This document shows positions 1 to 64,000 of a stretch of 64,000 nucleotides of DNA, one piece after another. The position numbers were made by a program, and so were the translations under genes. Under the pieces are notes generated by a model, which was not told where the DNA came from, made no database searches, and saw only the letters and a program-made list of their open reading frames with translations. The stretch is from Sulfolobales archaeon (GTDB lineage Archaea; Thermoproteota; Thermoprotei_A; Sulfolobales; Desulfurococcaceae). Location of the stretch: contig JANXDZ010000002.1 in the NCBI GenBank assembly GCA_025059075.1, positions 62,001 to 126,000 of the forward strand, read 5' to 3'. The number at the start of each line of letters is the position of its first letter. The first letter of the stretch is position 1.

Positions 1-43
1 ACTTTTCAATATCAAATAATTTTCTAATTTAGAAATAGCTAAA

Positions 44-146
44 AGCCGGGGGCGGGATTCGAACCCGCGGCTAAACGGGTTCCTGTCGATGGACGGTTTC
101 TTTAACCACTGCAGCCCGCCGCCTTAGACCGCTCGGCCACCCCGGC
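44..146 (-). tRNA. tRNA-Cys (GCA), intron-containing
   Basis: On the minus strand a GCCGGGG/CCCCGGC acceptor stem, a D arm, a GCGGG/CCCGU anticodon stem and a GCGGG-TTCGAAT-CCCGC T arm fold as a class I tRNA with a short variable loop. The anticodon loop reads C-U-GCA-G-A once a 28-base insert (81-108) is removed from the canonical archaeal position between bases 37 and 38. The discriminator base is U, the known identity base for tRNA-Cys. CCA is not encoded. Leu or Ser was considered because of the D arm, but there is no long variable arm. Confidence 0.9.
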
Positions 147-211
147 TTCTAGTTATTAATTGTAAAAATCCTCCTTATAACCTTACTCCTTAGCTTTATT
201 GCGTAAAAGCT

Positions 212-739
212 TCATAACTCTATGAATTTAGGCTTCATTTCATCTAGGTCTAGTATTGCTACTGTAGCTGAACCTGTAAGGTGTCCGTAAGTCTCTCCAG
301 GATTTAAGACTACTTTATCATTGATAACTTTACTGTCCTTTTGATGAGTATGTCCGTAGAGTACTGCATTAACATCCATTCCTCTAGCTAGTGAATAAGC
401 TAATTCTCTACTATATTCTATACTGCCGTGTCCATGCATCATTAATAACTTTTTTCCACTAACTACTTCTAATGCAGGTGAGTCAAGTATTCTCCAACCA
501 GCAGATGTAAACATCTTATTTAGTAGCACTCTATCGCCATCGTTATTCCCGTAGATGGCTGTGATTGTAAGTCCTTCATACTTTAGCTCAGCCATCCTCC
601 TAACTATAAATGGAGATATTATGTCGCCTAAGTGTATTACTAATTTAATATCCATTTCTCTAAAGGCTTTAAGTGCTTTCTCAACGTTATGTATGTTGTC
701 GTGGCTATCGCTCATGACTCCTATAATCAATTTAGGCAC
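212..739 (-). CDS. YfcE/MJ0936-type metallophosphoesterase
   Basis: A 175-residue protein with the calcineurin-like phosphoesterase metal motifs in order: SDSHDN near residue 10, GD near 38, GNND near 65, HGH near 102 and GHTH near 128. This is the short single-domain YfcE/MJ0936 class, a cytoplasmic Mn/Ni-dependent phosphodiesterase. The physiological substrate is unknown; the family shows activity on model phosphodiesters. It starts at GTG (737-739) with only 8 bases between it and the Hsp20 gene stop, so it is probably cotranscribed with that gene. Length is normal for the family. Confidence 0.9.
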   Translation of the reverse strand: MPKLIIGVMSDSHDNIHNVEKALKAFREMDIKLVIHLGDIISPFIVRRMAELKYEGLTITAIYGNNDGDRVLLNKMFTSAGWRILDSPALEVVSGKKLLMMHGHGSIEYSRELAYSLARGMDVNAVLYGHTHQKDSKVINDKVVLNPGETYGHLTGSATVAILDLDEMKPKFIEL

Positions 740-747
740 CAGTGAAG

Positions 748-1323
748 TTACTCAACCTTTAATTGATAGCCTCCCCTCTCTTCACTAGGCATTTTCTTAA
801 ATTTTACTTCAAGAACTCCATTCTTGTATGTAGCTTTACTACTTCCAGGATCTACTGGAGCAGGTAGATCTACTTCCTTATAGTACTTACGCTCCTCATT
901 GCTTGCCTTTATTATGAGCTTTTTCTTATCCTCACTTACAATACAACTTATCTTATCTTTATCTACTCCAGGTAGCTCAGCTATGACTACTACTTCATCT
1001 TTCTCCTCAAAGACGTCGACTAGTGGCTCTCTTTCCTCACTAACAATTGGTCTACGTCCAACTCTTCTCACATTTCCAAACTCCTCTATCTTAGGCTTGC
1101 CATCAGGCCCTATAGTTATTCTAAACCCATAGACGTATGGGCCATAGATTCTCGGCTCTCCCTCTAATGCCTTAAACTCCTCATAAAATCCGCGTTTTCT
1201 TAAGCGCTCAAACTCCTTTTCTATGTCCTCGAACATTTCCTTCATGAATTCATCTAGTTCTTCAAAAAATTCATCGAATGGACTATACCTCCTCCTTCTC
1301 CTCTCCACGATGAGTCGCCTCAT
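748..1323 (-). CDS. Hsp20/alpha-crystallin small heat-shock protein
   Basis: A 191-residue small heat-shock chaperone that would hold unfolding proteins in the cytoplasm. Residues 1-50 are very charged (an Arg run, then acidic and aromatic residues), as in the N-terminal arms of archaeal sHSPs. Residues about 98-185 are an alpha-crystallin domain with the typical ELPGVDKD strand-loop and the late GVLEVKFKK strand. An extra central segment rich in Gly/Pro/Tyr precedes the domain. A TATA-like element lies about 27 bases before the ATG, which predicts a leaderless transcript. It is first of a two-gene unit with the phosphoesterase. Confidence 0.9.
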   Translation of the reverse strand: MRRLIVERRRRRYSPFDEFFEELDEFMKEMFEDIEKEFERLRKRGFYEEFKALEGEPRIYGPYVYGFRITIGPDGKPKIEEFGNVRRVGRRPIVSEEREPLVDVFEEKDEVVVIAELPGVDKDKISCIVSEDKKKLIIKASNEERKYYKEVDLPAPVDPGSSKATYKNGVLEVKFKKMPSEERGGYQLKVE

Positions 1324-1345
1324 AGATTAATTAAAATGCTCATCC

Positions 1346-1355
1346 TTAATATATC
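1346..1355 (-). promoter_or_regulatory. TATA box for Hsp20, intergenic with divergent gene
   Basis: The AT-rich element TAATATAT lies about 27 bases upstream of the Hsp20 ATG (A at 1323), the spacing of a leaderless archaeal promoter. The motif is nearly symmetric and also lies about 35 bases before the divergent TTG start at 1385, so it could serve both directions. No clear heat-shock operator is visible. Confidence 0.5.
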
Positions 1356-1384
1356 TTAGATAGCATAGCGAGCGGCGTTGGAGC

Positions 1385-2056
1385 TTGCCTAAGGGAGTGA
1401 ACGTAATTTCATACACTACTTTGAGCTTAGACGGTAGAATAGGTAATTTAGGTAAGAGAACTACGTTAAGTAAGGACTGTGATTTAAGGAGGCTTCACGC
1501 GCTTAGGGCGAGTGTTGATGCAATAATTGTTGGAGCTAACACTGTGTTAAGCGATAACCCCCTCCTCACCGCTAGACTACCTAACTATAGTGGTAAGCAA
1601 CCAATTAGAGTAGTAGTAGACTCCAGGTTGAGGACAAGCCCTCTATATAGAGTCTACGATACTTCAATTGCGCCGAGCATGCTCATAACTTCAATAAACT
1701 CTGATCGATTTATGAAGGATGAATTTGTGAAGAGAGGAGTTGAAGTAGTTGAAATAATGGGGGAAGAATTTTCAGCAGAAGAAATTGTTAATGCAGTTAA
1801 AGAAAGGCACCCTGAAGTCAAAAAAATATTGATAGAGGGAGGGGGAGTACTCCTCTCAACATTCATTAATGATGGGTTTATAGATGAACTAATAGTGGCT
1901 CTAGCTCCAATAATGCTTGGAGAAAGCTGTGTAAGCATATTTCCAAAAAATATAACTGAGCCACTGAAGCTACGCCTCGTTAATGTTAACATATGTATTT
2001 GCGGTCAAGAAGTAGTATTAAAATACAGAGTACCTCCTAGTGTTATGGGGAGTTGA
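1385..2056 (+). CDS. arfC: 2,5-diamino-6-ribosylaminopyrimidinone 5'-phosphate reductase
   Basis: A RibD C-terminal-type reductase of 223 residues. In archaeal riboflavin and F420 synthesis this enzyme uses NAD(P)H to reduce the ribosylamino sugar to a ribitylamino side chain. Visible family signatures are SLDGRIG near residue 13, a VGANTVLSDNP segment near 50-60, and the EGGG nucleotide-binding turn near 150. There is no deaminase domain, as expected for the stand-alone archaeal enzyme (MJ0671 type). The start is TTG at 1385; a GTG at 1397 is an alternative. The yjbQ ATG follows the stop by one base, so the two are translationally coupled. Confidence 0.85.
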   Translation: MPKGVNVISYTTLSLDGRIGNLGKRTTLSKDCDLRRLHALRASVDAIIVGANTVLSDNPLLTARLPNYSGKQPIRVVVDSRLRTSPLYRVYDTSIAPSMLITSINSDRFMKDEFVKRGVEVVEIMGEEFSAEEIVNAVKERHPEVKKILIEGGGVLLSTFINDGFIDELIVALAPIMLGESCVSIFPKNITEPLKLRLVNVNICICGQEVVLKYRVPPSVMGS

Positions 2057-2057
2057 G

Positions 2058-2471
2058 ATGAAGGTATTCTTTCATGAAGTATCTATTACAACTAGTAGGA
2101 GGATTCAGTTAATAGACATAACGCATCACGTTGAGGAAGCAGTTAGGAGAAGCGGCATAGCTAATGGAGTTTGCATAGTCTTCGCTCCTCATGCTACAGC
2201 AGCAGTATTAGTTAATGAACATGAGGAAGGGCTTATACATGATATAGCTTCTAAAATAGAGGAAATAGTTGAACCTGAGAGGAGTTGGAGACACAATATA
2301 ATAGATGATAACGCGCATGCACACATAGGTTCAGCAATTATAGGTAGTGAGAGAGTTTTCCCAATACATGAAGGAAGAATAGTTAGAGGCACTTGGCAAA
2401 ACATATTCCTAGTGGAACTAGATGGACCGCGTAGAGAAAGAAATGTAGTAATAGAAGTCCTTGGAGAATAA
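2058..2471 (+). CDS. yjbQ: YjbQ/UPF0047 family protein
   Basis: A single-domain YjbQ-fold protein of about 137 residues. Family members have a weak thiamine-phosphate synthase activity and can complement thiE mutants; the native role is unsettled. Diagnostic features are the HATAAV segment, the NEHEEGL turn, the SWRHN segment and C-terminal GTWQNIFLVELDGPR, which carry the conserved His/Glu residues. The ATG at 2058 is chosen because GGGGAG lies seven bases upstream. A GTG at 2040 in the same frame would overlap the upstream gene and has no ribosome-binding site. Confidence 0.85.
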   Translation: MKVFFHEVSITTSRRIQLIDITHHVEEAVRRSGIANGVCIVFAPHATAAVLVNEHEEGLIHDIASKIEEIVEPERSWRHNIIDDNAHAHIGSAIIGSERVFPIHEGRIVRGTWQNIFLVELDGPRRERNVVIEVLGE

Positions 2472-2528
2472 GCTTAAAAAACATTTTCCACTATACTCCA
2501 ATCACAGATAATTAAGGAGGCGTCATCT

Positions 2529-3695
2529 ATGGCAAAGTTCTACGTAGCGAGTGAGGAAGACATAGTCAGCGGTCTTGTAACTGACATATACTTTGTTAGA
2601 ACTAGAGAGATTGTTAGAAAATACGGTGTAGATAAGAGAGTTAGAATGGAGCTACACGTATATAACTTGCCTAAGGGGTATGAATGGGCTGTCTATGCAG
2701 GCCTTGAGGAAGCCCTACGCCTATTTGAGGGAAAACACGTCACTATATACAGCCTCCCTGAGGGAACCCTCTTTAAATCTAGAGAACCACTAATGATCGT
2801 TGAAGGAAGGTACTCAGATATATCAGTCTATGAAACTCCCCTACTTGGAATACTGAGGCACTATACAAGCATAGCTAGTAAAGCAGCTAGGCTAAAGAGG
2901 CTTGCAATGAATAAGCTATTCATATTCTTCGGCATAAGAGTTCTTCACCCAGCAATAGCTCCAATGGCTGATAGAGCTGCTTACATAGGCGGTATGGATG
3001 GAGTATCCGGCATAGCGAGTAAGAAATACCTTGGACTAGAGCCTGTTGGAACAATGCCGCATGCACTAATAATATTGTTTAAAAACCAAGTGGAGGCATG
3101 GAAGGCTTTCCACGAAACCATTAATGGAAGCGTCCCTAGAATAATGCTCACTGACACTTTCTACGATGAAAGAATAGAGGCCCTTATGGCAGCTGAAGCT
3201 CTTAAAGACAAACTCTATGGCGTACGGCTAGATACTCCGAGCAGTAGGAGAGGGGATATGAAGGCTATAGTTGAAGAAGTTAGATGGACACTAGACCTAC
3301 ATGGCTATAAACACGTTAAAATCATTGTTAGCGGTGGAGTAGATGAAGAAGAAGTAGTTGAGCTAAGAGACATCGTAGATGCATTTGGCGTTGGGACATC
3401 TGTAGCTTTCCCGAGGAGCGTAGACATAAGTATGGATATAGTTGAAGTTGAGGAAAATAATGAATGGATCCCGATAACTAAGAGAGGAAAACTCCCTGGC
3501 GCAAAGAAATTGTGTAGAAAAAGGCCTGGGTTAAATGATGAAGTCATCCCGTGGAAGTATGAGTGTTTAGAGGGCTATGAAAACCTCATGTTAAAATACA
3601 TGGATGATGGAGCTATAGTTAGAGAACTACCGGAACTAAGTGAGATAAGGAAATATGTCTTAGGGCAACTAATGGAAGTCGGAGAGTGTAAATAA
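2529..3695 (+). CDS. pncB: nicotinate phosphoribosyltransferase
   Basis: A 388-residue archaeal nicotinate phosphoribosyltransferase: nicotinate plus PRPP (with ATP) to nicotinate mononucleotide in NAD salvage. The N-terminal half has the beta-sandwich typical of the family ([14 protein letters not shown]). The barrel carries GGMDGVSG, a HALI segment, the LTDTF PRPP-contact region and a late IIVSGGVD phosphate-binding loop. A four-Cys C-terminal zinc knuckle like that of Thermoplasma PncB is not complete here; only Cys-rich remnants CRKRPG and YECLEGYE are seen. A strong AAGGAGG lies seven bases before the ATG. The nicotinamidase-like gene at 13.7 kb would supply nicotinate. Confidence 0.92.
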
Positions 3696-3741
3696 CTTTA
3701 ATAGCGTTGCATCAATAAACTTTATTTCATTTAGTAAATTA

Positions 3742-5457
3742 CTAAGCTAGGAGTGAGGGTCTTCTCTTAGAGGTATTTAACCTAACTTCCTCCATCAACT
3801 GATCTATTTTTTCTAAGAAGTCCTGTGGAAGCCTATTAAACAAAGGCCTTGGCTCACGTATCCTATGCCCAGGCTTTATTGGGAGCTCTCTTATTGTAAA
3901 AAGCCTTCCAGGCTTCCACAAATCCCCTCCTATATTCAATATCTCCCACAACTCTTCAGCTTTTCTAGGAGTTATTGGGGCTAACAGTATATTTAATGCA
4001 TAGACTACGTTTACACTAATCCACATAGTTGTAGCAGCATCTATTGGATCGCTTGAGAGTTTATCCCATGGAGCCTTTTGATTTAAGTATTGGTTGCCGT
4101 TCCACGAGAGTTCAAGAACTTTTTCAACTGCATGCTTTAGCCTAAGTCCTAGGTAGTCTTCGTCAACTTTATTTAAGGTATTTAAAACTCTATTGATCAT
4201 GTCTTTATCTACTTCGTTAAGTTCTCCTGGAGCAGGTACTATGCCTCCATATCTCTTATAGATGAATGATAATACTCTATGGATGAAGTTCCCTATATCA
4301 TCGCAGAGCTCTCTATTAACTATCCTATAGAAGTCAGCCCAATTGAAGTTTGCATCCCTTAGTTCAGGCCTCATTCTAATTAATGTAAAACGCCAGTAGT
4401 CTGCTGGAGCTATTTCAAGAGCTTCATCAATCCACACCCCTATCCTCCTACTCTTACTGAACTTCTCTCCTTTAAAGAGGAGGTATTCAGTTGCAGAAAT
4501 ATTCCACGGCAAAGTATATCCCTCTCTCAAAGCTATTTCCATTGCTGGAAATATGACGCTGTGGAAGGGGATGTTGTCCTTCCCCATGAAGAACACTATC
4601 CTAGACTCAGGGTTTCTCCAATAATCAATCCACTTATCCCCCATTCCTTTTTTAACGAAGTATTCCTTAGTAGCCGATATATAGCCCAGAAGTGCATCAA
4701 ACCATACATATATAGTTTTCCCATTAGCCCCGGGGAATGGAGCTTCTATTCCCCACTTATTATCCCTAGTAATGCTTCTAGGCCTTAGGCCCTCCCTTAT
4801 CCACGATAACGTGAAGTTCTTAACGTTATCAGGTAAGTTTTCATTGGATTCAACCCACTTCCTTACATCTTCCTCGAGTCTAGATAAGTCGAAGAACCAG
4901 TGCTTAGTTCTCTTTTGAATAGGCATTGAGCCACATATAACGCACTTAGGGTTTATTAAATCAGTTGGATGCAGTAACCTGCCGCATTTATCACATTGAT
5001 CTCCGCGGGCTTCTTCATAACTACAGTAAGGACACCTACCTATTATAAATCGATCTGGGAGGAACATGGAATCCCTCGGACAGTAGGGAATTACTTCCTC
5101 TTGTTCAAATATGTAGCCATTGTTGTAGATCTTCATTAGCGTCTCCTTGACGAACTCCTTGTGAACAGAGTTCTCGGTTCTAGTGTAATTACTTAACTCT
5201 ATGCCCCATTCCTCTAATAGATGTTTAACGTACTCATGCGCTTGATCTGTAAGCTCCCCTGGCTCTACGCCTTTTTTTATTGCTTCAACTTCAATTACAG
5301 TTCCATGTTCATCGCTTCCACTAACAAAGACGTAATCCTCTCCACGTAGCTTCAAGTACTTTGCGAATATGTCTGCTGAAAGCAGTGAGCCAATCATAGT
5401 GCCTAAGTGAGGGACATTGTTTACATAAGGCCACGCTGCTCCAATAACCCACTTCAA
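3742..5457 (-). CDS. metG: methionyl-tRNA synthetase
   Basis: A 571-residue class I aminoacyl-tRNA synthetase that charges tRNA-Met. The HIGH motif appears as PHLGT near residue 17 and the KMSKS loop as KFSKS in the middle of the protein. Between them is the MetRS connective peptide with CxxC knuckles (CPYC, CDKC, CVIC) for zinc. The C-terminal alpha-helical anticodon-binding domain is present with the conserved [13 protein letters not shown] segment. There is no EMAP/tRNA-binding extension; in many archaea that domain is a separate gene, not found in this window. The ATG start matches the family start. Confidence 0.97.
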
Positions 5458-5508
5458 GCTTTACCCCCTCCAGCTAAAATCTCACGCTTAAATAACCTTA
5501 AAGCTGTT

Positions 5509-6204
5509 TTAGAAGCTTAAACTCTTATTTAAGTTACTCACTGCTTTCTCTAGCTTTATTGACTCCCTTAACCCTACGTTATCTACTTTAATTCTCGTGA
5601 GAGATTTTAAGCCAAGTTTCTCTAAGGCTATGCTTTTAGAAAAACCTCTTTCCGCTATTACGAGCACAGCATTCTTCCACGCTGGTATAGCAATCCAGTT
5701 CTCACCTACGCGCACTTCGTTTTGAGGAAGGATGTTCTTGAGGAGGCTTAAGTCAGCCTCCCTAATAGCATATCCAAAAAGCGTTAGAACCGATAGATCT
5801 AGGCTTAATTCATTGCTTAACCCCCCTAGACCTATATACATCTCCATGGATTCATTAACTACTTCAAAGTCAAGGATGTCCAGCCTATTGCTTCTCATAA
5901 TTGAGGTTACATAGCCTCCATAAATGATGTTCACGAGGACTTGCTTCAAGTACATACTTATGCTTAGATCGCTTAAGATATCCTCTGGCCTAACTCTATT
6001 AACATATATGCTTTTAAATAACTCTTCAACAATTTCTCCGCCTAAGTATGGAGGTATCCTATTGACTAAAGCTCTATAAGTACCTTTATTTCCAACAGCG
6101 ACAAGCCTATAGTTCATTACTGCCATAGATGCTACACCTGCAACTCCTTTACTAAAGTACTTGCCTATAATGAGTACTCCAGGTAAGCTAACTAAGTGAA
6201 GCAT
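5509..6204 (-). CDS. conserved-looking protein of unknown function, paired with GalT-like gene
   Basis: A 231-residue protein I do not recognise. It has no predicted signal peptide, no Cys-rich motif and no P-loop. It looks like a soluble alpha/beta protein with a glycine-rich N-terminal stretch (GKYFSKGVAG) and a Ser/Leu-rich middle. Its ATG lies inside the last 17 bases of the upstream GalT-like gene, so the pair is translationally coupled. That makes a role in the same sugar-phosphate step, as subunit or next enzyme, a reasonable guess and no more. Confidence 0.75.
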   Translation of the reverse strand: MLHLVSLPGVLIIGKYFSKGVAGVASMAVMNYRLVAVGNKGTYRALVNRIPPYLGGEIVEELFKSIYVNRVRPEDILSDLSISMYLKQVLVNIIYGGYVTSIMRSNRLDILDFEVVNESMEMYIGLGGLSNELSLDLSVLTLFGYAIREADLSLLKNILPQNEVRVGENWIAIPAWKNAVLVIAERGFSKSIALEKLGLKSLTRIKVDNVGLRESIKLEKAVSNLNKSLSF

Positions 6205-7009
6205 CTTTATTCAACTCCTGTGCTTCTAGAAGAGCCGTATACATGGCTGTAACTATTCTTAAAGCATCGGTAAGATACCTTAATGCTCCACTGATAACTT
6301 CAGCTATTGAAGTAAAGTGTTTTTTAGGGTATACGTGGCCTTCGTATGGCCACATAGCATAGAGCGGGGCTATCACAACGTAATAATCATTCTCGTAGAT
6401 AACTTTCTCAAGCTTCTTTAGCTCGCAGCCTACTATGCTGTACAAGAGACTCTTCCCAGCAACCCCGTAGTACTCCTTTATAGACTCTAACTCGGCTTTT
6501 ACTCTTAGTGACACAAGAGGTAGAGCATGTATCTGAGAGTGTAGATGCATCACTAACACGCCTATCTCATTACCCCTATCTCTGAGTGTATCAACATACT
6601 CTACGTAACTCAGTGAAAATAGTTTAATGTACTCATTTCTACAAAGATCGATTACTTTAGTTATGCGGTCTAAGCTTAACGTACAGAGATCTCCTTTGTA
6701 TTCAGGTGTTTCTTCAACTACTCTGCAAGTACCATGAGCCTCTATTACACTGTAGGCGTCTAACTCAAGTAGTTTAACTAGCAGTGAGCCCTCTACCAAG
6801 CAGATACTTAGCTCTAGTAGAGAAACAATACTCCACTTCTCTAAGTATGCGAGTTCCAGTGCACTAGGGCAGAAGGGGCACTTAAACATAGCTTGCTTTT
6901 TCCCCTGACGCCAAGGGCGAGTAGATCTGTGTTCAGTCACTATAATCCATTGCTTTACCAAAGGGTTCCAGCATGCTTCGTTCATTAAAACCCCTCTTAT
7001 AGACTTCAC
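6188..7009 (-). CDS. divergent GalT-like (HIT superfamily) nucleotidyltransferase
   Basis: A 273-residue relative of galactose-1-phosphate uridylyltransferase. Family marks are the N-terminal NPLVKQWIIV and RPW segments, the CPFCPS zinc pair near residue 45, an HLHSQ segment in the position of the catalytic HPHxQ, and APLYAMWPYEGH in the second half. GalT transfers UMP between UDP-glucose and hexose-1-phosphate through a uridylylated histidine. Both outer histidines are kept but the proline is replaced by Leu, and the protein is about 70 residues shorter than bacterial GalT. Substrate may therefore differ, for example another NDP-sugar or an ADP-sugar. Confidence 0.7.
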   Translation of the reverse strand: MKSIRGVLMNEACWNPLVKQWIIVTEHRSTRPWRQGKKQAMFKCPFCPSALELAYLEKWSIVSLLELSICLVEGSLLVKLLELDAYSVIEAHGTCRVVEETPEYKGDLCTLSLDRITKVIDLCRNEYIKLFSLSYVEYVDTLRDRGNEIGVLVMHLHSQIHALPLVSLRVKAELESIKEYYGVAGKSLLYSIVGCELKKLEKVIYENDYYVVIAPLYAMWPYEGHVYPKKHFTSIAEVISGALRYLTDALRIVTAMYTALLEAQELNKDASLS

Positions 7010-7439
7010 TCAATCCCTATGTTCACTTCTATAATAAACTATCTACACCTAATTCATGTATAGCTGTGTCCAGTAAGCATTAATGGGCTGTTCTTTCTAA
7101 GTCTACTATTTAAATACTGTGAGATCAGTAGCCTGAGGTTGTTTATGCATGAGTACTCTAAGCTGAGCTCTCAGGAACTAGCGACCAGAGGCTATAAGTT
7201 CACGGCTGACATGAGAGGGAACAGGGCTTTTCTCTAAGACCCGCGGAATTCAGTATTAACAATGCAGAGTGCTCATTATAGGTATTCAATCACTTAAGTA
7301 TATTCTCTGGACAGCTGATCCTAGAAGTATTATGAAGCAGCATCTTACTATTACAGCAAATAAAGAGCGGGTAGAAAACACTTTTTGAGTTCTATAAAAT
7401 TATAAGTATGAAAGGAGGTTTATTAAAAATGGTGGAATA
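7010..7439. other. 430-base intergenic stretch without a gene
   Basis: No long reading frame is present. A 30-codon frame at 7145-7237 (+) has protein-like composition in its C-terminal part (RGYKFTADMRGNRAF) but no ribosome-binding site, and could be the remains of a gene. Just before the next gene lie GGAGG at 7414-7418 and a three-codon frame ATG-GTG-GAA-TAG (7429-7440) whose stop overlaps the next GTG start by one base. Confidence 0.5.
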
Positions 7440-9149
7440 GTGAGGTTTAAATACGTACTTATAGTAATAATTATAGCCTCAGTACTATTGGCCTCCTCTC
7501 TTCTACTCATCTTTTTTAGGCTCCCTGAAGTTGTTGAGGAACCGAAAGAGCCTCCTGAGAAACTAAAGGAGATACGAATAGAGCCTATTCCAACAGTAAA
7601 AATACCTGAACCCCCTCCAAGCATGTTTTTGCCAGAGGCACTTCCATGGCTAGTTGAAAAAGGTACAGTGAGAACAGATGTGTTCTATGGAAGTGGTGTT
7701 CCAAGGAGACCTGAGGTAGCTCTTAAGCTCAATATATCGGCAAACATGGCTGGGAAACTAGCTGAAGCCATTGTTGAAGGCAATAGAGTATTCTTAGCTG
7801 ACAACGAGGGAGTATACGCCCTAAATAAGAGTAGTGGAGAGCTCTTATGGGGAGTTGAAGTGTACTTCGACAACCTCATGCATAGAGAACTCAGTGGTCC
7901 AGGGCCTATCTATAAGTGGAGATCCCTAGGACTATGGGGATTTGTAAAGACCTATGGTGTTGGAAAATACTTATATGTCGCGACATCATTCCTTCTGCCA
8001 CATCATGGAGAAGAAGACGCCTCTCTATTAGCATTGAATAAAGACAATGGCGAACTTGTGTGGAGAGTAACACTTAAATCAGAGGAGGGAGCAAGAAAGT
8101 CGTCTGTGACATCAAACCTAATAGTAGCTGATGGTAAGGTATTTGTCGGAAGCATTGGATATGAGGGATTAGTCTTCGCCGTGAGTGAAGATGGAGAGGT
8201 TATTTGGCGCAGAAGTGTTGGGGGAAACGTTAGGGGATTAACTTATGGAGACGGAATATTGTTTGTTACATCGGAGTACAGTAATAAACTCCACGCTTTT
8301 AATCCAGAGAATGGAGAGCTACTTTGGATCTATGAACACGATTGGGAGCTAACGACTCCATCTTATCGAGATGGAAGAGTGATCTTAGCGGATCTCTCGG
8401 GGAGCATACTGGCTGTATCCTCTAATGGAAAACTCCTCTGGGAGAGACCCCTTGGGATAGGAGGAGATGTTGATAAGAACTCATACATAGCATTAAGCGA
8501 TAAGTACGTATATGCCATTAGATCATATGGAGAGAGGCCGAGAAATCTCTATGTGTTGGACTTTAATGGAAATGTTGTAGGAAACTACACTCTGACCATC
8601 GATGAAGATGGAGGCATACCAGCTGTATCTCGAGATATTGTGGCCTTACCAGTGTTAAATAGAAATGGAGAGGGCAAGGTATATCTCTTGTGGAGGGGTC
8701 TTCACAAGCTCAGTGAGTTTCACTTTAAAGAGTGTAGCGGCTGGATGCCTAAGGTCAGTATTGCCTATGGAGAAATATTCGTAGTTGCGTGTCCAAGAGT
8801 CATGTATAAGCTGGTTGATGAAGGGAAACCAGTTATAAGCAGAGTTAATGTTACGTATAATAGAACTCTGATCATTAAGGCCGACGTATTTGATAATCAA
8901 AGTGCGCTGTACAAGGTCCTACTTGTTTACAGCATAAACAACTCCCATTGGAATTACAGAGAAATGAGGATTGCATCAAGCTATGCAGATGAGCCGGTTG
9001 GAGGATATGGATTAGAAGAAGAAACCTACATTACTGAGATTCCATTAGAGATCGCTAAAATAGAGTTCTACATAATTGCAATAGATAACACGGGGAACTA
9101 TGAAGCAACAGCTGTATATGGATATAGAATATACATTATGGAAGGTTAA
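7440..9149 (+). CDS. membrane-anchored PQQ-like beta-propeller protein
   Basis: A 569-residue protein with an N-terminal hydrophobic segment (residues about 4-28) that serves as signal anchor, so the rest is outside the cell. Residues about 95-430 hold repeated propeller blades of the PQQ/WD-like outer-membrane-assembly type, for example GELLWG, GELVWRV, GEVIWRRS, GELLWIY and GKLLWER, each followed by a strand and a GKVFVG-like turn. Residues about 460-569 look like an Ig-like or fibronectin-like beta domain (AIDNTGNYEA). No catalytic PQQ-dehydrogenase residues are evident, so a binding or scaffold role is more likely than an enzyme. Start is GTG at 7440. Confidence 0.8.
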   Translation: MRFKYVLIVIIIASVLLASSLLLIFFRLPEVVEEPKEPPEKLKEIRIEPIPTVKIPEPPPSMFLPEALPWLVEKGTVRTDVFYGSGVPRRPEVALKLNISANMAGKLAEAIVEGNRVFLADNEGVYALNKSSGELLWGVEVYFDNLMHRELSGPGPIYKWRSLGLWGFVKTYGVGKYLYVATSFLLPHHGEEDASLLALNKDNGELVWRVTLKSEEGARKSSVTSNLIVADGKVFVGSIGYEGLVFAVSEDGEVIWRRSVGGNVRGLTYGDGILFVTSEYSNKLHAFNPENGELLWIYEHDWELTTPSYRDGRVILADLSGSILAVSSNGKLLWERPLGIGGDVDKNSYIALSDKYVYAIRSYGERPRNLYVLDFNGNVVGNYTLTIDEDGGIPAVSRDIVALPVLNRNGEGKVYLLWRGLHKLSEFHFKECSGWMPKVSIAYGEIFVVACPRVMYKLVDEGKPVISRVNVTYNRTLIIKADVFDNQSALYKVLLVYSINNSHWNYREMRIASSYADEPVGGYGLEEETYITEIPLEIAKIEFYIIAIDNTGNYEATAVYGYRIYIMEG

Positions 9150-9246
9150 TTAAGCAAACGCGTAATCAATAGTGTTGATCACGCTAGGGACTTTGAATTG
9201 ATATTTATCCTTAATATTTTTGAACCAAATCCATTACTATTATGTC

Positions 9247-10130
9247 TTATTTTAACCACCTTGCTGGTAAATGATAATTTACGTAATACACTGTATATTC
9301 AGAGTACATCTCTAGTACGTAGTTCTCTACGTTGACTCTCCAGCTATGAGTAGCTTTTCTAACGTAGTCGTAGGGGGGTATTGCAGCTTCTCATAAATGG
9401 CTGGGTGTACACCGGGCCGTAGTAAAGGATGGACCTCTATCTCAGCGGCTATTCTAGTTATACCCCCTATGGCTTTTTCTCTGTATTTAATTCAGGTATC
9501 AGGCCATAGAAAACCCAGATCTTTATTCCTGCTCTATTAATTTTCTGTAGAGCCTCTAATCTAACTCCTGGTGGAGGGGGCGCTGGCTCTATGAATCTTG
9601 CTATCCAGCGTTGTTGCTGTAAAGCCTATGTCTATGAAGCTCCCGTACTTGCTTAGAATATCGAGTCTCTGAATACCATGCTGGGATTACATGTTAAACC
9701 AGGCCACCAAGTCTCTAGCCACTCATAGCTCCACTAGCTGGGTAGAGAACAGCTATAAATAATAGCATAAATGAGTTATCGCTAAATCTTGTTGAAAAAC
9801 ACTTATACCTCCTAGAGGCTCGTATTGCTTAACCTCTAATAGTGTACTTCAAGAGAGCTATCTACATTGACCTCTCGGTCCCAGTGCATCAATGCTAGAG
9901 ACCTTTTGTATATGGGATATTGGTGTGCTAAATTTGCATATGTATGTAGCAGCCTCAACGGCTAGAGGATCGTGTTGCTATAGGCATTTTCAAGTGGTCT
10001 AAGTATAATTGGGTTATCAATAACTTTCACAGTCTGAAGAGGTGCGCGGGGACCTTGGGGTTTGTGTTCACTTAGAAGAACTACTCTAGCTATCAGCTAT
10101 AGCTGCTTTCCCACTCCTTTCTGCTTATAT
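9247..10130 (-). pseudogene. decayed radical SAM (SplB-like) protein gene
   Basis: Read in shifting frames on the minus strand, pieces of one protein appear in order: RDLVAWFNM, an in-frame TAA, SQHGIQRLDILSKYGSFIDI with GFTATTLD (9620-9710), then after a frameshift RFIEPAPPPPGVRLEALQK and INRAGIKIWVFYGLIPELN, a stop, GGITRIAAEIEVHP, and finally an intact C-terminus with KATHSWRVNVENYVLEM ending in LPARWLK at a TAA (9247-9249). The TTLD/EPxAPPP/R-L-ALQKINRAGI pattern is typical of the SPL/Rv2578c-like radical SAM family. The N-terminal third, which should carry the CxxxCxxC cluster, is too eroded to recognise, so the upstream limit is approximate. Confidence 0.75.
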
Positions 10131-10183
10131 AAGTACAGCAGTTGGAAACCGGCTTATTGCAATATCAAGCATGTGTATAGGCG

Positions 10184-10790
10184 TTAGAAAGCCGGGCTCA
10201 CTGGTCCATAGCCAAGTACATTGATTGCAAGAGCATTAGCTAAACTCATTGACAAGTTGTTAGAGAAGCTATATATTGATGCTTCAGTGGACCACAATCT
10301 AGTTGCAGTATCTATACTTACCTCACTCTTGTCTAGAAAGCTCTTATCTCAGCTACTTGAAAACTCATATGCTTTAACTACTACAATAGTCTCCTTCCGC
10401 TCTTCACGTAGCTTCCAGCTGGTTTACCCATAATACTGGAGTCTCCGTAGAGTCTTATAGCACCGTCTCTAGCTTAGAAAGCTATCCCTGCGGGTATTGA
10501 ATAATTTGACATCTCCTTTAAAAGACCCTTACTATGCTCACCTGACGCTATAGCACCAAAGTGTAGGAGTAGTTCAACAGCCTACTATGACAAGAGTTGT
10601 CTAAGCCCATTACCACTGCGTAATGTATAGTCTTCTACTATGCTAATAAGCTCTGACGCCTAATTAGCCTCAGATACCACCTCAGGCGAAGATCTTTGAA
10701 GAATTTTACTAAAAGTACTTGTTATAGCGCTAAGAGCTAACTTGATCAGTTCATCTGTTTTTAATATGCATAATAACCAGCCAACAGAGT
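10184..10790 (-). pseudogene. decayed polyprenyl (geranylgeranyl-type) diphosphate synthase gene
   Basis: Fragments on the minus strand match isoprenyl diphosphate synthases in order: LALSAITSTFSKIL and SSPEVVSEAN (N-terminal helices), a stop, then DYTLRSGNGLRQLL equivalent to the YxLxGGKRLRPLL motif, FGAIASGEHSKGLLKEM, AGIAF followed by a stop where QxRDD should be, and YGDSSIMGKPAGSYVKSGRR equivalent to FGD..GKPxGSDxREGKR. The stretch that should carry the first DDxxD motif is missing, so about 100 codons have been lost as well as several frames broken. An intact copy is presumably elsewhere, because archaea need this enzyme for membrane lipids. Confidence 0.7.
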
Positions 10791-10820
10791 TTAAGTCAAG
10801 TAACCTTAATTAACCCTAGA

Positions 10821-11558
10821 TTACTTCAGCTTTACGCCTTTTAACGATCCTAGTTCTCTAATAACACCTAGATCCTTTAGCTCCTTAGAGATGATCTCCC
10901 AGTACATTCCCTTCGGCTTATAGCCCCTAGGCTCAATCTTCACTAGCCTCGTTGGTGTTGCATAATAGTCTACGACTATATCGTGTTGCTCAAGCGGTAT
11001 CTCATCGTTGACCACCTGTAAGTCATGAATAGTCGTTATTACTAGTACAGAGTCGTCAATAGCACCCAATTCTCTTAGAATACCATACTCTAGCTCGGCA
11101 TAACCCCCGCCTTTACCAAGCCTTACACCTCGTTTATCTACAGCTACACACCCAGTTACTACAAGGTCTACTCTCGGGATCTCGGTAAGTCTTACTAACC
11201 TACCATACCGAAATGCACCGGCAATAGTAGATGCTGAACTGTATTTATTAACCGGTATTTTACGCGGGTCAATTAGTATAAACCCGCTTTTCAGCCTCGG
11301 AGAGGCCATTATAACAAGCTTACCACTTCTTAGAGCTTGTAGCCTAATGTAGTATTGAGGTGAGTCGGGGTTAGACTTAACTACTTCTGCTCTACTCCAC
11401 TCCCTGAGCCCGAGGATTCTTTGTGCAGCAGCTTCCGCACCCTTAAAGTTTGGTATTCTACCGTAGACTGGCCTTGGAAAAGCCGCTACATTAGTTTCTT
11501 CAAGTAGCCTCCACACTCTTTCTCTTATGGAAGCTTTAACCCTCTTAACTCCAATCAT
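10821..11558 (-). CDS. 5-formyltetrahydrofolate cyclo-ligase family protein
   Basis: A protein of about 245 residues of the MTHFS family, which closes 5-formyl-tetrahydrofolate to 5,10-methenyl-THF with ATP. The diagnostic loop GVRLGKGGGYAELEYG and the later IPLEQHDIVVDYYATPT segment are present, and an Arg-rich N-terminus fits the usual ATP-contact region. In archaea the true substrate (folate or a modified pterin) is often unknown. ATG at 11558 is preferred over GTG at 11570 because a TATA-like TTATAAG lies about 30 bases upstream. This is the only intact gene between three decayed ones. Confidence 0.85.
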   Translation of the reverse strand: MIGVKRVKASIRERVWRLLEETNVAAFPRPVYGRIPNFKGAEAAAQRILGLREWSRAEVVKSNPDSPQYYIRLQALRSGKLVIMASPRLKSGFILIDPRKIPVNKYSSASTIAGAFRYGRLVRLTEIPRVDLVVTGCVAVDKRGVRLGKGGGYAELEYGILRELGAIDDSVLVITTIHDLQVVNDEIPLEQHDIVVDYYATPTRLVKIEPRGYKPKGMYWEIISKELKDLGVIRELGSLKGVKLK

Positions 11559-11644
11559 ACTGCTGATCACAGCCTCTATACTCTACTTATAAGTATCACG
11601 TAGCCTACTCTTATAGCGGTATAAGTACTGGCTGACTCTCATAT

Positions 11645-12195
11645 ACCCTGTGCTCTAGTTCGTATTAGATTTAGAAGAGCTGTTAAAGCCATAAGTATAG
11701 CTGCCCAGGTGTGAGCACACTTAGCTGGAAGCTGTACTCTACTTATCAAGTCGTGAGGTAAGCTATCTGTAAAGACACTTAAAGAGCTCTCTAAGTGCTT
11801 TCTTGTAGCCGACGCTAAGACTATGGATGCATCAAGAGTCAAGGGGGAGGTAATCCTAGAGGCTGTGCAAATTGATTTACCATACTAAGTGCAGTAGATG
11901 AAGAAACTCTCAGAGAAGCTGTTAGTGTTAGAAAAATATAGTGAATACTCAAGTAGACCTAATAGACTGCAAAGCAAGAGAGCACTAGAATTTAATAGAT
12001 GTGAACCCGACATTATTGCCTTTCACATCGGTATAAGCATATAGAAATTTCGCGGCTTAACAACTGAACTATTAATAAAAGAGGCCATTAGCGTAAAACA
12101 GAGTGTAAATACACATATAGCTGTAGCGGAGGGTTAAAACCAGGCGGTAAAGCCAATCGCCATTAGAGATGTTGATGTAATCATACTATGATAGA
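11645..12195 (+). pseudogene. decayed hexulose-6-phosphate-synthase-like gene
   Basis: Translated across frames, this stretch aligns with the intact HPS-like protein at 36.2 kb. Here LLIKS*GKLSVKTLKEL then FLVADAKTMDA matches LIKSWGTLAVELLKK and VFADTKTID; EPDIIAFHIGIS matches TSIIVYHIGID; RGLTTELLIKEAISV matches RGITARDLIKEIEEV; THIAVAEG then KPGG matches YLAVAGGLKPG; and VKPIAIRDVDVII matches VKPLVASGVDIVI. Trp is replaced by TGA at one point, and several frameshifts and stops are present. This is a dead paralogue, not a recent copy, since the DNA is strongly diverged. Confidence 0.75.
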
Positions 12196-12244
12196 CCCTA
12201 CATCTACTGTACCTAGATGCTCTGAGGGAAGTGAGGGTACTTAA

Positions 12245-13657
12245 CTAGCTTCTAGAGCTAGCTTTAAACATAGTTAGTTTAACAAGATATATCACTACGA
12301 GTATTGCAAGGAAGTAATTCCTAAATGTAGCAATCCACTGTACAGGTGAGTCAATTGTATGTGGTGAAAAACTTATTGAAGACACTAAGTATGGATATAC
12401 AAGCCCTCTGAACCACTGATCTGCGAAGAAAGTCGCCATTATACCCATGTTAGCTGCATCAGCGGCTACTAATAAAGGTAGATCTCTTCTATCCAATGCT
12501 ATAACAGCTAGAGGAGTTATTAATAGCATCATTTGAGGGCTGAAAACATAATTGAATACTACTGAAGCACTTATAGCTAAATATGAAGCTAGCAGGGCCT
12601 TAGCCTTTGAATCTATGTCAACAGAGCATATAACTAAAGAACACGTTATGAGGCAAACCATGTATAAAACTCTATGCAGGTGACTCCATAAGTCATTTAT
12701 AAAGGGGAGATAAATGCAGTTCTCGCAATACCACGACATGTGGTGTTCAACGAAGTAGCTTAATCCACTGGGCGAAGCTATAGCAATAACTACATAGGGT
12801 AGAGCACCTAGCGCTAGTAACCCAGTACTAAACTTTATGAAGTCCTTTGTAGAACCTCTTTGAGCAAGATCGTATGCAAATACAAATGCAGCAACAATTG
12901 GCAATAGCTTAATTGATACAGAAGCACCAATAGCTATCCCCGACTTAAAATAGCTTTCATTCATTAAGTAATAGACGCCAGCAACCAGCATAGATGCAGT
13001 CAGTATATCCCAGTTATATACTGAGTACATTAGAGTTGACGGCAGAACTATGAATAGAAGAACCCTCCTTGAACTAACCCTAAGCTCTTTAGCAATACGG
13101 ATTGTGTAGTAAGTTAAAGCCACCATGCCTATTCCAATAGAGACTGATTGAAGTACGTAGTGTACTCTAACAACAGGAGTTAAGTACTGTAAGTAATCCA
13201 TGATACTGTAGTTGTTTGGCAAAACAATCATTATTCCACTACAAGTAGTTAGATACCATATGAAGCCCACTATGGGTGGATACTCAAACTTATAGTCTAC
13301 ATAGGGTACTGGGCATTGCTTAGAGCCTCTGACAAGCTCTTCAATAACTGATGGCTTAAACCACTGCTCAGAGGCTTTCTCTCTACTAAAGAATCCACTG
13401 CTAACTGCATCTTTAAACACTCTATTGAAGACTCCGTAGACTATGTCACTATACTTAAAGCCGAAGTCATTGTAGCCCGTTGATCTTCCGATAATCCACT
13501 CAATGATTGTTACTGGAGTTACGTGAACTGCCTCCTTAGGGTTTCTAGAGTAAGTGGCATCTGGGTAGTGAATGTATGCTGAAGCCACTACTACTAGTAC
13601 TCCAATAATTATTGGAACGACTACATCATTATACTTCAATTCAAGCACCTTTAACAC
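12245..13657 (-). CDS. polytopic membrane protein, GT-C/GT87-like glycosyltransferase candidate
   Basis: A 470-residue membrane protein with about ten hydrophobic helices. The arrangement resembles GT-C polyprenol-phosphate-sugar-dependent mannosyltransferases of the DUF2029/GT87 group: a first helix, a long extracytoplasmic loop with acidic and aromatic residues (residues about 35-150), then a helix ending in YNWDIL, as in the group's YNxD segment, and a KLLPIV segment after it. It would transfer a sugar from a lipid carrier on the outer face of the membrane. Family membership is judged by pattern only. It is divergent from the nicotinamidase-like gene. Confidence 0.6.
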   Translation of the reverse strand: MLKVLELKYNDVVVPIIIGVLVVVASAYIHYPDATYSRNPKEAVHVTPVTIIEWIIGRSTGYNDFGFKYSDIVYGVFNRVFKDAVSSGFFSREKASEQWFKPSVIEELVRGSKQCPVPYVDYKFEYPPIVGFIWYLTTCSGIMIVLPNNYSIMDYLQYLTPVVRVHYVLQSVSIGIGMVALTYYTIRIAKELRVSSRRVLLFIVLPSTLMYSVYNWDILTASMLVAGVYYLMNESYFKSGIAIGASVSIKLLPIVAAFVFAYDLAQRGSTKDFIKFSTGLLALGALPYVVIAIASPSGLSYFVEHHMSWYCENCIYLPFINDLWSHLHRVLYMVCLITCSLVICSVDIDSKAKALLASYLAISASVVFNYVFSPQMMLLITPLAVIALDRRDLPLLVAADAANMGIMATFFADQWFRGLVYPYLVSSISFSPHTIDSPVQWIATFRNYFLAILVVIYLVKLTMFKASSRS

Positions 13658-13694
13658 TAGCTATTTTAAGCCCTCTGGAATTTTAATCACTTTG

Positions 13695-14279
13695 GTGAAG
13701 TTCTTGAAGCCCGCCTTATTAGTTATAGATATGCTCCATGAATTTGTACGCGGTAGGTTAAAGAGTCCTCGTGCAGAGGATATAGTATTTAACATAAGGG
13801 CTCTAATAAATCATGCGCATTCATGTGGAGTTCCAGTAATTCACTTAGTTGACAACCACTTACCAATAGATCATGAGCTAAAGATATGGGGGCCCCACGC
13901 AATTAAAGGTTCTCCGGAAGCTAAGATAATTGATGAATTAATGCCTGTGGAAAGCGACTTAGTATTATTTAAGAGAAGCTATAGTGGCTTTAGAGATACA
14001 GGTCTTGACATACTCCTACGAGATCTTGGTGTTAAGACGTTACTCCTAACTGGCATACATACACACATATGTGTATTACACACTGCTTGGGATGCCTTTT
14101 ACTATGGCTACGACATCTATGTTGTAAAAGACGCTGTAGCTGCGTTCAGTGAAGAAGATCATAAGTATGCTCTTAATTACATGGAGAAAACTTACGGAGC
14201 AAAACTCATTACAACACAAGAGGCAGTGGAGCTTATGAAAGCCTCCATAGTTAAAAACACTCCACCTCATGCGTCGTAA
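13695..14279 (+). CDS. isochorismatase-fold cysteine hydrolase, probable nicotinamidase
   Basis: A protein of about 194 residues with the isochorismatase/nicotinamidase catalytic triad: Asp in LLVIDMLHEF near residue 11, Lys in LFKRSYSGF, and Cys in THICVLHTA. Nicotinamidase hydrolyses nicotinamide to nicotinate, which PncB (2.5 kb) would then use. The DxH-type metal site is less clear here (DNHLPIDHE), so another amidohydrolase of the fold is possible. GTG at 13695 (or TTG at 13692) is chosen because homology begins there; a longer frame back to 13572 runs antisense into the neighbour. A TTTTAA element about 25 bases upstream fits a leaderless promoter. Confidence 0.72.
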   Translation: MKFLKPALLVIDMLHEFVRGRLKSPRAEDIVFNIRALINHAHSCGVPVIHLVDNHLPIDHELKIWGPHAIKGSPEAKIIDELMPVESDLVLFKRSYSGFRDTGLDILLRDLGVKTLLLTGIHTHICVLHTAWDAFYYGYDIYVVKDAVAAFSEEDHKYALNYMEKTYGAKLITTQEAVELMKASIVKNTPPHAS

Positions 14280-14465
14280 AAGACAGTCAGAATATCATTA
14301 AGTAAAGCTGCTATTAAAGGAAGTAGGCTACTCCAAGGCTCCTTTTCAACTACTTCTCATCACATTTATGGTGAAGGATGGAAACCTTATTGCTAAAAGT
14401 TCTTTCTTAGTGTCCAGGAGGTGGGGTTAATGTTGTTGAAGCTTGGATGTTTTATATTCGTTGAA

Positions 14466-15248
14466 TCAATAAACAGGTATAGGCACTGCTATTTCTCCAT
14501 CGTTTAAAACTCTGAACTCAACTCCATATACTTTTGAAAGTACTTCCTCTGTTAATACTTCCTTCACGTTTCCTAAGGCAACTCCTACTCCATTATTTAA
14601 TACAAGTACTTTAGTAGCTGTATTTGCTGCAAAAGCTACGTCGTGTGTAGTGAATATCGTCAGCACCTTGTCTTTAAGTGTTCTCAGAGTTTTTGAAAGC
14701 TCAACCCTGCTCCTAATGTCCATGTGTGCATCAGGTTCATCCAATAGCAGTATTTTTGGATCTTTGGCTAACGCCATAGCTAACAGTACTTTCTTTAATT
14801 CACCAGCGCTTAATTCATTCAGCTTTCTATTCCTTAAGTTAAGTACTCCAAGTACTTCCATTACTTCACGCACTTTATAGATGTCCTCACTGCTTTCAAG
14901 AAAGCTCTTTGAGACAGGATATCGTGAAGTAAGTACAGCTTCTTCAACTGTTAAGCTAAGCATTTCAGGCACACTTATATCTGACGAATATGAAATTATT
15001 TTAGCAAGAGCCTTCTTCGGCATTCTCAATGCATTAACTCCATCAATTAATACAACTCCATCATGTTTCACTAGGCCAGCTATTGCCTTGAGTAAAGTAG
15101 TCTTCCCACTTCCATTAGGTCCAAGTACACAGAATAATTCACTTTTATCGACCCGTAGAGATACATTGTTAAGCGCTATGACTACTTCACCCCTAGACCT
15201 GTATTTAACTCCTATGCCTTTAACCTCTATGAAGCTCTCTACCTCCAT
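14466..15248 (-). CDS. ABC transporter ATPase, FecE/BtuD type
   Basis: A 260-residue ATPase subunit of a metal-chelate or cobalamin importer. Walker A GPNGSGKTT near residue 44, the ABC signature LSAGELKKV near 145, Walker B ILLLDEPDAHMD near 165 and the switch His in FTTHD are all intact. It is the third gene of the binding protein-permease-ATPase operon, and its start overlaps the permease end by ten bases. The sequence does not tell Fe-chelate from cobalamin; the archaeal background allows either. Confidence 0.9.
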   Translation of the reverse strand: MEVESFIEVKGIGVKYRSRGEVVIALNNVSLRVDKSELFCVLGPNGSGKTTLLKAIAGLVKHDGVVLIDGVNALRMPKKALAKIISYSSDISVPEMLSLTVEEAVLTSRYPVSKSFLESSEDIYKVREVMEVLGVLNLRNRKLNELSAGELKKVLLAMALAKDPKILLLDEPDAHMDIRSRVELSKTLRTLKDKVLTIFTTHDVAFAANTATKVLVLNNGVGVALGNVKEVLTEEVLSKVYGVEFRVLNDGEIAVPIPVY

Positions 15249-16219
15249 TTATACCCCCTTAAAACTAGCACTACATATAGAGGAGCTCCAAATACTGAAG
15301 TAATTACTCCAGCAGGCACCTCGCCTACACTCCACGACAGGAACGTCTTAGCTGCTATGTCTGATAGCGATAATATAAGGGCTCCCGTTAAACTAGCTAG
15401 TGGAATTATAAATCTATTATCGCTAGTCCTAAGGAGTAAGCGAGCTATGTGTGGAGATACTAGGCCTATGAAGCTAATCATTCCTATAGCTGATATAGCT
15501 ATGGATGAAGAGAGGCCTGCAACAACAGCTGTAATGAGCCTAACGTACTTAGCATTGAAGCCGAGTTGAGATGCATACTCATCTCCAATGATTAATGTGT
15601 TAAGAGGCTTTGCAATTAAGAAATAGAGGAACACGAGGGCTAGAGTCAGTGGCAAGAGGAAGTCTACTTTCCACTTAGTTGCATCAACTAAGCTTCCAAT
15701 AAGCATTGCATATATGTATGGAGTATGTGGAGCTCTAGATAGAATGAAGTAATATAAAGTAATTGCTACTCCTGAGGAGAAGCTCGTTATTCCTATGCCT
15801 GAAAGAACATACGCTACATCACTTCCTCCAACAGCTTCAGCAATAAGTATAGTTAGAAGTAAAGCTAATAGACCCCCTATTGAGGCAGCTAAGGGTATGT
15901 AGAGAACGCTTGGAGTAGGAGTTACTAAGTAATACATATATATGGAGAGTAAGGCTCCTCCACCTATCCCAAGGAGGTATGGGTCAGCTAGAGGATTTCT
16001 AAGAGATGATTGAAGCATAGAGCCTGAGTATGCAAATATGAAGCCTGATAATAATCCAAGAAGTGCTCTATTAACTCTATAGTAAAAGTGCCCCTGGTTA
16101 ATGAATAAGTAGGATGATAGAACTAGTATGGCTGAAAATAACATAGTTAAAAAAGCAAACCTTATCCTAACAGCTCTTATGAATTCCTTATCTCCTAGCG
16201 GCTTCATATATTTTCTCAA
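15239..16219 (-). CDS. FecCD/BtuC-family permease
   Basis: A 326-residue integral membrane permease with about ten helices. It has the family's GLLSGFIFAYSGSMLQ-type segment after helix 2 and NPLADPYLLGI, which match the BtuC/FecD QxxxRNPLADPxLLGI signature. The late GLVSPHIARLL segment is the coupling region that contacts the ATPase. It overlaps both neighbours (31 bases with the binding protein, 10 with the ATPase), so the three genes are tightly coupled. It forms the channel for an Fe-chelate or corrinoid. Confidence 0.92.
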   Translation of the reverse strand: MRKYMKPLGDKEFIRAVRIRFAFLTMLFSAILVLSSYLFINQGHFYYRVNRALLGLLSGFIFAYSGSMLQSSLRNPLADPYLLGIGGGALLSIYMYYLVTPTPSVLYIPLAASIGGLLALLLTILIAEAVGGSDVAYVLSGIGITSFSSGVAITLYYFILSRAPHTPYIYAMLIGSLVDATKWKVDFLLPLTLALVFLYFLIAKPLNTLIIGDEYASQLGFNAKYVRLITAVVAGLSSSIAISAIGMISFIGLVSPHIARLLLRTSDNRFIIPLASLTGALILSLSDIAAKTFLSWSVGEVPAGVITSVFGAPLYVVLVLRGYKWR

Positions 16220-17210
16220 TTAATATCCACGCTCCCTCTACAATCCTTGGACTAGGTCTAGCTAGAGAATCTGTTTCATGGCTGCTTAAGATTATTACAT
16301 GTGAGCCAATAGAGTAAATACCTGTTGTCTCTAAGACATTCTTCAACTCCTCCTCACTGATACCCATTGAGAAAACTACTATTACTTCAGGCCTTAAACC
16401 AGCTAGATCCTCTTGGCTTAAAGCTAGCCACCCGCTTTGCGGAATTGAGTTCTTTAACCCAATTCCATTAATTAGGTCGTCTATAAAAGTCCCTCTTCCA
16501 GCGACCCATATGCCCATTGAGTCTATTGAAACTACTATTGCAATGCTTATGCCAACCAATCCCCTGGCTTCAATGCTGGCCTTCAATAACTCCATTGAGC
16601 CGCTTATTAAGTAACTCACTTCCCTCCCCCTATCATCAACTCTAAAGATCTTTGAGATCAGCTCAACGTCTTCCACTACTTCACTTAAGTTACCAGCAGA
16701 TCCTCCATTTAAGTAAAATACTTTGATTCCATATTCATTGAAGAAGTCGAGTAATTTGATGTGGGCTCCTTTATCAGCTAGCACTAAGTCTGGGTTTAAG
16801 CTAAGTATTTTCTCAGTATCTATGGCTGGCCACCAGTATCCACCGACGTTAACTACTCTCCTAGACTTTAGGGAGATACTTATGTTCATGAAGTCATTGT
16901 TGTAGGAAATGTCGTCAACTCCTATAATGAATTCTCCAAGGCCTAGCATGAACATTGTTTCAGTAATTGATGGTGCTAGAGACACTACTCTACTGGGAAC
17001 CGTGCTGAACTCCATTACTCGCCCAGCCTTATCACTTAACGTGATAACTTCATACGTTGGTTTAGTCAATGGTATAGTTGGTGTAGTTGTTACAGTTATA
17101 GTTATAGTTTGAGCCGGCGCTACTGTGATTCCAGTATATGGGATCAATAGCCCTATTGCAATACCTACAACTAGTGTAAGAGTTAATAGCGCTAATTGAG
17201 CGTATCTCAT
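16188..17210 (-). CDS. metal-chelate/cobalamin ABC binding protein (BtuF/FhuD class)
   Basis: A 340-residue binding protein tethered by an N-terminal hydrophobic helix (residues 5-28) and a Thr-rich linker (about 30-52). The class III helical-backbone fold is signalled by VPSRVVSLAPSITE, ILSLNPDLVLA, YLNGGS and the C-terminal LRPEVIVV and ARPSPRIVEG segments. It captures the ligand outside the cell and hands it to the permease. It is the first gene of the transporter and lies 30 bases downstream of dphB on the same strand, so they may share a transcript. Confidence 0.9.
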   Translation of the reverse strand: MRYAQLALLTLTLVVGIAIGLLIPYTGITVAPAQTITITVTTTPTIPLTKPTYEVITLSDKAGRVMEFSTVPSRVVSLAPSITETMFMLGLGEFIIGVDDISYNNDFMNISISLKSRRVVNVGGYWWPAIDTEKILSLNPDLVLADKGAHIKLLDFFNEYGIKVFYLNGGSAGNLSEVVEDVELISKIFRVDDRGREVSYLISGSMELLKASIEARGLVGISIAIVVSIDSMGIWVAGRGTFIDDLINGIGLKNSIPQSGWLALSQEDLAGLRPEVIVVFSMGISEEELKNVLETTGIYSIGSHVIILSSHETDSLARPSPRIVEGAWILIEKIYEAARR

Positions 17211-17240
17211 ATGTGGCTACCCTAGCCATATTAGGGAACA

Positions 17241-18068
17241 CTACTTAATAAATCTTCTCAACTGATTAGAGAGATAGTCATATAGATCTTTTGGAAGGCT
17301 ACATTGATAGTATAGGGCCTCTAACTCCATTGGATGGAGCTTAGAGACTATTATAAGGCTTTGCGGTAATGGCGCATTGCTGTAATCCTTAAGTTTCTCC
17401 AAAAGATCTGCTTTTATAAATTGATTTGGTGTACCTAGTCCAGCCACTAATACGCCTATCATTCCCCCCAGGTTCCTCGTGTCATTACAGTGCTTCTCTA
17501 GGGCTAGGAGTACATCAACTGCTTCACTTATTCTCATCACTAAGCCTTCTTCAGGCTTTAAGTCGAAGAGGAGGAGTGTGTGTAGACCTCTTGAGTAATT
17601 ATCGTAAATCACATCAATTATGCTGCACGGCATTGAACCCCTTGGATACACTAATGTAACCATTTTTCCAAACTTATATGCCTGAAGCCCCGTCGCACTT
17701 GGAGCCATTGAGTATATGCTTACTCCATGAATTACTTCAATTCTTACGCCGGCTTTAATTGCTTCAATTCTTATAGCGTCGTGAGTTGTAGCTATAAATG
17801 GATCTCCTGGAATTAGTAAAGCAACGTTTTTCTCCCCAGCTACTTCAATGAGCTTGTTTATGGATTCTCCTTCAAGCCCCTCCCTAGAGGCTGTAAATAT
17901 TTCAACAGATCTATACCCTATAGCTTTTCTAAGGCCTTCAACGCTGAAGTCAGGCACAATGCTTGTATAGGAATCAACTATTATTAAGTCGGCTTTAGAT
18001 AAGGCTTCAAGAGCTTTAAGCGACAAGTACTTAAGTGAAGGCCCAATGCCTATGAAGTAAATTGGCAT
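17241..18068 (-). CDS. dphB: diphthine synthase
   Basis: A 275-residue tetrapyrrole-methylase-fold enzyme that methylates the modified histidine of elongation factor 2 in diphthamide synthesis, using SAM. The N-terminal FIGIGPSLKYLSLKALEAL, the GDPFIATTH loop near residue 92, HGVSIYSMAPSATGLQ and YKFGKMVTLVYP are DphB signatures. They differ from corrin-ring methylases, which I considered because of the neighbouring BtuFCD-type genes. Length is normal. ATG start at 18068. Confidence 0.92.
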   Translation of the reverse strand: MPIYFIGIGPSLKYLSLKALEALSKADLIIVDSYTSIVPDFSVEGLRKAIGYRSVEIFTASREGLEGESINKLIEVAGEKNVALLIPGDPFIATTHDAIRIEAIKAGVRIEVIHGVSIYSMAPSATGLQAYKFGKMVTLVYPRGSMPCSIIDVIYDNYSRGLHTLLLFDLKPEEGLVMRISEAVDVLLALEKHCNDTRNLGGMIGVLVAGLGTPNQFIKADLLEKLKDYSNAPLPQSLIIVSKLHPMELEALYYQCSLPKDLYDYLSNQLRRFIK

Positions 18069-18152
18069 AGCCCGGCTCCCAGCATTAATTCTCTAGAGAA
18101 CTAATAATCTTCAATGAATGCCGTTAGTTGTTAGAAGAGTAGTGTAGTGCAG

Positions 18153-18227
18153 AGTTCCAGAGTTCCACTCATTAACTGGAACAGTATAACCTATATGTCT
18201 ATACGCCTCCTTTTAAGGACTGGAACT
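18153..18227. promoter_or_regulatory. cluster of four GTTCCA/TGGAAC half-sites
   Basis: GTTCCA occurs at 18154-18159 and 18162-18167, and its complement TGGAAC at 18177-18182 and 18221-18226. The outermost pair extends to a perfect 8-base inverted repeat, AGTTCCAG (18153-18160) with CTGGAACT (18220-18227); the middle pair brackets 9 bases. The cluster lies directly upstream of the secreted-protein gene at 18256 and around its likely TATA element (about 18184-18200). This looks like an operator array for a dimeric regulator. Confidence 0.5.
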
Positions 18228-18255
18228 CAGTACTCTGTATAGGAGGTGATATACT

Positions 18256-19416
18256 GTGAGTGGTGTGAATTGGAAGTCTCTTAGTTCACTTGCCTTAATA
18301 GTGCTTGTAGCGCTCTCTATGCTGATAACTGCATCAAATGCAGCTAGCGCTAAGGGCTACGACGAGGCGGTTAATGATGATTTAACAGTGCACTACTTAG
18401 ACGATGCTCATGCTCCTAGAGATTTAGGGGCCTTGGGAAATGCTTCGTTCGACAAGCTTTTAAACCTATACTACATTGTCAGCAACGTTACTAAGCCAAT
18501 TATTGCATGGGGCGTCGAGTACAACTCCACTATTGCACTTAGGATAGTTAATAGAAGTGAGTGGTTTTACAATAAAGCTCTTGAGTACTTAGGTAACAAT
18601 GATAGAATGGCTAAGGCAATGATACTGCTCTCCATTCTAACTCTAACTAAGTCGCCAGCTATAGCTCACGAAGTAATGACTAAAACTCTAAGGAGTTCAC
18701 TTAGTGAGGCAGGTAATGTGACACTAGAAGTAGTAGGTAATGTAACTGAGTTAGTTAATGAATTTAGAGAACTGTTAACTAATGCCTTAAGTTATGCACT
18801 AATGGAAGTAAATGCATCCATACCTATATTTATAGAAGTACTAATAGCTGAAGGGGATTATAGACTAGAGCTCTCAAGCAACTTAACGACTCTCGAGAAA
18901 TATGGAGCGGCACTCGCCATGGCTATATCAGGGTACAACAATTATGTAAGGGCCTACAGCCTACTCATAAGATCCATAATAGCGTGGTTCCTTAGAGAAC
19001 AGCTCACTGTAAGATTTCTGTGGACCATAGGCCTAGGGCTTGATAAAGAGCTACAGATAGGCGTAAGAGAGAGAGTTATGAAGAGACTAGAGAATTGGGT
19101 TAGTCGAGGAATAGTTGAGGAAGTAGGAAGCAGGTATAGAGTTAGAGTAAGAATAGTGAGCAGTAATGAAGTAAGGCAAGCTATTTACAACATAGTTGTC
19201 ACACGACTAGAGAACACTCGGCGTTTAGCAATTGAGTTAAGGAATAGGTTTGGGCATAACTGGCAAAGAGTTGTTGGAGAATCAATTAGAGCTAGCATAA
19301 TGCAGCGCCTAGCTCAAGGAGAGCCTCTTGGAGATGCCGTAAATAATGTTCTTAGAGAATTAATCGGCAGCAGCGAAGTGCAATACCGAGTAGTAATTAT
19401 TAGAAAAGGTAAGTAA
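18256..19416 (+). CDS. secreted or surface protein of unknown function
   Basis: A 386-residue protein I do not recognise. Residues 8-33 form a signal peptide ending near an Ala-rich ASNAASA site. The mature part is mostly helical, with many N-x-S/T sequons in the first half (NASF, NVTK, NSTI, NRSE, NVTL, NVTE, NLTT), fitting an N-glycosylated exported archaeal protein. The C-terminal third is highly basic and helical. The GTG start is backed by a very strong GGAGGTGAT seven bases upstream. Four regulator half-sites precede the gene, and the next gene encodes a membrane-spanning winged-helix protein. Confidence 0.8.
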   Translation: MSGVNWKSLSSLALIVLVALSMLITASNAASAKGYDEAVNDDLTVHYLDDAHAPRDLGALGNASFDKLLNLYYIVSNVTKPIIAWGVEYNSTIALRIVNRSEWFYNKALEYLGNNDRMAKAMILLSILTLTKSPAIAHEVMTKTLRSSLSEAGNVTLEVVGNVTELVNEFRELLTNALSYALMEVNASIPIFIEVLIAEGDYRLELSSNLTTLEKYGAALAMAISGYNNYVRAYSLLIRSIIAWFLREQLTVRFLWTIGLGLDKELQIGVRERVMKRLENWVSRGIVEEVGSRYRVRVRIVSSNEVRQAIYNIVVTRLENTRRLAIELRNRFGHNWQRVVGESIRASIMQRLAQGEPLGDAVNNVLRELIGSSEVQYRVVIIRKGK

Positions 19417-19577
19417 ACTCTCCTTCCATAACTTTCTCCCGCATTTTTCATACTCTATCCTAAGTCATTACTGCATAGCTCTCATAAGCTCCTAGAGATA
19501 TTAACGGAGAATCCAGTGCTTTACATAATTTATATCTCTCTTCCTGAACTTAGAATATGGAAAAATGGTGAAAGCCT

Positions 19578-20555
19578 ATGAAACAGCTGCTTATGCTAGC
19601 TCTCCTAGTGCTACTAGCATCAATGAGTTGTATTAAAAGCATTTACTTGCAGCAAGTAAGCGGAGTTTACATAGAGATAACAGCTGACCCTGAAGTCAAC
19701 TTAACTATTGTTAACATGCAGGTGTCCTTAGCTTACGGCAATGTAGTTTTAGTTCTATGGAATGTAGTTGAAGGAGCTGAAAAACTCTACTTACTGAATG
19801 CCATTGATGAAAATGGTGCAGCACTACCATTTAACGTAATTAATGCAACTACATTTGAAGTCATGGTGCCAGAAGCTAAAACTGTAAACGTAACGTACAT
19901 ACCTTTAAACGCTATTGAGGAGTTGGGCTACGGCGTTTACCTAATTACCATAGATCTAGAGCCATATGAAGAAGTCGTTAAGAGCTGCATTATCCGAATC
20001 TCAAGTGATTATGAGACACTAGTAACTTCAGTGGGGAGATATAGCATTAATAAGGTAAACGATATAGTAGAAATCCACTTACTAGATCCTCAGCCATACA
20101 ACATAGTTATGTTCAGCAGCCCTATAGAGCCGCCAATTATACCCACTTTAACTAATGAAACTCAAGCAGTTCCACTACTTAATAGAATTCCGCTAGCACT
20201 AATTGCTGGCTTAATAGCGGCTACGGCAATCATAGCTTTAGCATACTTCTTTAAGCATAGGGCATCTAAGGATGTGATAAGCATTGAAGAAGTTTCTCCA
20301 AGGGACATAGTGTCAGACGATGTAATGAGGGATATAATATATGCAGTTGGCCGCGCTGGAGAAAGCGGCCTACCTCAAGTGAAGTTAGTGAAGTTGCTTG
20401 AGAAACCAAAGTCAACTATATCTAGGAAGTTGAGGAGGCTCAGCGAGAACAGCTACATAGTGATTGAAAGAACTGGTAAAATCAACATTGTTAAGCTAAC
20501 GAATAAGGGGTGGAGTATATACAAGTCCCTATTATCAAAGGGGGGTACTGAGTGA
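19578..20555 (+). CDS. membrane-spanning winged-helix transcriptional regulator
   Basis: A 325-residue protein that appears to sense outside and bind DNA inside. Residues 1-20 are a signal peptide. Residues about 25-200 are a beta-rich ectodomain with several N-glycosylation sequons. Residues 206-225 are one transmembrane helix followed by KHR. Residues about 248-318 are a winged helix-turn-helix (PQVKLVKLLEKPKSTISRKL then the wing KINIVKLTNKG) of the MarR/ArsR-like kind. This is one-component signalling without a kinase. Likely targets are its own neighbourhood, including the half-site cluster at 18.15-18.23 kb; this is inference. Confidence 0.8.
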   Translation: MKQLLMLALLVLLASMSCIKSIYLQQVSGVYIEITADPEVNLTIVNMQVSLAYGNVVLVLWNVVEGAEKLYLLNAIDENGAALPFNVINATTFEVMVPEAKTVNVTYIPLNAIEELGYGVYLITIDLEPYEEVVKSCIIRISSDYETLVTSVGRYSINKVNDIVEIHLLDPQPYNIVMFSSPIEPPIIPTLTNETQAVPLLNRIPLALIAGLIAATAIIALAYFFKHRASKDVISIEEVSPRDIVSDDVMRDIIYAVGRAGESGLPQVKLVKLLEKPKSTISRKLRRLSENSYIVIERTGKINIVKLTNKGWSIYKSLLSKGGTE

Positions 20556-21079
20556 ACTACAGTGGGATTAGACCCATCTATGGCCAAGGCTTCTTCTACG
20601 TCAGTAGAAGTGGGGCATTCTTACAAGTTATTGTGTTTGACTACTACGATCCAATGCACTACTATGCTGAAGTAATGTCAAATGCTACACGGCTTGAGAA
20701 CGAAGTTGAGACTCTTAAAAATAACATGCAGTTCTACCTAGATCAGGAGAAAGTTATAATTAATGGAGAAAGAGTTAATCCGAGAGTAATTAACGTAGAG
20801 ATAGGACTTCGCGGATTGAAGAGAATAGCTTATGCAACTTTCGTAATTGAGTTCAAAAGCCAGCTGAAGAGTGGGTTAAACATTTATGAAAACTACTATG
20901 AAGAGGAGTACGTAGGGTACGACTATGTTGTCTACTGGTTTTTCCCAGAGGGCTCTACAATAACTCAAGTAGATCTAGGGGTAAGTTACAGCTTAGTTAA
21001 TAGTAGAATATTATTCTTTAGGGTTCCTAAAGGAACTTACATCAGGGGTTATGAGAGAATAATATTTGAAGTGAAGTAA
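20552..21079 (+). CDS. unknown protein coupled to the membrane regulator
   Basis: A 175-residue protein of no recognised family. It is rich in Tyr and acidic residues, has no signal peptide or membrane segment, and contains a short helical patch (NATRLENEVETLKNNM) within predicted beta structure. Its GTG overlaps the stop of the regulator gene (GTGA), so translation is coupled and stoichiometric production with the regulator is likely. An accessory subunit or cytoplasmic effector of the regulator is possible; nothing in the sequence decides it. Confidence 0.75.
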   Translation: MNYSGIRPIYGQGFFYVSRSGAFLQVIVFDYYDPMHYYAEVMSNATRLENEVETLKNNMQFYLDQEKVIINGERVNPRVINVEIGLRGLKRIAYATFVIEFKSQLKSGLNIYENYYEEEYVGYDYVVYWFFPEGSTITQVDLGVSYSLVNSRILFFRVPKGTYIRGYERIIFEVK

Positions 21080-21081
21080 TT

Positions 21082-21831
21082 ATGGCTAGTGAACTCTTAT
21101 TGACTAGTGAGGAGTTAGAGAGGTATAATAGGCAGATAGCTCTCTTAGGCGAAGATGGTCAAGTTAAGTTGAAGAAGTCTAAAATACTTATCGTAGGAGC
21201 AGGCGGCCTTGGCTCAGCTGCACTATATTACCTAGCTGCAGCTGGCATTGGAAGAATCATAGTTATTGATCGTGAGCAAGTTGAACTAAGTAATTTAAAT
21301 AGGCAAATACTCTATACATCAAGCGACATTGGATTAAGTAAGGCCAATGTTGCATTAAGAAGGCTTAAGGAGCTCAACCCAAACATAAATATCTCAGCCT
21401 TAAGTAAAGACTTCGATGAAAGCTTAGCTGAAGAAATTGTGCCTAAAGTAGACTTAGCCATAGATGCTCTAGACAACTGGGACACTAGGATCTTGCTGAA
21501 TAGAGCTTGTGTTAAGTACAAGAAGCCATTAGTTCACGCAGGTATTGAGGGATTCTATGGACAACTCATGGTCATAATACCTGGTGAAACAGCTTGCCTA
21601 CAATGCATTATTCCAGCAAAGCCTCATGAAAGGAGGCCGTTTCCAGTAATAGGGCCAGTTCCAGGGATACTTGGAGCTATGGAGGCTCTTGAATCAATAA
21701 AGATCCTTACGGGGTGTGGGGAGATTACTAAGGGGAAGCTAGTGCTATTTAATGGATATAGCCTTAGCTTAACTAATGTAGATGTAAAGAGAAACCCCAA
21801 ATGCCCTGTATGCAGTCATTTATTTCCATAG
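21082..21831 (+). CDS. ThiF/MoeB/HesA-family adenylyltransferase (E1-like)
   Basis: A 249-residue E1-like enzyme that adenylates the C-terminus of a ubiquitin-fold sulfur carrier (MoaD, ThiS or SAMP type). It begins with RYNRQIALLGEDGQ, then the ATP-binding GAGGLGS near residue 40, the NLNRQILY arginine motif near 74, and DALDNWDTR. Two zinc Cys pairs are seen (CLQC and CPVC). Archaea commonly use a single such enzyme for molybdopterin and tRNA thiolation. The start lies two bases after the previous gene's stop. Confidence 0.9.
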   Translation: MASELLLTSEELERYNRQIALLGEDGQVKLKKSKILIVGAGGLGSAALYYLAAAGIGRIIVIDREQVELSNLNRQILYTSSDIGLSKANVALRRLKELNPNINISALSKDFDESLAEEIVPKVDLAIDALDNWDTRILLNRACVKYKKPLVHAGIEGFYGQLMVIIPGETACLQCIIPAKPHERRPFPVIGPVPGILGAMEALESIKILTGCGEITKGKLVLFNGYSLSLTNVDVKRNPKCPVCSHLFP

Positions 21832-22039
21832 AAGACTAAATGATTAACCCCATTCATATTCATACATAGTATATCGCGGAAAAATTTAAGTCTTAGAAGG
21901 GCTTTGTAGGAGTTCCTACGAAGAAACTTATGGAAGATCCAAGTGGGACAGTGGTGTTAGTTAATGTCGCATTGATGTAGGAGAGAACCCTTCCTTTTAT
22001 AAGCCTTTAGAATGCATACCCCTATGGGGGCTTATTGCT

Positions 22040-22408
22040 ATGCCAAACGACGTCTTTAAAGTTGAAGTAACTGTGTACATGGGCTTCGACGACTCTGGGG
22101 ATGAAGCTTTTAGAACTGTCTGGAGCGTTGCTGAAGAAATGCTTGATAAATATGGTATCTGGATAGACGTAATACCTGTTAACGTCTGGATATACGATCC
22201 GATGGGTATTTCAAACCCTGATCTGCCGAGAGTAGACATTAATGGGAGGACTTTCATAACTGGTAGAGCTCCATCTAGAGAAGAACTGATAGACATAATA
22301 CTTTCAATAGCAAGCAATAGGGGTGGGAAGCCCGGTAAGGAAATAGCTATTGCAGCAGTAATAAAACCCCCAGGCTCATTTCTAGATGCAGTGATGAGTG
22401 CTGCATGA
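22040..22408 (+). CDS. small protein with thioredoxin-like features, no CxxC
   Basis: A 122-residue protein. Its beta-alpha pattern, a DLPRVDINGRTF strand-turn with a proline in the cis-Pro position, and the terminal GRAPSREELIDIILS helix resemble thioredoxin-fold proteins. No Cys pair is present in the whole protein, so it would not be a redox enzyme. A TATA-like CTTTTATAAG at about 21.99 kb lies about 40 bases before the ATG. A short CCCC-TAT-GGGG hairpin sits between. The function is unknown. Confidence 0.65.
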   Translation: MPNDVFKVEVTVYMGFDDSGDEAFRTVWSVAEEMLDKYGIWIDVIPVNVWIYDPMGISNPDLPRVDINGRTFITGRAPSREELIDIILSIASNRGGKPGKEIAIAAVIKPPGSFLDAVMSAA

Positions 22409-22610
22409 GCAGCAATCTTTACTACTTAGGCAATAGCTTATAGCATCCTCTACTGTAGGTCATGTAGACCTTAGCAATAAATAACGACTTCTAAAACATT
22501 AAGCAGTAGAATATGTCAGCAAGCCCTTATTCATAATTCATATATTTAGGTAGCGTAGTTTAGCTTTTATCTAACTACAAACATACATAGTGTTAAAGGG
22601 TGGATGGTTT

Positions 22611-24011
22611 TTGCAAGAGACTCATGAAATTCCAACGCTTGGAGTAAAAGGCTTAGATAAACTTTTTGGAAGTTCAATGCTACCTATGCATTACTTAATA
22701 GTTATAGCTGGACACCCAGGTGCTGGTAAGACTACTCTTGCTTCAACAATATGTTATGCAAATACTTTAAGAGGACGCAAGTGCCTCTACATATCATTTC
22801 AAGAAGATAGAGAGAAGTTCTTTAGCTTTATGGATAGGCTTGGCTTAAACTTAAGGAATGCTGAGTCCATGGGCCTCTTTAAGTTCGTTAAGCTCCCTAT
22901 ATCTTTCGACATTGAGAGCGTTGCTGAAATGCTTAACAAACTCTTATTTAGCGATAAGTTTGATATATTGGTAGTGGATTCAATTAATGCTCTACTAGGA
23001 GTCGTTGGAGATGACGCCAGCAAGAGGTCTTGGCTTCAAAACTTCTTCTACAACTTACCTCAAGTATTCAAAGGCTTAGTTGCTCTAATTACAGAGCTTC
23101 CTTATGGCTTAGAGAAGCTTGAGCTAGGAGGCATTGAGTTCATAGCTGATGCAGTACTACTCCTTAAGCACAAAGTAGAAGAGGGGTTTTTAACTAGAGT
23201 ACTTGAAGTTAGAAAAATTAGAGGAGCACCAGTGACTTTAGCTGAAGTACCTTTTTCAATAACTGAAGGCAAGGGATTTGAATTATGGCTGCCCACAGTA
23301 CTTGAGGAAATAGGGCGTGAAGGAGAGAAGCTGCATTTGCCGTGCAATCTATTAAGGAAAACTCTTGATCACATACATAGAGGTCAAGTAATTAACATTG
23401 TACATCCAGCAGATGGCGAGTGCCTTGATCCACTAATGTTAGTACTAGGTACAGTTATTCAAAATAACTTAAAGACTATATTCATAAGCTATAGATGTCC
23501 TCCAGAATCCATTAGGGAGTCTATCGTAGGGAAACTTATAATTCAAGGCATTGAGGGCTCAATAGCTGAGAAAATTGTTGATAAATATATAGTGTTTAGA
23601 AGCATAAACCCCTTCTCATACAGCATCTCTCAGCTTACAGCTAGAGAAATAAGCCTCATCAATAGTAGAGAATTTGATGCAGTAGTATTCCATGGTGTTG
23701 AAATACCAAGACATGCCGTAGGGTCAAGTCAGCATATTCGAGAGCTCTACAATCAAATGAATTACTTAAGGAAACAAGGTAAGCTAGTGATACGTATTGG
23801 TGCTTATACAAATAAATTACTCTATAGTCTAGAATGTAGAGTTTCTGATGCATTAATAAGGTTCAAGTATTCAAATAGTGAAATAGGGGAAGTTAACTAT
23901 AGAGCATTCATATGGAGGAAGAATAAAAAGCCCTATATAACACCGCCAGAGGAGATAAGTGAATGCATTGATGAAGTAGTTGAGTTAGTAAAGACCGAGC
24001 TCGCTAAATAA
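22611..24011 (+). CDS. KaiC-like RecA-superfamily ATPase with degenerate second domain
   Basis: A protein of about 466 residues. The N-terminal KaiC/RadA-type domain has Walker A GHPGAGKTT about 35 residues in, the ISFQEDREKF switch region and Walker B FDILVVDSINAL. After about residue 245 a second domain of similar size (HRGQVINIVHPADGE, then FDAVVFHGVEI) looks like another RecA fold, but its P-loop lacks GKT. TTG at 22611 is preferred because GGGTGGA lies six bases upstream; GTG at 22590 is possible. Archaeal KaiC-like proteins act in signalling or motility; the specific role is unknown. Confidence 0.8.
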   Translation: MQETHEIPTLGVKGLDKLFGSSMLPMHYLIVIAGHPGAGKTTLASTICYANTLRGRKCLYISFQEDREKFFSFMDRLGLNLRNAESMGLFKFVKLPISFDIESVAEMLNKLLFSDKFDILVVDSINALLGVVGDDASKRSWLQNFFYNLPQVFKGLVALITELPYGLEKLELGGIEFIADAVLLLKHKVEEGFLTRVLEVRKIRGAPVTLAEVPFSITEGKGFELWLPTVLEEIGREGEKLHLPCNLLRKTLDHIHRGQVINIVHPADGECLDPLMLVLGTVIQNNLKTIFISYRCPPESIRESIVGKLIIQGIEGSIAEKIVDKYIVFRSINPFSYSISQLTAREISLINSREFDAVVFHGVEIPRHAVGSSQHIRELYNQMNYLRKQGKLVIRIGAYTNKLLYSLECRVSDALIRFKYSNSEIGEVNYRAFIWRKNKKPYITPPEEISECIDEVVELVKTELAK

Positions 24012-24122
24012 CCCAACGTTTCATTGAGCAAACGCCTTACTCCTATGGCTACATAGTTTTTGTTAAAACTAGCAGCTTATCCTTCTATAACTACTTTGTA
24101 CCTTGTTCTTCATATGAGTAGA

Positions 24123-24575
24123 TTATTTAAATATATCAGCTATTTCCGGCTTTAAGTAATTAATTAAGTCTCTTGTCTTTAATTTAAATAGAGTGTTTTT
24201 TGATCCTCCTCCACATAATACTTCACTAGAGGTCATTATCGCTGGATCGAGTATGACGCGCGCATTTCTAACTGAGGGGTTGAGAGGAGTTACTGCACCT
24301 ACTTCTAAGCCTAGTGTTTCAAGAACCTCCATTGGATTAGCTAGAGTAGGCTTGCTCCCAAGGTATCTCAACGCCTTATCGTAATCTATTCTTCTATCAC
24401 CTCTGACTAAAGCTATGAGGTAGTTTCCACAAACCTTGAGGAGCAGGGTCTTCACTATCATTTCTGGAGGATAGCCGCTTAGTAACGATGCTTTTTCAAC
24501 AGTCTCTACAGTATCCTCAAACTCCAGTGCTTCCACTTCAAAATCCTCCACTATCTTTCGAGAAACTTTAACCAA
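24123..24575 (-). CDS. YbaK/ProX-type aminoacyl-tRNA deacylase
   Basis: A 150-residue single-domain editing protein related to YbaK and the ProRS INS domain, which hydrolyses mischarged tRNAs. Family features are the SGYPPEMIVKTLLLKV helix with the catalytic Lys, a LVRGDRRIDYDKALRYLG strand-helix pair, the GxVTPL-like GAVTPLNP loop and the CGGGSKNTLFKLKTRDL C-terminus. Which mischarged amino acid it removes cannot be read from the sequence. Length is usual for the free-standing type. Confidence 0.9.
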   Translation of the reverse strand: MVKVSRKIVEDFEVEALEFEDTVETVEKASLLSGYPPEMIVKTLLLKVCGNYLIALVRGDRRIDYDKALRYLGSKPTLANPMEVLETLGLEVGAVTPLNPSVRNARVILDPAIMTSSEVLCGGGSKNTLFKLKTRDLINYLKPEIADIFK

Positions 24576-24910
24576 TGTACCTCCTCCACTTCTCCATCCC
24601 TCTATATTACTCCCCTAAGTTATAGAGCTTTTAGCCAACTATTATAAGAGCTATTGCAGGAAAAGACAGCATTAGCCTCCATGATCTATAAGTGGTGAAA
24701 GGAGTTACGAGAGCATAGAGCAAATGGTGCATTGAGGTTTGCCTCTACTAATAGATCTACAACTACATTAGAGTAAAGAAACACCGTTAATGCTAACAAT
24801 TAAGAAGCTGATGAAGCTCTACATTAACAAATAGAATGTGAATGCTACTTTACTAGGGTATAAATAATGTTTAAGTGAGTGAAGCACTAGGAAATAAGTT
24901 AGGTGAGAGT
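24576..24910 (+). promoter_or_regulatory. intergenic region with promoter of the UroD-fold gene
   Basis: There is no coding signal in the first 280 bases. At 24859-24866 is TATAAATA, about 26 bases before a predicted start site near 24887. AGGTGAG (24901-24907) stands just before the ATG at 24911. The TATA position argues against the in-frame GTG at 24875. Confidence 0.55.
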
Positions 24911-26200
24911 ATGGAGCCCATCGATCTTCTCAAAGAGAGGCAACTAAAAGAGCCTGAGATGATTGCTAAAGAAAGATACGAAAGGTTTTGGAAAGCTGTT
25001 GAACTCAAGGAACCCGATAGAGTTCCATTAATTATCTTTACATCAAGCAATCACTTTCTAGCTAAATACTATAAGCTGAGTGAAATATACTTTAACTACG
25101 ATACATTAATAAAAGCCACTGTTAAAGCAGCCAAAGAATTTCCAGTGGACTTGTTCTTATCATCTGTTGGTGTAAATGGCTCTATACTAGGCATAGTGTT
25201 ATCCAATGATCCTGGGGCTTTCACTCCATTCGCCTACATAGTGGTACACTTAACTGGTCCTATGCACGACGTTCTTGGAGACAAGTACACTAAGTGGCCT
25301 GGGAGAGAGTTGAGAGAGAATGTACCGTTTCAATTCATTGGCGGAGAATTCATGAAACCGGATGAATATAATGAACTTATAAATAATCCTGTGGAATTCA
25401 TTACGGATAAAATTTTTCCAAGAGTATTTACGAACTTAGGGAAGCCGGGGACGCCTAAGTATGTAAATACTCTAACTAGACTTGGTATAGAGGCTAAGAG
25501 GGCTCAGATTGAGCTATCCGACTTAGGCAATGAGATGGCCAGAATAGGCTATCCATCAATTCCATTCATATTATCAGCATGTCCGTTAGATGTTATAAGC
25601 GACTTTCTTAGGAATCCAACTGGCATAATGAAGGATTGCTACAGGCTTCCAGATAAAGTAAGGCAATCAGTAGAGTCATTACTTGAGCCAGTTCTTAAAA
25701 TGACGTTAACTTCATATTCTATTTTAAAGCCTACTGCACCGACTCTAGCACTTATACCTCTACACTTAAATGAAATGCTGTCGCCTAAACTTTACAATGA
25801 ATTCTACTGGCCTGCACTGAAGAAAATAATAATTGAATTACTTAATAAGGGAATAAAGTCTTTTGTCTTCTTCGAAGGCGATCATACTCCACACCTAGAG
25901 ACTTTGCTTGAATTACCGAAGGGGTGGGGTCTTGGATTATTTGAGAAAGGAGATATTAGAAAGATTAAAAGAGTTTTAGAAGGCCATACATGTATAGTTG
26001 GTGGAATACCTGTTTCACTACTACTACATGCTACTCCAGAAAAAGTAGAGGAATATGTTAAAAGGCTTATTGAAGATATATCACCTGGAGGAGGGCTTAT
26101 ACTAACTACAGGTGTTGTCGAAATACCGCCTGAAGCTCCTAATGCTAATTTAATAGCTCTAATAAATACTGTACTTAAGTACGGTGAATATAGAAAGTAG
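24911..26200 (+). CDS. UroD-fold (uroporphyrinogen decarboxylase/MtaA-like) protein
   Basis: A protein of about 429 residues of the UroD superfamily, which includes haem-pathway decarboxylases and corrinoid-dependent methyltransferases such as MtaA. The opening RYERFWKAVELKEPDRVPLI matches these methyltransferase-like members, and SPKLYNEFYWPALKKII and FFEGDH then GGIPVSLL follow the barrel pattern. A zinc HxC motif as in MtaA is not evident. No CoM or corrinoid partner gene is nearby; the next gene on the same strand is a sugar-isomerase-like TIM barrel. It may demethylate or decarboxylate an organic acid; the substrate is unknown. Confidence 0.78.
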   Translation: MEPIDLLKERQLKEPEMIAKERYERFWKAVELKEPDRVPLIIFTSSNHFLAKYYKLSEIYFNYDTLIKATVKAAKEFPVDLFLSSVGVNGSILGIVLSNDPGAFTPFAYIVVHLTGPMHDVLGDKYTKWPGRELRENVPFQFIGGEFMKPDEYNELINNPVEFITDKIFPRVFTNLGKPGTPKYVNTLTRLGIEAKRAQIELSDLGNEMARIGYPSIPFILSACPLDVISDFLRNPTGIMKDCYRLPDKVRQSVESLLEPVLKMTLTSYSILKPTAPTLALIPLHLNEMLSPKLYNEFYWPALKKIIIELLNKGIKSFVFFEGDHTPHLETLLELPKGWGLGLFEKGDIRKIKRVLEGHTCIVGGIPVSLLLHATPEKVEEYVKRLIEDISPGGGLILTTGVVEIPPEAPNANLIALINTVLKYGEYRK

Positions 26201-26299
26201 AGGCGGAAGTTAAATACGTTCATCAATGTCTCTAAGTATTTTTCTCCACATAAATTCGTTTCTTAAGCATCACCCAGTTCTTTACCACTCTACCTCATT

Positions 26300-26338
26300 T
26301 CTCTACATGTATAATGAGTCTCCCTAACCATGTAGAGA
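26300..26338. repeat. 10-base inverted repeat, possible hairpin
   Basis: TCTCTACATG (26300-26309) is matched perfectly by CATGTAGAGA (26329-26338), with a 19-base loop. It lies 100 bases after the UroD-fold gene in a 330-base stretch with no gene. There is no T-run after it, so an intrinsic terminator is not clear; an operator or RNA-processing hairpin is equally possible. Confidence 0.45.
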
Positions 26339-26478
26339 GTTCACTAAGCCCTCGTCAATGAAGATAATTATACACTTTCTTCACTAAATTCATCAACTCT
26401 TTAATTCATATTTCAAGGAGACTAAAGATCTTTGAAAACGTTAGCAAACATAAATGTCTCTCAAATATGTACTTGAAA

Positions 26479-26522
26479 CATTTATATACATTTCACTATA
26501 CCATACATACTTGAAGGTATAG
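26479..26522 (+). promoter_or_regulatory. TATA box and palindromic operator candidate
   Basis: TTTATATA (about 26480-26487) is a good TATA box. The inverted repeat CTATACC (26496-26502) / GGTATAG (26516-26522) follows and spans the expected start site near 26510. Adding flanking CAC/GTG with one bulged base lengthens it to about ten pairs. A repressor bound here would block initiation of the sugar-isomerase-like gene. Confidence 0.5.
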
Positions 26523-26531
26523 GTGTTTAAA

Positions 26532-27488
26532 ATGAAGGTAAGCCTTTACACAATTACTTATACAGGTATTTGGTATGCAGGTAAGCCATTAACTGTAGAA
26601 GAGATCATCCCTAAGGCCAAGGCCATGGGGTATGAGGGCATTGAAATAGCTGGTAAGAGACCTCATGCCTCACCTCTAGACTGGGATAGAGAGAAGTGTA
26701 GAAGAATAAAGGAGTTAGCTAGTTCAGAAAACATACCAATAGTAGCTTTCGCGAGCTATACTAACTTCGCTAGCCCTATAATGGAAGAGCGGGAGAATGA
26801 ACTATTAATGCTTAGAGAGCAGATAAAGCTCGCGAGCTGGCTTGAGGCCCCGATCATCAGAGTTTTTGCCGCATGGATGGGGACGGTTCTTCACAATGGT
26901 CACGGAACATACGATTTCTCAAGGCACACATGGAACTACCCTGGCTGTACCCTACAGGATAGAAAGAACTGGGTTGTTGAGTGTTTAAGGGAAGCCGTTA
27001 AGTGGGCTGAAGATTATGGAGTAACTCTAGCTCTTCAAACCCACGGCCCAGTTGTAAGGCTGGGGTATGAGGACACTCTAGATGTAGTTAAACAAGTAGA
27101 ATCAAAATACTTAAAAATAAGCTTAGATATAGGCTTAGCATGCTTTGATCAATTTACACAACAAAGCGATGAGTACATAGCTAGAGCTGTTCAAGCATGT
27201 AAAAATTACATAGTGCACTCACACTTTAACGCTAAGTTTGAAGAAACTCCTGAAGGTAAAGTAATACAGGTACCTTATGATATGCCGGGACTAACGCCTC
27301 CAGGAGGCTCAATAATTAATTACCCTGCTTTCATTAAGGAGTTGAAAAAAATTGGATATAGAGGGTATTTATCCTATGAAGTATGTACGCCAGTAGTAAA
27401 GGGCGGGAAGCTTCATGGTATTGAAGAAGTAGATCGATTGGCACGCCTTGCAGTTAGATATATGAAAGATCTAATTGAGAAAACGTAG
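26532..27488 (+). CDS. sugar phosphate isomerase/epimerase-like TIM barrel
   Basis: A protein of about 318 residues of the xylose-isomerase-like (AP endonuclease family 2) barrel. The pattern of strands and metal ligands fits: GYEGIEIAG, VRLGYEDTLDV, KISLDIGLACF, VHSHFNAKF with its Glu/Asp/His ligands, and GYRGYLSYEVC near the end. These enzymes isomerise or epimerise sugars or polyols with a divalent metal; the substrate cannot be assigned. ATG at 26532 is preferred over GTG at 26523, with AGGTG about nine bases upstream. It may be regulated by the palindrome in its promoter. Confidence 0.85.
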   Translation: MKVSLYTITYTGIWYAGKPLTVEEIIPKAKAMGYEGIEIAGKRPHASPLDWDREKCRRIKELASSENIPIVAFASYTNFASPIMEERENELLMLREQIKLASWLEAPIIRVFAAWMGTVLHNGHGTYDFSRHTWNYPGCTLQDRKNWVVECLREAVKWAEDYGVTLALQTHGPVVRLGYEDTLDVVKQVESKYLKISLDIGLACFDQFTQQSDEYIARAVQACKNYIVHSHFNAKFEETPEGKVIQVPYDMPGLTPPGGSIINYPAFIKELKKIGYRGYLSYEVCTPVVKGGKLHGIEEVDRLARLAVRYMKDLIEKT

Positions 27489-27660
27489 TGATTACAATTA
27501 CTCACTACTTAAACTAAAACATTTTTAACATTTCATTACTATGTTACACGTAGTTCTTCATATACATACCTCTATTCAATTCATGCCCTAAGTTCTATAA
27601 AAGTGAATAGAGGGTGCTATGTAAATAGATAGGTTTATTTTAGTTAAAGCCGATATCTAA

Positions 27661-28071
27661 GTGGGTGTAGAGACATTGGGTGAAAGGCCTACAACTGCAT
27701 TTATATTGTCTCTTGTAGGTGGAATATTCATCGTCATTGGTGGTTTAGTTGCTGCCATTATTAGCGCTATAATTGGTGAAGTAATTGATGTAATCCCTGG
27801 TTTAGGCTGGCTCGGCGGCTTAGTCATAGTTTTAGGTGTATTAGGCCTTGTCTTCGGCATAATTGTAATAGTAGGAGCTATTATGATTAATTCTGGAGTA
27901 CCGGAAAAAGTCAAAACGGGTTCAATTATTGTACTAGTATTCTCTATACTGAGTTTATTTGTCGGGGGAACGGGCGGCTTTGTTATAGGATTCATCCTAG
28001 GATTAATAGGGGGGATTCTTGGACTTACTTGGAAACCAGAGGCACGCGCTCCACCACCTCCGCCATCGTGA
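27661..28071 (+). CDS. small four-helix membrane protein (DUF4064-like)
   Basis: A 136-residue integral membrane protein with about three to four Gly/Ile/Val-rich helices (residues about 12-40, 46-78, 86-122), small GxxxG-type spacing and a proline-rich C-terminal tail (RAPPPPPS). It resembles small DUF4064-type membrane proteins common in archaea, but this is by composition only. It starts at GTG, with TTTATTTTA about 24 bases upstream, so the transcript is probably leaderless. It is monocistronic. Confidence 0.75.
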   Translation: MGVETLGERPTTAFILSLVGGIFIVIGGLVAAIISAIIGEVIDVIPGLGWLGGLVIVLGVLGLVFGIIVIVGAIMINSGVPEKVKTGSIIVLVFSILSLFVGGTGGFVIGFILGLIGGILGLTWKPEARAPPPPPS

Positions 28072-28287
28072 GATCTAGAGTATTAATTACTATTTTTCAG
28101 TAGTACTTCTAAATAGCCTATTAAAATAGCTCTAGTCATTGCTAATGCTGTAATGTAAAGCTTCAATAGCTTATGTAAGGAAGTCTTTTACTAAAGGAAA
28201 TGAGTTTCATTAAAATGATCACTTGCTCAAATTACATGGAAAGCTTAAATATTTAACCTTTGAATATCTTCACATACGGTGTTATTT

Positions 28288-28581
28288 ATGAGTAGTGAAA
28301 TTTCGTTAAAAGAGTTTATTGAAGCTTGGAAAGAACTTGAAGTCAAAGAAGCTAAAAGAGATTTTAAAACTCACTTAGCAGCATACATTATCATTAATTC
28401 GTTCCTAGCCTTCGTTAATTTATGGACTAGTCAAGGCACCATATGGTTTATATGGCCGTTGGCTGGCTGGGGGATTGGAGTAGCTTTCCACGCGTATTTC
28501 GCTAGATCGTCAGAAGTCGCCGGCTCTATAGAGACAAAAGCTCTACAAATAGAAATGTATGCAAGAAAAAAGAAAGGCTAG
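28288..28581 (+). CDS. 2TM-domain protein
   Basis: A protein of about 97 residues matching the small 2TM domain: a charged N-terminal helix (EAWKELEVKEAKRDFKTHL), helix 1 YIIINSFLAFVNLW, a short loop, then IWFIWPLAGWGIGVAFHAY with the diagnostic WP...GWGIG..HA pattern and a charged tail. These domains often sit next to sensor kinases or stand alone; the role is unknown. The ATG at 28288 follows GGTG by about eight bases. Confidence 0.85.
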   Translation: MSSEISLKEFIEAWKELEVKEAKRDFKTHLAAYIIINSFLAFVNLWTSQGTIWFIWPLAGWGIGVAFHAYFARSSEVAGSIETKALQIEMYARKKKG

Positions 28582-28937
28582 TCTGTGCTGATTAACTTAT
28601 GCTCGTGCTAAAGTATTACCGATGAGGCCTCTTCCTGCTCACAGATCATAAATCATTGAGGCTAAAACAATTAGTGCAAAGAGCTTATCTCTCGGAATGT
28701 TAGTAAGTGTGTAATGCAGTATAGGCATTTAATCCACTTCTACATAGCTTATAGCAGCTCCTCATTTTACTAAGCGGTATTACAACTGAAAGCTTTGTCC
28801 TTTAAGGTAGGAAGAAGTTGTGCAAACATCATGAAAAGACTTTTCTGACTACATGTTAATTGCATCAAATAAATCTTTAAGCACATCACCTGCTACATTA
28901 TATTAGAAGTCACTATAAAAGATATAAAGTAGACGTC
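28582..28937. other. intergenic stretch, no gene recognised
   Basis: About 355 bases. Stops are frequent in all six frames and no fragment resembles a known protein. It ends in the rubredoxin promoter. Confidence 0.5.
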
Positions 28938-28946
28938 TTATATAAC
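28938..28946 (+). promoter_or_regulatory. TATA box of the rubredoxin gene
   Basis: CTTATATAA is centred about 24 bases before the TTG at 28964. That spacing predicts a transcript starting at or next to the start codon and rules out the in-frame GTG at 28955. Confidence 0.55.
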
Positions 28947-28963
28947 ACAGTTTAGTGATTGAC

Positions 28964-29125
28964 TTGAGTAAATGGGTTTGCAGAGTTTGTGGCTATATTT
29001 ACGATCCAGATATAGGAGATCCTTCGAAAGGAGTGCCTCCTGGAGTAGACTTCAAGGATCTGCCTAACGACTGGGTCTGTCCCATATGTGGTGCTCCAAA
29101 AGATATGTTTGAGCCAATGGAGTAG
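28964..29125 (+). CDS. rubredoxin
   Basis: A 53-residue rubredoxin, exactly the usual length. Two CxxC knuckles ([10 protein letters not shown] near residue 5 and [13 protein letters not shown] near 39) bind one iron. Between them are [21 protein letters not shown], with the conserved aromatic and Pro residues. It is a cytoplasmic one-electron carrier and the natural partner of the flavo-diiron protein at 56 kb (O2 or NO reduction) or of rubrerythrin-type peroxide scavenging. The start is TTG, judged by the TATA spacing. Confidence 0.95.
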
Positions 29126-29327
29126 TTTAACGTGCTATATGAATAATTGTTTTTACCCCCTCTTTTACGCCCTACTGTCTAGGACTTAGATAAAATGAAC
29201 TATCCAGTGGAGGTTACTTTCAACTTCTTCAATTAAAAAGTCTACAATATGGCTTGTATCTAAAGCAATATGTATAGGTAAGTGTTAAAATCTCCCTTAA
29301 CTAAGTACCCTAGGGGAGTGTTATAGC

Positions 29328-29879
29328 TTGAGTAATGACTTTAACTTAGTCATAACTTTTGAAGCAGGGTTTGAGAACTATAGATACGTCTACAGCATCC
29401 TGCTCGATGTCTTAGGAGATTTCTCCGTCGTTGACTCAGCTCCCTCCATAATTTTACTAAGGGTTGAGGATCCATATAGAGCAATTGAATTATTCAGGAA
29501 GAAATCTGGAGAGATTAGAATGATTTATAGAGTGATCCCTATTGACTCAGTAGTAGAACCCTATGTAGAGGACGTTGCAGAAGAGTCGTGGCGGCTTGCT
29601 GATAAGAAAATACCCATTGGAAGGACTTATAGAGTAACACTGAGTGGAAGATTATACTGGAAGGAGACAGGGCTTCCAGCACACAGCCTCGATGCCATAA
29701 GAGTTATTGCAAGCAATATAGATAGGCCTGTAAGCTTAAAGCATCCAGCATACGTAGTACACGTAAGGAGCATAAAGATTTATGGTAGAAGAAGAGTTGC
29801 ATCAGTGACTGTAACTGAGTCAAGTAATATACTCTCTATAGCAGCTCCTATAAGTAGGAATAGCAATAGCTATACTTAG
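29328..29879 (+). CDS. THUMP-domain RNA-binding protein
   Basis: A 183-residue protein of the archaeal COG1818-like THUMP group. It opens with a ferredoxin-like half (NLVITFEAGFENYRYVY). Then comes a THUMP core with SVVEPYVEDVAEESWRLA, GRTYRVTLSGRLYWKETG and the terminal HPAYVVHVRSIKIYG strand. THUMP domains bind tRNA acceptor ends; no methyltransferase or thiouridylase domain is attached, so it may guide a separate enzyme as Tan1 does. It starts at TTG with GGGGAGTG upstream. Its end overlaps the convergent pheT by four bases. Confidence 0.8.
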   Translation: MSNDFNLVITFEAGFENYRYVYSILLDVLGDFSVVDSAPSIILLRVEDPYRAIELFRKKSGEIRMIYRVIPIDSVVEPYVEDVAEESWRLADKKIPIGRTYRVTLSGRLYWKETGLPAHSLDAIRVIASNIDRPVSLKHPAYVVHVRSIKIYGRRRVASVTVTESSNILSIAAPISRNSNSYT

Positions 29880-31531
29880 AGCAACTTATTTAAATATAGT
29901 TCGCAGATTACGACGGGTTTCAAAACTCCTAGCTTCACTAAAGTCCTTGGATCTACTTCTCCAATAAACCCAGCTTCGACTCCATTAATGAAAACGCTAG
30001 CAGTTCTCTCAGGGATAAATCCTGTAATAACAGTCTCCTTAAACTCCACAATCCACCCCATTGAATCCCCCAAGGACTTAAGTACAGCTAATCCATCAGT
30101 GAGAGTAACTTCACTAATTGATATAGCGAATCCAATCCTTCTCTCACTCCTAGTGCCGATTTCACTACCTGAATTAACTACTACGACATCCCCTATCTCA
30201 AATATAGCGATCTCCTTAGCCCTTTCCTGGTTTGCTTGAATAACTTCTAATAGACCTGGAGTAAGCCATCTCCTTAAGCAAGTATACCTCTCCATCTTTG
30301 GATTAAGAACCTCTACTAATGGCTCCTTAGATCCAAATACCTCGTTCTGTATTCTTGGATTACTCATCATGTAGTTGACTACTTCCATGAAGCCCATTCC
30401 AATGAATACATGCCTTATCCTCCTAGATAAGTGCTCTAATGGATGCACTCTCCCAGGGTGGTGGGCTGGTGGGAGCTCAAAGGCAATCTTACCTATTTCA
30501 GCATAGCCAACAGCCATAGCTATGTCTTCAGCAAGGTCAACCCAGCTTACAACGTCAATTCTATATGGAGGGACTTCTACTACTACATCACTTTCACTAG
30601 CTGACAACACTCTATGCCCCATCTTACTCAAGGAGTCTATAGCTAAACTTGAGTCTACTTTAAAGCCAAGTAGACTTGAGGCATCCTCCACATTGATTGT
30701 AAAGACTCCTTGGGAGACCCTGGGCGCTCTCACTACGCCTCCATCTGGAGTATATGTATCTACGAAAACTATTCTTCTAGATATGCTTCTTTCAGCAATG
30801 CCGGCAGCCATTATTGTAACCATGTCTAGAACAGTCTTTAAGTCAACTCCAGTTGAATCTATTAAGACTCTCTTAGTCTCACTAGTGACTTTAGTTTCAT
30901 CGCTATTAATTATTGGAGGCATGCTTAAAACAACTCCACTTGAATCAATAATTAATGGATATTTCTCCCAGCCACTAATTATGTGTCCGTAAGCTCTCCC
31001 CTTCTCTGTTTTAACCATGATCTCTCTTAAAGACATCTTTCTGTCTTCCCCAAGGGGAGTGAAGTAAGTTGAATCAGGATCTGCTAAAGTATACTTCACT
31101 GGTAAAGTTATTTTATCTAAGTCATATACTCCAATGCTTGCTTTAACCCTATTCCTACAGTAAGTTGCATGAAGCTTCTCCTGCAAGTTCATTATTTGAG
31201 AAACAGCTTCATCGTTTAACTCAAGGTCTTCAACTACTCCAAATGCTGCTATGGGTCTTAATGGAACTCCGTAATTAAAAGACTTAAGCCCTCGATCAAC
31301 TAAGTTAAAGTGCTGCAGCTCACCTGTAATCAGTGATCTAATGGCTCTAGCAAGACCCTCAGCACTGAATAAGTCGGGTCTGTCGTGAGGTGCTTCATAA
31401 GTTATTAAACCTCCAGATAATTCCTCTACTTCACATTTAAGTTTAGGAAGTAACTCCATTACTTCTCCATTGCTTAACTCCTTCTTTAAAAGCCTCTCTA
31501 AATCCCATTTCCACACAGTTACTACAGGCAA
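29876..31531 (-). CDS. pheT: phenylalanyl-tRNA synthetase beta subunit
   Basis: A 551-residue archaeal PheRS beta chain. In order it has an N-terminal domain (MPVVTVWKWDLERLL, HDRPDLFSAEGLARAI), the B3/B4 editing domain in the middle (INSDETKV, DSTGVDLKTV), a B5 domain (VEVPPYRIDVVSWVDLAEDIA) and the catalytic-like C-terminal fold (RRWLTPGLLEV, EIAIFEIGDVV). It binds tRNA-Phe and hydrolyses Tyr-tRNA-Phe. pheS is not in this window, so the two subunits are encoded apart. Confidence 0.95.
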   Translation of the reverse strand: MPVVTVWKWDLERLLKKELSNGEVMELLPKLKCEVEELSGGLITYEAPHDRPDLFSAEGLARAIRSLITGELQHFNLVDRGLKSFNYGVPLRPIAAFGVVEDLELNDEAVSQIMNLQEKLHATYCRNRVKASIGVYDLDKITLPVKYTLADPDSTYFTPLGEDRKMSLREIMVKTEKGRAYGHIISGWEKYPLIIDSSGVVLSMPPIINSDETKVTSETKRVLIDSTGVDLKTVLDMVTIMAAGIAERSISRRIVFVDTYTPDGGVVRAPRVSQGVFTINVEDASSLLGFKVDSSLAIDSLSKMGHRVLSASESDVVVEVPPYRIDVVSWVDLAEDIAMAVGYAEIGKIAFELPPAHHPGRVHPLEHLSRRIRHVFIGMGFMEVVNYMMSNPRIQNEVFGSKEPLVEVLNPKMERYTCLRRWLTPGLLEVIQANQERAKEIAIFEIGDVVVVNSGSEIGTRSERRIGFAISISEVTLTDGLAVLKSLGDSMGWIVEFKETVITGFIPERTASVFINGVEAGFIGEVDPRTLVKLGVLKPVVICELYLNKLL

Positions 31532-31653
31532 TACCTACACCATAGAGTTTAATTAAATATTAGTAGTATAAGAGTAGTTTAAATTCACTAAGATATGCAG
31601 ATAGATAAGAGTTAAATCCTTTAGCGTAGAACAATTACTGTATGGTGGACTTA

Positions 31654-33171
31654 ATGGTCATAGTGAGTATTACACCTGAAATAGCTTTAGAAGAGCTTTA
31701 TACTTATGCTGGAGGCTTAGGAGTACTTGAAGGAGACAAGTTCTATACAGCTGGGAGAATAGGCTTAGAATACGTTGTATTCAGCATACTGTATAGAAGA
31801 GGTTACGTAGATTATGTTTTTGATGGAGAAACACCAGTGCCTATTCCACAAAAACACTCCTTAAATGCTCTAAGGAAGCTACTCATCGACGAAGAGTTCG
31901 GCATAAGCCTAAGAGGTGAGGAAGTAGTTATACGTCCATGGGTTTATAGAAGTGGTTCAGCTGCAGCAATATTATTTGAAGCAGTATGTCCCAAGTGGGC
32001 TAGAGTGCTTACTGAACAAGCATATGTAAGTACGAGTATTGAAGATCAATTCTTAAGGTACTCTCTATTAGCTAAAGCAACAGCACATTACATTAGGGAG
32101 AGGATTGGTGTTGAAAACATAAGCGTCATAGATCTACAGGAGCCGCAGACATCACTTATACTCCTAGCTCTACCACTAGAGGATAGGTATAGACTAGTTA
32201 TACACACCCCTGGCCCATGGGGACACCCCGTCTTTCCAGGAAGCTTAATCTCAAGGGAGTTTGGAGCATACATCAGTAATAGCATTAAGCTAACGGAACT
32301 AGCCTTAAGTAAGGTGAAGAAAGCATTTGTTGTATCAGCTAAACAACACTCATTAGTGAAACAACTGTTTCCAACATATGCTGATAAAATAAGCTATATA
32401 ACTAACGGCATTGACTTAAATCGATGGATGCATCCAAAGCTATTGAAGGCCTTTAAAGAGAGATCTATTGATGAAAACACTGTTGTAGAAGTAAAGAAGG
32501 AGGCTAAAAAGAGCTTAGAGAGCTTAGTGAGGAGCTATAAAAGCGACGTAGAGCTTGGGGGGGAAGCAGTCATTGCTTGGTCCAGGAGGCTTGCTAAATA
32601 CAAGAGGCCATACTTCATATCTAGGTATATCATTGAAAACCCGGATTCAAAGGCGTTCTTCGTATTGGCTGGGAAACCTCATCCAATGGACATAGATGGC
32701 TTGAAGTATGCAAGAGAGTTTAGAAAGCTTCACTTAAGGTTAAGGAACACTGTTTTCATCCACGACTATGATTTAACTAAGGCTAAGACTATACTCATGG
32801 GAGCAGATTTATTGTTATTCACTCCATTCAGTGGCTGGGAAGCGTGTGGCACAAGCTACATGAAGGCGGGCGTAAATGCTACACCAACTCTCTCGTCTAG
32901 AGATGGAGGGGCTATAGAATTAATTAACGATGGAAGTAATGGATGGCTATTTGGAGAAAACCTAAGTGAATTCATAGACATATACAATGATCCTAGGGCT
33001 ATTAAAATAGATGAAATGGATTACAATGAGTTTAGCTATAAGTTGACTAAGTTAATAGAGATTTATGACTCTGATAAATGGAAGTTTATTGAAGTAGCAG
33101 TTAATGCATTAAAGACTTTCCTACCTAAAGTAGATGTAGTTAATGCATTGAAATCTTACTACATTGATTAA
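31654..33171 (+). CDS. short GT35 alpha-glucan phosphorylase-like protein
   Basis: A protein of about 505 residues resembling short archaeal glycogen or maltodextrin phosphorylases, which release glucose-1-phosphate using PLP. The start TYAGGLGVLEGD, the RRGYVDY turn, TNGID, SRRLAKYKR, and the PLP-lysine segment EACGTSYMKAGVN follow GT35 order. The ending SSRDGGAIE is as in phosphorylases. It is much shorter than bacterial GlgP (about 800). A GT4/GT5 glucan synthase is the alternative. ATG at 31654 has GGTGG six bases upstream; ATG at 31642 does not. Confidence 0.75.
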   Translation: MVIVSITPEIALEELYTYAGGLGVLEGDKFYTAGRIGLEYVVFSILYRRGYVDYVFDGETPVPIPQKHSLNALRKLLIDEEFGISLRGEEVVIRPWVYRSGSAAAILFEAVCPKWARVLTEQAYVSTSIEDQFLRYSLLAKATAHYIRERIGVENISVIDLQEPQTSLILLALPLEDRYRLVIHTPGPWGHPVFPGSLISREFGAYISNSIKLTELALSKVKKAFVVSAKQHSLVKQLFPTYADKISYITNGIDLNRWMHPKLLKAFKERSIDENTVVEVKKEAKKSLESLVRSYKSDVELGGEAVIAWSRRLAKYKRPYFISRYIIENPDSKAFFVLAGKPHPMDIDGLKYAREFRKLHLRLRNTVFIHDYDLTKAKTILMGADLLLFTPFSGWEACGTSYMKAGVNATPTLSSRDGGAIELINDGSNGWLFGENLSEFIDIYNDPRAIKIDEMDYNEFSYKLTKLIEIYDSDKWKFIEVAVNALKTFLPKVDVVNALKSYYID

Positions 33172-33180
33172 TCCAAAGGC

Positions 33181-33340
33181 TTTTTAATCGCTTTCAGGCT
33201 TTATTACCTTTAACTCCATCCCTCAAGAATCGCTCTAGCCATCTTCTCTCCAGCACTATTTACAAGTCTCTAAAACAGTGGCTTTATCATGTATCGCCGT
33301 CACGGACTTGTTACCATCTTCCACGCCCTAAAGAAGAGCT
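33181..33340 (-). pseudogene. possible short gene remnant of unknown family
   Basis: Two protein-like runs appear in adjacent frames on the minus strand: VEDGNKSVTAIHDKATVL and RLVNSAGEKMARAILEGW, the second ending in TAA. Their junction needs one frameshift. I could not assign a family. The intergenic region holds nothing else apparent. Confidence 0.25.
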
Positions 33341-33442
33341 CAATGCTCTCTACTTAAGGCTTTCCTAGTGATTGCTCACTAAATTTATAAAATTTATAAA
33401 AGTGTTAAGCTTAATGTATAACTAAGTTATAGGTGAGGCTCG

Positions 33443-33958
33443 TTGAGTACACGCATACCATTACCATATGGCCCTAAAGTTCTTGAAATATTTAGAAATC
33501 CAAAAAACATTGGGAGAATGGATGATGCAACAGTAATTGAAAGTGCTGGAAGTCCTGCTTGCGGAGACATGATAAGACTATACATTAAGGTTCGAAGCGA
33601 GGGTGATAGAGATGTAGTAGAGAAGAGCAGTTTTGAAAGCTATGGTTGTGCAGCTAACATTGCTGCAGCAAGCATACTGACTGAGTTAGTAAATGGCAGA
33701 AGCCTTGAGGAAGCTTGGAGGATCTCTTGGAAGCAGATCTCTGATGAACTCGGGGGACTTCCACCAATAAAATATCACTGCAGCATACTAGCTGTAGGAG
33801 CTTTAAAGAGAGCTATAAGAGCCTATTACTTAAATAAAGATAAACCTCATTGGCTTCCACAAGACCTCACTTTAGAGGAGAAGCAAGTCCTTGAAGAAGA
33901 GGAGATGATCGAAAGATACTATGGATCTATGAAGGCCATTGTGGATGAGTTAAAGTGA
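33443..33958 (+). CDS. iscU: IscU/NifU-type Fe-S cluster scaffold
   Basis: A 171-residue scaffold on which sulfide from IscS and iron are assembled. The three cluster Cys are present in their motifs: SPACGD (with the conserved Asp), YGCAAN and YHCSIL. A C-terminal extension of about 40 charged residues beyond the usual end is unusual. It starts at TTG with AGGTGAGG upstream. The next gene starts inside its stop codon and the desulfurase follows in the same way, so all three make one coupled operon. Confidence 0.92.
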   Translation: MSTRIPLPYGPKVLEIFRNPKNIGRMDDATVIESAGSPACGDMIRLYIKVRSEGDRDVVEKSSFESYGCAANIAAASILTELVNGRSLEEAWRISWKQISDELGGLPPIKYHCSILAVGALKRAIRAYYLNKDKPHWLPQDLTLEEKQVLEEEEMIERYYGSMKAIVDELK

Positions 33959-34197
33959 GTGCTTCTAAAATAGATCTTAGGGTTAACAACAGGAGCTGCA
34001 GCGACCACCCTGTAGCTAGATTAGTGAAGGCAGTAAGACATGCCTCCAAAGATTCCGTGGAGTTGGAAATAGTGTTTAACCCAAGCGATATACCTACTGA
34101 AGTGGCAATTCTATACTTAACTAGGCATGGGTTTAGAGTAGTTGAAGTAAAGGAGGTAAATGAAGGCCTTAAGTCCATAGTTGCTAGGAGAGCTTGA
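33955..34197 (+). CDS. TusA-like small sulfur-carrier protein, atypical motif
   Basis: An 80-residue protein with the TusA/SirA beta-alpha-beta layout: IDLRVNNRSCSDHPVARLVKAV, then LEIVFNPSDIPTEV, then a C-terminal strand pair. TusA family proteins carry a persulfide on the Cys of a CPxP motif. Here the Cys and the final Pro are kept as CSDHP, one residue longer, without the first Pro. It is embedded between iscU and iscS with GTGA and TTGA overlaps, which supports a sulfur-relay role between the desulfurase and the scaffold or tRNA thiolation. Confidence 0.7.
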   Translation: MSASKIDLRVNNRSCSDHPVARLVKAVRHASKDSVELEIVFNPSDIPTEVAILYLTRHGFRVVEVKEVNEGLKSIVARRA

Positions 34198-35444
34198 GGG
34201 ATGAGCTATTGAGAGTTTCAAGTAAAGTTAAGGAGCTACTCAAAGAGCATGGCTGGCCGGCAAGAGAGGTATACTTCGATCTTGAAAATAGCAACTGGGT
34301 TCCACGGGAAGTTGTAGAAGCAATACTGCCATTCTTCAATGAACGAGGCTACGGCCATCCATCAGTTACTCACAAGCCCGGTTGGGAGGCATTAGAGGAG
34401 GTCTATTTAACAAAGGAACTAGTGGCTAAAACTATTGGAGCTGCAGACCTCGATGAAATATCCTTCACTCATAGTGGAACTGAAGCAAATAATCTAGCTA
34501 TACTGGGCTTCATAGCTAAGAAGGACAATAGGCGTAGGGGAGGGAAGATAGTTGTGTCAGCAGTAGAGCACTTAAGCGTGATTTTTCCAGCAGAGTATGC
34601 TTCACAGTTATTTGGACTCAAGATGCAGAGAGTTCCAGTAGATGAATATGGATTCGTGGATCCAGAGCTCTTTAAGTACTACGTGGATAGAGACACTCTT
34701 CTAGTAAGTATACAGCTAGTGAACCACGAAGTTGGAAGCATTCAGAAGCTTAAGGAACTAGTTGATGTAGCTAAATCAGCTAATCCCAATGTAGTTTTCC
34801 ACACAGATGCTGCTGATGCATATAGCTGGATCCCTATAGATGTAGAGAGGCTTCACGTAGACATGATGACTATAAGCAGCCACAAGATCCATGGACCAAG
34901 GGGGGTGGGAGCTTTATACGTTAGAAATGAAGTACTCCTTGAGCCTCCGCTGAAAGGACAGTTAAGTGTTGAGAAACTCTGGCCTGGAGTAGAGAACGTG
35001 CCTCTAATAGCTGGCTTTAGGAAAGCTATTGAAATATCGTTTAAAGGCTTTGAGCACAGAGTGAGCTACGTTAAAGCGCTGAGAGATAAATTAATGAACG
35101 GTATAGTTAGTGGAATACCTGAAGTACTAGTGAATGGCCCCTTAAACAAAGGCAGAGTAGCTAATAACGTCAATGTAAGCTTTCTACGAATTGAGGGAGA
35201 AGCTCTCACAGTTGAACTAAGTCTCCATGGAATTTATGTATCAAGTGGAAGTGCTTGTTCATCGAGAATTCTTGAGCCGAGCCACGTGCTCTTAGCTATT
35301 GGTAGAAAACGTGAGGAAGCCCACGGGAGCATATTATTTAAGCTATCTCAATATCATAGGGAGAGCGATGTAGACTACGCTTTAGAAACCATACCTAAAG
35401 CAGTTGAAAGACTTAGAGCAATTAGTTCATGGAAGAGCTGTTAG
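34194..35444 (+). CDS. iscS: cysteine desulfurase (IscS/NifS family)
   Basis: A 416-residue PLP enzyme that takes sulfur from cysteine as an enzyme persulfide. Family signs are FTHSGTEANNLAI near residue 90, HTDAADAYSWIPID (PLP-Asp), the lysine in SSHKIHGPRGVGALYV, and the active Cys in SSGSACSS near 350. It begins YFDLENSNWVP, where most relatives have a YLDNAATT-like start. Its TTG start overlaps the previous stop. The sulfur would flow to the TusA-like protein and IscU. Confidence 0.95.
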   Translation: MRDELLRVSSKVKELLKEHGWPAREVYFDLENSNWVPREVVEAILPFFNERGYGHPSVTHKPGWEALEEVYLTKELVAKTIGAADLDEISFTHSGTEANNLAILGFIAKKDNRRRGGKIVVSAVEHLSVIFPAEYASQLFGLKMQRVPVDEYGFVDPELFKYYVDRDTLLVSIQLVNHEVGSIQKLKELVDVAKSANPNVVFHTDAADAYSWIPIDVERLHVDMMTISSHKIHGPRGVGALYVRNEVLLEPPLKGQLSVEKLWPGVENVPLIAGFRKAIEISFKGFEHRVSYVKALRDKLMNGIVSGIPEVLVNGPLNKGRVANNVNVSFLRIEGEALTVELSLHGIYVSSGSACSSRILEPSHVLLAIGRKREEAHGSILFKLSQYHRESDVDYALETIPKAVERLRAISSWKSC

Positions 35445-35599
35445 ACTATGCCAGTGTTAATCAATAGCTTCCTACAGTATGCTCATAGTTGGGTCAACTA
35501 AGCTCAATTTCGTAGAGTTACTTCTAGTGGAGGAATGTATATTGTTGAGCCGACGGCTATTGAAGCTATATATTGGCGCTATAACTAAGGTTAAACTCG

Positions 35600-36025
35600 G
35601 TGAGTTACTTGAGTTATCACTCCGTTAAGGTCTCAGAATTGATTAAGAGACCTCCTGTAACAGTACTTCCAACAGCTACTGTTGAAGAAGCAGCTAAACT
35701 CATGTATAGTGAAGGAGTAGGAAGTGTTGTAATCACTAGTCCTGAGGGCAGAGTTTTAGGAATATTTACTGAAAGAGATCTTGTTAGAGTAGTCGGTAGA
35801 GGAATACCTTTAACTACAAGAGTTGGAGAAGTAATGACTAAGAACCCTGTAACAATAAGGACTGAAGATGCTTTAACTAAGGCAGTTCTAATACTAGCTG
35901 AAAGAAAGATAAGGCACTTACCAGTAGTCGATGAAGAGGGGAGAGTTAGAGGAGTCATATCAGCTAGAGACATTGCATCAACACTTAAAAAGTACTTAGA
36001 AGAACTAGGTGAAGTATGCGATTAA
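35600..36025 (+). CDS. tandem CBS-domain protein
   Basis: A 141-residue protein consisting only of two CBS motifs (ELIKRPPVTVLPTATVEEAA then GIFTERDLVRVV; VMTKNPVTIRTEDAL then GVISARDIAS). Such pairs bind adenine nucleotides and regulate partner enzymes or transporters. GTG at 35600 is the longest start; TTG at 35609 has GGTGA at an ideal distance and may be the real one. The 155 bases upstream hold nothing convincing. The partner is unknown. Confidence 0.9.
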   Translation: MSYLSYHSVKVSELIKRPPVTVLPTATVEEAAKLMYSEGVGSVVITSPEGRVLGIFTERDLVRVVGRGIPLTTRVGEVMTKNPVTIRTEDALTKAVLILAERKIRHLPVVDEEGRVRGVISARDIASTLKKYLEELGEVCD

Positions 36026-36250
36026 CAAGTAAGCATTAATGCACTTGCATCACTTAGATTAGAAGCAGCTAACGAAAAATCATTTAAAGCTAAGGTAGAA
36101 ACATAGATGACGGCGTTTAGCACGCGTCTTGGAATTCCTCAATAGCGATCCCCCTTCATCAATATAGTTTATTAAAGCTCCTTACTCTAGATAGAGTCGC
36201 TCTGATAATTTATTTATTAGTAGAGTTAATTTTAAAGAGTGGTGGCCTTA

Positions 36251-36922
36251 ATGAATACCATTAAGAGACCTGCTCTACAGGTAGCGCTGGACTTAATAGA
36301 TTTAACAGAAGCTCTTAAGATCGCTTTAGAGCTTTCATTAAACTTGCCCAGAGAGCACTTAATAATTGAGGCTGGGACTCCATTGATTAAGTCATGGGGT
36401 ACTTTAGCAGTAGAATTGCTGAAGAAAATAACTAATGCAATTGTTTTTGCTGACACTAAGACTATTGATGTAGGTAAGCTTGAAGCAAGCATGTTCTTTG
36501 ATAAGGGAGCTGATATAGTTAGTGTGCTCAGTACAGCAGACGATTCAACAGTTAAATCAATGATTGATGAAGCAAGAGCTAGAGGGAAATACGTTGCAGC
36601 TGATCTAATTACATCCAAGGATCCTCTGATGGATTCTAAGAGATTAATAGAGTTAGGCACTAGCATCATAGTTTACCACATAGGAATAGACGTACAACTA
36701 TCAAGAGGGATAACTGCAAGAGACTTGATTAAGGAAATTGAGGAAGTTAGAAAACTAAGCTTGAGCCCTTACCTAGCTGTAGCTGGTGGATTAAAGCCAG
36801 GTACTGTAAAGCCCTTAGTTGCAAGTGGAGTCGATATAGTAATTGTTGGTGGTGCAATAACTAAGTCCAAGGATCCACTTAGTGTAGCTAAGGAGTTAAT
36901 GAAGGAGCTAGAAGTTCTCTAA
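36251..36922 (+). CDS. hexulose-6-phosphate synthase / KGPDC-family protein
   Basis: A protein of about 223 residues of the orotidine-decarboxylase-like barrel group containing 3-hexulose-6-phosphate synthase. The RPALQVALDLID start, EAGTPLIKSWG near residue 42, ADTKTIDVG near 71 and HIGID then AVAGGLKPG and GVDIVIVGGAI are typical. In archaea without a pentose-phosphate pathway it makes ribulose-5-phosphate plus formaldehyde from hexulose-6-phosphate; no isomerase gene (PHI) is beside it. ATG at 36251 follows GGTGG by about six bases. A dead paralogue lies at 11.6-12.2 kb. Confidence 0.82.
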   Translation: MNTIKRPALQVALDLIDLTEALKIALELSLNLPREHLIIEAGTPLIKSWGTLAVELLKKITNAIVFADTKTIDVGKLEASMFFDKGADIVSVLSTADDSTVKSMIDEARARGKYVAADLITSKDPLMDSKRLIELGTSIIVYHIGIDVQLSRGITARDLIKEIEEVRKLSLSPYLAVAGGLKPGTVKPLVASGVDIVIVGGAITKSKDPLSVAKELMKELEVL

Positions 36923-37049
36923 GACTGAAGACCCACGAGCCATGCATGGTTTGTATTACTGCTTAGAATAGCGACATCCATAGTCTATGGCTAACTTCGA
37001 TATTAAACGTAGATGAAGTTCAGGAATATTAGGGGCATATACTAATGTA

Positions 37050-37260
37050 ACTACTACTTGCATGGATCTCTAAGTACCGTAGGCATCTTCTTGTTAGAGG
37101 AATTACTGAATATGCTAGAGATGTCTTTAAAGATACTAGAGAAACTTAAATGCAGAACTGCTATTGCTATAGAAGCTACGCCTGGCCATGTCCATGTGTT
37201 CTATTCATGTCCACTGAGGCTCTCCTAGCTTACGTAGTAACATTTGAAGTATAAGAGCGC
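37050..37260 (+). pseudogene. remnant of IS200/IS605-type TnpA transposase
   Basis: One frame reads LAWISKYRRHLLVRGITEYA then RDVFKDT, like the N-terminal K-Y-R-R strand of IS200 TnpA. A second frame continues with LEKLKCRTAIAIEATPGHVH then VFYSCPLRLS, matching the family's AxEVxPDHVHLFVSxPP segment with its HxH metal site. Frameshifts separate the parts and the catalytic Tyr end is lost. No tnpB or end hairpins are recognisable. The rest of the 446-base gap (36923-37368) shows nothing. Confidence 0.6.
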
Positions 37261-37368
37261 TGGGGGAAGCCCTTGATCCTTCAGGAGTGGAAAGGAGATG
37301 AGTACCAATAAGTAGACGTTCTTTCATTAATTAAATAGTTTAGTAAGCGAGGTAAAGGATGTTTTGTG

Positions 37369-38514
37369 TTAAAAACTCGGGTATTCAATTACTTTATTGA
37401 TTAAGCCAGCGCTAATGTATCTTTTTGCCAACTCTTGTAAGTTCTTGATTAGTTTAACTAATTCATTGCATGCCTTCAACTTACATTCACCACATAGAGT
37501 GCGGCCGCTTATACAGTCATTGTATACATCTTTTAGAGATCGATCATCGATGGCTAAATAATATGAGTAAAGGTCAAACACTGTGCACTTCCATGGTTCT
37601 CCACCCAGCTCTCTTTGTTCATCAGCTGTAGCCCTTCCACCAGTCAGTGCCTTCATAATCTTTGACTTAACTATATCTATAGGATCGCTTAAGAATACTG
37701 CATACTCAGGCCTTGAACTACTCATCTTATTACCATCAAGTCCTCTCGCAAACTTATGATACATCGATGAAGGCCTCTTTAACTTAAGCTCTTCAGAGAA
37801 CCTATCTGCTAGATCTCTTGTAAGCCTTATGTGAGGATCCTGGTCTGCTCCTACTGGAACAAGTACGTTTTCAAAACCTCCATACTCTTCTAACTGAATA
37901 TGAAGTATGTCGGCTGCTTGAGTTAGTGAAGCAACTATTTTAGCTGGCTCTAAAGAGCCGTATATAGCCTCCATTTCTGCAGTGGTTACCTTCCTTGAAA
38001 ACATGTGAATGAGCCTATAGTATTCACTCCTCTGATTTGTCTGGAAATAGAATTTAGTTTTATATGGATCTAGGCCTGCAGCAAGAGCGTATGAAATATA
38101 TTCCTCAGAGTAGTTGAAGAGTTGATCTCTCTTAACTTTTCTCACTGCATAAGCCTCTGCATCAGCTATCACTACGGTTATCTGAGCCCCATGCTCTTGG
38201 AAGTACTTGAGTTCCTCAATAACCATTAAGTGCCCTAAGTGAACATGGCCGCTTGGCATAAAGCCAGTTAAAACAGCGTTTCTCCCACCTTCCTTAAGAG
38301 CCTTGAGCCATAGATCTAAGTCCCTGTGTCCAAACACTATTTTCCTCTGGAAAAAGTGGTGGTTTTTCGGCAGCAAGTCGAGCACAGGATCTATAGGCAT
38401 CATCCCAAACTGCTCTATAAGCTTACCATAGTCTTCTATGGTGAAGTGCCCCCAGGGATCAAGAGTTATAGCCAAATGGCATCCGCCTCGCCACTCGTCT
38501 AAGCACATTGACAT
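37369..38514 (-). CDS. trpS: tryptophanyl-tRNA synthetase
   Basis: A 381-residue archaeal-type TrpRS that charges tRNA-Trp. The class I signatures are GHVHLGHL near residue 92 and KMSSS in GNKMSSSRPEYA near 255, and VGADQDPHIRLTRDLA is a tryptophan-pocket hallmark. A Cys-rich C-terminal segment (CISGRTLCGECKLKAC) probably binds zinc. The N-terminal extension DPWGHFTIEDYGKLIEQFG is typical of the archaeal and eukaryotic group. Confidence 0.96.
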   Translation of the reverse strand: MSMCLDEWRGGCHLAITLDPWGHFTIEDYGKLIEQFGMMPIDPVLDLLPKNHHFFQRKIVFGHRDLDLWLKALKEGGRNAVLTGFMPSGHVHLGHLMVIEELKYFQEHGAQITVVIADAEAYAVRKVKRDQLFNYSEEYISYALAAGLDPYKTKFYFQTNQRSEYYRLIHMFSRKVTTAEMEAIYGSLEPAKIVASLTQAADILHIQLEEYGGFENVLVPVGADQDPHIRLTRDLADRFSEELKLKRPSSMYHKFARGLDGNKMSSSRPEYAVFLSDPIDIVKSKIMKALTGGRATADEQRELGGEPWKCTVFDLYSYYLAIDDRSLKDVYNDCISGRTLCGECKLKACNELVKLIKNLQELAKRYISAGLINKVIEYPSF

Positions 38515-38789
38515 ACCGATACAGAATAATATATATGGTTAGGCTTTAAAACTGCTTCAATAGCTTTAGTGTAGGAGAAACAAAATGAAGCGACGAACTT
38601 AGTATCAACTGCTATAAACCAATATAAGAGCTAAAGCCTTATAAGAGCTCCTCGACTCTCGTAACGAGGACTTCACGGCATTCTCCTCAGTAAAGGAAGT
38701 ATACCTCTACTCACTAAGCTCGCTGAGTTCACAGCTAATTTGAAATGCTGTGAAGTTTGTAAGCTTACTGCAAGGAGGTGAGATTAAAC
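38515..38789. other. intergenic stretch leading to a small ORF
   Basis: No long reading frame. A run KFTANLKCCEVCKLTARR can be read with one frameshift just upstream of the small ORF, which could be the remains of a Cys-containing small protein. AAGGAGGTGAG at 38772-38782 is a very strong ribosome-binding site. Confidence 0.35.
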
Positions 38790-38849
38790 ATGAAGAAGTC
38801 AAAAATAGTTAAAAAGAATAGCCGCCGCACGCATTCTTATGTTGAGTAA
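38790..38849 (+). CDS. possible 19-residue basic peptide with strong ribosome-binding site
   Basis: ATG at 38790 follows AAGGAGGTG by ten bases and opens a 19-codon frame ending at TAA (38847-38849). The peptide (start MKKSKIVKKNSRRTH) is strongly basic. Its last 13 bases overlap the end of the convergent amidohydrolase gene. It may be a real micro-protein, or the first codons of a broken longer gene whose ribosome-binding site has survived. Confidence 0.35.
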   Translation: MKKSKIVKKNSRRTHSYVE

Positions 38850-40006
38850 ATGTACCCAGCTTTTACTACAGCTCTAATTAGATCGCTTGAGGCTCTCTTC
38901 AGTATAGCGGCATGCTTATCCCAAGAATGAGCTAAGCCAAGGGGCTTAGCGTTCATTATAGTGAAGAATGCTTTAACTCCCTCTTCAATAAACCAAGGGA
39001 TTTCTAAGCCCAGTGCTTTAAGAGATGATGAAGCAAGTACTCCTAAAAGCTCTCTTGCACTCACATGAGGCAAACGACTGTGGATCAAGCTATATATGAT
39101 GTTTGCTTCCCTCCAAATATCTGGCTTAAAACAGCCAGCGTTATCTGTGCCTGGAGCAATGCTTACTCCCTTAAGCCAAGCTCTATGGAGCTCAGGCAGC
39201 CTCCCAGTAAACCATATATTGCTACTAGGGCATGATACTAAGATAATGTTGTTCTCTGAGAGAACAGTTAAGTCTACTTCACTTAAATATACTCCATGAA
39301 CGACGTGCTTAAGTCTAACTCCTGAGTAGACAAGGTATTCAAGTCCTCCAATAATCATCATTCTCTCAGTCTCACCAACATGTGCTGCAACAACGTGATC
39401 TCTTGATATTTTTGATAGCGTGTCTAGAGCCCATGTAGGCAGGTAATGCGGATTAGTTGGATTTACAACTCCTATTCCACTACACGTTTTAGCTATCCTA
39501 ATTAATTCATCGGGTTCACTAACTCTCATAGGGCAAGCCATTGATATGTACTCAATGCCCTCCCCCTTCATTAACTCCTGCACTTTTTTACAAAGCTCGG
39601 GGAGCTCGATGAAGTCCCCTATAGCACTATAGAACCAGAGGTCTCTAGCAATGACGCCTTTCAATGAATCCTCACTGAAGTTCAATTTTATTAAAGGATT
39701 CTTTACTCCTCTAGAGCCAACATATGTAGCTAGATCATAGCTTACACATGCTTCTTGGATAAGTGAATCAAGTAAGTGTATGTGTGAATTAACTATGCTG
39801 GGTAAAGCTATTGAATTTCTGTAATCAATGCCTTCACATATCCAGCCCTTAGAAACTTCCTTTATAAACCCCTTTTCCACAATTACATGCACTTTCTCAA
39901 GTACGTCAAGTTCTCTACCATACATTAAATAACCTAGGTTAATCACTAATGGCTCAGTGCCGGAGATCCCTTCTTCACCTCCTCTGACTGGACTAGGATT
40001 CCTCAT
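38837..40006 (-). CDS. amidohydrolase-superfamily deaminase (SsnA/TrzN/MTA-deaminase type)
   Basis: A 389-residue metal-dependent hydrolase. The metal ligands are in order: HIH in IVNSHIHLLDS near residue 77, His in AAHVGET near 211, HGVYL near 240 and GTDN near 290. The pattern matches subtype III amidohydrolases that deaminate purines, S-adenosylhomocysteine/MTA or guanine-like rings. The usual NSHTH...RG signature has isoleucine for threonine and no RG, so substrate is open. It is monocistronic, between tRNA-Leu and the small ORF. Confidence 0.82.
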   Translation of the reverse strand: MRNPSPVRGGEEGISGTEPLVINLGYLMYGRELDVLEKVHVIVEKGFIKEVSKGWICEGIDYRNSIALPSIVNSHIHLLDSLIQEACVSYDLATYVGSRGVKNPLIKLNFSEDSLKGVIARDLWFYSAIGDFIELPELCKKVQELMKGEGIEYISMACPMRVSEPDELIRIAKTCSGIGVVNPTNPHYLPTWALDTLSKISRDHVVAAHVGETERMMIIGGLEYLVYSGVRLKHVVHGVYLSEVDLTVLSENNIILVSCPSSNIWFTGRLPELHRAWLKGVSIAPGTDNAGCFKPDIWREANIIYSLIHSRLPHVSARELLGVLASSSLKALGLEIPWFIEEGVKAFFTIMNAKPLGLAHSWDKHAAILKRASSDLIRAVVKAGYIYST

Positions 40007-40096
40007 CGCTACTAATATGTAGCACTAAAAGCTATTTAATTCCTTACAGCTAAAGTGAGAGCATTTAAGCTCGATCTCTCATTAGAGATCATTGAG

Positions 40097-40197
40097 TGCG
40101 GGGGGTGGGATTTGAACCCACGTCGGCCTACGCCAGCGGATCTCTTACACTAAAGGCCTTGAGTCCGCCCCCTTCGCCCATGCTCGGGCACCCCCGC
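40097..40197 (-). tRNA. tRNA-Leu (CAA), intron-containing
   Basis: On the minus strand GCGGGGG pairs with CCCCCGC, with discriminator A (Leu identity). The anticodon stem is GCGGA/TCCGC with loop C-U-CAA-G-A after removing a 16-base insert (40142-40157) at the canonical 37/38 site. The variable arm is long (about 14 bases, GGC/GCC stem) and the T arm is GTGGG-TTCAAAT-CCCAC. CCA is not encoded. Confidence 0.93.
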
Positions 40198-40288
40198 TCT
40201 ATGTTTAGATAATGCGCTAGAAGTCTTTTAAATTATTTAGCCTTCTCTAAATAATTACTTATTGCTTGGATGAAGCAATTAGATGCAT

Positions 40289-40978
40289 TTAAATGCCTAA
40301 TGGCATTAGTTTTGTGAATACGAGCAATACTGTAAATGCTGATAGAGGAACAGTTATGTTGTCATCTATGAACTTGTATTCAAAGTGTTCAACTATACTT
40401 GCCACTACTCCAGCTATTGCTCCTGGAACACTCATTATTGCTGCTCCAAGAGGAATTGATAAAGCAGCCATAGCTAAGTTCCCAAGCCAGGACTTAGTAC
40501 GTCTTTTATATACGAGATTTCTTACAACTCCCGTTACTCCATCTCCAAAAGCCATGAATAATATTGGTAGAACACCGTACCAGTAATTATTGAATATAAT
40601 CCATGACAAAAGTATCATCAACCCCCACGATAGGCAGAAGTGCACTTCATATAAGTTATCATCTACTTGAAACCAGTATAGCAGTCTCCCCACCCTATGG
40701 GGTATGTAAGTGAATAACGCTAAGAACAGTGCCATGGTGAATGGGAGAATAGGTGTTTTAAAAGTAAATGGCACTAATAAAGCCACTACTCCTCCTGCAA
40801 GAACGTGTATAAGCTTCCTATTATAATAAACCATGTTTTTATGAGGGATCCCTCTCTTTACGCCAAAGCTATAGAAAGCCCTTGATGCCGGGTAGACAAC
40901 TACTATAACCCATGTAAAGTATATTGCTGTATAAGCAATTTCCCAAATACTCACCTCTAGGGGTAGGCTTATTAACAA
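40289..40978 (-). CDS. polyprenol/dolichol kinase-like (SEC59/DGK1 family) membrane protein
   Basis: A 229-residue protein with about seven membrane helices, of the CTP-dependent lipid kinase family. Conserved segments include RKLIHVLAGG after helix 2, FGDGVTGVVRNLVYKRRTKS with the GxGN-like SWLGNLAMA, and the C-terminal EHFEYKFIDDNITVPL. Such enzymes phosphorylate dolichol-type carriers for glycosylation, or related lipid alcohols. A glycosylation role agrees with the GT-C-like protein and the glycosylation sequons nearby. Confidence 0.85.
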   Translation of the reverse strand: MLISLPLEVSIWEIAYTAIYFTWVIVVVYPASRAFYSFGVKRGIPHKNMVYYNRKLIHVLAGGVVALLVPFTFKTPILPFTMALFLALFTYIPHRVGRLLYWFQVDDNLYEVHFCLSWGLMILLSWIIFNNYWYGVLPILFMAFGDGVTGVVRNLVYKRRTKSWLGNLAMAALSIPLGAAIMSVPGAIAGVVASIVEHFEYKFIDDNITVPLSAFTVLLVFTKLMPLGI

Positions 40979-41068
40979 GCTTCATCGGCTCACAGAGCTC
41001 TTAAATAATTCTCTTTCCCTCTAGATAAAAAAGTTGTCTTTACTCTCTATGTAGTTTTCCTAATGCAC

Positions 41069-41590
41069 CTATGAAGACATGAGCTTTCTGCCAATAACTT
41101 TCTCTATTCTACTAGACAGTTCGCTATACCACAACGGTACTTCTACATGGCTAATGCATCTACTAGGAGTATATGGCTTTATATCCAGCACTGGAGTTCC
41201 ATTAAATAGATCTAGGCCTTCTACGTAAAGCACCCTCCCCTCTCTCTTAACTAACTTAACTATGGATAGAGCTATTGGATTAGGCCTTGCTGGTGAATCG
41301 CTTGCAAATACGCCTACTTCAGGCAGATCATCGATCGAGACTCCAAACTTCTCCCACTTCCTATGCTTAACTTTAAGCACAGCTCTACCCTCACTATTGA
41401 CTTTATGTAGATATGCTATTATTATTAAGTGGCTGAAGCCATCTATTTCCTTAAGTCCATCTGAATACTCTGGGTAAACTTCTACTAATCCATAGACTCC
41501 GTCAACGGATTTCTTTACTTCCTCATCACTTAACTCAACTCTTACAACCCCTATGGCTTTTAACTCAAATGAAAGCATTTGCTTAAACAC
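41069..41590 (-). CDS. trmO: TrmO/TsaA family tRNA (m6t6A37) methyltransferase
   Basis: A 173-residue protein of the UPF0066 family, whose bacterial member TrmO adds the N6-methyl group to t6A37 of tRNA-Thr with SAM. The hallmark VFASDSPARPNPIALS near residue 95 and LDLFNGTPVLDIKPYTP near 125 are intact, as is IGVVR at the N-terminus and the FSHLIII strand. The usual W/RCS-type C-terminus ends early. ATG at 41578 within the frame is an alternative start. Confidence 0.9.
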   Translation of the reverse strand: MFKQMLSFELKAIGVVRVELSDEEVKKSVDGVYGLVEVYPEYSDGLKEIDGFSHLIIIAYLHKVNSEGRAVLKVKHRKWEKFGVSIDDLPEVGVFASDSPARPNPIALSIVKLVKREGRVLYVEGLDLFNGTPVLDIKPYTPSRCISHVEVPLWYSELSSRIEKVIGRKLMSS

Positions 41591-41637
41591 TATCTCACCG
41601 ATTACCTCTATAGAGAATGTCCAACTAATTGAGTATT

Positions 41638-42474
41638 TTAAGTAGCTTTAAAAGATATTTTATCGCCGAGTTTAACCTTCAAAAACTGTGATGCATCACC
41701 CATGTTTACAGCTACTTCAAGGAAACCCCATGAGTTTATATAGCACGCCAATTCTCCGCATGGAACTCTACTAAAGCTTCTTTCGTAAATACACTGGTGT
41801 TCACTGTTACCTACAATGACGTTAAGCCTAGAGCCTACTTTAGTTTCAATTAAATTGATGTAATCAGCCTTTACGTTAGTCATTACGTTGCCGTATAAGT
41901 CTATGTACAGCACTCTACCTATGACTATTCCCTCCTCTAAATCATACATGGGCTTCTCAATACTCACTTTAACTATGGAGTCTACATCTATTTCTACGCC
42001 AATATCCTCTAAGGATATTCCTCTGCTCACCCATGCAGCTATGGGGGCAAAGACATCTCTTCCATGAAATGTGCTCGATATCTTCAGCAATCTATATCGT
42101 GAGTTAGATATATCGAAGGCTCTCTTAACACCATCTCTCTCTATGAGTAAGCTTAAACAACCATTATCAGGCCCTATCAATATATAGTTGTTTGTCTCAA
42201 TTAATAGCGCTCTTCTCTCACTACCAACACCAGGATCTACGACTACTACAAATATAGTACCTTGTGGAAAGTACTCTGCTGAAACCAGTAGGTTTACAGC
42301 TGCTTCTAAAACGCTGTGCCTCGTTATGCCATGTGTAAGATCTACTATTTCTGCGTTGGGATTAATGGACTTTATCACGCCCTTCATGACGCCTACGTAG
42401 GGATCTTTATAGCCGAAGTCAGTCATCAAGGCTATTAGCTTCTTAATATCAATCACCAATAGAAGTACTTGCAT
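41638..42474 (-). CDS. SAM hydroxide adenosyltransferase (DUF62 family)
   Basis: A protein of about 278 residues that hydrolyses S-adenosylmethionine to adenosine and methionine. This is the archaeal and bacterial counterpart of fluorinase/chlorinase. The N-terminal MTDFGYKDPYVG, the DLTHGI turn, VVVDPGVGS, a GPDNG loop and the YGNVMTNV C-terminal domain all match. ATG at 42474 is used. The frame runs further upstream to 42510, but conserved sequence begins only around MTDFG. No halogenase-specific residues were examined. Confidence 0.9.
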   Translation of the reverse strand: MQVLLLVIDIKKLIALMTDFGYKDPYVGVMKGVIKSINPNAEIVDLTHGITRHSVLEAAVNLLVSAEYFPQGTIFVVVVDPGVGSERRALLIETNNYILIGPDNGCLSLLIERDGVKRAFDISNSRYRLLKISSTFHGRDVFAPIAAWVSRGISLEDIGVEIDVDSIVKVSIEKPMYDLEEGIVIGRVLYIDLYGNVMTNVKADYINLIETKVGSRLNVIVGNSEHQCIYERSFSRVPCGELACYINSWGFLEVAVNMGDASQFLKVKLGDKISFKAT

Positions 42475-42617
42475 AGAGAGCTTAATTAATAGATGCACAC
42501 AATAGTGCATGGAGTGTTCTTAAGAATACATTCTTTAATTAACCTCTATTAAAATAGAGGAGTACATGGCCTTAGCTAGCTGCGTTACTTTAGCACTAAC
42601 TTATTTAAGCCTCTCAT

Positions 42618-43094
42618 TTAAGCTAAATACCATGTTTTAACGAGCCTCTTTGAATAATCGCTTCTTCCCCTAAAGTACGCTATTAAGGCTACTAAAAGAG
42701 GTATGTGAATAGCTACTAATACGGCTAGTGAGAAAGCCTTAATTCCGAAGCTTATGGGAGCGGAAAGTATGTATGCATTAGTTAACACTCCTCCACAACT
42801 AATAGTAGCTAGCATTAAGCCTACTGATAGTTTTTCACTAAGACTCTTGTCAAGAAGCAAGAGGGCATCGAACATTATGGAAACTGCAATTACAGCTGAA
42901 AACCATGCAAATAATGCTGCTACAGGATCTCCATAGAAAAACCTATAGAGAAAGTTTATTGCAAGTAATGAGAATATGAGTACTTTAGAAACCAAGGGCT
43001 TAAGTTTTAAGCGCTTCATAGAGTATACAATACCTATGGCTAAAGAGATCATGAAGGCCAGCCAAACTAATGCCTTGAGTTGTTCAATGTCCAT
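42618..43094 (-). CDS. membrane protein of unknown function, five helices
   Basis: A 158-residue integral membrane protein. Hydrophobic segments lie at about 7-26, 34-52, 56-78, 90-112 and 118-140, with short basic loops (KRLKLK, RGRSDYSKR) facing the cytoplasm. No family signature was recognised. It lies between the SAM hydrolase and another small membrane protein on the same strand. Confidence 0.75.
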   Translation of the reverse strand: MDIEQLKALVWLAFMISLAIGIVYSMKRLKLKPLVSKVLIFSLLAINFLYRFFYGDPVAALFAWFSAVIAVSIMFDALLLLDKSLSEKLSVGLMLATISCGGVLTNAYILSAPISFGIKAFSLAVLVAIHIPLLVALIAYFRGRSDYSKRLVKTWYLA

Positions 43095-43193
43095 AGATGT
43101 TGTACCGTGGAAATAGCGCTCTCATACATTTACTAAAGCCCCGTTAATTAAGCTTTGTTATCTAAACTCCTCGCATAGATTATAAGTAGTCTT

Positions 43194-43637
43194 TCACGGC
43201 ACTAAAGCCTCTGGACTTACTTTAGATGATAGAAATTCCCTCAGCTCTTCATAGCCAGTGTCGCTGAAGTTCATGCCTATAACCTTATTATCGTATAGAA
43301 CGTATAGCTCCGGCTTCTTCTTAGCAACTATCTTATACTTCTTCACTGATGCATACGGCACTCTTTCAACAATGCGTGAGGAAACGGACTCTACATACCC
43401 TGACTTCAGCTTGCTCCTAATAGATCTTGCTTTAAGCCAGTGGAATACTACTATAGCTATTAGCAGTGAAAGGGATAACAGTGGTGAAAAGAATATTAAT
43501 GCAAAGCAAACTATTGTAAGAGCCGTGAAGAGCTTAGATGAAGAGATCTTAAATACCAAGATCTCTGTTGGAGTAAGTAGATATGAGTAAAAGAAGCCGT
43601 AGTTACCTAAGTATGATCTAGAGGACACGGACTCCAC
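43194..43637 (-). CDS. small two-helix membrane protein with C-terminal PH-like domain
   Basis: A 147-residue protein. An N-terminal Ser/Tyr-rich segment is followed by two closely spaced helices (about 36-68) that form a hairpin, then a basic cytoplasmic beta-rich domain (RIVERVPYASVKKYKIVAKK...VLYDNKVIG). The layout is like bacterial PH-domain membrane proteins of the YdbT/DUF304 kind, but the match is by layout only. Confidence 0.65.
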   Translation of the reverse strand: MESVSSRSYLGNYGFFYSYLLTPTEILVFKISSSKLFTALTIVCFALIFFSPLLSLSLLIAIVVFHWLKARSIRSKLKSGYVESVSSRIVERVPYASVKKYKIVAKKKPELYVLYDNKVIGMNFSDTGYEELREFLSSKVSPEALVP

Positions 43638-43823
43638 ACCTCATTATAATACAACTACTTACACTAGATATTAATTCAATTTGGAGCTTTAAACAATTTA
43701 AAGTAGTGCTTTCTTCTCTAGCTTAACTTAAGTAAAGTAAGCCCTTATTCTTTAGGGATAGAAATGTGTTAACAATTTAAAGAATATTACCTCCCGCATA
43801 GTTAGACTATTAGGTGACTTAAC

Positions 43824-44705
43824 TTGACTTTTTCAATAGTGGCTGTTGATAAGGATAAGAAAGATCTTGGAGTAGCAGTTGCATCAAAGTTCATAGCAGT
43901 GGGTTCAGCTGTTCCTTGGGTGAAGATAGGTGTTGGAGCTGTAGCAACACAAGCGTGGGCTAACTTAAGGCTTGGGCCATTAATACTTTACTTACTTGAA
44001 AACAATTACTCTCCGAAAAGAGCTGTTGAGACTCTACTATCAATAGACGAGAGGAGGGAGCATAGACAAGTAGGAGTAGTTAACGCTAGAGGCGAAGCTT
44101 ATGCCTATACGGGGAGTAAGTGTATAGAATATGCTGGACACATAGCAGGCGATGGATACTCCGTTCAAGGCAACATACTCACTGGAGGAGAAGTATTAGA
44201 ATCTATGGCTAAAGCCTATGAAACCACTAAAGGTGAATTAGTAGATAAACTCCTAGCCGCACTTAAAGCAGGCGATGAAGCTGGTGGAGACAAGCGCGGA
44301 AAGCAAAGTGCAGCAATAATAGTGCTTAGATCATGTGGAGGCTATGGAGGATGTCTAGAGGGAGTTGACAGGTACGTAGACTTAAGAGTCGACGACCACC
44401 CAGATCCTGTGAACGAGCTAACTAGACTATTTAAGTTATGGGAGCTCACGATACTTGAAAGAGAAGATCCAAGTGACGTAGTAGATTTATCTGAAGTAGC
44501 ATTGGAGATTCAGGAAGCTCTAGCAATCTTAGGCTACTATAAAGGAGATGTAAGTGGAGAAATTAATAGAGAGACTATTGAAGCTTTAACAGAGTGGATG
44601 GCTATAAATAACTTTGAAAACAAAATGAGAAGCGACGGGAAGCTGTGGGGAAGCATCTATAGGTATCTGCTTGAACAAGCTAAAAGCGTTAAGAAACGCT
44701 ACTAG
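43824..44705 (+). CDS. DUF1028 Ntn-hydrolase-like protein with peptidoglycan-binding-like tail
   Basis: A 293-residue protein. Residues 1-215 are a DUF1028 domain (opening TFSIVAVDKDKKDLGVAVAS, then GVGAVATQAWAN, GYSVQGNIL, DKRGKQSAAIIV), an Ntn-hydrolase-like fold of unproven activity. Residues about 225-285 resemble a peptidoglycan-binding repeat (LEIQEALAILGYYKGDVSGE), a known fusion partner of DUF1028, odd in an archaeon without murein. It starts at TTG, with GGTGA eight bases upstream. It converges on the first Opp operon, which fits a role in processing peptides or acylated amino acids. Confidence 0.85.
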   Translation: MTFSIVAVDKDKKDLGVAVASKFIAVGSAVPWVKIGVGAVATQAWANLRLGPLILYLLENNYSPKRAVETLLSIDERREHRQVGVVNARGEAYAYTGSKCIEYAGHIAGDGYSVQGNILTGGEVLESMAKAYETTKGELVDKLLAALKAGDEAGGDKRGKQSAAIIVLRSCGGYGGCLEGVDRYVDLRVDDHPDPVNELTRLFKLWELTILEREDPSDVVDLSEVALEIQEALAILGYYKGDVSGEINRETIEALTEWMAINNFENKMRSDGKLWGSIYRYLLEQAKSVKKRY

Positions 44706-45676
44706 CTGTAGAGAATGCATGAGACCAAATGCCTTTTTTCAACTTCAACTAAGCTCATCTCCCTTCTACTGCAATCACTTAAGGCATATGGGCATCGTGG
44801 ATGAAATCTACAGCCTAATGGAGGGTTCAGCGGGCTCGGCGGCTCTCCAATTACTTTAATTCTAGCTCTACTTCTAGCAATAGATGGATCAGGTATAGGC
44901 ACTGCTGACAACAGTACCTTAGTATATGGATGTAGGGGTTTCTCAAATACTTCTTCAACTGGGCCGTATTCAACTATCTTACCTAAGTACATTACTGCAA
45001 CATAGTGGGCTAAGTATCTTACAATTCCAAGATCGTGGGTTATAAAGATGTAGGTTAGTTTATCAGCTGCCTGAATGTCCCTAAGCATGTTGAGCATTTG
45101 TGCTTGCACAGATACATCAAGAGAGGAAGTTGGTTCATCTAAGACCACTAACTCAGGACTTAGCGCTAATGCTCGTGCAATAGCTATCCTCTGCCTCTGT
45201 CCGCCGCTAAACTCATGTGGATATCTATATAAGTGCTCCTTCTGCAATCCCACTTTCTCCAGGAGCTTAACTAAGTACTCATTTATATCGATCTCCTTAA
45301 GCATTCCATGGGTCTCTAAAGGCTCCTTAAGGATCTCATATATAGTCATTCTTGGGTTTAAGCTACTATAGGGATCCTGGAATACTATTCCAGTCTTCCT
45401 CCTGAACTCCATCAGCTTCTTTCCACTAAGCTTCATTACGTCAACTCCATTGTAAATAATGCTTCCTTCATCAGGCTCTATGAGCCTCAGTATTAATCTA
45501 GCTAAAGTAGTTTTTCCACAACCACTTTCGCCAACTATAGCTAGAGTAGTTTCTTCATAGGCTTCAAACGATACTCCATCAACTGCCTTCACGAATCCCT
45601 TGGTGAAGAACACGCCTTTAACTGGAAACCACTTCCTTAAGTTCTTTACTTTAAGTACTACTTTAGTTGCACTCAT
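44702..45676 (-). CDS. Opp/Dpp ABC transporter ATPase F, operon 1
   Basis: A 324-residue peptide-importer ATPase. Walker A GESGCGKTT, the signature FSGGQRQRIAIARAL, Walker B LVVLDEPTSSLD and the oligopeptide C-terminal motif GCRFHPRCPYALSDC are all present. The last gene of the unit; it starts six bases downstream of the partner ATPase. It would form the ATPase heterodimer with it and energise import. Its end overlaps the convergent DUF1028 gene by four bases. Confidence 0.93.
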   Translation of the reverse strand: MSATKVVLKVKNLRKWFPVKGVFFTKGFVKAVDGVSFEAYEETTLAIVGESGCGKTTLARLILRLIEPDEGSIIYNGVDVMKLSGKKLMEFRRKTGIVFQDPYSSLNPRMTIYEILKEPLETHGMLKEIDINEYLVKLLEKVGLQKEHLYRYPHEFSGGQRQRIAIARALALSPELVVLDEPTSSLDVSVQAQMLNMLRDIQAADKLTYIFITHDLGIVRYLAHYVAVMYLGKIVEYGPVEEVFEKPLHPYTKVLLSAVPIPDPSIARSRARIKVIGEPPSPLNPPLGCRFHPRCPYALSDCSRREMSLVEVEKRHLVSCILYS

Positions 45677-45682
45677 TATTCA

Positions 45683-46654
45683 CTACCTCTTATAGAGCCA
45701 GCATGAGACTAAGTGGTCTTTAGAATACTCCACTAGCTCAGGCTCTTTATTACAGAGCTGAAGTTTGTGTGGACACCTAGGATTGAATCTACATCCCTCA
45801 GGTAAGTCAATCATGTTTGGAACGCTTCCATGAATAGATCTTAGGCGCTCAACTTTCCTCAGGGGATTTGGTACAGCTTCAAGAAGCCCCTGTGTATATG
45901 GATGAAGTGGGTTTGTAAACAGCTCTTCAACTAATGCTACTTCAACTATTTTACCAGCATACATGACTATAACTCTATCACATACTTCAGCTACTACTCC
46001 AAGGTTATGAGTTATTAGCATTACTGATGAATTATACTTATTCTTAAGGCTCCTTATTAACTCCATGACTTGAGCTTGAACAGTTACATCAAGTGCAGTA
46101 GTAGGCTCATCGGCTATAATGAGCTTTGGAGTATTTGCTATAGCTGTAGCTATGACCACTCTTTGCTTCATCCCTCCGCTCAACTCATGTGGATAACTCT
46201 TTGCTTTAGCTTCAGGATCTGGAATGAGTACTTCACGGAAGATCCTTATTGCCTTCCCCCACACTTCATTAAACTTCATTGAGGAGTTATGTGTTAGAAC
46301 TGTTTCAGCAACATGGAAGCCAGCAGTATAAAGGGGATCTAGTACACTGCCCGGATCTTGGTATACATACGATATCTCTCTCCCCCTAATTTTCTTCAAT
46401 TCCTTCTCGGGTAGTTTAAGTAAGTCTATACCGTCAAATAGTACTTCGCCACTGACTATTCTGCCCGGAGGCTTCACCATTCTAGTAAGAGCTCTAGACA
46501 TAACTGATTTTCCACAGCCAGTTTCTCCAACAATGCAGAGTATTTCTCCTTTACGCACACTAAATGATACTCCGTCAACGGCTCTCACTACTCCAGCATA
46601 TGTATAGAAATAAACCCTTAGATCCCTTACCTCAAGGAGTGTGTTTAAATACAC
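45683..46654 (-). CDS. Opp/Dpp ABC transporter ATPase D, operon 1
   Basis: A 323-residue peptide-importer ATPase. GETGCGKSV serves as Walker A, with the signature LSGGMKQRVVIATAI, Walker B IIADEPTTALD and C-terminal GCRFNPRCPHKLQLC. The D-type C-terminal Cys cluster can bind an Fe-S cluster in relatives. One base separates it from the permease gene upstream. Confidence 0.93.
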   Translation of the reverse strand: MYLNTLLEVRDLRVYFYTYAGVVRAVDGVSFSVRKGEILCIVGETGCGKSVMSRALTRMVKPPGRIVSGEVLFDGIDLLKLPEKELKKIRGREISYVYQDPGSVLDPLYTAGFHVAETVLTHNSSMKFNEVWGKAIRIFREVLIPDPEAKAKSYPHELSGGMKQRVVIATAIANTPKLIIADEPTTALDVTVQAQVMELIRSLKNKYNSSVMLITHNLGVVAEVCDRVIVMYAGKIVEVALVEELFTNPLHPYTQGLLEAVPNPLRKVERLRSIHGSVPNMIDLPEGCRFNPRCPHKLQLCNKEPELVEYSKDHLVSCWLYKR

Positions 46655-46655
46655 T

Positions 46656-47597
46656 TTACTTCACCTCTCTAAACTCAAGTCTCCTCCTAAACCTTGGATC
46701 AAGTATATCCCTTAAGCCGTCGCCCAGGATGTTGAAGCCGAGTACTGTAATCAGTATGGCTAGCCCTGGGAAAAACGAATACCACCACTTATCTGGAAAC
46801 CACTTTCTTCCATCAGCTACTAGCCTACCCCACTCTGGTGTAGGGGGCTGAGCTCCAAGGCCTATGAACGATAGTGCTGAGCTAGCTAGTATTACTGATC
46901 CAAAGTCAAGTGTTACTAGAACTAGCAGTGGAGTTATTGAATTAGGCAGTATGTGTTTAAAGAGTATTCTCCGCGTGCTTACACCCATAGCCTTAGCTGC
47001 CTCAATGAATAACTGCTCTCTTACTACAAGCACTTGTGCTCTAACAACTCTAACGTAACTCGGCCACCAGACTATCGATAGAGCTAGCATTGCTGAGAAA
47101 AGCCCTGCACCTAAAGTAGCGCTGAAAGCTATTGCAAGCACTAAGCCTGGGAACGATAGAAATACGTCTGTAACCCTCATGATTATTTCATCAATTACTC
47201 CACCATAGTAGCCAGCAACTAGACCTAACACTAAGCCTACTGGTATAGCTATAGACATAACTGCCATAGACACCATTAATGAAACTCTAGCGCCAGCTAG
47301 AACTCTGCTAAATAAATCTCTCCCATATTCATCAGTTCCAAAGGGATGCTGTAAGCTGGGTGGTTGAAGCCTCTTTAATGCAATTGAGCTAAAGTCTATT
47401 TCAATAGGATTGTATGGAGCAATGTATGGTCCTATAGCTCCAAGAACTATGAATCCTACTACTATGATTAAACCAGTCATAGTTAGCGGGCTTCTCTTAA
47501 TGACTTCGAAAGCCAGCCTCCAGTCGTAAATTATTGACCCAACGGATCTAAGTGCGTTGCTCTTTAACAACACTCTATTGAACTTCTTTAGCATCAT
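46656..47597 (-). CDS. Opp/Dpp permease C, operon 1
   Basis: A 313-residue inner permease with a short cytoplasmic N-terminus, then about six helices. It has the DppC landmark HPFGTDEYGRDLFSRVLAG near residue 80 and the EAA coupling loop FIEAAKAMGVSTRRILFKH near 197. Its start overlaps the permease B stop by four bases. It forms the channel with permease B. Confidence 0.93.
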   Translation of the reverse strand: MMLKKFNRVLLKSNALRSVGSIIYDWRLAFEVIKRSPLTMTGLIIVVGFIVLGAIGPYIAPYNPIEIDFSSIALKRLQPPSLQHPFGTDEYGRDLFSRVLAGARVSLMVSMAVMSIAIPVGLVLGLVAGYYGGVIDEIIMRVTDVFLSFPGLVLAIAFSATLGAGLFSAMLALSIVWWPSYVRVVRAQVLVVREQLFIEAAKAMGVSTRRILFKHILPNSITPLLVLVTLDFGSVILASSALSFIGLGAQPPTPEWGRLVADGRKWFPDKWWYSFFPGLAILITVLGFNILGDGLRDILDPRFRRRLEFREVK

Positions 47598-48577
47598 AGC
47601 CTCACCCTAGGGTCAATAATGGCGTACGCTATATCAACAATGAAATTTACAGCTATGAATATTAGGCTTATGAGCAGCGTTGAACCCATTATCGCTGGGT
47701 AGTCAAGGCTATTAATGGCGTTCACAGCGTATAGCCCTATGCCAGGCCATGAAAATACTGTTTCTATAACTATAGCTCCACTGAGGAGCATGCCGAACTC
47801 TAGGCCAGCTATCGTAACTATTGGTATTGACGAGTTCTTTACAACGTGCCTGTAGAACTTAGCACCACTTAAACCTCTTGCTTCAGCGAAATCCATGAAC
47901 TCTGACGATAGTACATCAAGTGTAGTGTTTCTAACAACTCTCGCTATGATTCCTAGGCCTGTGAAAGCTAGAGTAAGGCTTGGTAGAGCTATGTGCCTTA
48001 AGTTTATTACTAGAGCATTCCAGTCTCCTGTAAGTAAGCTGTCGAATATGTATAGACCTGTATAAGTCTGTGATGGCGGAATTCCTCTGCTTGTAGCTGG
48101 AAGTAGCCCGAGGGAGTAGTAGAAGATCCATTGTAAAGCTATTGCTAGCCAAAAAGCCGGCGCTGAAACCCCTATTAACGCTAACACTCTTATTAAGTGA
48201 TCTACTGGAGTATCCCTCTTTAATGCAGCTAGAAGTCCAAGAGGAATGCCTAAAGCTATCTGTATTAACCCAGCTACTATAGCTAACTCAGCTGTAGCTG
48301 GAAAGTATTCAGCTAAATCCACTAGCACCGGCCTCTTAGTCATAGGGGACTCCCTCCAATTCCCTGTAAACACATCCCTAATGTAGAGAACTAATTGCTC
48401 GTGAATAGGTAGATTTAAGTGATACTTCTCCCTCATTAATTCAATTATCTCAGGCCTAGCCTTCACTCCCCCAGCCCAAAGCCTAGCGGGATCAGCTGGA
48501 ATCACGTGACTTATTACAAATGTCAATATGAGTACTCCAACTATAGTTGGGATAAACGTAAGAGCTCTTCTAATCAA
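47594..48577 (-). CDS. Opp/Dpp permease B, operon 1
   Basis: A 327-residue permease of the DppB type: ALTFIPTIVGVLILTFVISH helix, IPADPARLW, FPATAELAIVAGLIQI, EAA loop FMDFAEARGLSGAKFYRHVV, and the terminal RVL segment DPRVRL. It is the second gene of the operon, 130 bases after the binding-protein gene; that gap probably holds an internal promoter or mRNA processing site. Confidence 0.93.
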   Translation of the reverse strand: MIRRALTFIPTIVGVLILTFVISHVIPADPARLWAGGVKARPEIIELMREKYHLNLPIHEQLVLYIRDVFTGNWRESPMTKRPVLVDLAEYFPATAELAIVAGLIQIALGIPLGLLAALKRDTPVDHLIRVLALIGVSAPAFWLAIALQWIFYYSLGLLPATSRGIPPSQTYTGLYIFDSLLTGDWNALVINLRHIALPSLTLAFTGLGIIARVVRNTTLDVLSSEFMDFAEARGLSGAKFYRHVVKNSSIPIVTIAGLEFGMLLSGAIVIETVFSWPGIGLYAVNAINSLDYPAIMGSTLLISLIFIAVNFIVDIAYAIIDPRVRL

Positions 48578-48707
48578 ATACCTCTTTAAACCCCCAATCT
48601 AGGTCACCCCAAGTACAAGCTTCATGAGGATTAATTAAAGAAGTAAATTGTGATGAGGCATTAGGGGAAAAAATGTATGAATTAATGAGGCCATCCATGG
48701 ACAAACA

Positions 48708-50711
48708 CTAGCTCCTCTTCTCACCAACTATTATGAGTACATCCCCTAAAGTTATTTGAACAGCATTAGATAAGTCTACGAACTGTGCTGCTTCATTAAT
48801 TGACGACACTACGTCTACTTTAACTGAGCTAAATCTATATCCACCAGCCTGCAGAGGACCTGCGTAATCATCTGGATCAGCGTAGTCAGGCCCCCAGGCT
48901 AGTACTTGTACATCGAAGTCTCCACTGGATAACTTTTCATTAAATACAGGCCTTGACAATACTTGTACTTTAACGCTTATGCCAAGCACTTGGCTCCACG
49001 ATGCTTGAACTAGTGTAGCTATTTGTTCAAGTTCACTGTAGCCCTGGGGGACTATTATAGTTATGTCAACGTTCCGCGGATCTATTCCTGAAGCTGCAAG
49101 GAGTTCTTGAGCTTTAGTGGGATTAAATGTGTACTTTACTAAATCACTGTCCTGGTAGCCAAACATCCCTCTAGGTATGACTCCATAGGCTTGTTCAGCA
49201 AGGTTGTTGAATGCAGCTGATATTATTGAATCATAAGGCACAGCCCATGCTAATGCTTTTCTAAATAAATTATTGTTAAATGGTGGTTTCTCACAGTTGA
49301 GGGTTAAGTGATATAACCAGAATGATGGAGCTATTTCAATAATTAACTTGTTTGCACCAATAGATACTCCCCTGACTTGTTCAACTAGAGTTGGTGGAAC
49401 TAGAGCCATGTCTAAGTCCCCTTTCTTAAGCTCCATTATCCTAGTGGAGTCCTCAGGTATTAGCTTAATCAATACTTCTTCTATGGATGGCTTTCCACGC
49501 CAGTAGTGTGGATTAGCCCTCAGCTTATAGTACTGCTTATGCACCCATTCAACTAAGTAGTATGGTCCAGTGCCTACTGGATGGTCATACATGTACTCGT
49601 TTTCCTTACCTGCTTCAACACCTCCATGGGCTTCAACAACCTCCTTACTGACTATGCTGGCGGGAACTGTTGCTAAAACTTGGAGTATGGCTGCATATGG
49701 TGAGTATAGTTTTAGCTTAACGAATCCAGCTATTTTCCCAGTGTAGTTAAAGAATCTTAGTAACTCACTGAGTGAGTGAACTACTGCACTTCTCCCTTTA
49801 AATTCAGTCTTTAACCCCGTGGAAGCTATGGCTGAAAACTCCTCCTGACTTATGGTCTTTGATTTCTCAACATCTATGAAGGTATCTATAAGCCACGATG
49901 GATCTAAGTGCATTACAGCTACTCTTCTAAGAGAGTACACTACGTCTTCAGGCGTTAATGGAATAGTTCTATTACTCCATGGGTCATAGAAGCTCACTCC
50001 ACCCCTAATTACAAAGTACCACTCATCTCCAGCATCGTTATGTGCCCAAGCAACTGCTAAGCATGGGATAACGTAGTCTGTTCTATCTAATTCATATGTG
50101 ACGAGCCTTTCATATATTTGATGCAATATGAACCAGTCGAAGCCCCAGTAAGTTACAGCTGGATCTAAGCTATGTCCTTCCTCTGATTCACCTATTACTA
50201 GTACTGTTGGGTTAGGTGAATTGGGGTCTTTGCGTAAGTCATCGATTCTATATACTAATGTTGGATGGAAGTATATGCCTTTAATCCAATCCCAATAAAC
50301 TCTTACTTCTCTAGCCTGAACAACCCATATTAACGACAGTCTATCGTTAGAGAGTTTTTGAATAGCTCCATATATAATCCTCCTTAAATCAGCGTCCGTG
50401 GTATATCTCCCAGCTTGAATTAATGCTTCCATAATTGGATCTCTTAGAAAGCCTGGGTTTATGTTTGAGTATGGAACTAGATCTGCTCTATCTATAGGGC
50501 TTGGATCATCGTATGATACAACAATTACTTTACTAAAGACTACTGGAGTAGTAGGCGTAGTAGTTGGAGTAGTGGTAGGAGTAGTTGGAGTAGCTTCAGG
50601 CCTCCTACTTAAGTTACTGTAGACAAAGAATGCTAAAACTCCAGCAATTAGGAGAATTACTATAATTAATGAAACAACCTTCGTAGAGGCTCCTCTGAAC
50701 ACTCTGAGCAC
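48708..50711 (-). CDS. peptide-binding protein (SBP_bac_5), apparently circularly permuted, operon 1
   Basis: A 667-residue binding protein, long for the family (about 520-600). Residues 12-33 are a membrane anchor and 40-57 a Thr/Pro linker. Residues about 80-152 (YSNINP, ALIQAGRYTTDADLRRIIY, VYWDWIKGIYFHP) look like the end of a normal family-5 domain. The canonical N-terminal start (LVIGESEEGHSLDPAVTYWG) comes only at about 168. The protein stops soon after DPDDYAGPLQAGGY without the usual last segment. It should still bind peptides. GTG start at 50711. Confidence 0.85.
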   Translation of the reverse strand: MLRVFRGASTKVVSLIIVILLIAGVLAFFVYSNLSRRPEATPTTPTTTPTTTPTTPVVFSKVIVVSYDDPSPIDRADLVPYSNINPGFLRDPIMEALIQAGRYTTDADLRRIIYGAIQKLSNDRLSLIWVVQAREVRVYWDWIKGIYFHPTLVYRIDDLRKDPNSPNPTVLVIGESEEGHSLDPAVTYWGFDWFILHQIYERLVTYELDRTDYVIPCLAVAWAHNDAGDEWYFVIRGGVSFYDPWSNRTIPLTPEDVVYSLRRVAVMHLDPSWLIDTFIDVEKSKTISQEEFSAIASTGLKTEFKGRSAVVHSLSELLRFFNYTGKIAGFVKLKLYSPYAAILQVLATVPASIVSKEVVEAHGGVEAGKENEYMYDHPVGTGPYYLVEWVHKQYYKLRANPHYWRGKPSIEEVLIKLIPEDSTRIMELKKGDLDMALVPPTLVEQVRGVSIGANKLIIEIAPSFWLYHLTLNCEKPPFNNNLFRKALAWAVPYDSIISAAFNNLAEQAYGVIPRGMFGYQDSDLVKYTFNPTKAQELLAASGIDPRNVDITIIVPQGYSELEQIATLVQASWSQVLGISVKVQVLSRPVFNEKLSSGDFDVQVLAWGPDYADPDDYAGPLQAGGYRFSSVKVDVVSSINEAAQFVDLSNAVQITLGDVLIIVGEKRS

Positions 50712-50739
50712 CTATATGCATTCGTATATACTCAAATTA

Positions 50740-50825
50740 AGTAAGTATAAAAATTTTACCCACTAAATATAAACATGTAGTTAATTTATATGATAAACCC
50801 ATGAAATATGTGCATTTATATGAGA
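50740..50825. promoter_or_regulatory. divergent promoter region, Opp operon 1 and unknown gene
   Basis: AAGTATAAAAATTT (about 50740-50755) read on the minus strand is a TATA box placed about 26 bases before a start site near 50722, just ahead of the binding-protein GTG. On the plus strand, GCATTTATATGAG (about 50812-50824) is suited to the GTG at 50851. The two genes are thus divergently transcribed from about 140 bases. Confidence 0.5.
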
Positions 50826-50850
50826 GTATAATTAACTAGTAGAGAAGTGA

Positions 50851-51462
50851 GTGCAGTTGCTTAACAAACTCTTAGTAGGCATTCCTGTATACATATATTG
50901 CTCTACGGAAAGTAATTGTCAAGACATATGTATTGAGGCATACTTCTGGAGTAAGTTAAGTAAAGTCCATAAATTACTACTACTTAAGCCATGCATGAAT
51001 TTAAATGACTCTATGGACCTTCGTGAAGTGATAAGACTGGAGCCTCAGAGCAGCCATAGAGAAGTTTTAAATGAATTTAGAGAAATAGTTAGTGAAATAA
51101 TTGATAAAGCTGTTGTAGAGTGTTTAGAGTATTCATATACTTTAGGCTTAAATAGATTAAGGAACTTACTCCTAGTGCCTATCAGTAGAAGAGCTGCTGA
51201 AGTTGAGGGAGAGTTGAGGAGCTATCTAACGGCCTATAACTTAGTTAAGTTAATTATTCCAAACGCAGTCAAGTGCTACTTAAGCAACTACATCTTTAAA
51301 GGAACTAAATACTTAGTTAGAGTAATTGAATCAACTCCTCCCTACATATACTTAGTGAATGGAGAGATAGATGCCGTATACCAAGCATTACATTCAATTA
51401 GCGCTGAGTATAGGAATTCAATAATGTTACTGATTGAAGACCTTAAGCTGAAATACCAGTAA
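50851..51462 (+). CDS. unknown protein divergent from Opp operon 1
   Basis: A 203-residue protein with no recognised family. The first 45 residues contain four Cys (residues about 17-45, SNCQDICIEAYF and KPCMNL), then come long helical stretches (EVLNEFREIVSEIIDKAVVE, NRLRNLLLVPISRRAAEVEG). No signal peptide is clear. Its position opposite the transporter promoter suggests a linked role, possibly regulatory, but no DNA-binding motif is visible. Confidence 0.7.
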   Translation: MQLLNKLLVGIPVYIYCSTESNCQDICIEAYFWSKLSKVHKLLLLKPCMNLNDSMDLREVIRLEPQSSHREVLNEFREIVSEIIDKAVVECLEYSYTLGLNRLRNLLLVPISRRAAEVEGELRSYLTAYNLVKLIIPNAVKCYLSNYIFKGTKYLVRVIESTPPYIYLVNGEIDAVYQALHSISAEYRNSIMLLIEDLKLKYQ

Positions 51463-51593
51463 CTGCTCTTCACAGTTCTCTAATATTTAACTAAGTTATT
51501 ATTGCTAACTTAAGCTTTGAAGCATTGTGATAGCAATTTATTAAGATTAATATGTGAATGCAGTAGAATAATTAAGGAAGGGAAGTGAGCCCT

Positions 51594-51668
51594 ATGGCCC
51601 TAATAATGTTGCTAATAGAGCCATCTATGGCAATAGTTAAAGAACGGACTTCATTAATGAAGGCGTGA
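51594..51668 (+). CDS. possible 24-residue leader peptide upstream of asd
   Basis: ATG at 51594 follows AAGGAAGGG by about ten bases, and the 24-codon frame ends at TGA (51666-51668), 36 bases before the asd ATG. The peptide starts MALIMLLIEPSMAIV. It could be a translated leader of the asd-ppcA operon or a chance frame. No run of regulatory codons (Lys, Met or Thr) stands out beyond four Met. Confidence 0.3.
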   Translation: MALIMLLIEPSMAIVKERTSLMKA

Positions 51669-51704
51669 AAAATGATTATAAAAAGTCGTTGAGGGATAAG
51701 GGCT

Positions 51705-52769
51705 ATGGATAAGGTTAAAGTTGGTATACTAGGAGCCACTGGATTAGTAGGCCAAAAGCTTGTACAACTACTACTAAAACACCCCTGGTTTGAACTAGAG
51801 CTCTTAACTGCTAGTGGAAAAGTAGTGGGCAAGAAGTATGGTGAGATAGTTAAATGGCTTCAAGGCCCCTTCACTCCATTAGAGTTGAATGAGCTAATAG
51901 TTAAAAACACTGATCTAGATGTAGTTAGAGAGAGTAAAGTAGAACTAGTGTTTTCAGCTCTCCCAAGCAACGATGCCTTAAGTATAGAAGTTGAATTAGC
52001 TAAAAGAGGAGTTATCGTAATTTCAAGCTCTGATGCAATGAAGTTTGAAGAAGACATACCGCTTCTAAACCTTGAGGTTAATGCTGATCACGTGGAGTTA
52101 ATAAAGCTTCAATATAGGAGGGGGTGGAGGGGGGCTTTACTCAAGATCCCTAACTGTACAGCAGTAATTCTAACTCTAGCCCTTAAGCCCATTATGGATG
52201 AATTCGGCTTAAAGAAAGTAATAGTATCAACAATGCAATCGATCTCTGGAGCAGGCTTAACGGGAGTTCCCTCAATAGATATAATTGACAACATTATTCC
52301 ATATATAGAGGGAGAAGAGGAGAGAGTTGAGAAAGAATCAGTTAAAATACTTGGCTCACTAGAGTCTCAAGCAGTAAAGCCAGCCGACATAGCTATATCA
52401 GCTAGTTGCCATAGAGTCCCCGTTATAGAGGGGCATTTAGAGGCCATATTTATTGAAACAATTGAGGAACCTAGTGTGGAGCGAGCTTTAGAAGCCCTAG
52501 AGGAATTTAAGGGAAATAAAATTAGAGCCCTTAATCTCCCTACAGCACCTGAAAAACCCATTATTGTTAGGAGGGAGCTCGATAGACCTCAGCCAAGGCT
52601 TGATAGATACATCAATGACGGCATGAGTGTAGTTATTGGGAGATTGAGAGTGGATAAAGCACTTAGAGGCCTCAAGCTAATAGCTCTAGGCAATAACTTA
52701 ATCCGTGGAACAGTTGGAACAGGTATACTTATTGCAGAGCTATTGACTGTAAAAGGGTTTTACTTATGA
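51705..52769 (+). CDS. asd: aspartate-semialdehyde dehydrogenase
   Basis: A 354-residue enzyme that reduces aspartyl phosphate to aspartate semialdehyde, the branch point to lysine, threonine and methionine. NADP-binding GATGLVGQ near residue 9, SALPSND near 85, the catalytic Cys in KIPNCTAV near 150, QSISGAGLTG near 180 and SCHRVPVIEGH with the general-base His near 230 identify the archaeal/fungal type. It ends in a four-base overlap (ATGA) with ppcA, so oxaloacetate production and aspartate use are coupled. Confidence 0.95.
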   Translation: MDKVKVGILGATGLVGQKLVQLLLKHPWFELELLTASGKVVGKKYGEIVKWLQGPFTPLELNELIVKNTDLDVVRESKVELVFSALPSNDALSIEVELAKRGVIVISSSDAMKFEEDIPLLNLEVNADHVELIKLQYRRGWRGALLKIPNCTAVILTLALKPIMDEFGLKKVIVSTMQSISGAGLTGVPSIDIIDNIIPYIEGEEERVEKESVKILGSLESQAVKPADIAISASCHRVPVIEGHLEAIFIETIEEPSVERALEALEEFKGNKIRALNLPTAPEKPIIVRRELDRPQPRLDRYINDGMSVVIGRLRVDKALRGLKLIALGNNLIRGTVGTGILIAELLTVKGFYL

Positions 52770-54175
52770 GCAGTAAAGTTATTCCAAAACTCATGTGCAC
52801 ACAACACCCAGATTCAACAATTAAAGTTAGAGTTGAGGAAGAAATTGATGAAGCAATAGTTGGCTACACAATATATGGCTGCGAAGAAGTCATGGTGGAT
52901 TATGAGGGCAAACTAACTCCATACTCTCAACCCAAGGAAATAGTAGTTAAAGCCTCTAGAGCCGGCATATCTGTTGGAAACGACTTCTTTATAACTCCAA
53001 GAATGCCAAATCCATTCCTCGAAGAATTTGATAGAGCTATGCTTACCCTAGAAGCCTCAGTGCTAGCAAACTACCACTCGTTGAAGACCTTGGGAAACCA
53101 GGCAGTTAAGTGGATAATTCTACCTATGGTTGAAGACGTTGACACAGTATTGTTTGTGCAAAGGATCGTTGGGAAGAAAGCAAAAATGCTGTCTGAGGAA
53201 ACAGGCATAAAACTAGACCCGATCACTATAGTGCCACTGCTAGAGGATGCATTTATTCAAATGAAAGCTCATAACATAGTCTATGCTTTAGCTAAAGAAA
53301 TGGCTGAGGCAGGAGTAGAGCGTGAATGCATGAGGGTGTTCATTGGGTTTAGTGATTCAGCAGTCAAGTATGGGCATATAGCTTCAGCTCTTGGAGTAAA
53401 GTATTCGCTATTAAAGATAAGGGATTTAAGTGAATTAGGGCTGCGTGTTAAGCCTATAGTAGGATCAGGTTCACCACCGTTTCGTGGAGGCATTAATAAC
53501 ATTGAGTTAGTTCCCTTAGAAGTCGAAGTCTATAAAGGCTACTCAACGATCACTGTTCAATCAGCTATAAGATACGATGTTCCTTTAAATGAATACGAAT
53601 CCTTTAGAGAAACAGTAATCAGTGGAGCAAACGCTGAGCCTAGTGCAGCTATAGATGATGAGAGCTTAATGTTATTCATTAAGGAATCCTCAGAAAGTTA
53701 TAGGAGCTTTATTAGAAGAATCCTTAAGAACGTTGAGTACGTAATAGATCTCATTCCATCAACAAGAGATAGAATCTCTTGGAGAAGCTATGGAAGGCTG
53801 ATAATTGATGAAGAGGGTGGAGTAATAAATGTTCCTAGAGCAATAATGTATACAGCTATGTGGTATAGCATTGGCCTTCCTCCAACACTACTCGACTCAC
53901 CATACATAGTTAAACTTGCTAAGAAAGATCTTCTTGACGACTTACTTAAAGCCCTCCCACAGCTGGTTCGTGAGTGGAGCTACGACTCTATGTTCTACGA
54001 TCCTGAGACTTCTGCAAGATTCATTGGAAATGAAGGAGTAAAGACAATTAACGAAGCTCTTGAATACATGAACGTGGACTTTAGCCCTAATAGAGCTTAT
54101 ATAGCTATGCTTAAGCAAGTTCAGACTGAAGCACACGTAATTGCTTTAGGTAAGCTCAGAAAATTCCTCGGTTAA
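52766..54175 (+). CDS. ppcA: archaeal-type phosphoenolpyruvate carboxylase
   Basis: A 469-residue PEP carboxylase of the short archaeal family (bacterial enzymes are about 900). It adds bicarbonate to PEP to make oxaloacetate. MCTQHPDST near residue 9 is the signature; FITPRMPNP, GNQAVKWIILPMVED, GSGSPPFRGGIN and QSAIRYDVP follow, with catalytic His and Arg residues in these loops. Start ATG overlaps the asd stop, so it is the second gene of the operon. Confidence 0.96.
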   Translation: MSSKVIPKLMCTQHPDSTIKVRVEEEIDEAIVGYTIYGCEEVMVDYEGKLTPYSQPKEIVVKASRAGISVGNDFFITPRMPNPFLEEFDRAMLTLEASVLANYHSLKTLGNQAVKWIILPMVEDVDTVLFVQRIVGKKAKMLSEETGIKLDPITIVPLLEDAFIQMKAHNIVYALAKEMAEAGVERECMRVFIGFSDSAVKYGHIASALGVKYSLLKIRDLSELGLRVKPIVGSGSPPFRGGINNIELVPLEVEVYKGYSTITVQSAIRYDVPLNEYESFRETVISGANAEPSAAIDDESLMLFIKESSESYRSFIRRILKNVEYVIDLIPSTRDRISWRSYGRLIIDEEGGVINVPRAIMYTAMWYSIGLPPTLLDSPYIVKLAKKDLLDDLLKALPQLVREWSYDSMFYDPETSARFIGNEGVKTINEALEYMNVDFSPNRAYIAMLKQVQTEAHVIALGKLRKFLG

Positions 54176-54269
54176 ACCCCCACTAATATACTTTTAATCT
54201 AAGTAGTTTAATTAACTAGTATTAAGCTTCTCCCTTGATCCTTAAGTAGTAAGTCATTAACAGTGTGTT

Positions 54270-55454
54270 TTAATTTAGTGATTTAAGGGCTTGATCAATG
54301 TCTTCAATTATGTCTTCAGGATCTTCTAAGCCTATAGAAAGCCTCAGAGTGGATTCTGTTATTCCAAGTTTTTCTCTGACATCTCTTGGAATGCTTTTAG
54401 ATGCACTAATGATTGGATAAGTTATTAATGATTCCGCTCCTCCAAGGCTTGGGGATGGTCTAATGATCTTGAGTGATTTAAGGAACTTTACTGCCTCACT
54501 CATTCCACCTCTTAGTTTAAAAGTAACTACGCCTCCATAAAGCCTTCTCTTAAATACCCTATCAGCTATGCTTTTGTATGGACTACTGCTCAACCCTGGG
54601 TAGTGTACTTCAATTACCTTAGTGTTATCACTTAAGTACTCAGCTATAGACATGGCTGTTTTAGACTCCTTTTCAAATCTTACTTCAAGAGTCTTGACTC
54701 CTCTTAAAACTAAATACGCTTCAAAGGGCTGCATAATTCCTCCAATAAGCCTCCTCCAGTCCCAGAGAGCTTGGATTAATGTATTGTCCTTAGCTATTAA
54801 TGCTCCTCCAAGAACATCGTTATGTCCCGCGATGTATTTAGTCAAACTGTGTATAACGAGTGTAGCTCCATTAGATAGTGGATTCAGTAGTAGTGGAGTA
54901 GCGAATGTATTGTCTACAAATAGTTTGCAGTCAAGATCTCTACATACTTTAGCCACTTCAACTACATCTATTACTCTAAGCATAGGATTAGTTATTGACT
55001 CTATGAAAACCAAGTCTGGCTTAAAGGACTTTAAATCTTCAATCAGTTCACTCGTTTCAGGCCACGACATATGCAGTTTAAACCCAACTTTATTTGATAA
55101 AAGCTGAAGTAGTTGAAGAGTTGAGCCATAGAGCTCCATTAAAGCCACGACCTTAAGATCTTTGTTGATGAAATTTAGTAGAACTGTAGATATTGAAGCC
55201 ATTCCACTATTAAATGCAAGTGAATCAACGCCCTCTTCAAGTTTAGAAAGGACTTTTTCTAAAGCTCTTACAGTAGGGTTCTCCTCTCTTGAATACTTAA
55301 GATCAGTGCCTCTATCAGTAATTAATGTACTCCCCCTTTGCTCAAATACTGCTGTTAAGTATATTGGAGGTATAAAAACTCCAAGATCTTTGTCTACAAA
55401 CTCATGACCATGGATAGTTTTTGTAGGCTCCCTCAATTTGCTTAACCTCTCCAA
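54270..55454 (-). CDS. Cys/Met-metabolism PLP enzyme (cystathionine gamma-synthase / lyase type)
   Basis: A 394-residue PLP enzyme. The family's YSREENPTVRALEKVLSKLE near residue 48, FNSGMASIS near 78, FVDNTFATPLLLNPLSNGA near 170 and the lysine of HSLTKYIAGHNDVLGG near 195 are intact, and the C-terminal STLRLSIGLED fits. Members act as cystathionine gamma-synthase, gamma- or beta-lyase, or O-acyl-homoserine sulfhydrylase; which one is not decidable. It lies next to asd-ppcA on the opposite strand, fitting the homoserine to methionine branch. Confidence 0.9.
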   Translation of the reverse strand: MERLSKLREPTKTIHGHEFVDKDLGVFIPPIYLTAVFEQRGSTLITDRGTDLKYSREENPTVRALEKVLSKLEEGVDSLAFNSGMASISTVLLNFINKDLKVVALMELYGSTLQLLQLLSNKVGFKLHMSWPETSELIEDLKSFKPDLVFIESITNPMLRVIDVVEVAKVCRDLDCKLFVDNTFATPLLLNPLSNGATLVIHSLTKYIAGHNDVLGGALIAKDNTLIQALWDWRRLIGGIMQPFEAYLVLRGVKTLEVRFEKESKTAMSIAEYLSDNTKVIEVHYPGLSSSPYKSIADRVFKRRLYGGVVTFKLRGGMSEAVKFLKSLKIIRPSPSLGGAESLITYPIISASKSIPRDVREKLGITESTLRLSIGLEDPEDIIEDIDQALKSLN

Positions 55455-55639
55455 CTACTTATATTTAGGCACTTCAATTAATTACGTTGAATTTTCCTTA
55501 TATTCTTCCATCTTCCATTAATTGTCTCTAGATAATTACTTTACGCTCTATGCATCCAGGAATCTCTATTTTGCCTACAGTTCACGCGCTGTATCCATGG
55601 ATTCGTGAGCAGCTGTTGAGTCCCATGGAGCGATCTCTT
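55455..55639. other. intergenic stretch, no feature recognised
   Basis: First 185 bases of a 603-base region without an intact gene. No repeat or coding pattern is apparent here; the remainder is described as a broken gene and a promoter. Confidence 0.4.
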
Positions 55640-55974
55640 AACCCTGATCCCTAAGGCTTAGAGTGCCAGTCTCATAGTCTTCGACACGAAATATTTACAG
55701 AAGTTTACAGATATCTCTCAAGAAAATTTAAAGAAAATAGCTGGGGGCTTTTAAGCGGCTTTATAGCATCCTATAGACGTGTTTTCTATTACTATCATAC
55801 AGTACTAGTAAGTCTAATTTATGTAAGCTAAGTGTAGAGAACGGGGGTAAAGATCTATACACAATGCTATTTGGGAGAGTGAAAAACAACCCGATATCAC
55901 TCTATGAACATTACTTCCACTCAGTATATGAGTCGTTAAAAACACTCATAGTTCTAAAAACAGGAAAAGAGTAG
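55640..55974 (+). pseudogene. broken gene of unknown family
   Basis: Two protein-like frames in series: GLECQSHSLRHEIFTEVYRY, then LSRKFKENSWGLLSGFIASY and RRVFYYYHTVLVSLIYVS, ending at TAA; and after a frameshift VENGGKDLYTMLFGRVKNNP, then ISLYEHYFHSVYESLKTLIV and LKTGKE, ending at TAG (55972-55974). Both have natural amino-acid composition and helical character. Joined they would give about 100 residues of a small helical protein, with a HEPN-like feel that I cannot substantiate. A start codon is not identified. Confidence 0.45.
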
Positions 55975-56029
55975 AATAAGACAAGGTCTCTTCTAAATAC
56001 ACCTTGAAAAAGCTTAATATCTATAGCTG

Positions 56030-56040
56030 AAATATAAATA
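56030..56040 (+). promoter_or_regulatory. TATA box of the flavo-diiron gene
   Basis: AAATATAAATA is centred about 23 bases before the TTG start at 56058, consistent with a leaderless transcript. No ribosome-binding site stands before the TTG. Confidence 0.55.
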
Positions 56041-56057
56041 ATGAGGGTATTTCAACA

Positions 56058-57257
56058 TTGCTTGAAGCAACCTTCACTAAAGTCAAGATCTCTAAAGACC
56101 TCTACATGATCAAAGCTGGTGACCTGAAGACAACGTTTTTTGAAAGCCTCTGGGAGATTCCTGAGGGAATTACATATAATTCGTATATACTAACTGTAAG
56201 TGAAGGCATTGTAGTGTTTGATACCGTTAAGAACACAATGATAGACGAATACGTTAATGTTCTCTCCGAAGTAATTGACTTGAGGGATGTGAAATACTTA
56301 GTTGTACATCACATGGAACCTGATCACAGCGGGTGTATTAAGAAGATCTCTGAACTAGGAGAACCAATAGTACTTGGACATCCATTAGTAGGAAGAATGC
56401 TTAAATCATTTTACGGCTTTAAAGGTAAGTTCTCTCCAGTTAAAGACTGTGAAGAAATTAAAGTAAGTGAATACACTCTCAAATTCATTTACACTCCATG
56501 GTTACACTGGCCTGAAACAATGGTTACGTATATAGCTGAATCGAGGGCGTTGCTATCTTGTGATGTATTCGGCTCATATGGAGTATTCAACGCCACGTAT
56601 TATGATGAGCTACCTGAGTTTGAGAAAACGAAATACAGGTGGTTTATGAAAAAGTATTTCGCTACTGTTATCGGCTTCTATAGAGATTGGGTTATAAAGA
56701 ACTTAGATAAGCTATCATCTCTCGCAATAGATCCACTTGTAGTCCTTCCAGCACATGGATTAGCTTGGAGAAATAGATATGTTAGTGAAGTAGTAGGACT
56801 CTATAAGAAGTGGAGTAGTGGTAGATCGGAGAAGGGTAAAGTCACCATAGTTTACCTATCTATGTACGGATTCGTCAAGAAGGCAGTAATGGACTTCGCC
56901 GCTGAGTTAGAGAAGAGAGGTATTAAGACCTCTATATATGAGTTTACAGATACAAGGAGGAGTAACATAAGTGACTTGATCGGAGATATCTACGATAGCG
57001 AAGTAATCGTGTTAGCTACATCTACATACGATGCAGATGCTTTCCCACTAGCAAGATACATTACACACTTGATCTCGAGAAAGACGCCGAGGGAAAAGAA
57101 GATACTAATATTAGCAGGATATGGCTGGGGTCCGCGTGCTGGTCTAGAGATCAGAAACATACTGACGCAAGCAGGGTTCAGTGAGCTGAAAGTAGTGGAG
57201 TTTCCTGCAGGAGAACACCACGAAGTAATGAGCGAAGCAATAGAATACGTAAAGTAG
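56058..57257 (+). CDS. fprA: flavo-diiron protein (rubredoxin:O2/NO reductase)
   Basis: A 399-residue flavo-diiron protein that reduces O2 to water or NO to N2O. The metallo-beta-lactamase-like domain has the diiron ligands in HHMEPDHSG near residue 82, the LHWPET His near 150, Asp in SCDVFGSYG near 170 and His in PAHGLAW near 230. From about 255 a flavodoxin domain follows (YLSMYGFVKKA, ATSTYDADAFP, GYGWGPRAG), which binds FMN. It would take electrons from the rubredoxin at 29 kb. The length is normal and there is no fused rubredoxin. Confidence 0.95.
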   Translation: MLEATFTKVKISKDLYMIKAGDLKTTFFESLWEIPEGITYNSYILTVSEGIVVFDTVKNTMIDEYVNVLSEVIDLRDVKYLVVHHMEPDHSGCIKKISELGEPIVLGHPLVGRMLKSFYGFKGKFSPVKDCEEIKVSEYTLKFIYTPWLHWPETMVTYIAESRALLSCDVFGSYGVFNATYYDELPEFEKTKYRWFMKKYFATVIGFYRDWVIKNLDKLSSLAIDPLVVLPAHGLAWRNRYVSEVVGLYKKWSSGRSEKGKVTIVYLSMYGFVKKAVMDFAAELEKRGIKTSIYEFTDTRRSNISDLIGDIYDSEVIVLATSTYDADAFPLARYITHLISRKTPREKKILILAGYGWGPRAGLEIRNILTQAGFSELKVVEFPAGEHHEVMSEAIEYVK

Positions 57258-57377
57258 AGAGTTAAAAAGAAGACTATTCCCAGCTACTTCGCCATTCAGC
57301 GTCCAACATCATTGGGGATTCTCGACTAACTTAAGCCACTTTATGCAAGAGATGCACCGTTGAGCTATATCTAAGCT

Positions 57378-58364
57378 CTACTTAGTTGAATAGAGCCAGC
57401 ATGAAACTCCATGTCCTTTACTAACGTTTATCCATGGAGCCTCGTCGCTCCTGCATTTATTCATGACGAATGGGCATCTAGTGTGGAATCTACAGCCTGA
57501 GGGGATGTTTATTGGATTAGGTATTTCCCCAACTACTTTCAGCTTCTCAAGAATTCTATTACCTATAGTTGGAACTGATGAAATGAGGGCCTTTGTATAT
57601 GGATGCAAAGGACTATGTATAACTTCCCCTACAGCGCCTTCCTCAACGATCTTGCCTAAGTACATTACTGTCACTCTATCAGCTACAAGCTTGGCTACAG
57701 CCAAGTCGTGAGTTATGAACAACATTGAAAGACCGTATTCCCTCTTAAACTCCTTTAATAACTCAAGTATTGAAGCTCTTAATGATACATCTATCATTGA
57801 AACTGGTTCATCAGCGACCACGAACTTGGGCCTCATTATCATTGCTCTAGCTATTACAATTCTTTGCCTCTGTCCACCGCTTAACTGATGAGGGTATCTC
57901 TCATATATCTCACTAGGGGGGGTTAACCCCACTCTCTCAAGAACTTCAAGAACCTTCTCTTTAGCTTCATCAGCGTTGCATAATCCATTGATTATCAAGG
58001 GTTGTGCCACTTGATCTCCAACCTTAACCCTCGGATCAAGGCTTGCGTAAGGATCCTGAAATATCATTTGCATATGAGGCCTAATCTTTTTCAAAGCTCT
58101 CTTAGATAACTTAGTTAGTTCTATTCCTTCAAACAATATGCTTCCTTCAGTAGGCTTCTCTAATCCTATTAGCATTCTTCCAGTAGTAGTTTTACCTGAA
58201 CCGCTTTCGCCTACTAACGCTAAAGTTTCTCCAAAGCCTATTTCTAAGTTAACTCCATCAACTGCCCTTACATAGAGGCGGCCCTTCATTAACATGACAT
58301 CGGTTATAGTTCTTCTAACGGGGAAGTACTTCTTAAGGCCTTTGGCTATAACAAGGGCTTTCAA
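57378..58364 (-). CDS. Opp/Dpp ABC transporter ATPase F, operon 2
   Basis: A 328-residue peptide-importer ATPase. Walker A GESGSGKTT, signature LSGGQRQRIVIARAM, Walker B FVVADEPVSMID (Val-Ser in place of the usual Thr-Ser and Met-Ile-Asp D-loop) and C-terminal GCRFHTRCPFVMNKC. An extra segment between the start and Walker A (VRRTITDVMLMKGRLYVRAV) is seen in related archaeal F-type ATPases. It starts six bases after the partner ATPase. Confidence 0.93.
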   Translation of the reverse strand: MKALVIAKGLKKYFPVRRTITDVMLMKGRLYVRAVDGVNLEIGFGETLALVGESGSGKTTTGRMLIGLEKPTEGSILFEGIELTKLSKRALKKIRPHMQMIFQDPYASLDPRVKVGDQVAQPLIINGLCNADEAKEKVLEVLERVGLTPPSEIYERYPHQLSGGQRQRIVIARAMIMRPKFVVADEPVSMIDVSLRASILELLKEFKREYGLSMLFITHDLAVAKLVADRVTVMYLGKIVEEGAVGEVIHSPLHPYTKALISSVPTIGNRILEKLKVVGEIPNPINIPSGCRFHTRCPFVMNKCRSDEAPWINVSKGHGVSCWLYSTK

Positions 58365-58370
58365 ATGCTT

Positions 58371-59330
58371 TCACCTCTTTAAGTAAAGCCAGCATGCTAT
58401 ACATCGATCATGCTCGACTATAGTCATTGGAGGACGTTCATTAATGCAAATACTTAGTGCTTGCCTACACCTCGGGTGGAATCTGCAGCCAGGTGAAGGA
58501 TTTCTAAGGTCTGGTGGAAAGCCAGGTATGGATTTAATAGTCTTTGCAGACCATAGATCTGGGACGCTATTCACTAAGCCAGCTGTATATGGATGTAGTG
58601 GTGCATTAATGATGCTGCGCGTATCTCCATATTCAACTATTTCACCAGCATACATTATGGCGATTCTATTAGCCATTTCGGCAGCTAAAGCCACATCGTG
58701 AGTTATAAGCATTATTGAAGCCCCCTTCATTTGGACTTCTTTAAGCAAGTCCATTATTTGATCTTGCACTATTACGTCTAAAGCTGTCGTAGGCTCATCA
58801 GCTATAAGGAGCTCAGGCCTTAAAGCTATTGAAATAGCTATTACAATTCTTTGCCTCTGTCCACCGCTTAACTGATGAGGGTAGTAATTGAGCCTATCTC
58901 TAGGTATATTAACTAATTCAAGTAGCTCTCCTGCTTCCCTAATTGCTTCCTCCCTACCAACTCCTAAGTGTACTTGAATTACTTCAGCTAACTGATCTCC
59001 AACAGTTCTCAAAGGATCTAGGGATGTAAGAGGATCCTGAAATACAAAGCCTATGTGCCTCCCTCTAATGCCTCTCATAGCCTCCTCGTTGAGCTCCATT
59101 AGATCTCTGTTCATGAACTTTACCTTTCCTCCAACAATCCTCCCAGGAGGAGGAACTATCTTTGCAATAGCGTAAGCTAAAGTACTTTTACCAGAGCCGC
59201 TTTCACCTACAATGCCTATCCACTCCCCTGGGAGAACACTCAAGGATACATCGTCAACAGCTCTCACTACTCCAGAAAGAGTATAGAAGTAGACCTTTAA
59301 GTTAACTACTTCGAGCAGTGCATTAGACAC
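58371..59330 (-). CDS. Opp/Dpp ABC transporter ATPase D, operon 2
   Basis: A 319-residue peptide-importer ATPase. GESGSGKST as Walker A, LSGGQRQRIVIAISI signature, LIADEPTTALD Walker B, and the C-terminal GCRFHPRCRQALSIC Cys segment. It lies three bases downstream of permease C, the start of tight coupling. Together with the F-type subunit it forms the ATPase pair of the second peptide importer. Confidence 0.93.
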   Translation of the reverse strand: MSNALLEVVNLKVYFYTLSGVVRAVDDVSLSVLPGEWIGIVGESGSGKSTLAYAIAKIVPPPGRIVGGKVKFMNRDLMELNEEAMRGIRGRHIGFVFQDPLTSLDPLRTVGDQLAEVIQVHLGVGREEAIREAGELLELVNIPRDRLNYYPHQLSGGQRQRIVIAISIALRPELLIADEPTTALDVIVQDQIMDLLKEVQMKGASIMLITHDVALAAEMANRIAIMYAGEIVEYGDTRSIINAPLHPYTAGLVNSVPDLWSAKTIKSIPGFPPDLRNPSPGCRFHPRCRQALSICINERPPMTIVEHDRCIACWLYLKR

Positions 59331-59333
59331 AAA

Positions 59334-60194
59334 CTACACCTTTGCAGCTATTGAGAAGTAGTCGCTTAAAGCTTCACCAATTAATGCAAACCCCAGGGAT
59401 AAGGCAATTATCATTAGTCCAGGACACATCGCTATCCACCAATAACCGTTGAGCAAGTGTGGTTGACCGCTTCTAAGGTCAAGGCCCCAGTCAGGGGTTG
59501 GCCAAGTCACTGATAGGCCTAGAAAGCTTAATGCAGCTTCCGTGAGTATAGCGTCTGCAACACTTAAGCTAAAGACTACGAGAACTGTTTGAGTAATGTT
59601 CCTAAATATGCTCTTCAATATAGTTGCATCAGAGCACCCGAGAACAATTAAAGCCTCTATGAATGGCATCTGCTTCACCTTAAGCGTCTCCCCCCTCACC
59701 ATTCTGTAATATGTAGGTACATAAATTACAGCTATTGATATAGCTGCATTAAGTGGACTTGGCCCTAGCACTGCAGCTACAGCTATTGCAAGTATGAGTG
59801 AGGGGAAGGCATAGATACTATCCATAATGATGCTGAGAACTCTATCAACTAGCCCACCGTAGTATCCTGAAATTAAGCCTAGTGGGACTCCAAAAGCCAT
59901 TGATATAGCTGCTGAAACAGCTACTACAAAAAGCACCACTCTAGAGCCCCAGACGACTCTTGAAAAAACATCCATTCCAACGTGGTTTGTCCCCATTAAA
60001 TAATTCCGCGATGGAGGCTGAAGCTCTATGTAAACTCTTGAAGCAGGATCGTGTGGAGCTATGTATGGGGCTAGAATAGCCATAACCACTATGGATATGA
60101 CTATCACTAGCCCTAGGATTAGCATTGACTTAGCTGGCTGTGGAAAGCTCCTTATGAAGGCTGAAATGGGGGTGCTTAGGAAAAGAGTCATCAA
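59334..60194 (-). CDS. Opp/Dpp permease C, operon 2
   Basis: A 286-residue permease with about six helices and the landmarks NYLMGTNHVGMDVFSRVVWG near residue 65, the EAA loop FIEALIVLGCSDATILKSIF near 178 and EAALSFLGLSVTWPTPDWG. It overlaps permease B by four bases. It forms the translocation channel with that subunit. Confidence 0.92.
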   Translation of the reverse strand: MMTLFLSTPISAFIRSFPQPAKSMLILGLVIVISIVVMAILAPYIAPHDPASRVYIELQPPSRNYLMGTNHVGMDVFSRVVWGSRVVLFVVAVSAAISMAFGVPLGLISGYYGGLVDRVLSIIMDSIYAFPSLILAIAVAAVLGPSPLNAAISIAVIYVPTYYRMVRGETLKVKQMPFIEALIVLGCSDATILKSIFRNITQTVLVVFSLSVADAILTEAALSFLGLSVTWPTPDWGLDLRSGQPHLLNGYWWIAMCPGLMIIALSLGFALIGEALSDYFSIAAKV

Positions 60195-61210
60195 TACTTC
60201 ACCCTAGGATCTATTAATGCATATACTATATCAACAATTAAGTTCATTAATCCAACTATGAATGCAAATAGAATTACAGCTCCCTGTATTGAAGAGTAGT
60301 CCCTGTATTCTATTCTTTCATAAATAAATCTCCCTAGCCCCGGCCAGCTAAACGTTGTCTCAGTTAAAACAGCTCCCCCTAGAAGCATTGCTATTTGAAG
60401 CCCCATGTATGTTACTACAGGGATGAAGGCGTTCTTAATAGCATACATAGCTACTCTATGGCCTGGAATGCCCCTAGCTCTATATGCTCTAATGAAGTCT
60501 GAGTTAAGAACTTCAACGAGGTTGTTCCTAATGAGCCTTGTATAAGCTCCGCTTAGCACTATTCCAAGAGTTAAGCTTGGAAGCACTATGTGCCTCAATG
60601 CGTCTGTGAAAGCATTTAAGTCTCCGGCCAATAGGCTATCCAGCAACAGCAATCCAGTAAGCCTAGGTACATAGATCCCTGCGCTTAAGCGCCCACTTAC
60701 GTAGAATAGCTTAAGCTTGAGGCCTAAGAAGTACTGGAGCCCCATTCCGAGGACTGGTATGAATAGAGTATAGGTAAGTATGCTGTAGATCCTCATTGAA
60801 GTATCGAGTCTGCTACCTCTCCTCAACGCACCTCCTACTCCAGTTATAAAACCTATTAATGAAGCAACTATTAATGAAGCTATAGTCAACTCTACTGTAG
60901 CAGGAAGCCTCTCCCATAAGTATTCACTAACGGGCTTACCTATAGGTGATGCAAGAGTTTTACCAAAGTCCCCTCTCAGCATCACGCCGAGGAGATAATC
61001 AAAATACTGTACTAGGATAGGCTTATCAAGGCCGGCCATCCTCCTCATTTCCTCAAGTTGTGCTGGAGGAATATACCTAGTGCCTACAACTGCTAATATA
61101 GGGTCTCCGGGTAGAACTCTAAGCAATATGAATACAAAGGTGTAGAGTATCAGTATTGTGGGAACTATTAACGAAGCTCTAATAACTATGTATCTACCGA
61201 GGCCAGCCAT
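60191..61210 (-). CDS. Opp/Dpp permease B, operon 2
   Basis: A 339-residue permease. It starts with the helix IVIRASLIVPTILILYTFVF, then RVLPGDPILAVVG, LPATVELTIASLIVASLIGF, the EAA loop FIRAYRARGIPGHRVAMYAI and the usual DPRVKY end. It is 66 bases after the binding-protein gene. The family usually begins with a membrane helix at the ATG, as here. Confidence 0.93.
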   Translation of the reverse strand: MAGLGRYIVIRASLIVPTILILYTFVFILLRVLPGDPILAVVGTRYIPPAQLEEMRRMAGLDKPILVQYFDYLLGVMLRGDFGKTLASPIGKPVSEYLWERLPATVELTIASLIVASLIGFITGVGGALRRGSRLDTSMRIYSILTYTLFIPVLGMGLQYFLGLKLKLFYVSGRLSAGIYVPRLTGLLLLDSLLAGDLNAFTDALRHIVLPSLTLGIVLSGAYTRLIRNNLVEVLNSDFIRAYRARGIPGHRVAMYAIKNAFIPVVTYMGLQIAMLLGGAVLTETTFSWPGLGRFIYERIEYRDYSSIQGAVILFAFIVGLMNLIVDIVYALIDPRVKY

Positions 61211-61276
61211 AGCTTACTACCTTAAAACGCCCTTATGTAAAGGGCGTCGAAGAAAACATAGCTTTATTTATACCCC

Positions 61277-62842
61277 CTACTTTCTATAGATAGGCCAGTA
61301 GTACATTAGCATTATGGGGTTAGGCACTACTCCCTCAATGTCTTGTCTGGCAACTATGTGGAGCTTCCCCTGGAATATAGGTATGTATGGAACGTCTTCA
61401 GTTAAATAAGTTCTTTGTACATTTATGTATATCAGTTCTCTCTCAAACTGATCAGTTATTGATGAAGCTTGCTTCAATAATTCATCAACTGTTTCATTAG
61501 CATATCCTGTTCCAGCCCACGCGTTCGCAGTGCTTAGAAGGAATGGAGTTAAGTAATTATCTGGATCTAGATAGTCCGGATACCATCCAAGTAGATATAC
61601 TGGGAGCTGCCCATTCCTAATGTAGCTTACGTACGTAGCCCATTCAGCACTCTTAACTGTGACTTCTATCAGCTCTGTAGCTTCCCACTGCTGCTTTAAT
61701 AGTGCAGCTATATCTTTTTCAGTGTCTCCATAGTGTGTTGGAGTATACCATAGTTCTATAGCTAGCTTATTCTCTTTACTATACCCAGCCTGCATTAGTA
61801 AGTTCTTCGCCATCTCAACATTGTAATCTCCATATTTATCCTTAAATGCATCAACGTGACTCCACATACCTATTGGAACAAGGCTGTATAGAGGGGTTCC
61901 AGCTCCTCTTAACACAACACTTATTATCTCAGTTCTATTAATTGCTGCCGCTAATGCTTGTCTAACAAGTTTATTGTCAAATGGAGGCATCTTAGTGTTT
62001 ATACATATGTACCTTATGAAAGTCCCAGGTACTTCAATTACCTTTAAGTCAGCTTTCTTAGATAGCTCTTCAATGTCTGTTGGCCTAAGAGTCCTCCAAG
62101 CTATGTCTACTTCACCACCCTCAAGAGCCAGCCTTAGGGAAGTGGCATCAGCGTAAAACCTAATCACTATTAATGACTTAGGCTTATCTCCATAGTAGTA
62201 TGGATTTGGCTCAAGAACTATCTCTACATCTCTCTGGAAGCGAGCTATTTTATAAGGCCCTGCTCCACCAGCCGTTTGATCGCTATCAATGCTTTCAGGA
62301 GCATATGCTGAATGCACTGGGAAGTATGGGGGAGTAGCAACTAATGTTAGAAAGAATGGAGTAGGCTGCTTTAGCTTAAACACTACAGTATAATCGTCTA
62401 CAGCCTCAACTTTATCAATGAACTCTGTGACTAGCCACGATGGATCACCCTTTATCGTCATAACTCTATTAATGCTTCTAACAACATCTTCTGCAGTAAG
62501 CAGCGTTCCATCAGCGAACTTCAATCCCTCCCTAAGTTTAAAAGTCCAAGTCATTCCATCACTACTAATACTCCAGCTTTCAGCTAGAGCTGGCTCAAGA
62601 TCTAGTGAGCCAGGCTTATACTTAACTAAGCCCTCCATAACGTTAGATAGCACTTCCCAAGTAAAGAAGTCGTAAGCATTAGAAGGATCTAGATCAGTTA
62701 CCTTATCAGTTACCCCAATAACTATTGGCTTTGGAGCAGCTGGAGCTGGAGCCCTGAAAATAATAAAGTATGCTGCAAGTCCAGCTATTACGACTATTAT
62801 GGCTATCAATATTGCGATAAGAGATCTACTTATGCATTTCAA
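61277..62842 (-). CDS. peptide-binding protein (SBP_bac_5), operon 2
   Basis: A 521-residue binding protein with ordinary domain order. Residues about 7-30 are a signal anchor followed by a short Ala/Pro linker; DKVTDLDPSNAYDFFTWEVL begins the domain, WTFKLREGLKFADGTLLTAE follows near 95, LGWYPDYLDPDNYL near 415, and the last segment ANETVDELLKQASSITDQFE then PYIPIFQGKLH closes it. It captures peptides outside the cell. The start is TTG at 62842, with GGGGGA about eight bases upstream; a TATA element lies near 62.90 kb. Confidence 0.93.
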   Translation of the reverse strand: MKCISRSLIAILIAIIVVIAGLAAYFIIFRAPAPAAPKPIVIGVTDKVTDLDPSNAYDFFTWEVLSNVMEGLVKYKPGSLDLEPALAESWSISSDGMTWTFKLREGLKFADGTLLTAEDVVRSINRVMTIKGDPSWLVTEFIDKVEAVDDYTVVFKLKQPTPFFLTLVATPPYFPVHSAYAPESIDSDQTAGGAGPYKIARFQRDVEIVLEPNPYYYGDKPKSLIVIRFYADATSLRLALEGGEVDIAWRTLRPTDIEELSKKADLKVIEVPGTFIRYICINTKMPPFDNKLVRQALAAAINRTEIISVVLRGAGTPLYSLVPIGMWSHVDAFKDKYGDYNVEMAKNLLMQAGYSKENKLAIELWYTPTHYGDTEKDIAALLKQQWEATELIEVTVKSAEWATYVSYIRNGQLPVYLLGWYPDYLDPDNYLTPFLLSTANAWAGTGYANETVDELLKQASSITDQFERELIYINVQRTYLTEDVPYIPIFQGKLHIVARQDIEGVVPNPIMLMYYWPIYRK

Positions 62843-63200
62843 AATTTATCCCCCATTAATCCTACTTTATGTTAGAAAGTAGTGTGCAGATTTAGTATTT
62901 AAATATTTATGAGTATTCAAAGGCATATTATATGATATGGGTGTTTACAGTAAGAGAAAGCGTGTGATACACTTGATCTAAGGGCAGTGTAGCATTGATC
63001 TTTCAGTACAACTATGTTTAGCTACAAGACAAGAATCTACTTAAAATAGCTGTCGAAATTGCAGTGAAGAGCTAAAGCTTCTTAGCTAAACAATGTTAAA
63101 TAGATGTTTAAAGAGCTATTGCTTTACAAGTGCCTCAACGCTTTAAACATTTAATAATAGAAAGTATTCTATTAAGGATCTTAATGAAGCTCTGTGTTCA
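62843..63200. other. intergenic stretch with promoter of Opp operon 2
   Basis: Contains an AT-rich TATA-like ATATTTAAATAC around 62.90 kb on the minus strand and a short CTACTTT/AAAGTAG inverted repeat around 62.86-62.88 kb between it and the binding-protein start. The rest has no coding pattern. Confidence 0.4.
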
Positions 63201-63589
63201 TTAAGTTTTAATTACAGCTTTAAGTTCTACAAATACTTTTCCTAACTTCACTAAATCTATTGAGTAAATATATGAGGACTCTATAGCTATCTTAACTGTT
63301 TTCACAAAGCTCTCGATCAATTCATTAAAGCAATCTATTTTTTAATGCATGCAATAGGGCTATCTAAGTACTGAAGGGTTTCAGCCCATGCTAAGGATAC
63401 GTTAACGTCAACTGCATCTAATGGATTATAGCACATAAATCCAGTTGCCTCACATATATCCTTAATTACACTCAATGTATCTAAAGTACTTGAATCAGCC
63501 ACTAGCCGTAATTCTTTAAAAGTGTTTAAATTATTTGCTAATACACTTAATTTACCCTCATTATCCGCGTCTGTAGACATAGTATTCAC
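63201..63589 (-). pseudogene. small gene split by a frameshift at an A6 run
   Basis: The first frame (GTG at 63589) gives 84 residues and ends at TAG (63335-63337), right after a run of six A (63338-63343 on the complement). A second frame continues IDCFNELIESFVKTVKIAIE, then SSYIYSIDLVKLGKVFVELK, to TAA at 63201-63203. With seven A the two join without interruption as ...ACIKKIDCF... giving about 128 residues. This is either an inactivating one-base deletion or a site of ribosomal or transcriptional slippage. The function is unknown, and it sits beside a KaiC-like gene. Confidence 0.5.
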
Positions 63590-63750
63590 ATACCCTCTAT
63601 TTTCATTAATAGCATTTATAAGAATATAAAAACTTTTCCCACTATAGTCCCATAAATTATGATGAAGCTCTTACTAAAACTCAGAGGTGTAAATTATAAA
63701 GTGATGTAAACGAATCAGTATTTAACGCTTTTCAAGGAACTAACTATTTG

Positions 63751-64000
63751 GTGAGTGAATTGATTGAGAGAGTTAGGCTTGGAGTAGATGTGCTTAACTA
63801 CATTCTTCCAGAGGGAGTGCCTAGAAACTCACTTATATTAATTAAAGGAAGTGGTGGAAGCGGTAAGAGCATCATTACAATGCATATCGCTAGAGAATTT
63901 ATTTCAAAAGGCGAAGAAGTATTCTTCGTGGAATTAGACGATGATCCTGAAACTCTCGTCGACAACCTTAGTTCGCTAAGCATTGATCCACTAAAGCTTA
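63751..64000 (+). CDS. KaiC-like RecA-superfamily ATPase, N-terminal part
   Basis: An incomplete gene running off the right edge. After GTG at 63751, VRLGVDVLNYILPEGVPRNS is followed by Walker A KGSGGSGKSI near residue 37 and VFFVELDDDPETL, the usual KaiC-like order. It differs from the ATPase at 22.6 kb, which has no such ELDDD switch. Its role cannot be judged from the fragment; archaeal relatives often act with other small proteins, and the frameshifted gene upstream is divergent from it. Confidence 0.85.
   Translation, partial: MSELIERVRLGVDVLNYILPEGVPRNSLILIKGSGGSGKSIITMHIAREFISKGEEVFFVELDDDPETLVDNLSSLSIDPLKL

Follow-up and report, generated by a model that had tools for sequence, protein, structure and literature searches.

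Natural circular permutations of proteins are usually known as one old pair. Among the binding proteins of ABC importers, TpMglB-2 (Tp0684) has been described as a circularly permuted glucose-binding protein of cluster B, for which a 'Type Ic / Cluster Bc' was proposed and whose authors suggested a link between permutation and tethering (PMC4990184). Permutation by duplication is an established model, known from swaposin and the DNA methyltransferases (PMC3320104). The protein studied here is encoded in a stretch of 64,000 nucleotides from a Sulfolobales archaeon, which is called the window below. With the canonical DppA/OppA receptors (cluster C, PF00496) it shares the segments A, B and C, the operon partners and the best sequence and structure matches. 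In contrast to these receptors, the window protein is rotated, with the anchor before C and not before A, and it carries between B and C an extra insertion of about 70 residues, which is split between its two ends. It resembles TpMglB-2 in being a naturally permuted and probably membrane-tethered binding protein of an ABC importer (PMC4990184), and differs from it in that TpMglB-2 is a sugar receptor of a different fold class, for which the accessible part of the report describes one permutation, without a series of cut sites or a close canonical sister. A 'Cluster Bc' assignment of the window protein itself (type I / cluster B fold) was considered and rejected, since its sequence and structure match family 5 / cluster C. 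As for the duplication model (PMC3320104), the archaeal receptors, taken across their lineages, share with its known cases the predicted tandem intermediate and the rotated products; unlike swaposin and the methyltransferases, they show several rotations, a tandem dimer and a canonical/permuted pair that is 85% identical. No report of permuted family 5 receptors was found in the searchable literature, which omits most subscription journals and the bioRxiv preprints. Permuted ligand-binding proteins are known, and the archaeal family 5 case is a new and unusually rich example of them, where one family offers many rotations, canonical and permuted forms that are closely related, and a tandem dimer. 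Such a series makes the steps and the constraints of permutation (the loops that can be opened, the re-attachment of the anchor) readable and testable.

The window gene (48708..50711, on the minus strand like its parts, the adjacent Opp genes and the second binding protein) begins with a GTG start codon and encodes 667 residues in the order anchor-linker-C-A-B, as established from the open reading frame, Pfam and segment profiles. A hydrophobic N-terminal helix, putatively a signal or anchor, is read directly at residues 12-32 (50616..50678), and a Thr/Pro-rich linker at residues 37-57 (50541..50603). To locate the segments, profiles of A (N-terminal half), B (middle) and C (last ~87 residues) were built from 25 archaeal SBP_bac_5 proteins of canonical order, the A-B-C order being the usual one in SBP_bac_5 and lying outside the Pfam definition. 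The Pfam model SBP_bac_5 (PF00496) scored 253.1 bits, against a cut-off of 32.4, over residues 214-622, and nothing was found ahead of residue 214. Profile A matched residues 168-410, the canonical N-terminal half (49482..50210), and profile B matched residues 412-619 with 136.9 bits, within a middle part delimited as residues 411-620 (48852..49481). Profile C matched residues 91-153 with 14.1 bits (i-E 5e-5), a score modest on its own. The canonical C-terminal segment, now in front at residues 80-160 (50232..50474), reached 20.1 bits with profile C when taken alone, the best of 2000 shuffles being 9.9, and the same place was matched in the orthologues, with 35 bits (1.7e-11) for L010. As the scores of the window protein are modest (14-20 bits), the strength of this support comes from those of the orthologues.

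These results bear out the sequence-only reading, which had recognised the last segment of an SBP_bac_5 domain in residues 80-152 (50256-50474) and the canonical start of the domain from about residue 168. The coordinates of the former hold, with the correction that C proper begins at about residue 80 and that residues 58-79 (50475..50540; strand KVIVVSY and a loop) are the second half of the B-C insertion, according to the alignment of rotated homologues and the strand in the model. The first half of this insertion forms the C-terminal tail, residues 621-667 (48711..48851), which ends with VLIIVGEKRS and was delimited by alignment, model and profile. Between C and A, comparison of the junctions places the family-wide 'KDPNxPNP' at residues 161-167 (50211..50231). 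The same reading had stated that the protein lacks its own last segment at its end, and the true tail scored only 1.8 bits with profile C, so that no second copy of C is supplied by the far C-terminus. The missing segment cannot lie behind the gene either, since the gap from its stop codon to OppB, 130 bp, is too short for it. In the window protein the segment profiles recover C, A and B in this permuted order, each once, where the canonical order of the family would be A-B-C. By segment order, the window protein is a natural circular permutant, with single-copy segments that are rotated with respect to colinear homologues. The second binding protein of the window (61277..62842), proposed as an internal control, indeed has the normal A-B-C order and aligns from end to end with canonical proteins.

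AlphaFold models, for which alignments of the family's own sequences served as inputs, were obtained for the mature window protein (pLDDT 93.7, pTM 0.90) and for a relative with the order B-C-A, or BCA (pLDDT 88.4, pTM 0.87). Segment C (model residues 35-83 in the first and 302-350 in the second) has the same secondary structure in both models: two helices, 12 and 18 residues long, and then a strand of 14 residues. With Foldseek, the best PDB matches of the window model were of the DppA/OppA types, aligned sequentially over ~450-500 columns with a TM to target of up to ~0.7 (~0.69); for the BCA model only ~340-390 columns were aligned, with a TM to target of ~0.5, as expected when the chain order is broken elsewhere. 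The window protein is predicted to have the two-lobed cluster C fold, which would be unchanged by the rotation, with segment C packed as in canonical proteins. The mature protein is modelled as one confident unit and not as a core plus a loose added domain, and an independently folding domain, which the sequence-only reading had named as evidence against its proposal, is not suggested by the model.

Full-length orthologues of the window protein (90%, 65% and 63% identical) have the same C-A-B order, hereafter CAB. Among more distant homologues, whose loci were read, the matches occur in two different orders, C-A-B and B-C-A, the B-C-A protein beginning in the middle of the canonical domain and ending just past the canonical first half. 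When GTDB genomes were scanned with the C-A alignment, 79 loci came up, about 60 of which (L077-L137) are archaeal members of the family. They come mostly from Desulfurococcales, Acidilobaceae and Pyrodictiaceae, the other hosts being Thermofilum, Archaeoglobus, one Thermoplasmata-labelled bin and one Asgard-labelled bin; four bacterial control genomes gave canonical-type matches only. None of the L077-L137 members with enough sequence has the canonical order, and no family open reading frame carries segment C twice according to profile C. Of 398 genomes from the phylum, 39 contain the family; C and A adjoin each other in them unless a contig end cuts the locus, and no canonical-order or tandem member was found in these 398 genomes. 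An open reading frame of 1297 aa in G229 was considered as a dimer and rejected, as it consists of a glycosidase linked through a stretch of N to the receptor. The receptor gene itself is intact, and it is conserved in relatives ranging from 40 to 90% identity. The archaeal survey shows that the rotated order is common to the family and that the C-A join is kept throughout; the sequence-only reading, which envisaged one odd protein, was right about the permutation, but the protein is not alone: the chain ends have shifted repeatedly within its family. Domain models that presuppose the segment order capture such receptors only in part, and these are therefore easily mistaken for truncated or multidomain proteins. 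The single-contig genome G197 contains two receptors of the window family (L177 and L178), one of them BCA and the other CAB, the CAB one having the ends of the window group.

To compare the chain ends, all members were rotated to canonical order and then aligned. The unbroken relatives contain an insertion of ~70 residues between B and C, and it is this insertion that is split in the window protein, with the strand at 58-79 in front and the tail at 621-667 behind. Proteins of the window group (CABw) end after 'VVGEK..' within the insertion; those of Acidilobaceae and Pyrodictiaceae (CABe) end ~20-30 residues earlier, and those of Archaeoglobus L119 and six more Archaeoglobi genomes among L208-L214 (CABa) end near the CABe site. 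Among the BCA proteins the last residue is the same, to within two positions, and follows 'LYGYKP'; the end of L112 lies early in B, and those of L123 and of L220 lie in mid-B. In total the window family shows three cut sites among CAB proteins, the BCA order and two further cuts within B, and the C-A junction is homologous family-wide ('..R.D.L..DPNAPN..'). At least six end positions, all with the same C-A fusion, are counted in this way, as one part of the broader proposal on archaeal receptors made below. Where the ends of permuted members were read, they bear a lipobox or an anchor, the latter as an N-terminal helix or at the C-terminus.

On a tree of 51 family members and 12 canonical outgroups, the 7 states require 7 changes, the minimum being 6. 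A single clade of all CAB proteins was rejected (AU p 2.8e-8), as was a clade of CABe plus CABa (AU p 1.5e-7); CABe alone as a clade was not rejected (AU p 0.39). The CAB order in the window family lacks a single origin, and the ends have moved more than once. L118 (BCA) and L119 (CAB) are 71-78% identical in A, B and C alike, and this similarity in all three segments makes a chimaerism of segments unlikely there. More generally, CAB proteins as segment chimaeras were considered and discarded, the nearest neighbours of A, B and C broadly agreeing in six proteins, with L123 less clear.

Permutation is also found beyond the window family. In Archaeoglobi, L223, L224 and L226 (G427, G433 and G430) have the order b2-C-A-b1, cut in the middle of B, and are nested with strong support among the canonical orthologues L227-L249. 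After rotation, L223 is identical to the canonical L229 at 417 of 488 positions (85%). The lipobox and linker of L223 now stand ahead of mid-B; this anchor and linker were kept in place while the body was rotated, and C and A are joined by 'EEQK', whose resemblance to the canonical linker is suggestive. Since rotated and normal orthologues still share 85% of their residues, the Archaeoglobi permutation appears to be very recent. The order b2-C-A-b1 is present in L222, L225, L254 and L255 as well; L254 and L255 (G1236 and G1124) belong to a different lineage of the same phylum as the Archaeoglobi. L222 and L225 cluster with the window family, and their C-A junction is of the kind found there, so that the C-A fusion may predate the family. 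The genome to which the window belongs also contains, outside the window, L156 (G000:C12:229494-231968), which encodes a 946-aa SBP_bac_5 paralogue with a C-terminal anchor, in which B-C stands ahead of A (hhalign 99.6% and 95.5%); its relative L207 (G044) has the canonical order, and the L156 family is present in 52 of 61 related genomes. Finally, L253 (G1033:C18, open reading frame from base 1810) is an in-frame A-B-C-A-B-C tandem dimer, with an open frame of 1026 aa, one lipobox signal, halves that are 68% identical and Opp homologues within the same 8-kb locus. It represents another archaeal SBP_bac_5 lineage than the window family.

Taken together, these data are best explained as a whole by a tethered Opp receptor that kept its fold while its ends were relocated, most likely by duplication and trimming, and we consider this explanation highly probable. 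The window gene would have been duplicated in tandem and in frame to A-B-C-A-B-C and then trimmed at both ends, whereby the old ends C and A would be joined by a short linker, new ends opened in the B-C loop, and the anchor helix and Thr/Pro linker placed on the new N-terminus. With the anchor in this position, the tether would leave the fold at another place and the peptide cleft should stay unchanged. Repeated moves of the ends would have given the family its several rotations of one fold, tolerated perhaps as the termini have no role other than tethering. L253 has the form of the intermediate that permutation by duplication predicts; for the window family itself, the GTDB loci and the 398 phylum genomes yielded neither a tandem form nor a partly trimmed one. 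The absence of a dimer in the family would also suit a fission-fusion, in which separately encoded halves were rejoined in another order and which likewise yields single-copy rotated genes. We regard this route as unlikely, since no separate genes for A, B or C were noticed in an unsystematic look, the dimer L253 exists in a related protein, and in L223 the anchor and linker in place, the rotated body and the 'EEQK' joint rather recall duplication, although they are only suggestive. In archaea at large, the ends of SBP_bac_5 receptors probably wander, having been permuted independently many times, in five or more places, via trimmed dimers and in one case recently.

It could be argued that residues 80-152 constitute an added domain, or stem from a duplication of part of a C-terminal segment, ahead of a C-terminally truncated and possibly degenerate receptor, as the modest C score of the window protein alone might suggest. 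This view is largely refuted and has very little probability left: in every relative C occurs a single time and the order is rotated, the BCA relatives have the same C straight after B as in canonical proteins, the gene is intact, conserved over 40-90% identity and stays beside Opp genes, and the model is a confident single unit. An assembly artefact is more improbable still; many sequences do come from metagenome bins and L112 rests on one 4.9-kb contig, but the orders recur in genomes of one or few contigs (G014, G022, G021, G076, G124, G197, G439, G452, G427, G1236) as well as in independently assembled genomes from the genus of the window. Each rotation could set the receptor-linker-permease geometry at the archaeal cell surface, in agreement with the lipobox or anchor borne by the permuted members and with the same idea raised by the TpMglB-2 authors for their permuted tethered sugar receptor (PMC4990184). 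Such an adaptive move of the tether seems doubtful, because the cuts are scattered over A|B, three sites within the B-C insertion and two within B, without a tether position shared by all, a scatter which neutral drift explains equally well, and because anchored orthologues of canonical order have survived in the same class as the permuted ones. Whatever its cause, the relocation means that canonical receptors are no safe guide to where the membrane tether sits.

The genes following the permuted receptor encode an OppB-like permease immediately downstream (47594..48577), an OppC-like permease (46656..47597) and an OppD-like ATPase (45683..46654). At most loci that are long enough, homologues of OppB, OppC, OppD and OppF adjoin the receptor gene, usually directly downstream and with any rotation; at some, the Opp genes are found instead upstream, on the opposite strand or at a distance of a few kb. 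Given this neighbourhood, the lipobox or anchor helix and the linker rich in Ser, Thr and Pro, the gene is most naturally read as coding for a tethered peptide receptor, and the window protein is probably a membrane-tethered receptor of an Opp importer with putative peptide binding. At ~7 kb from this first Opp operon, the window holds a second one (57378-62842), whose receptor is the one of canonical order.
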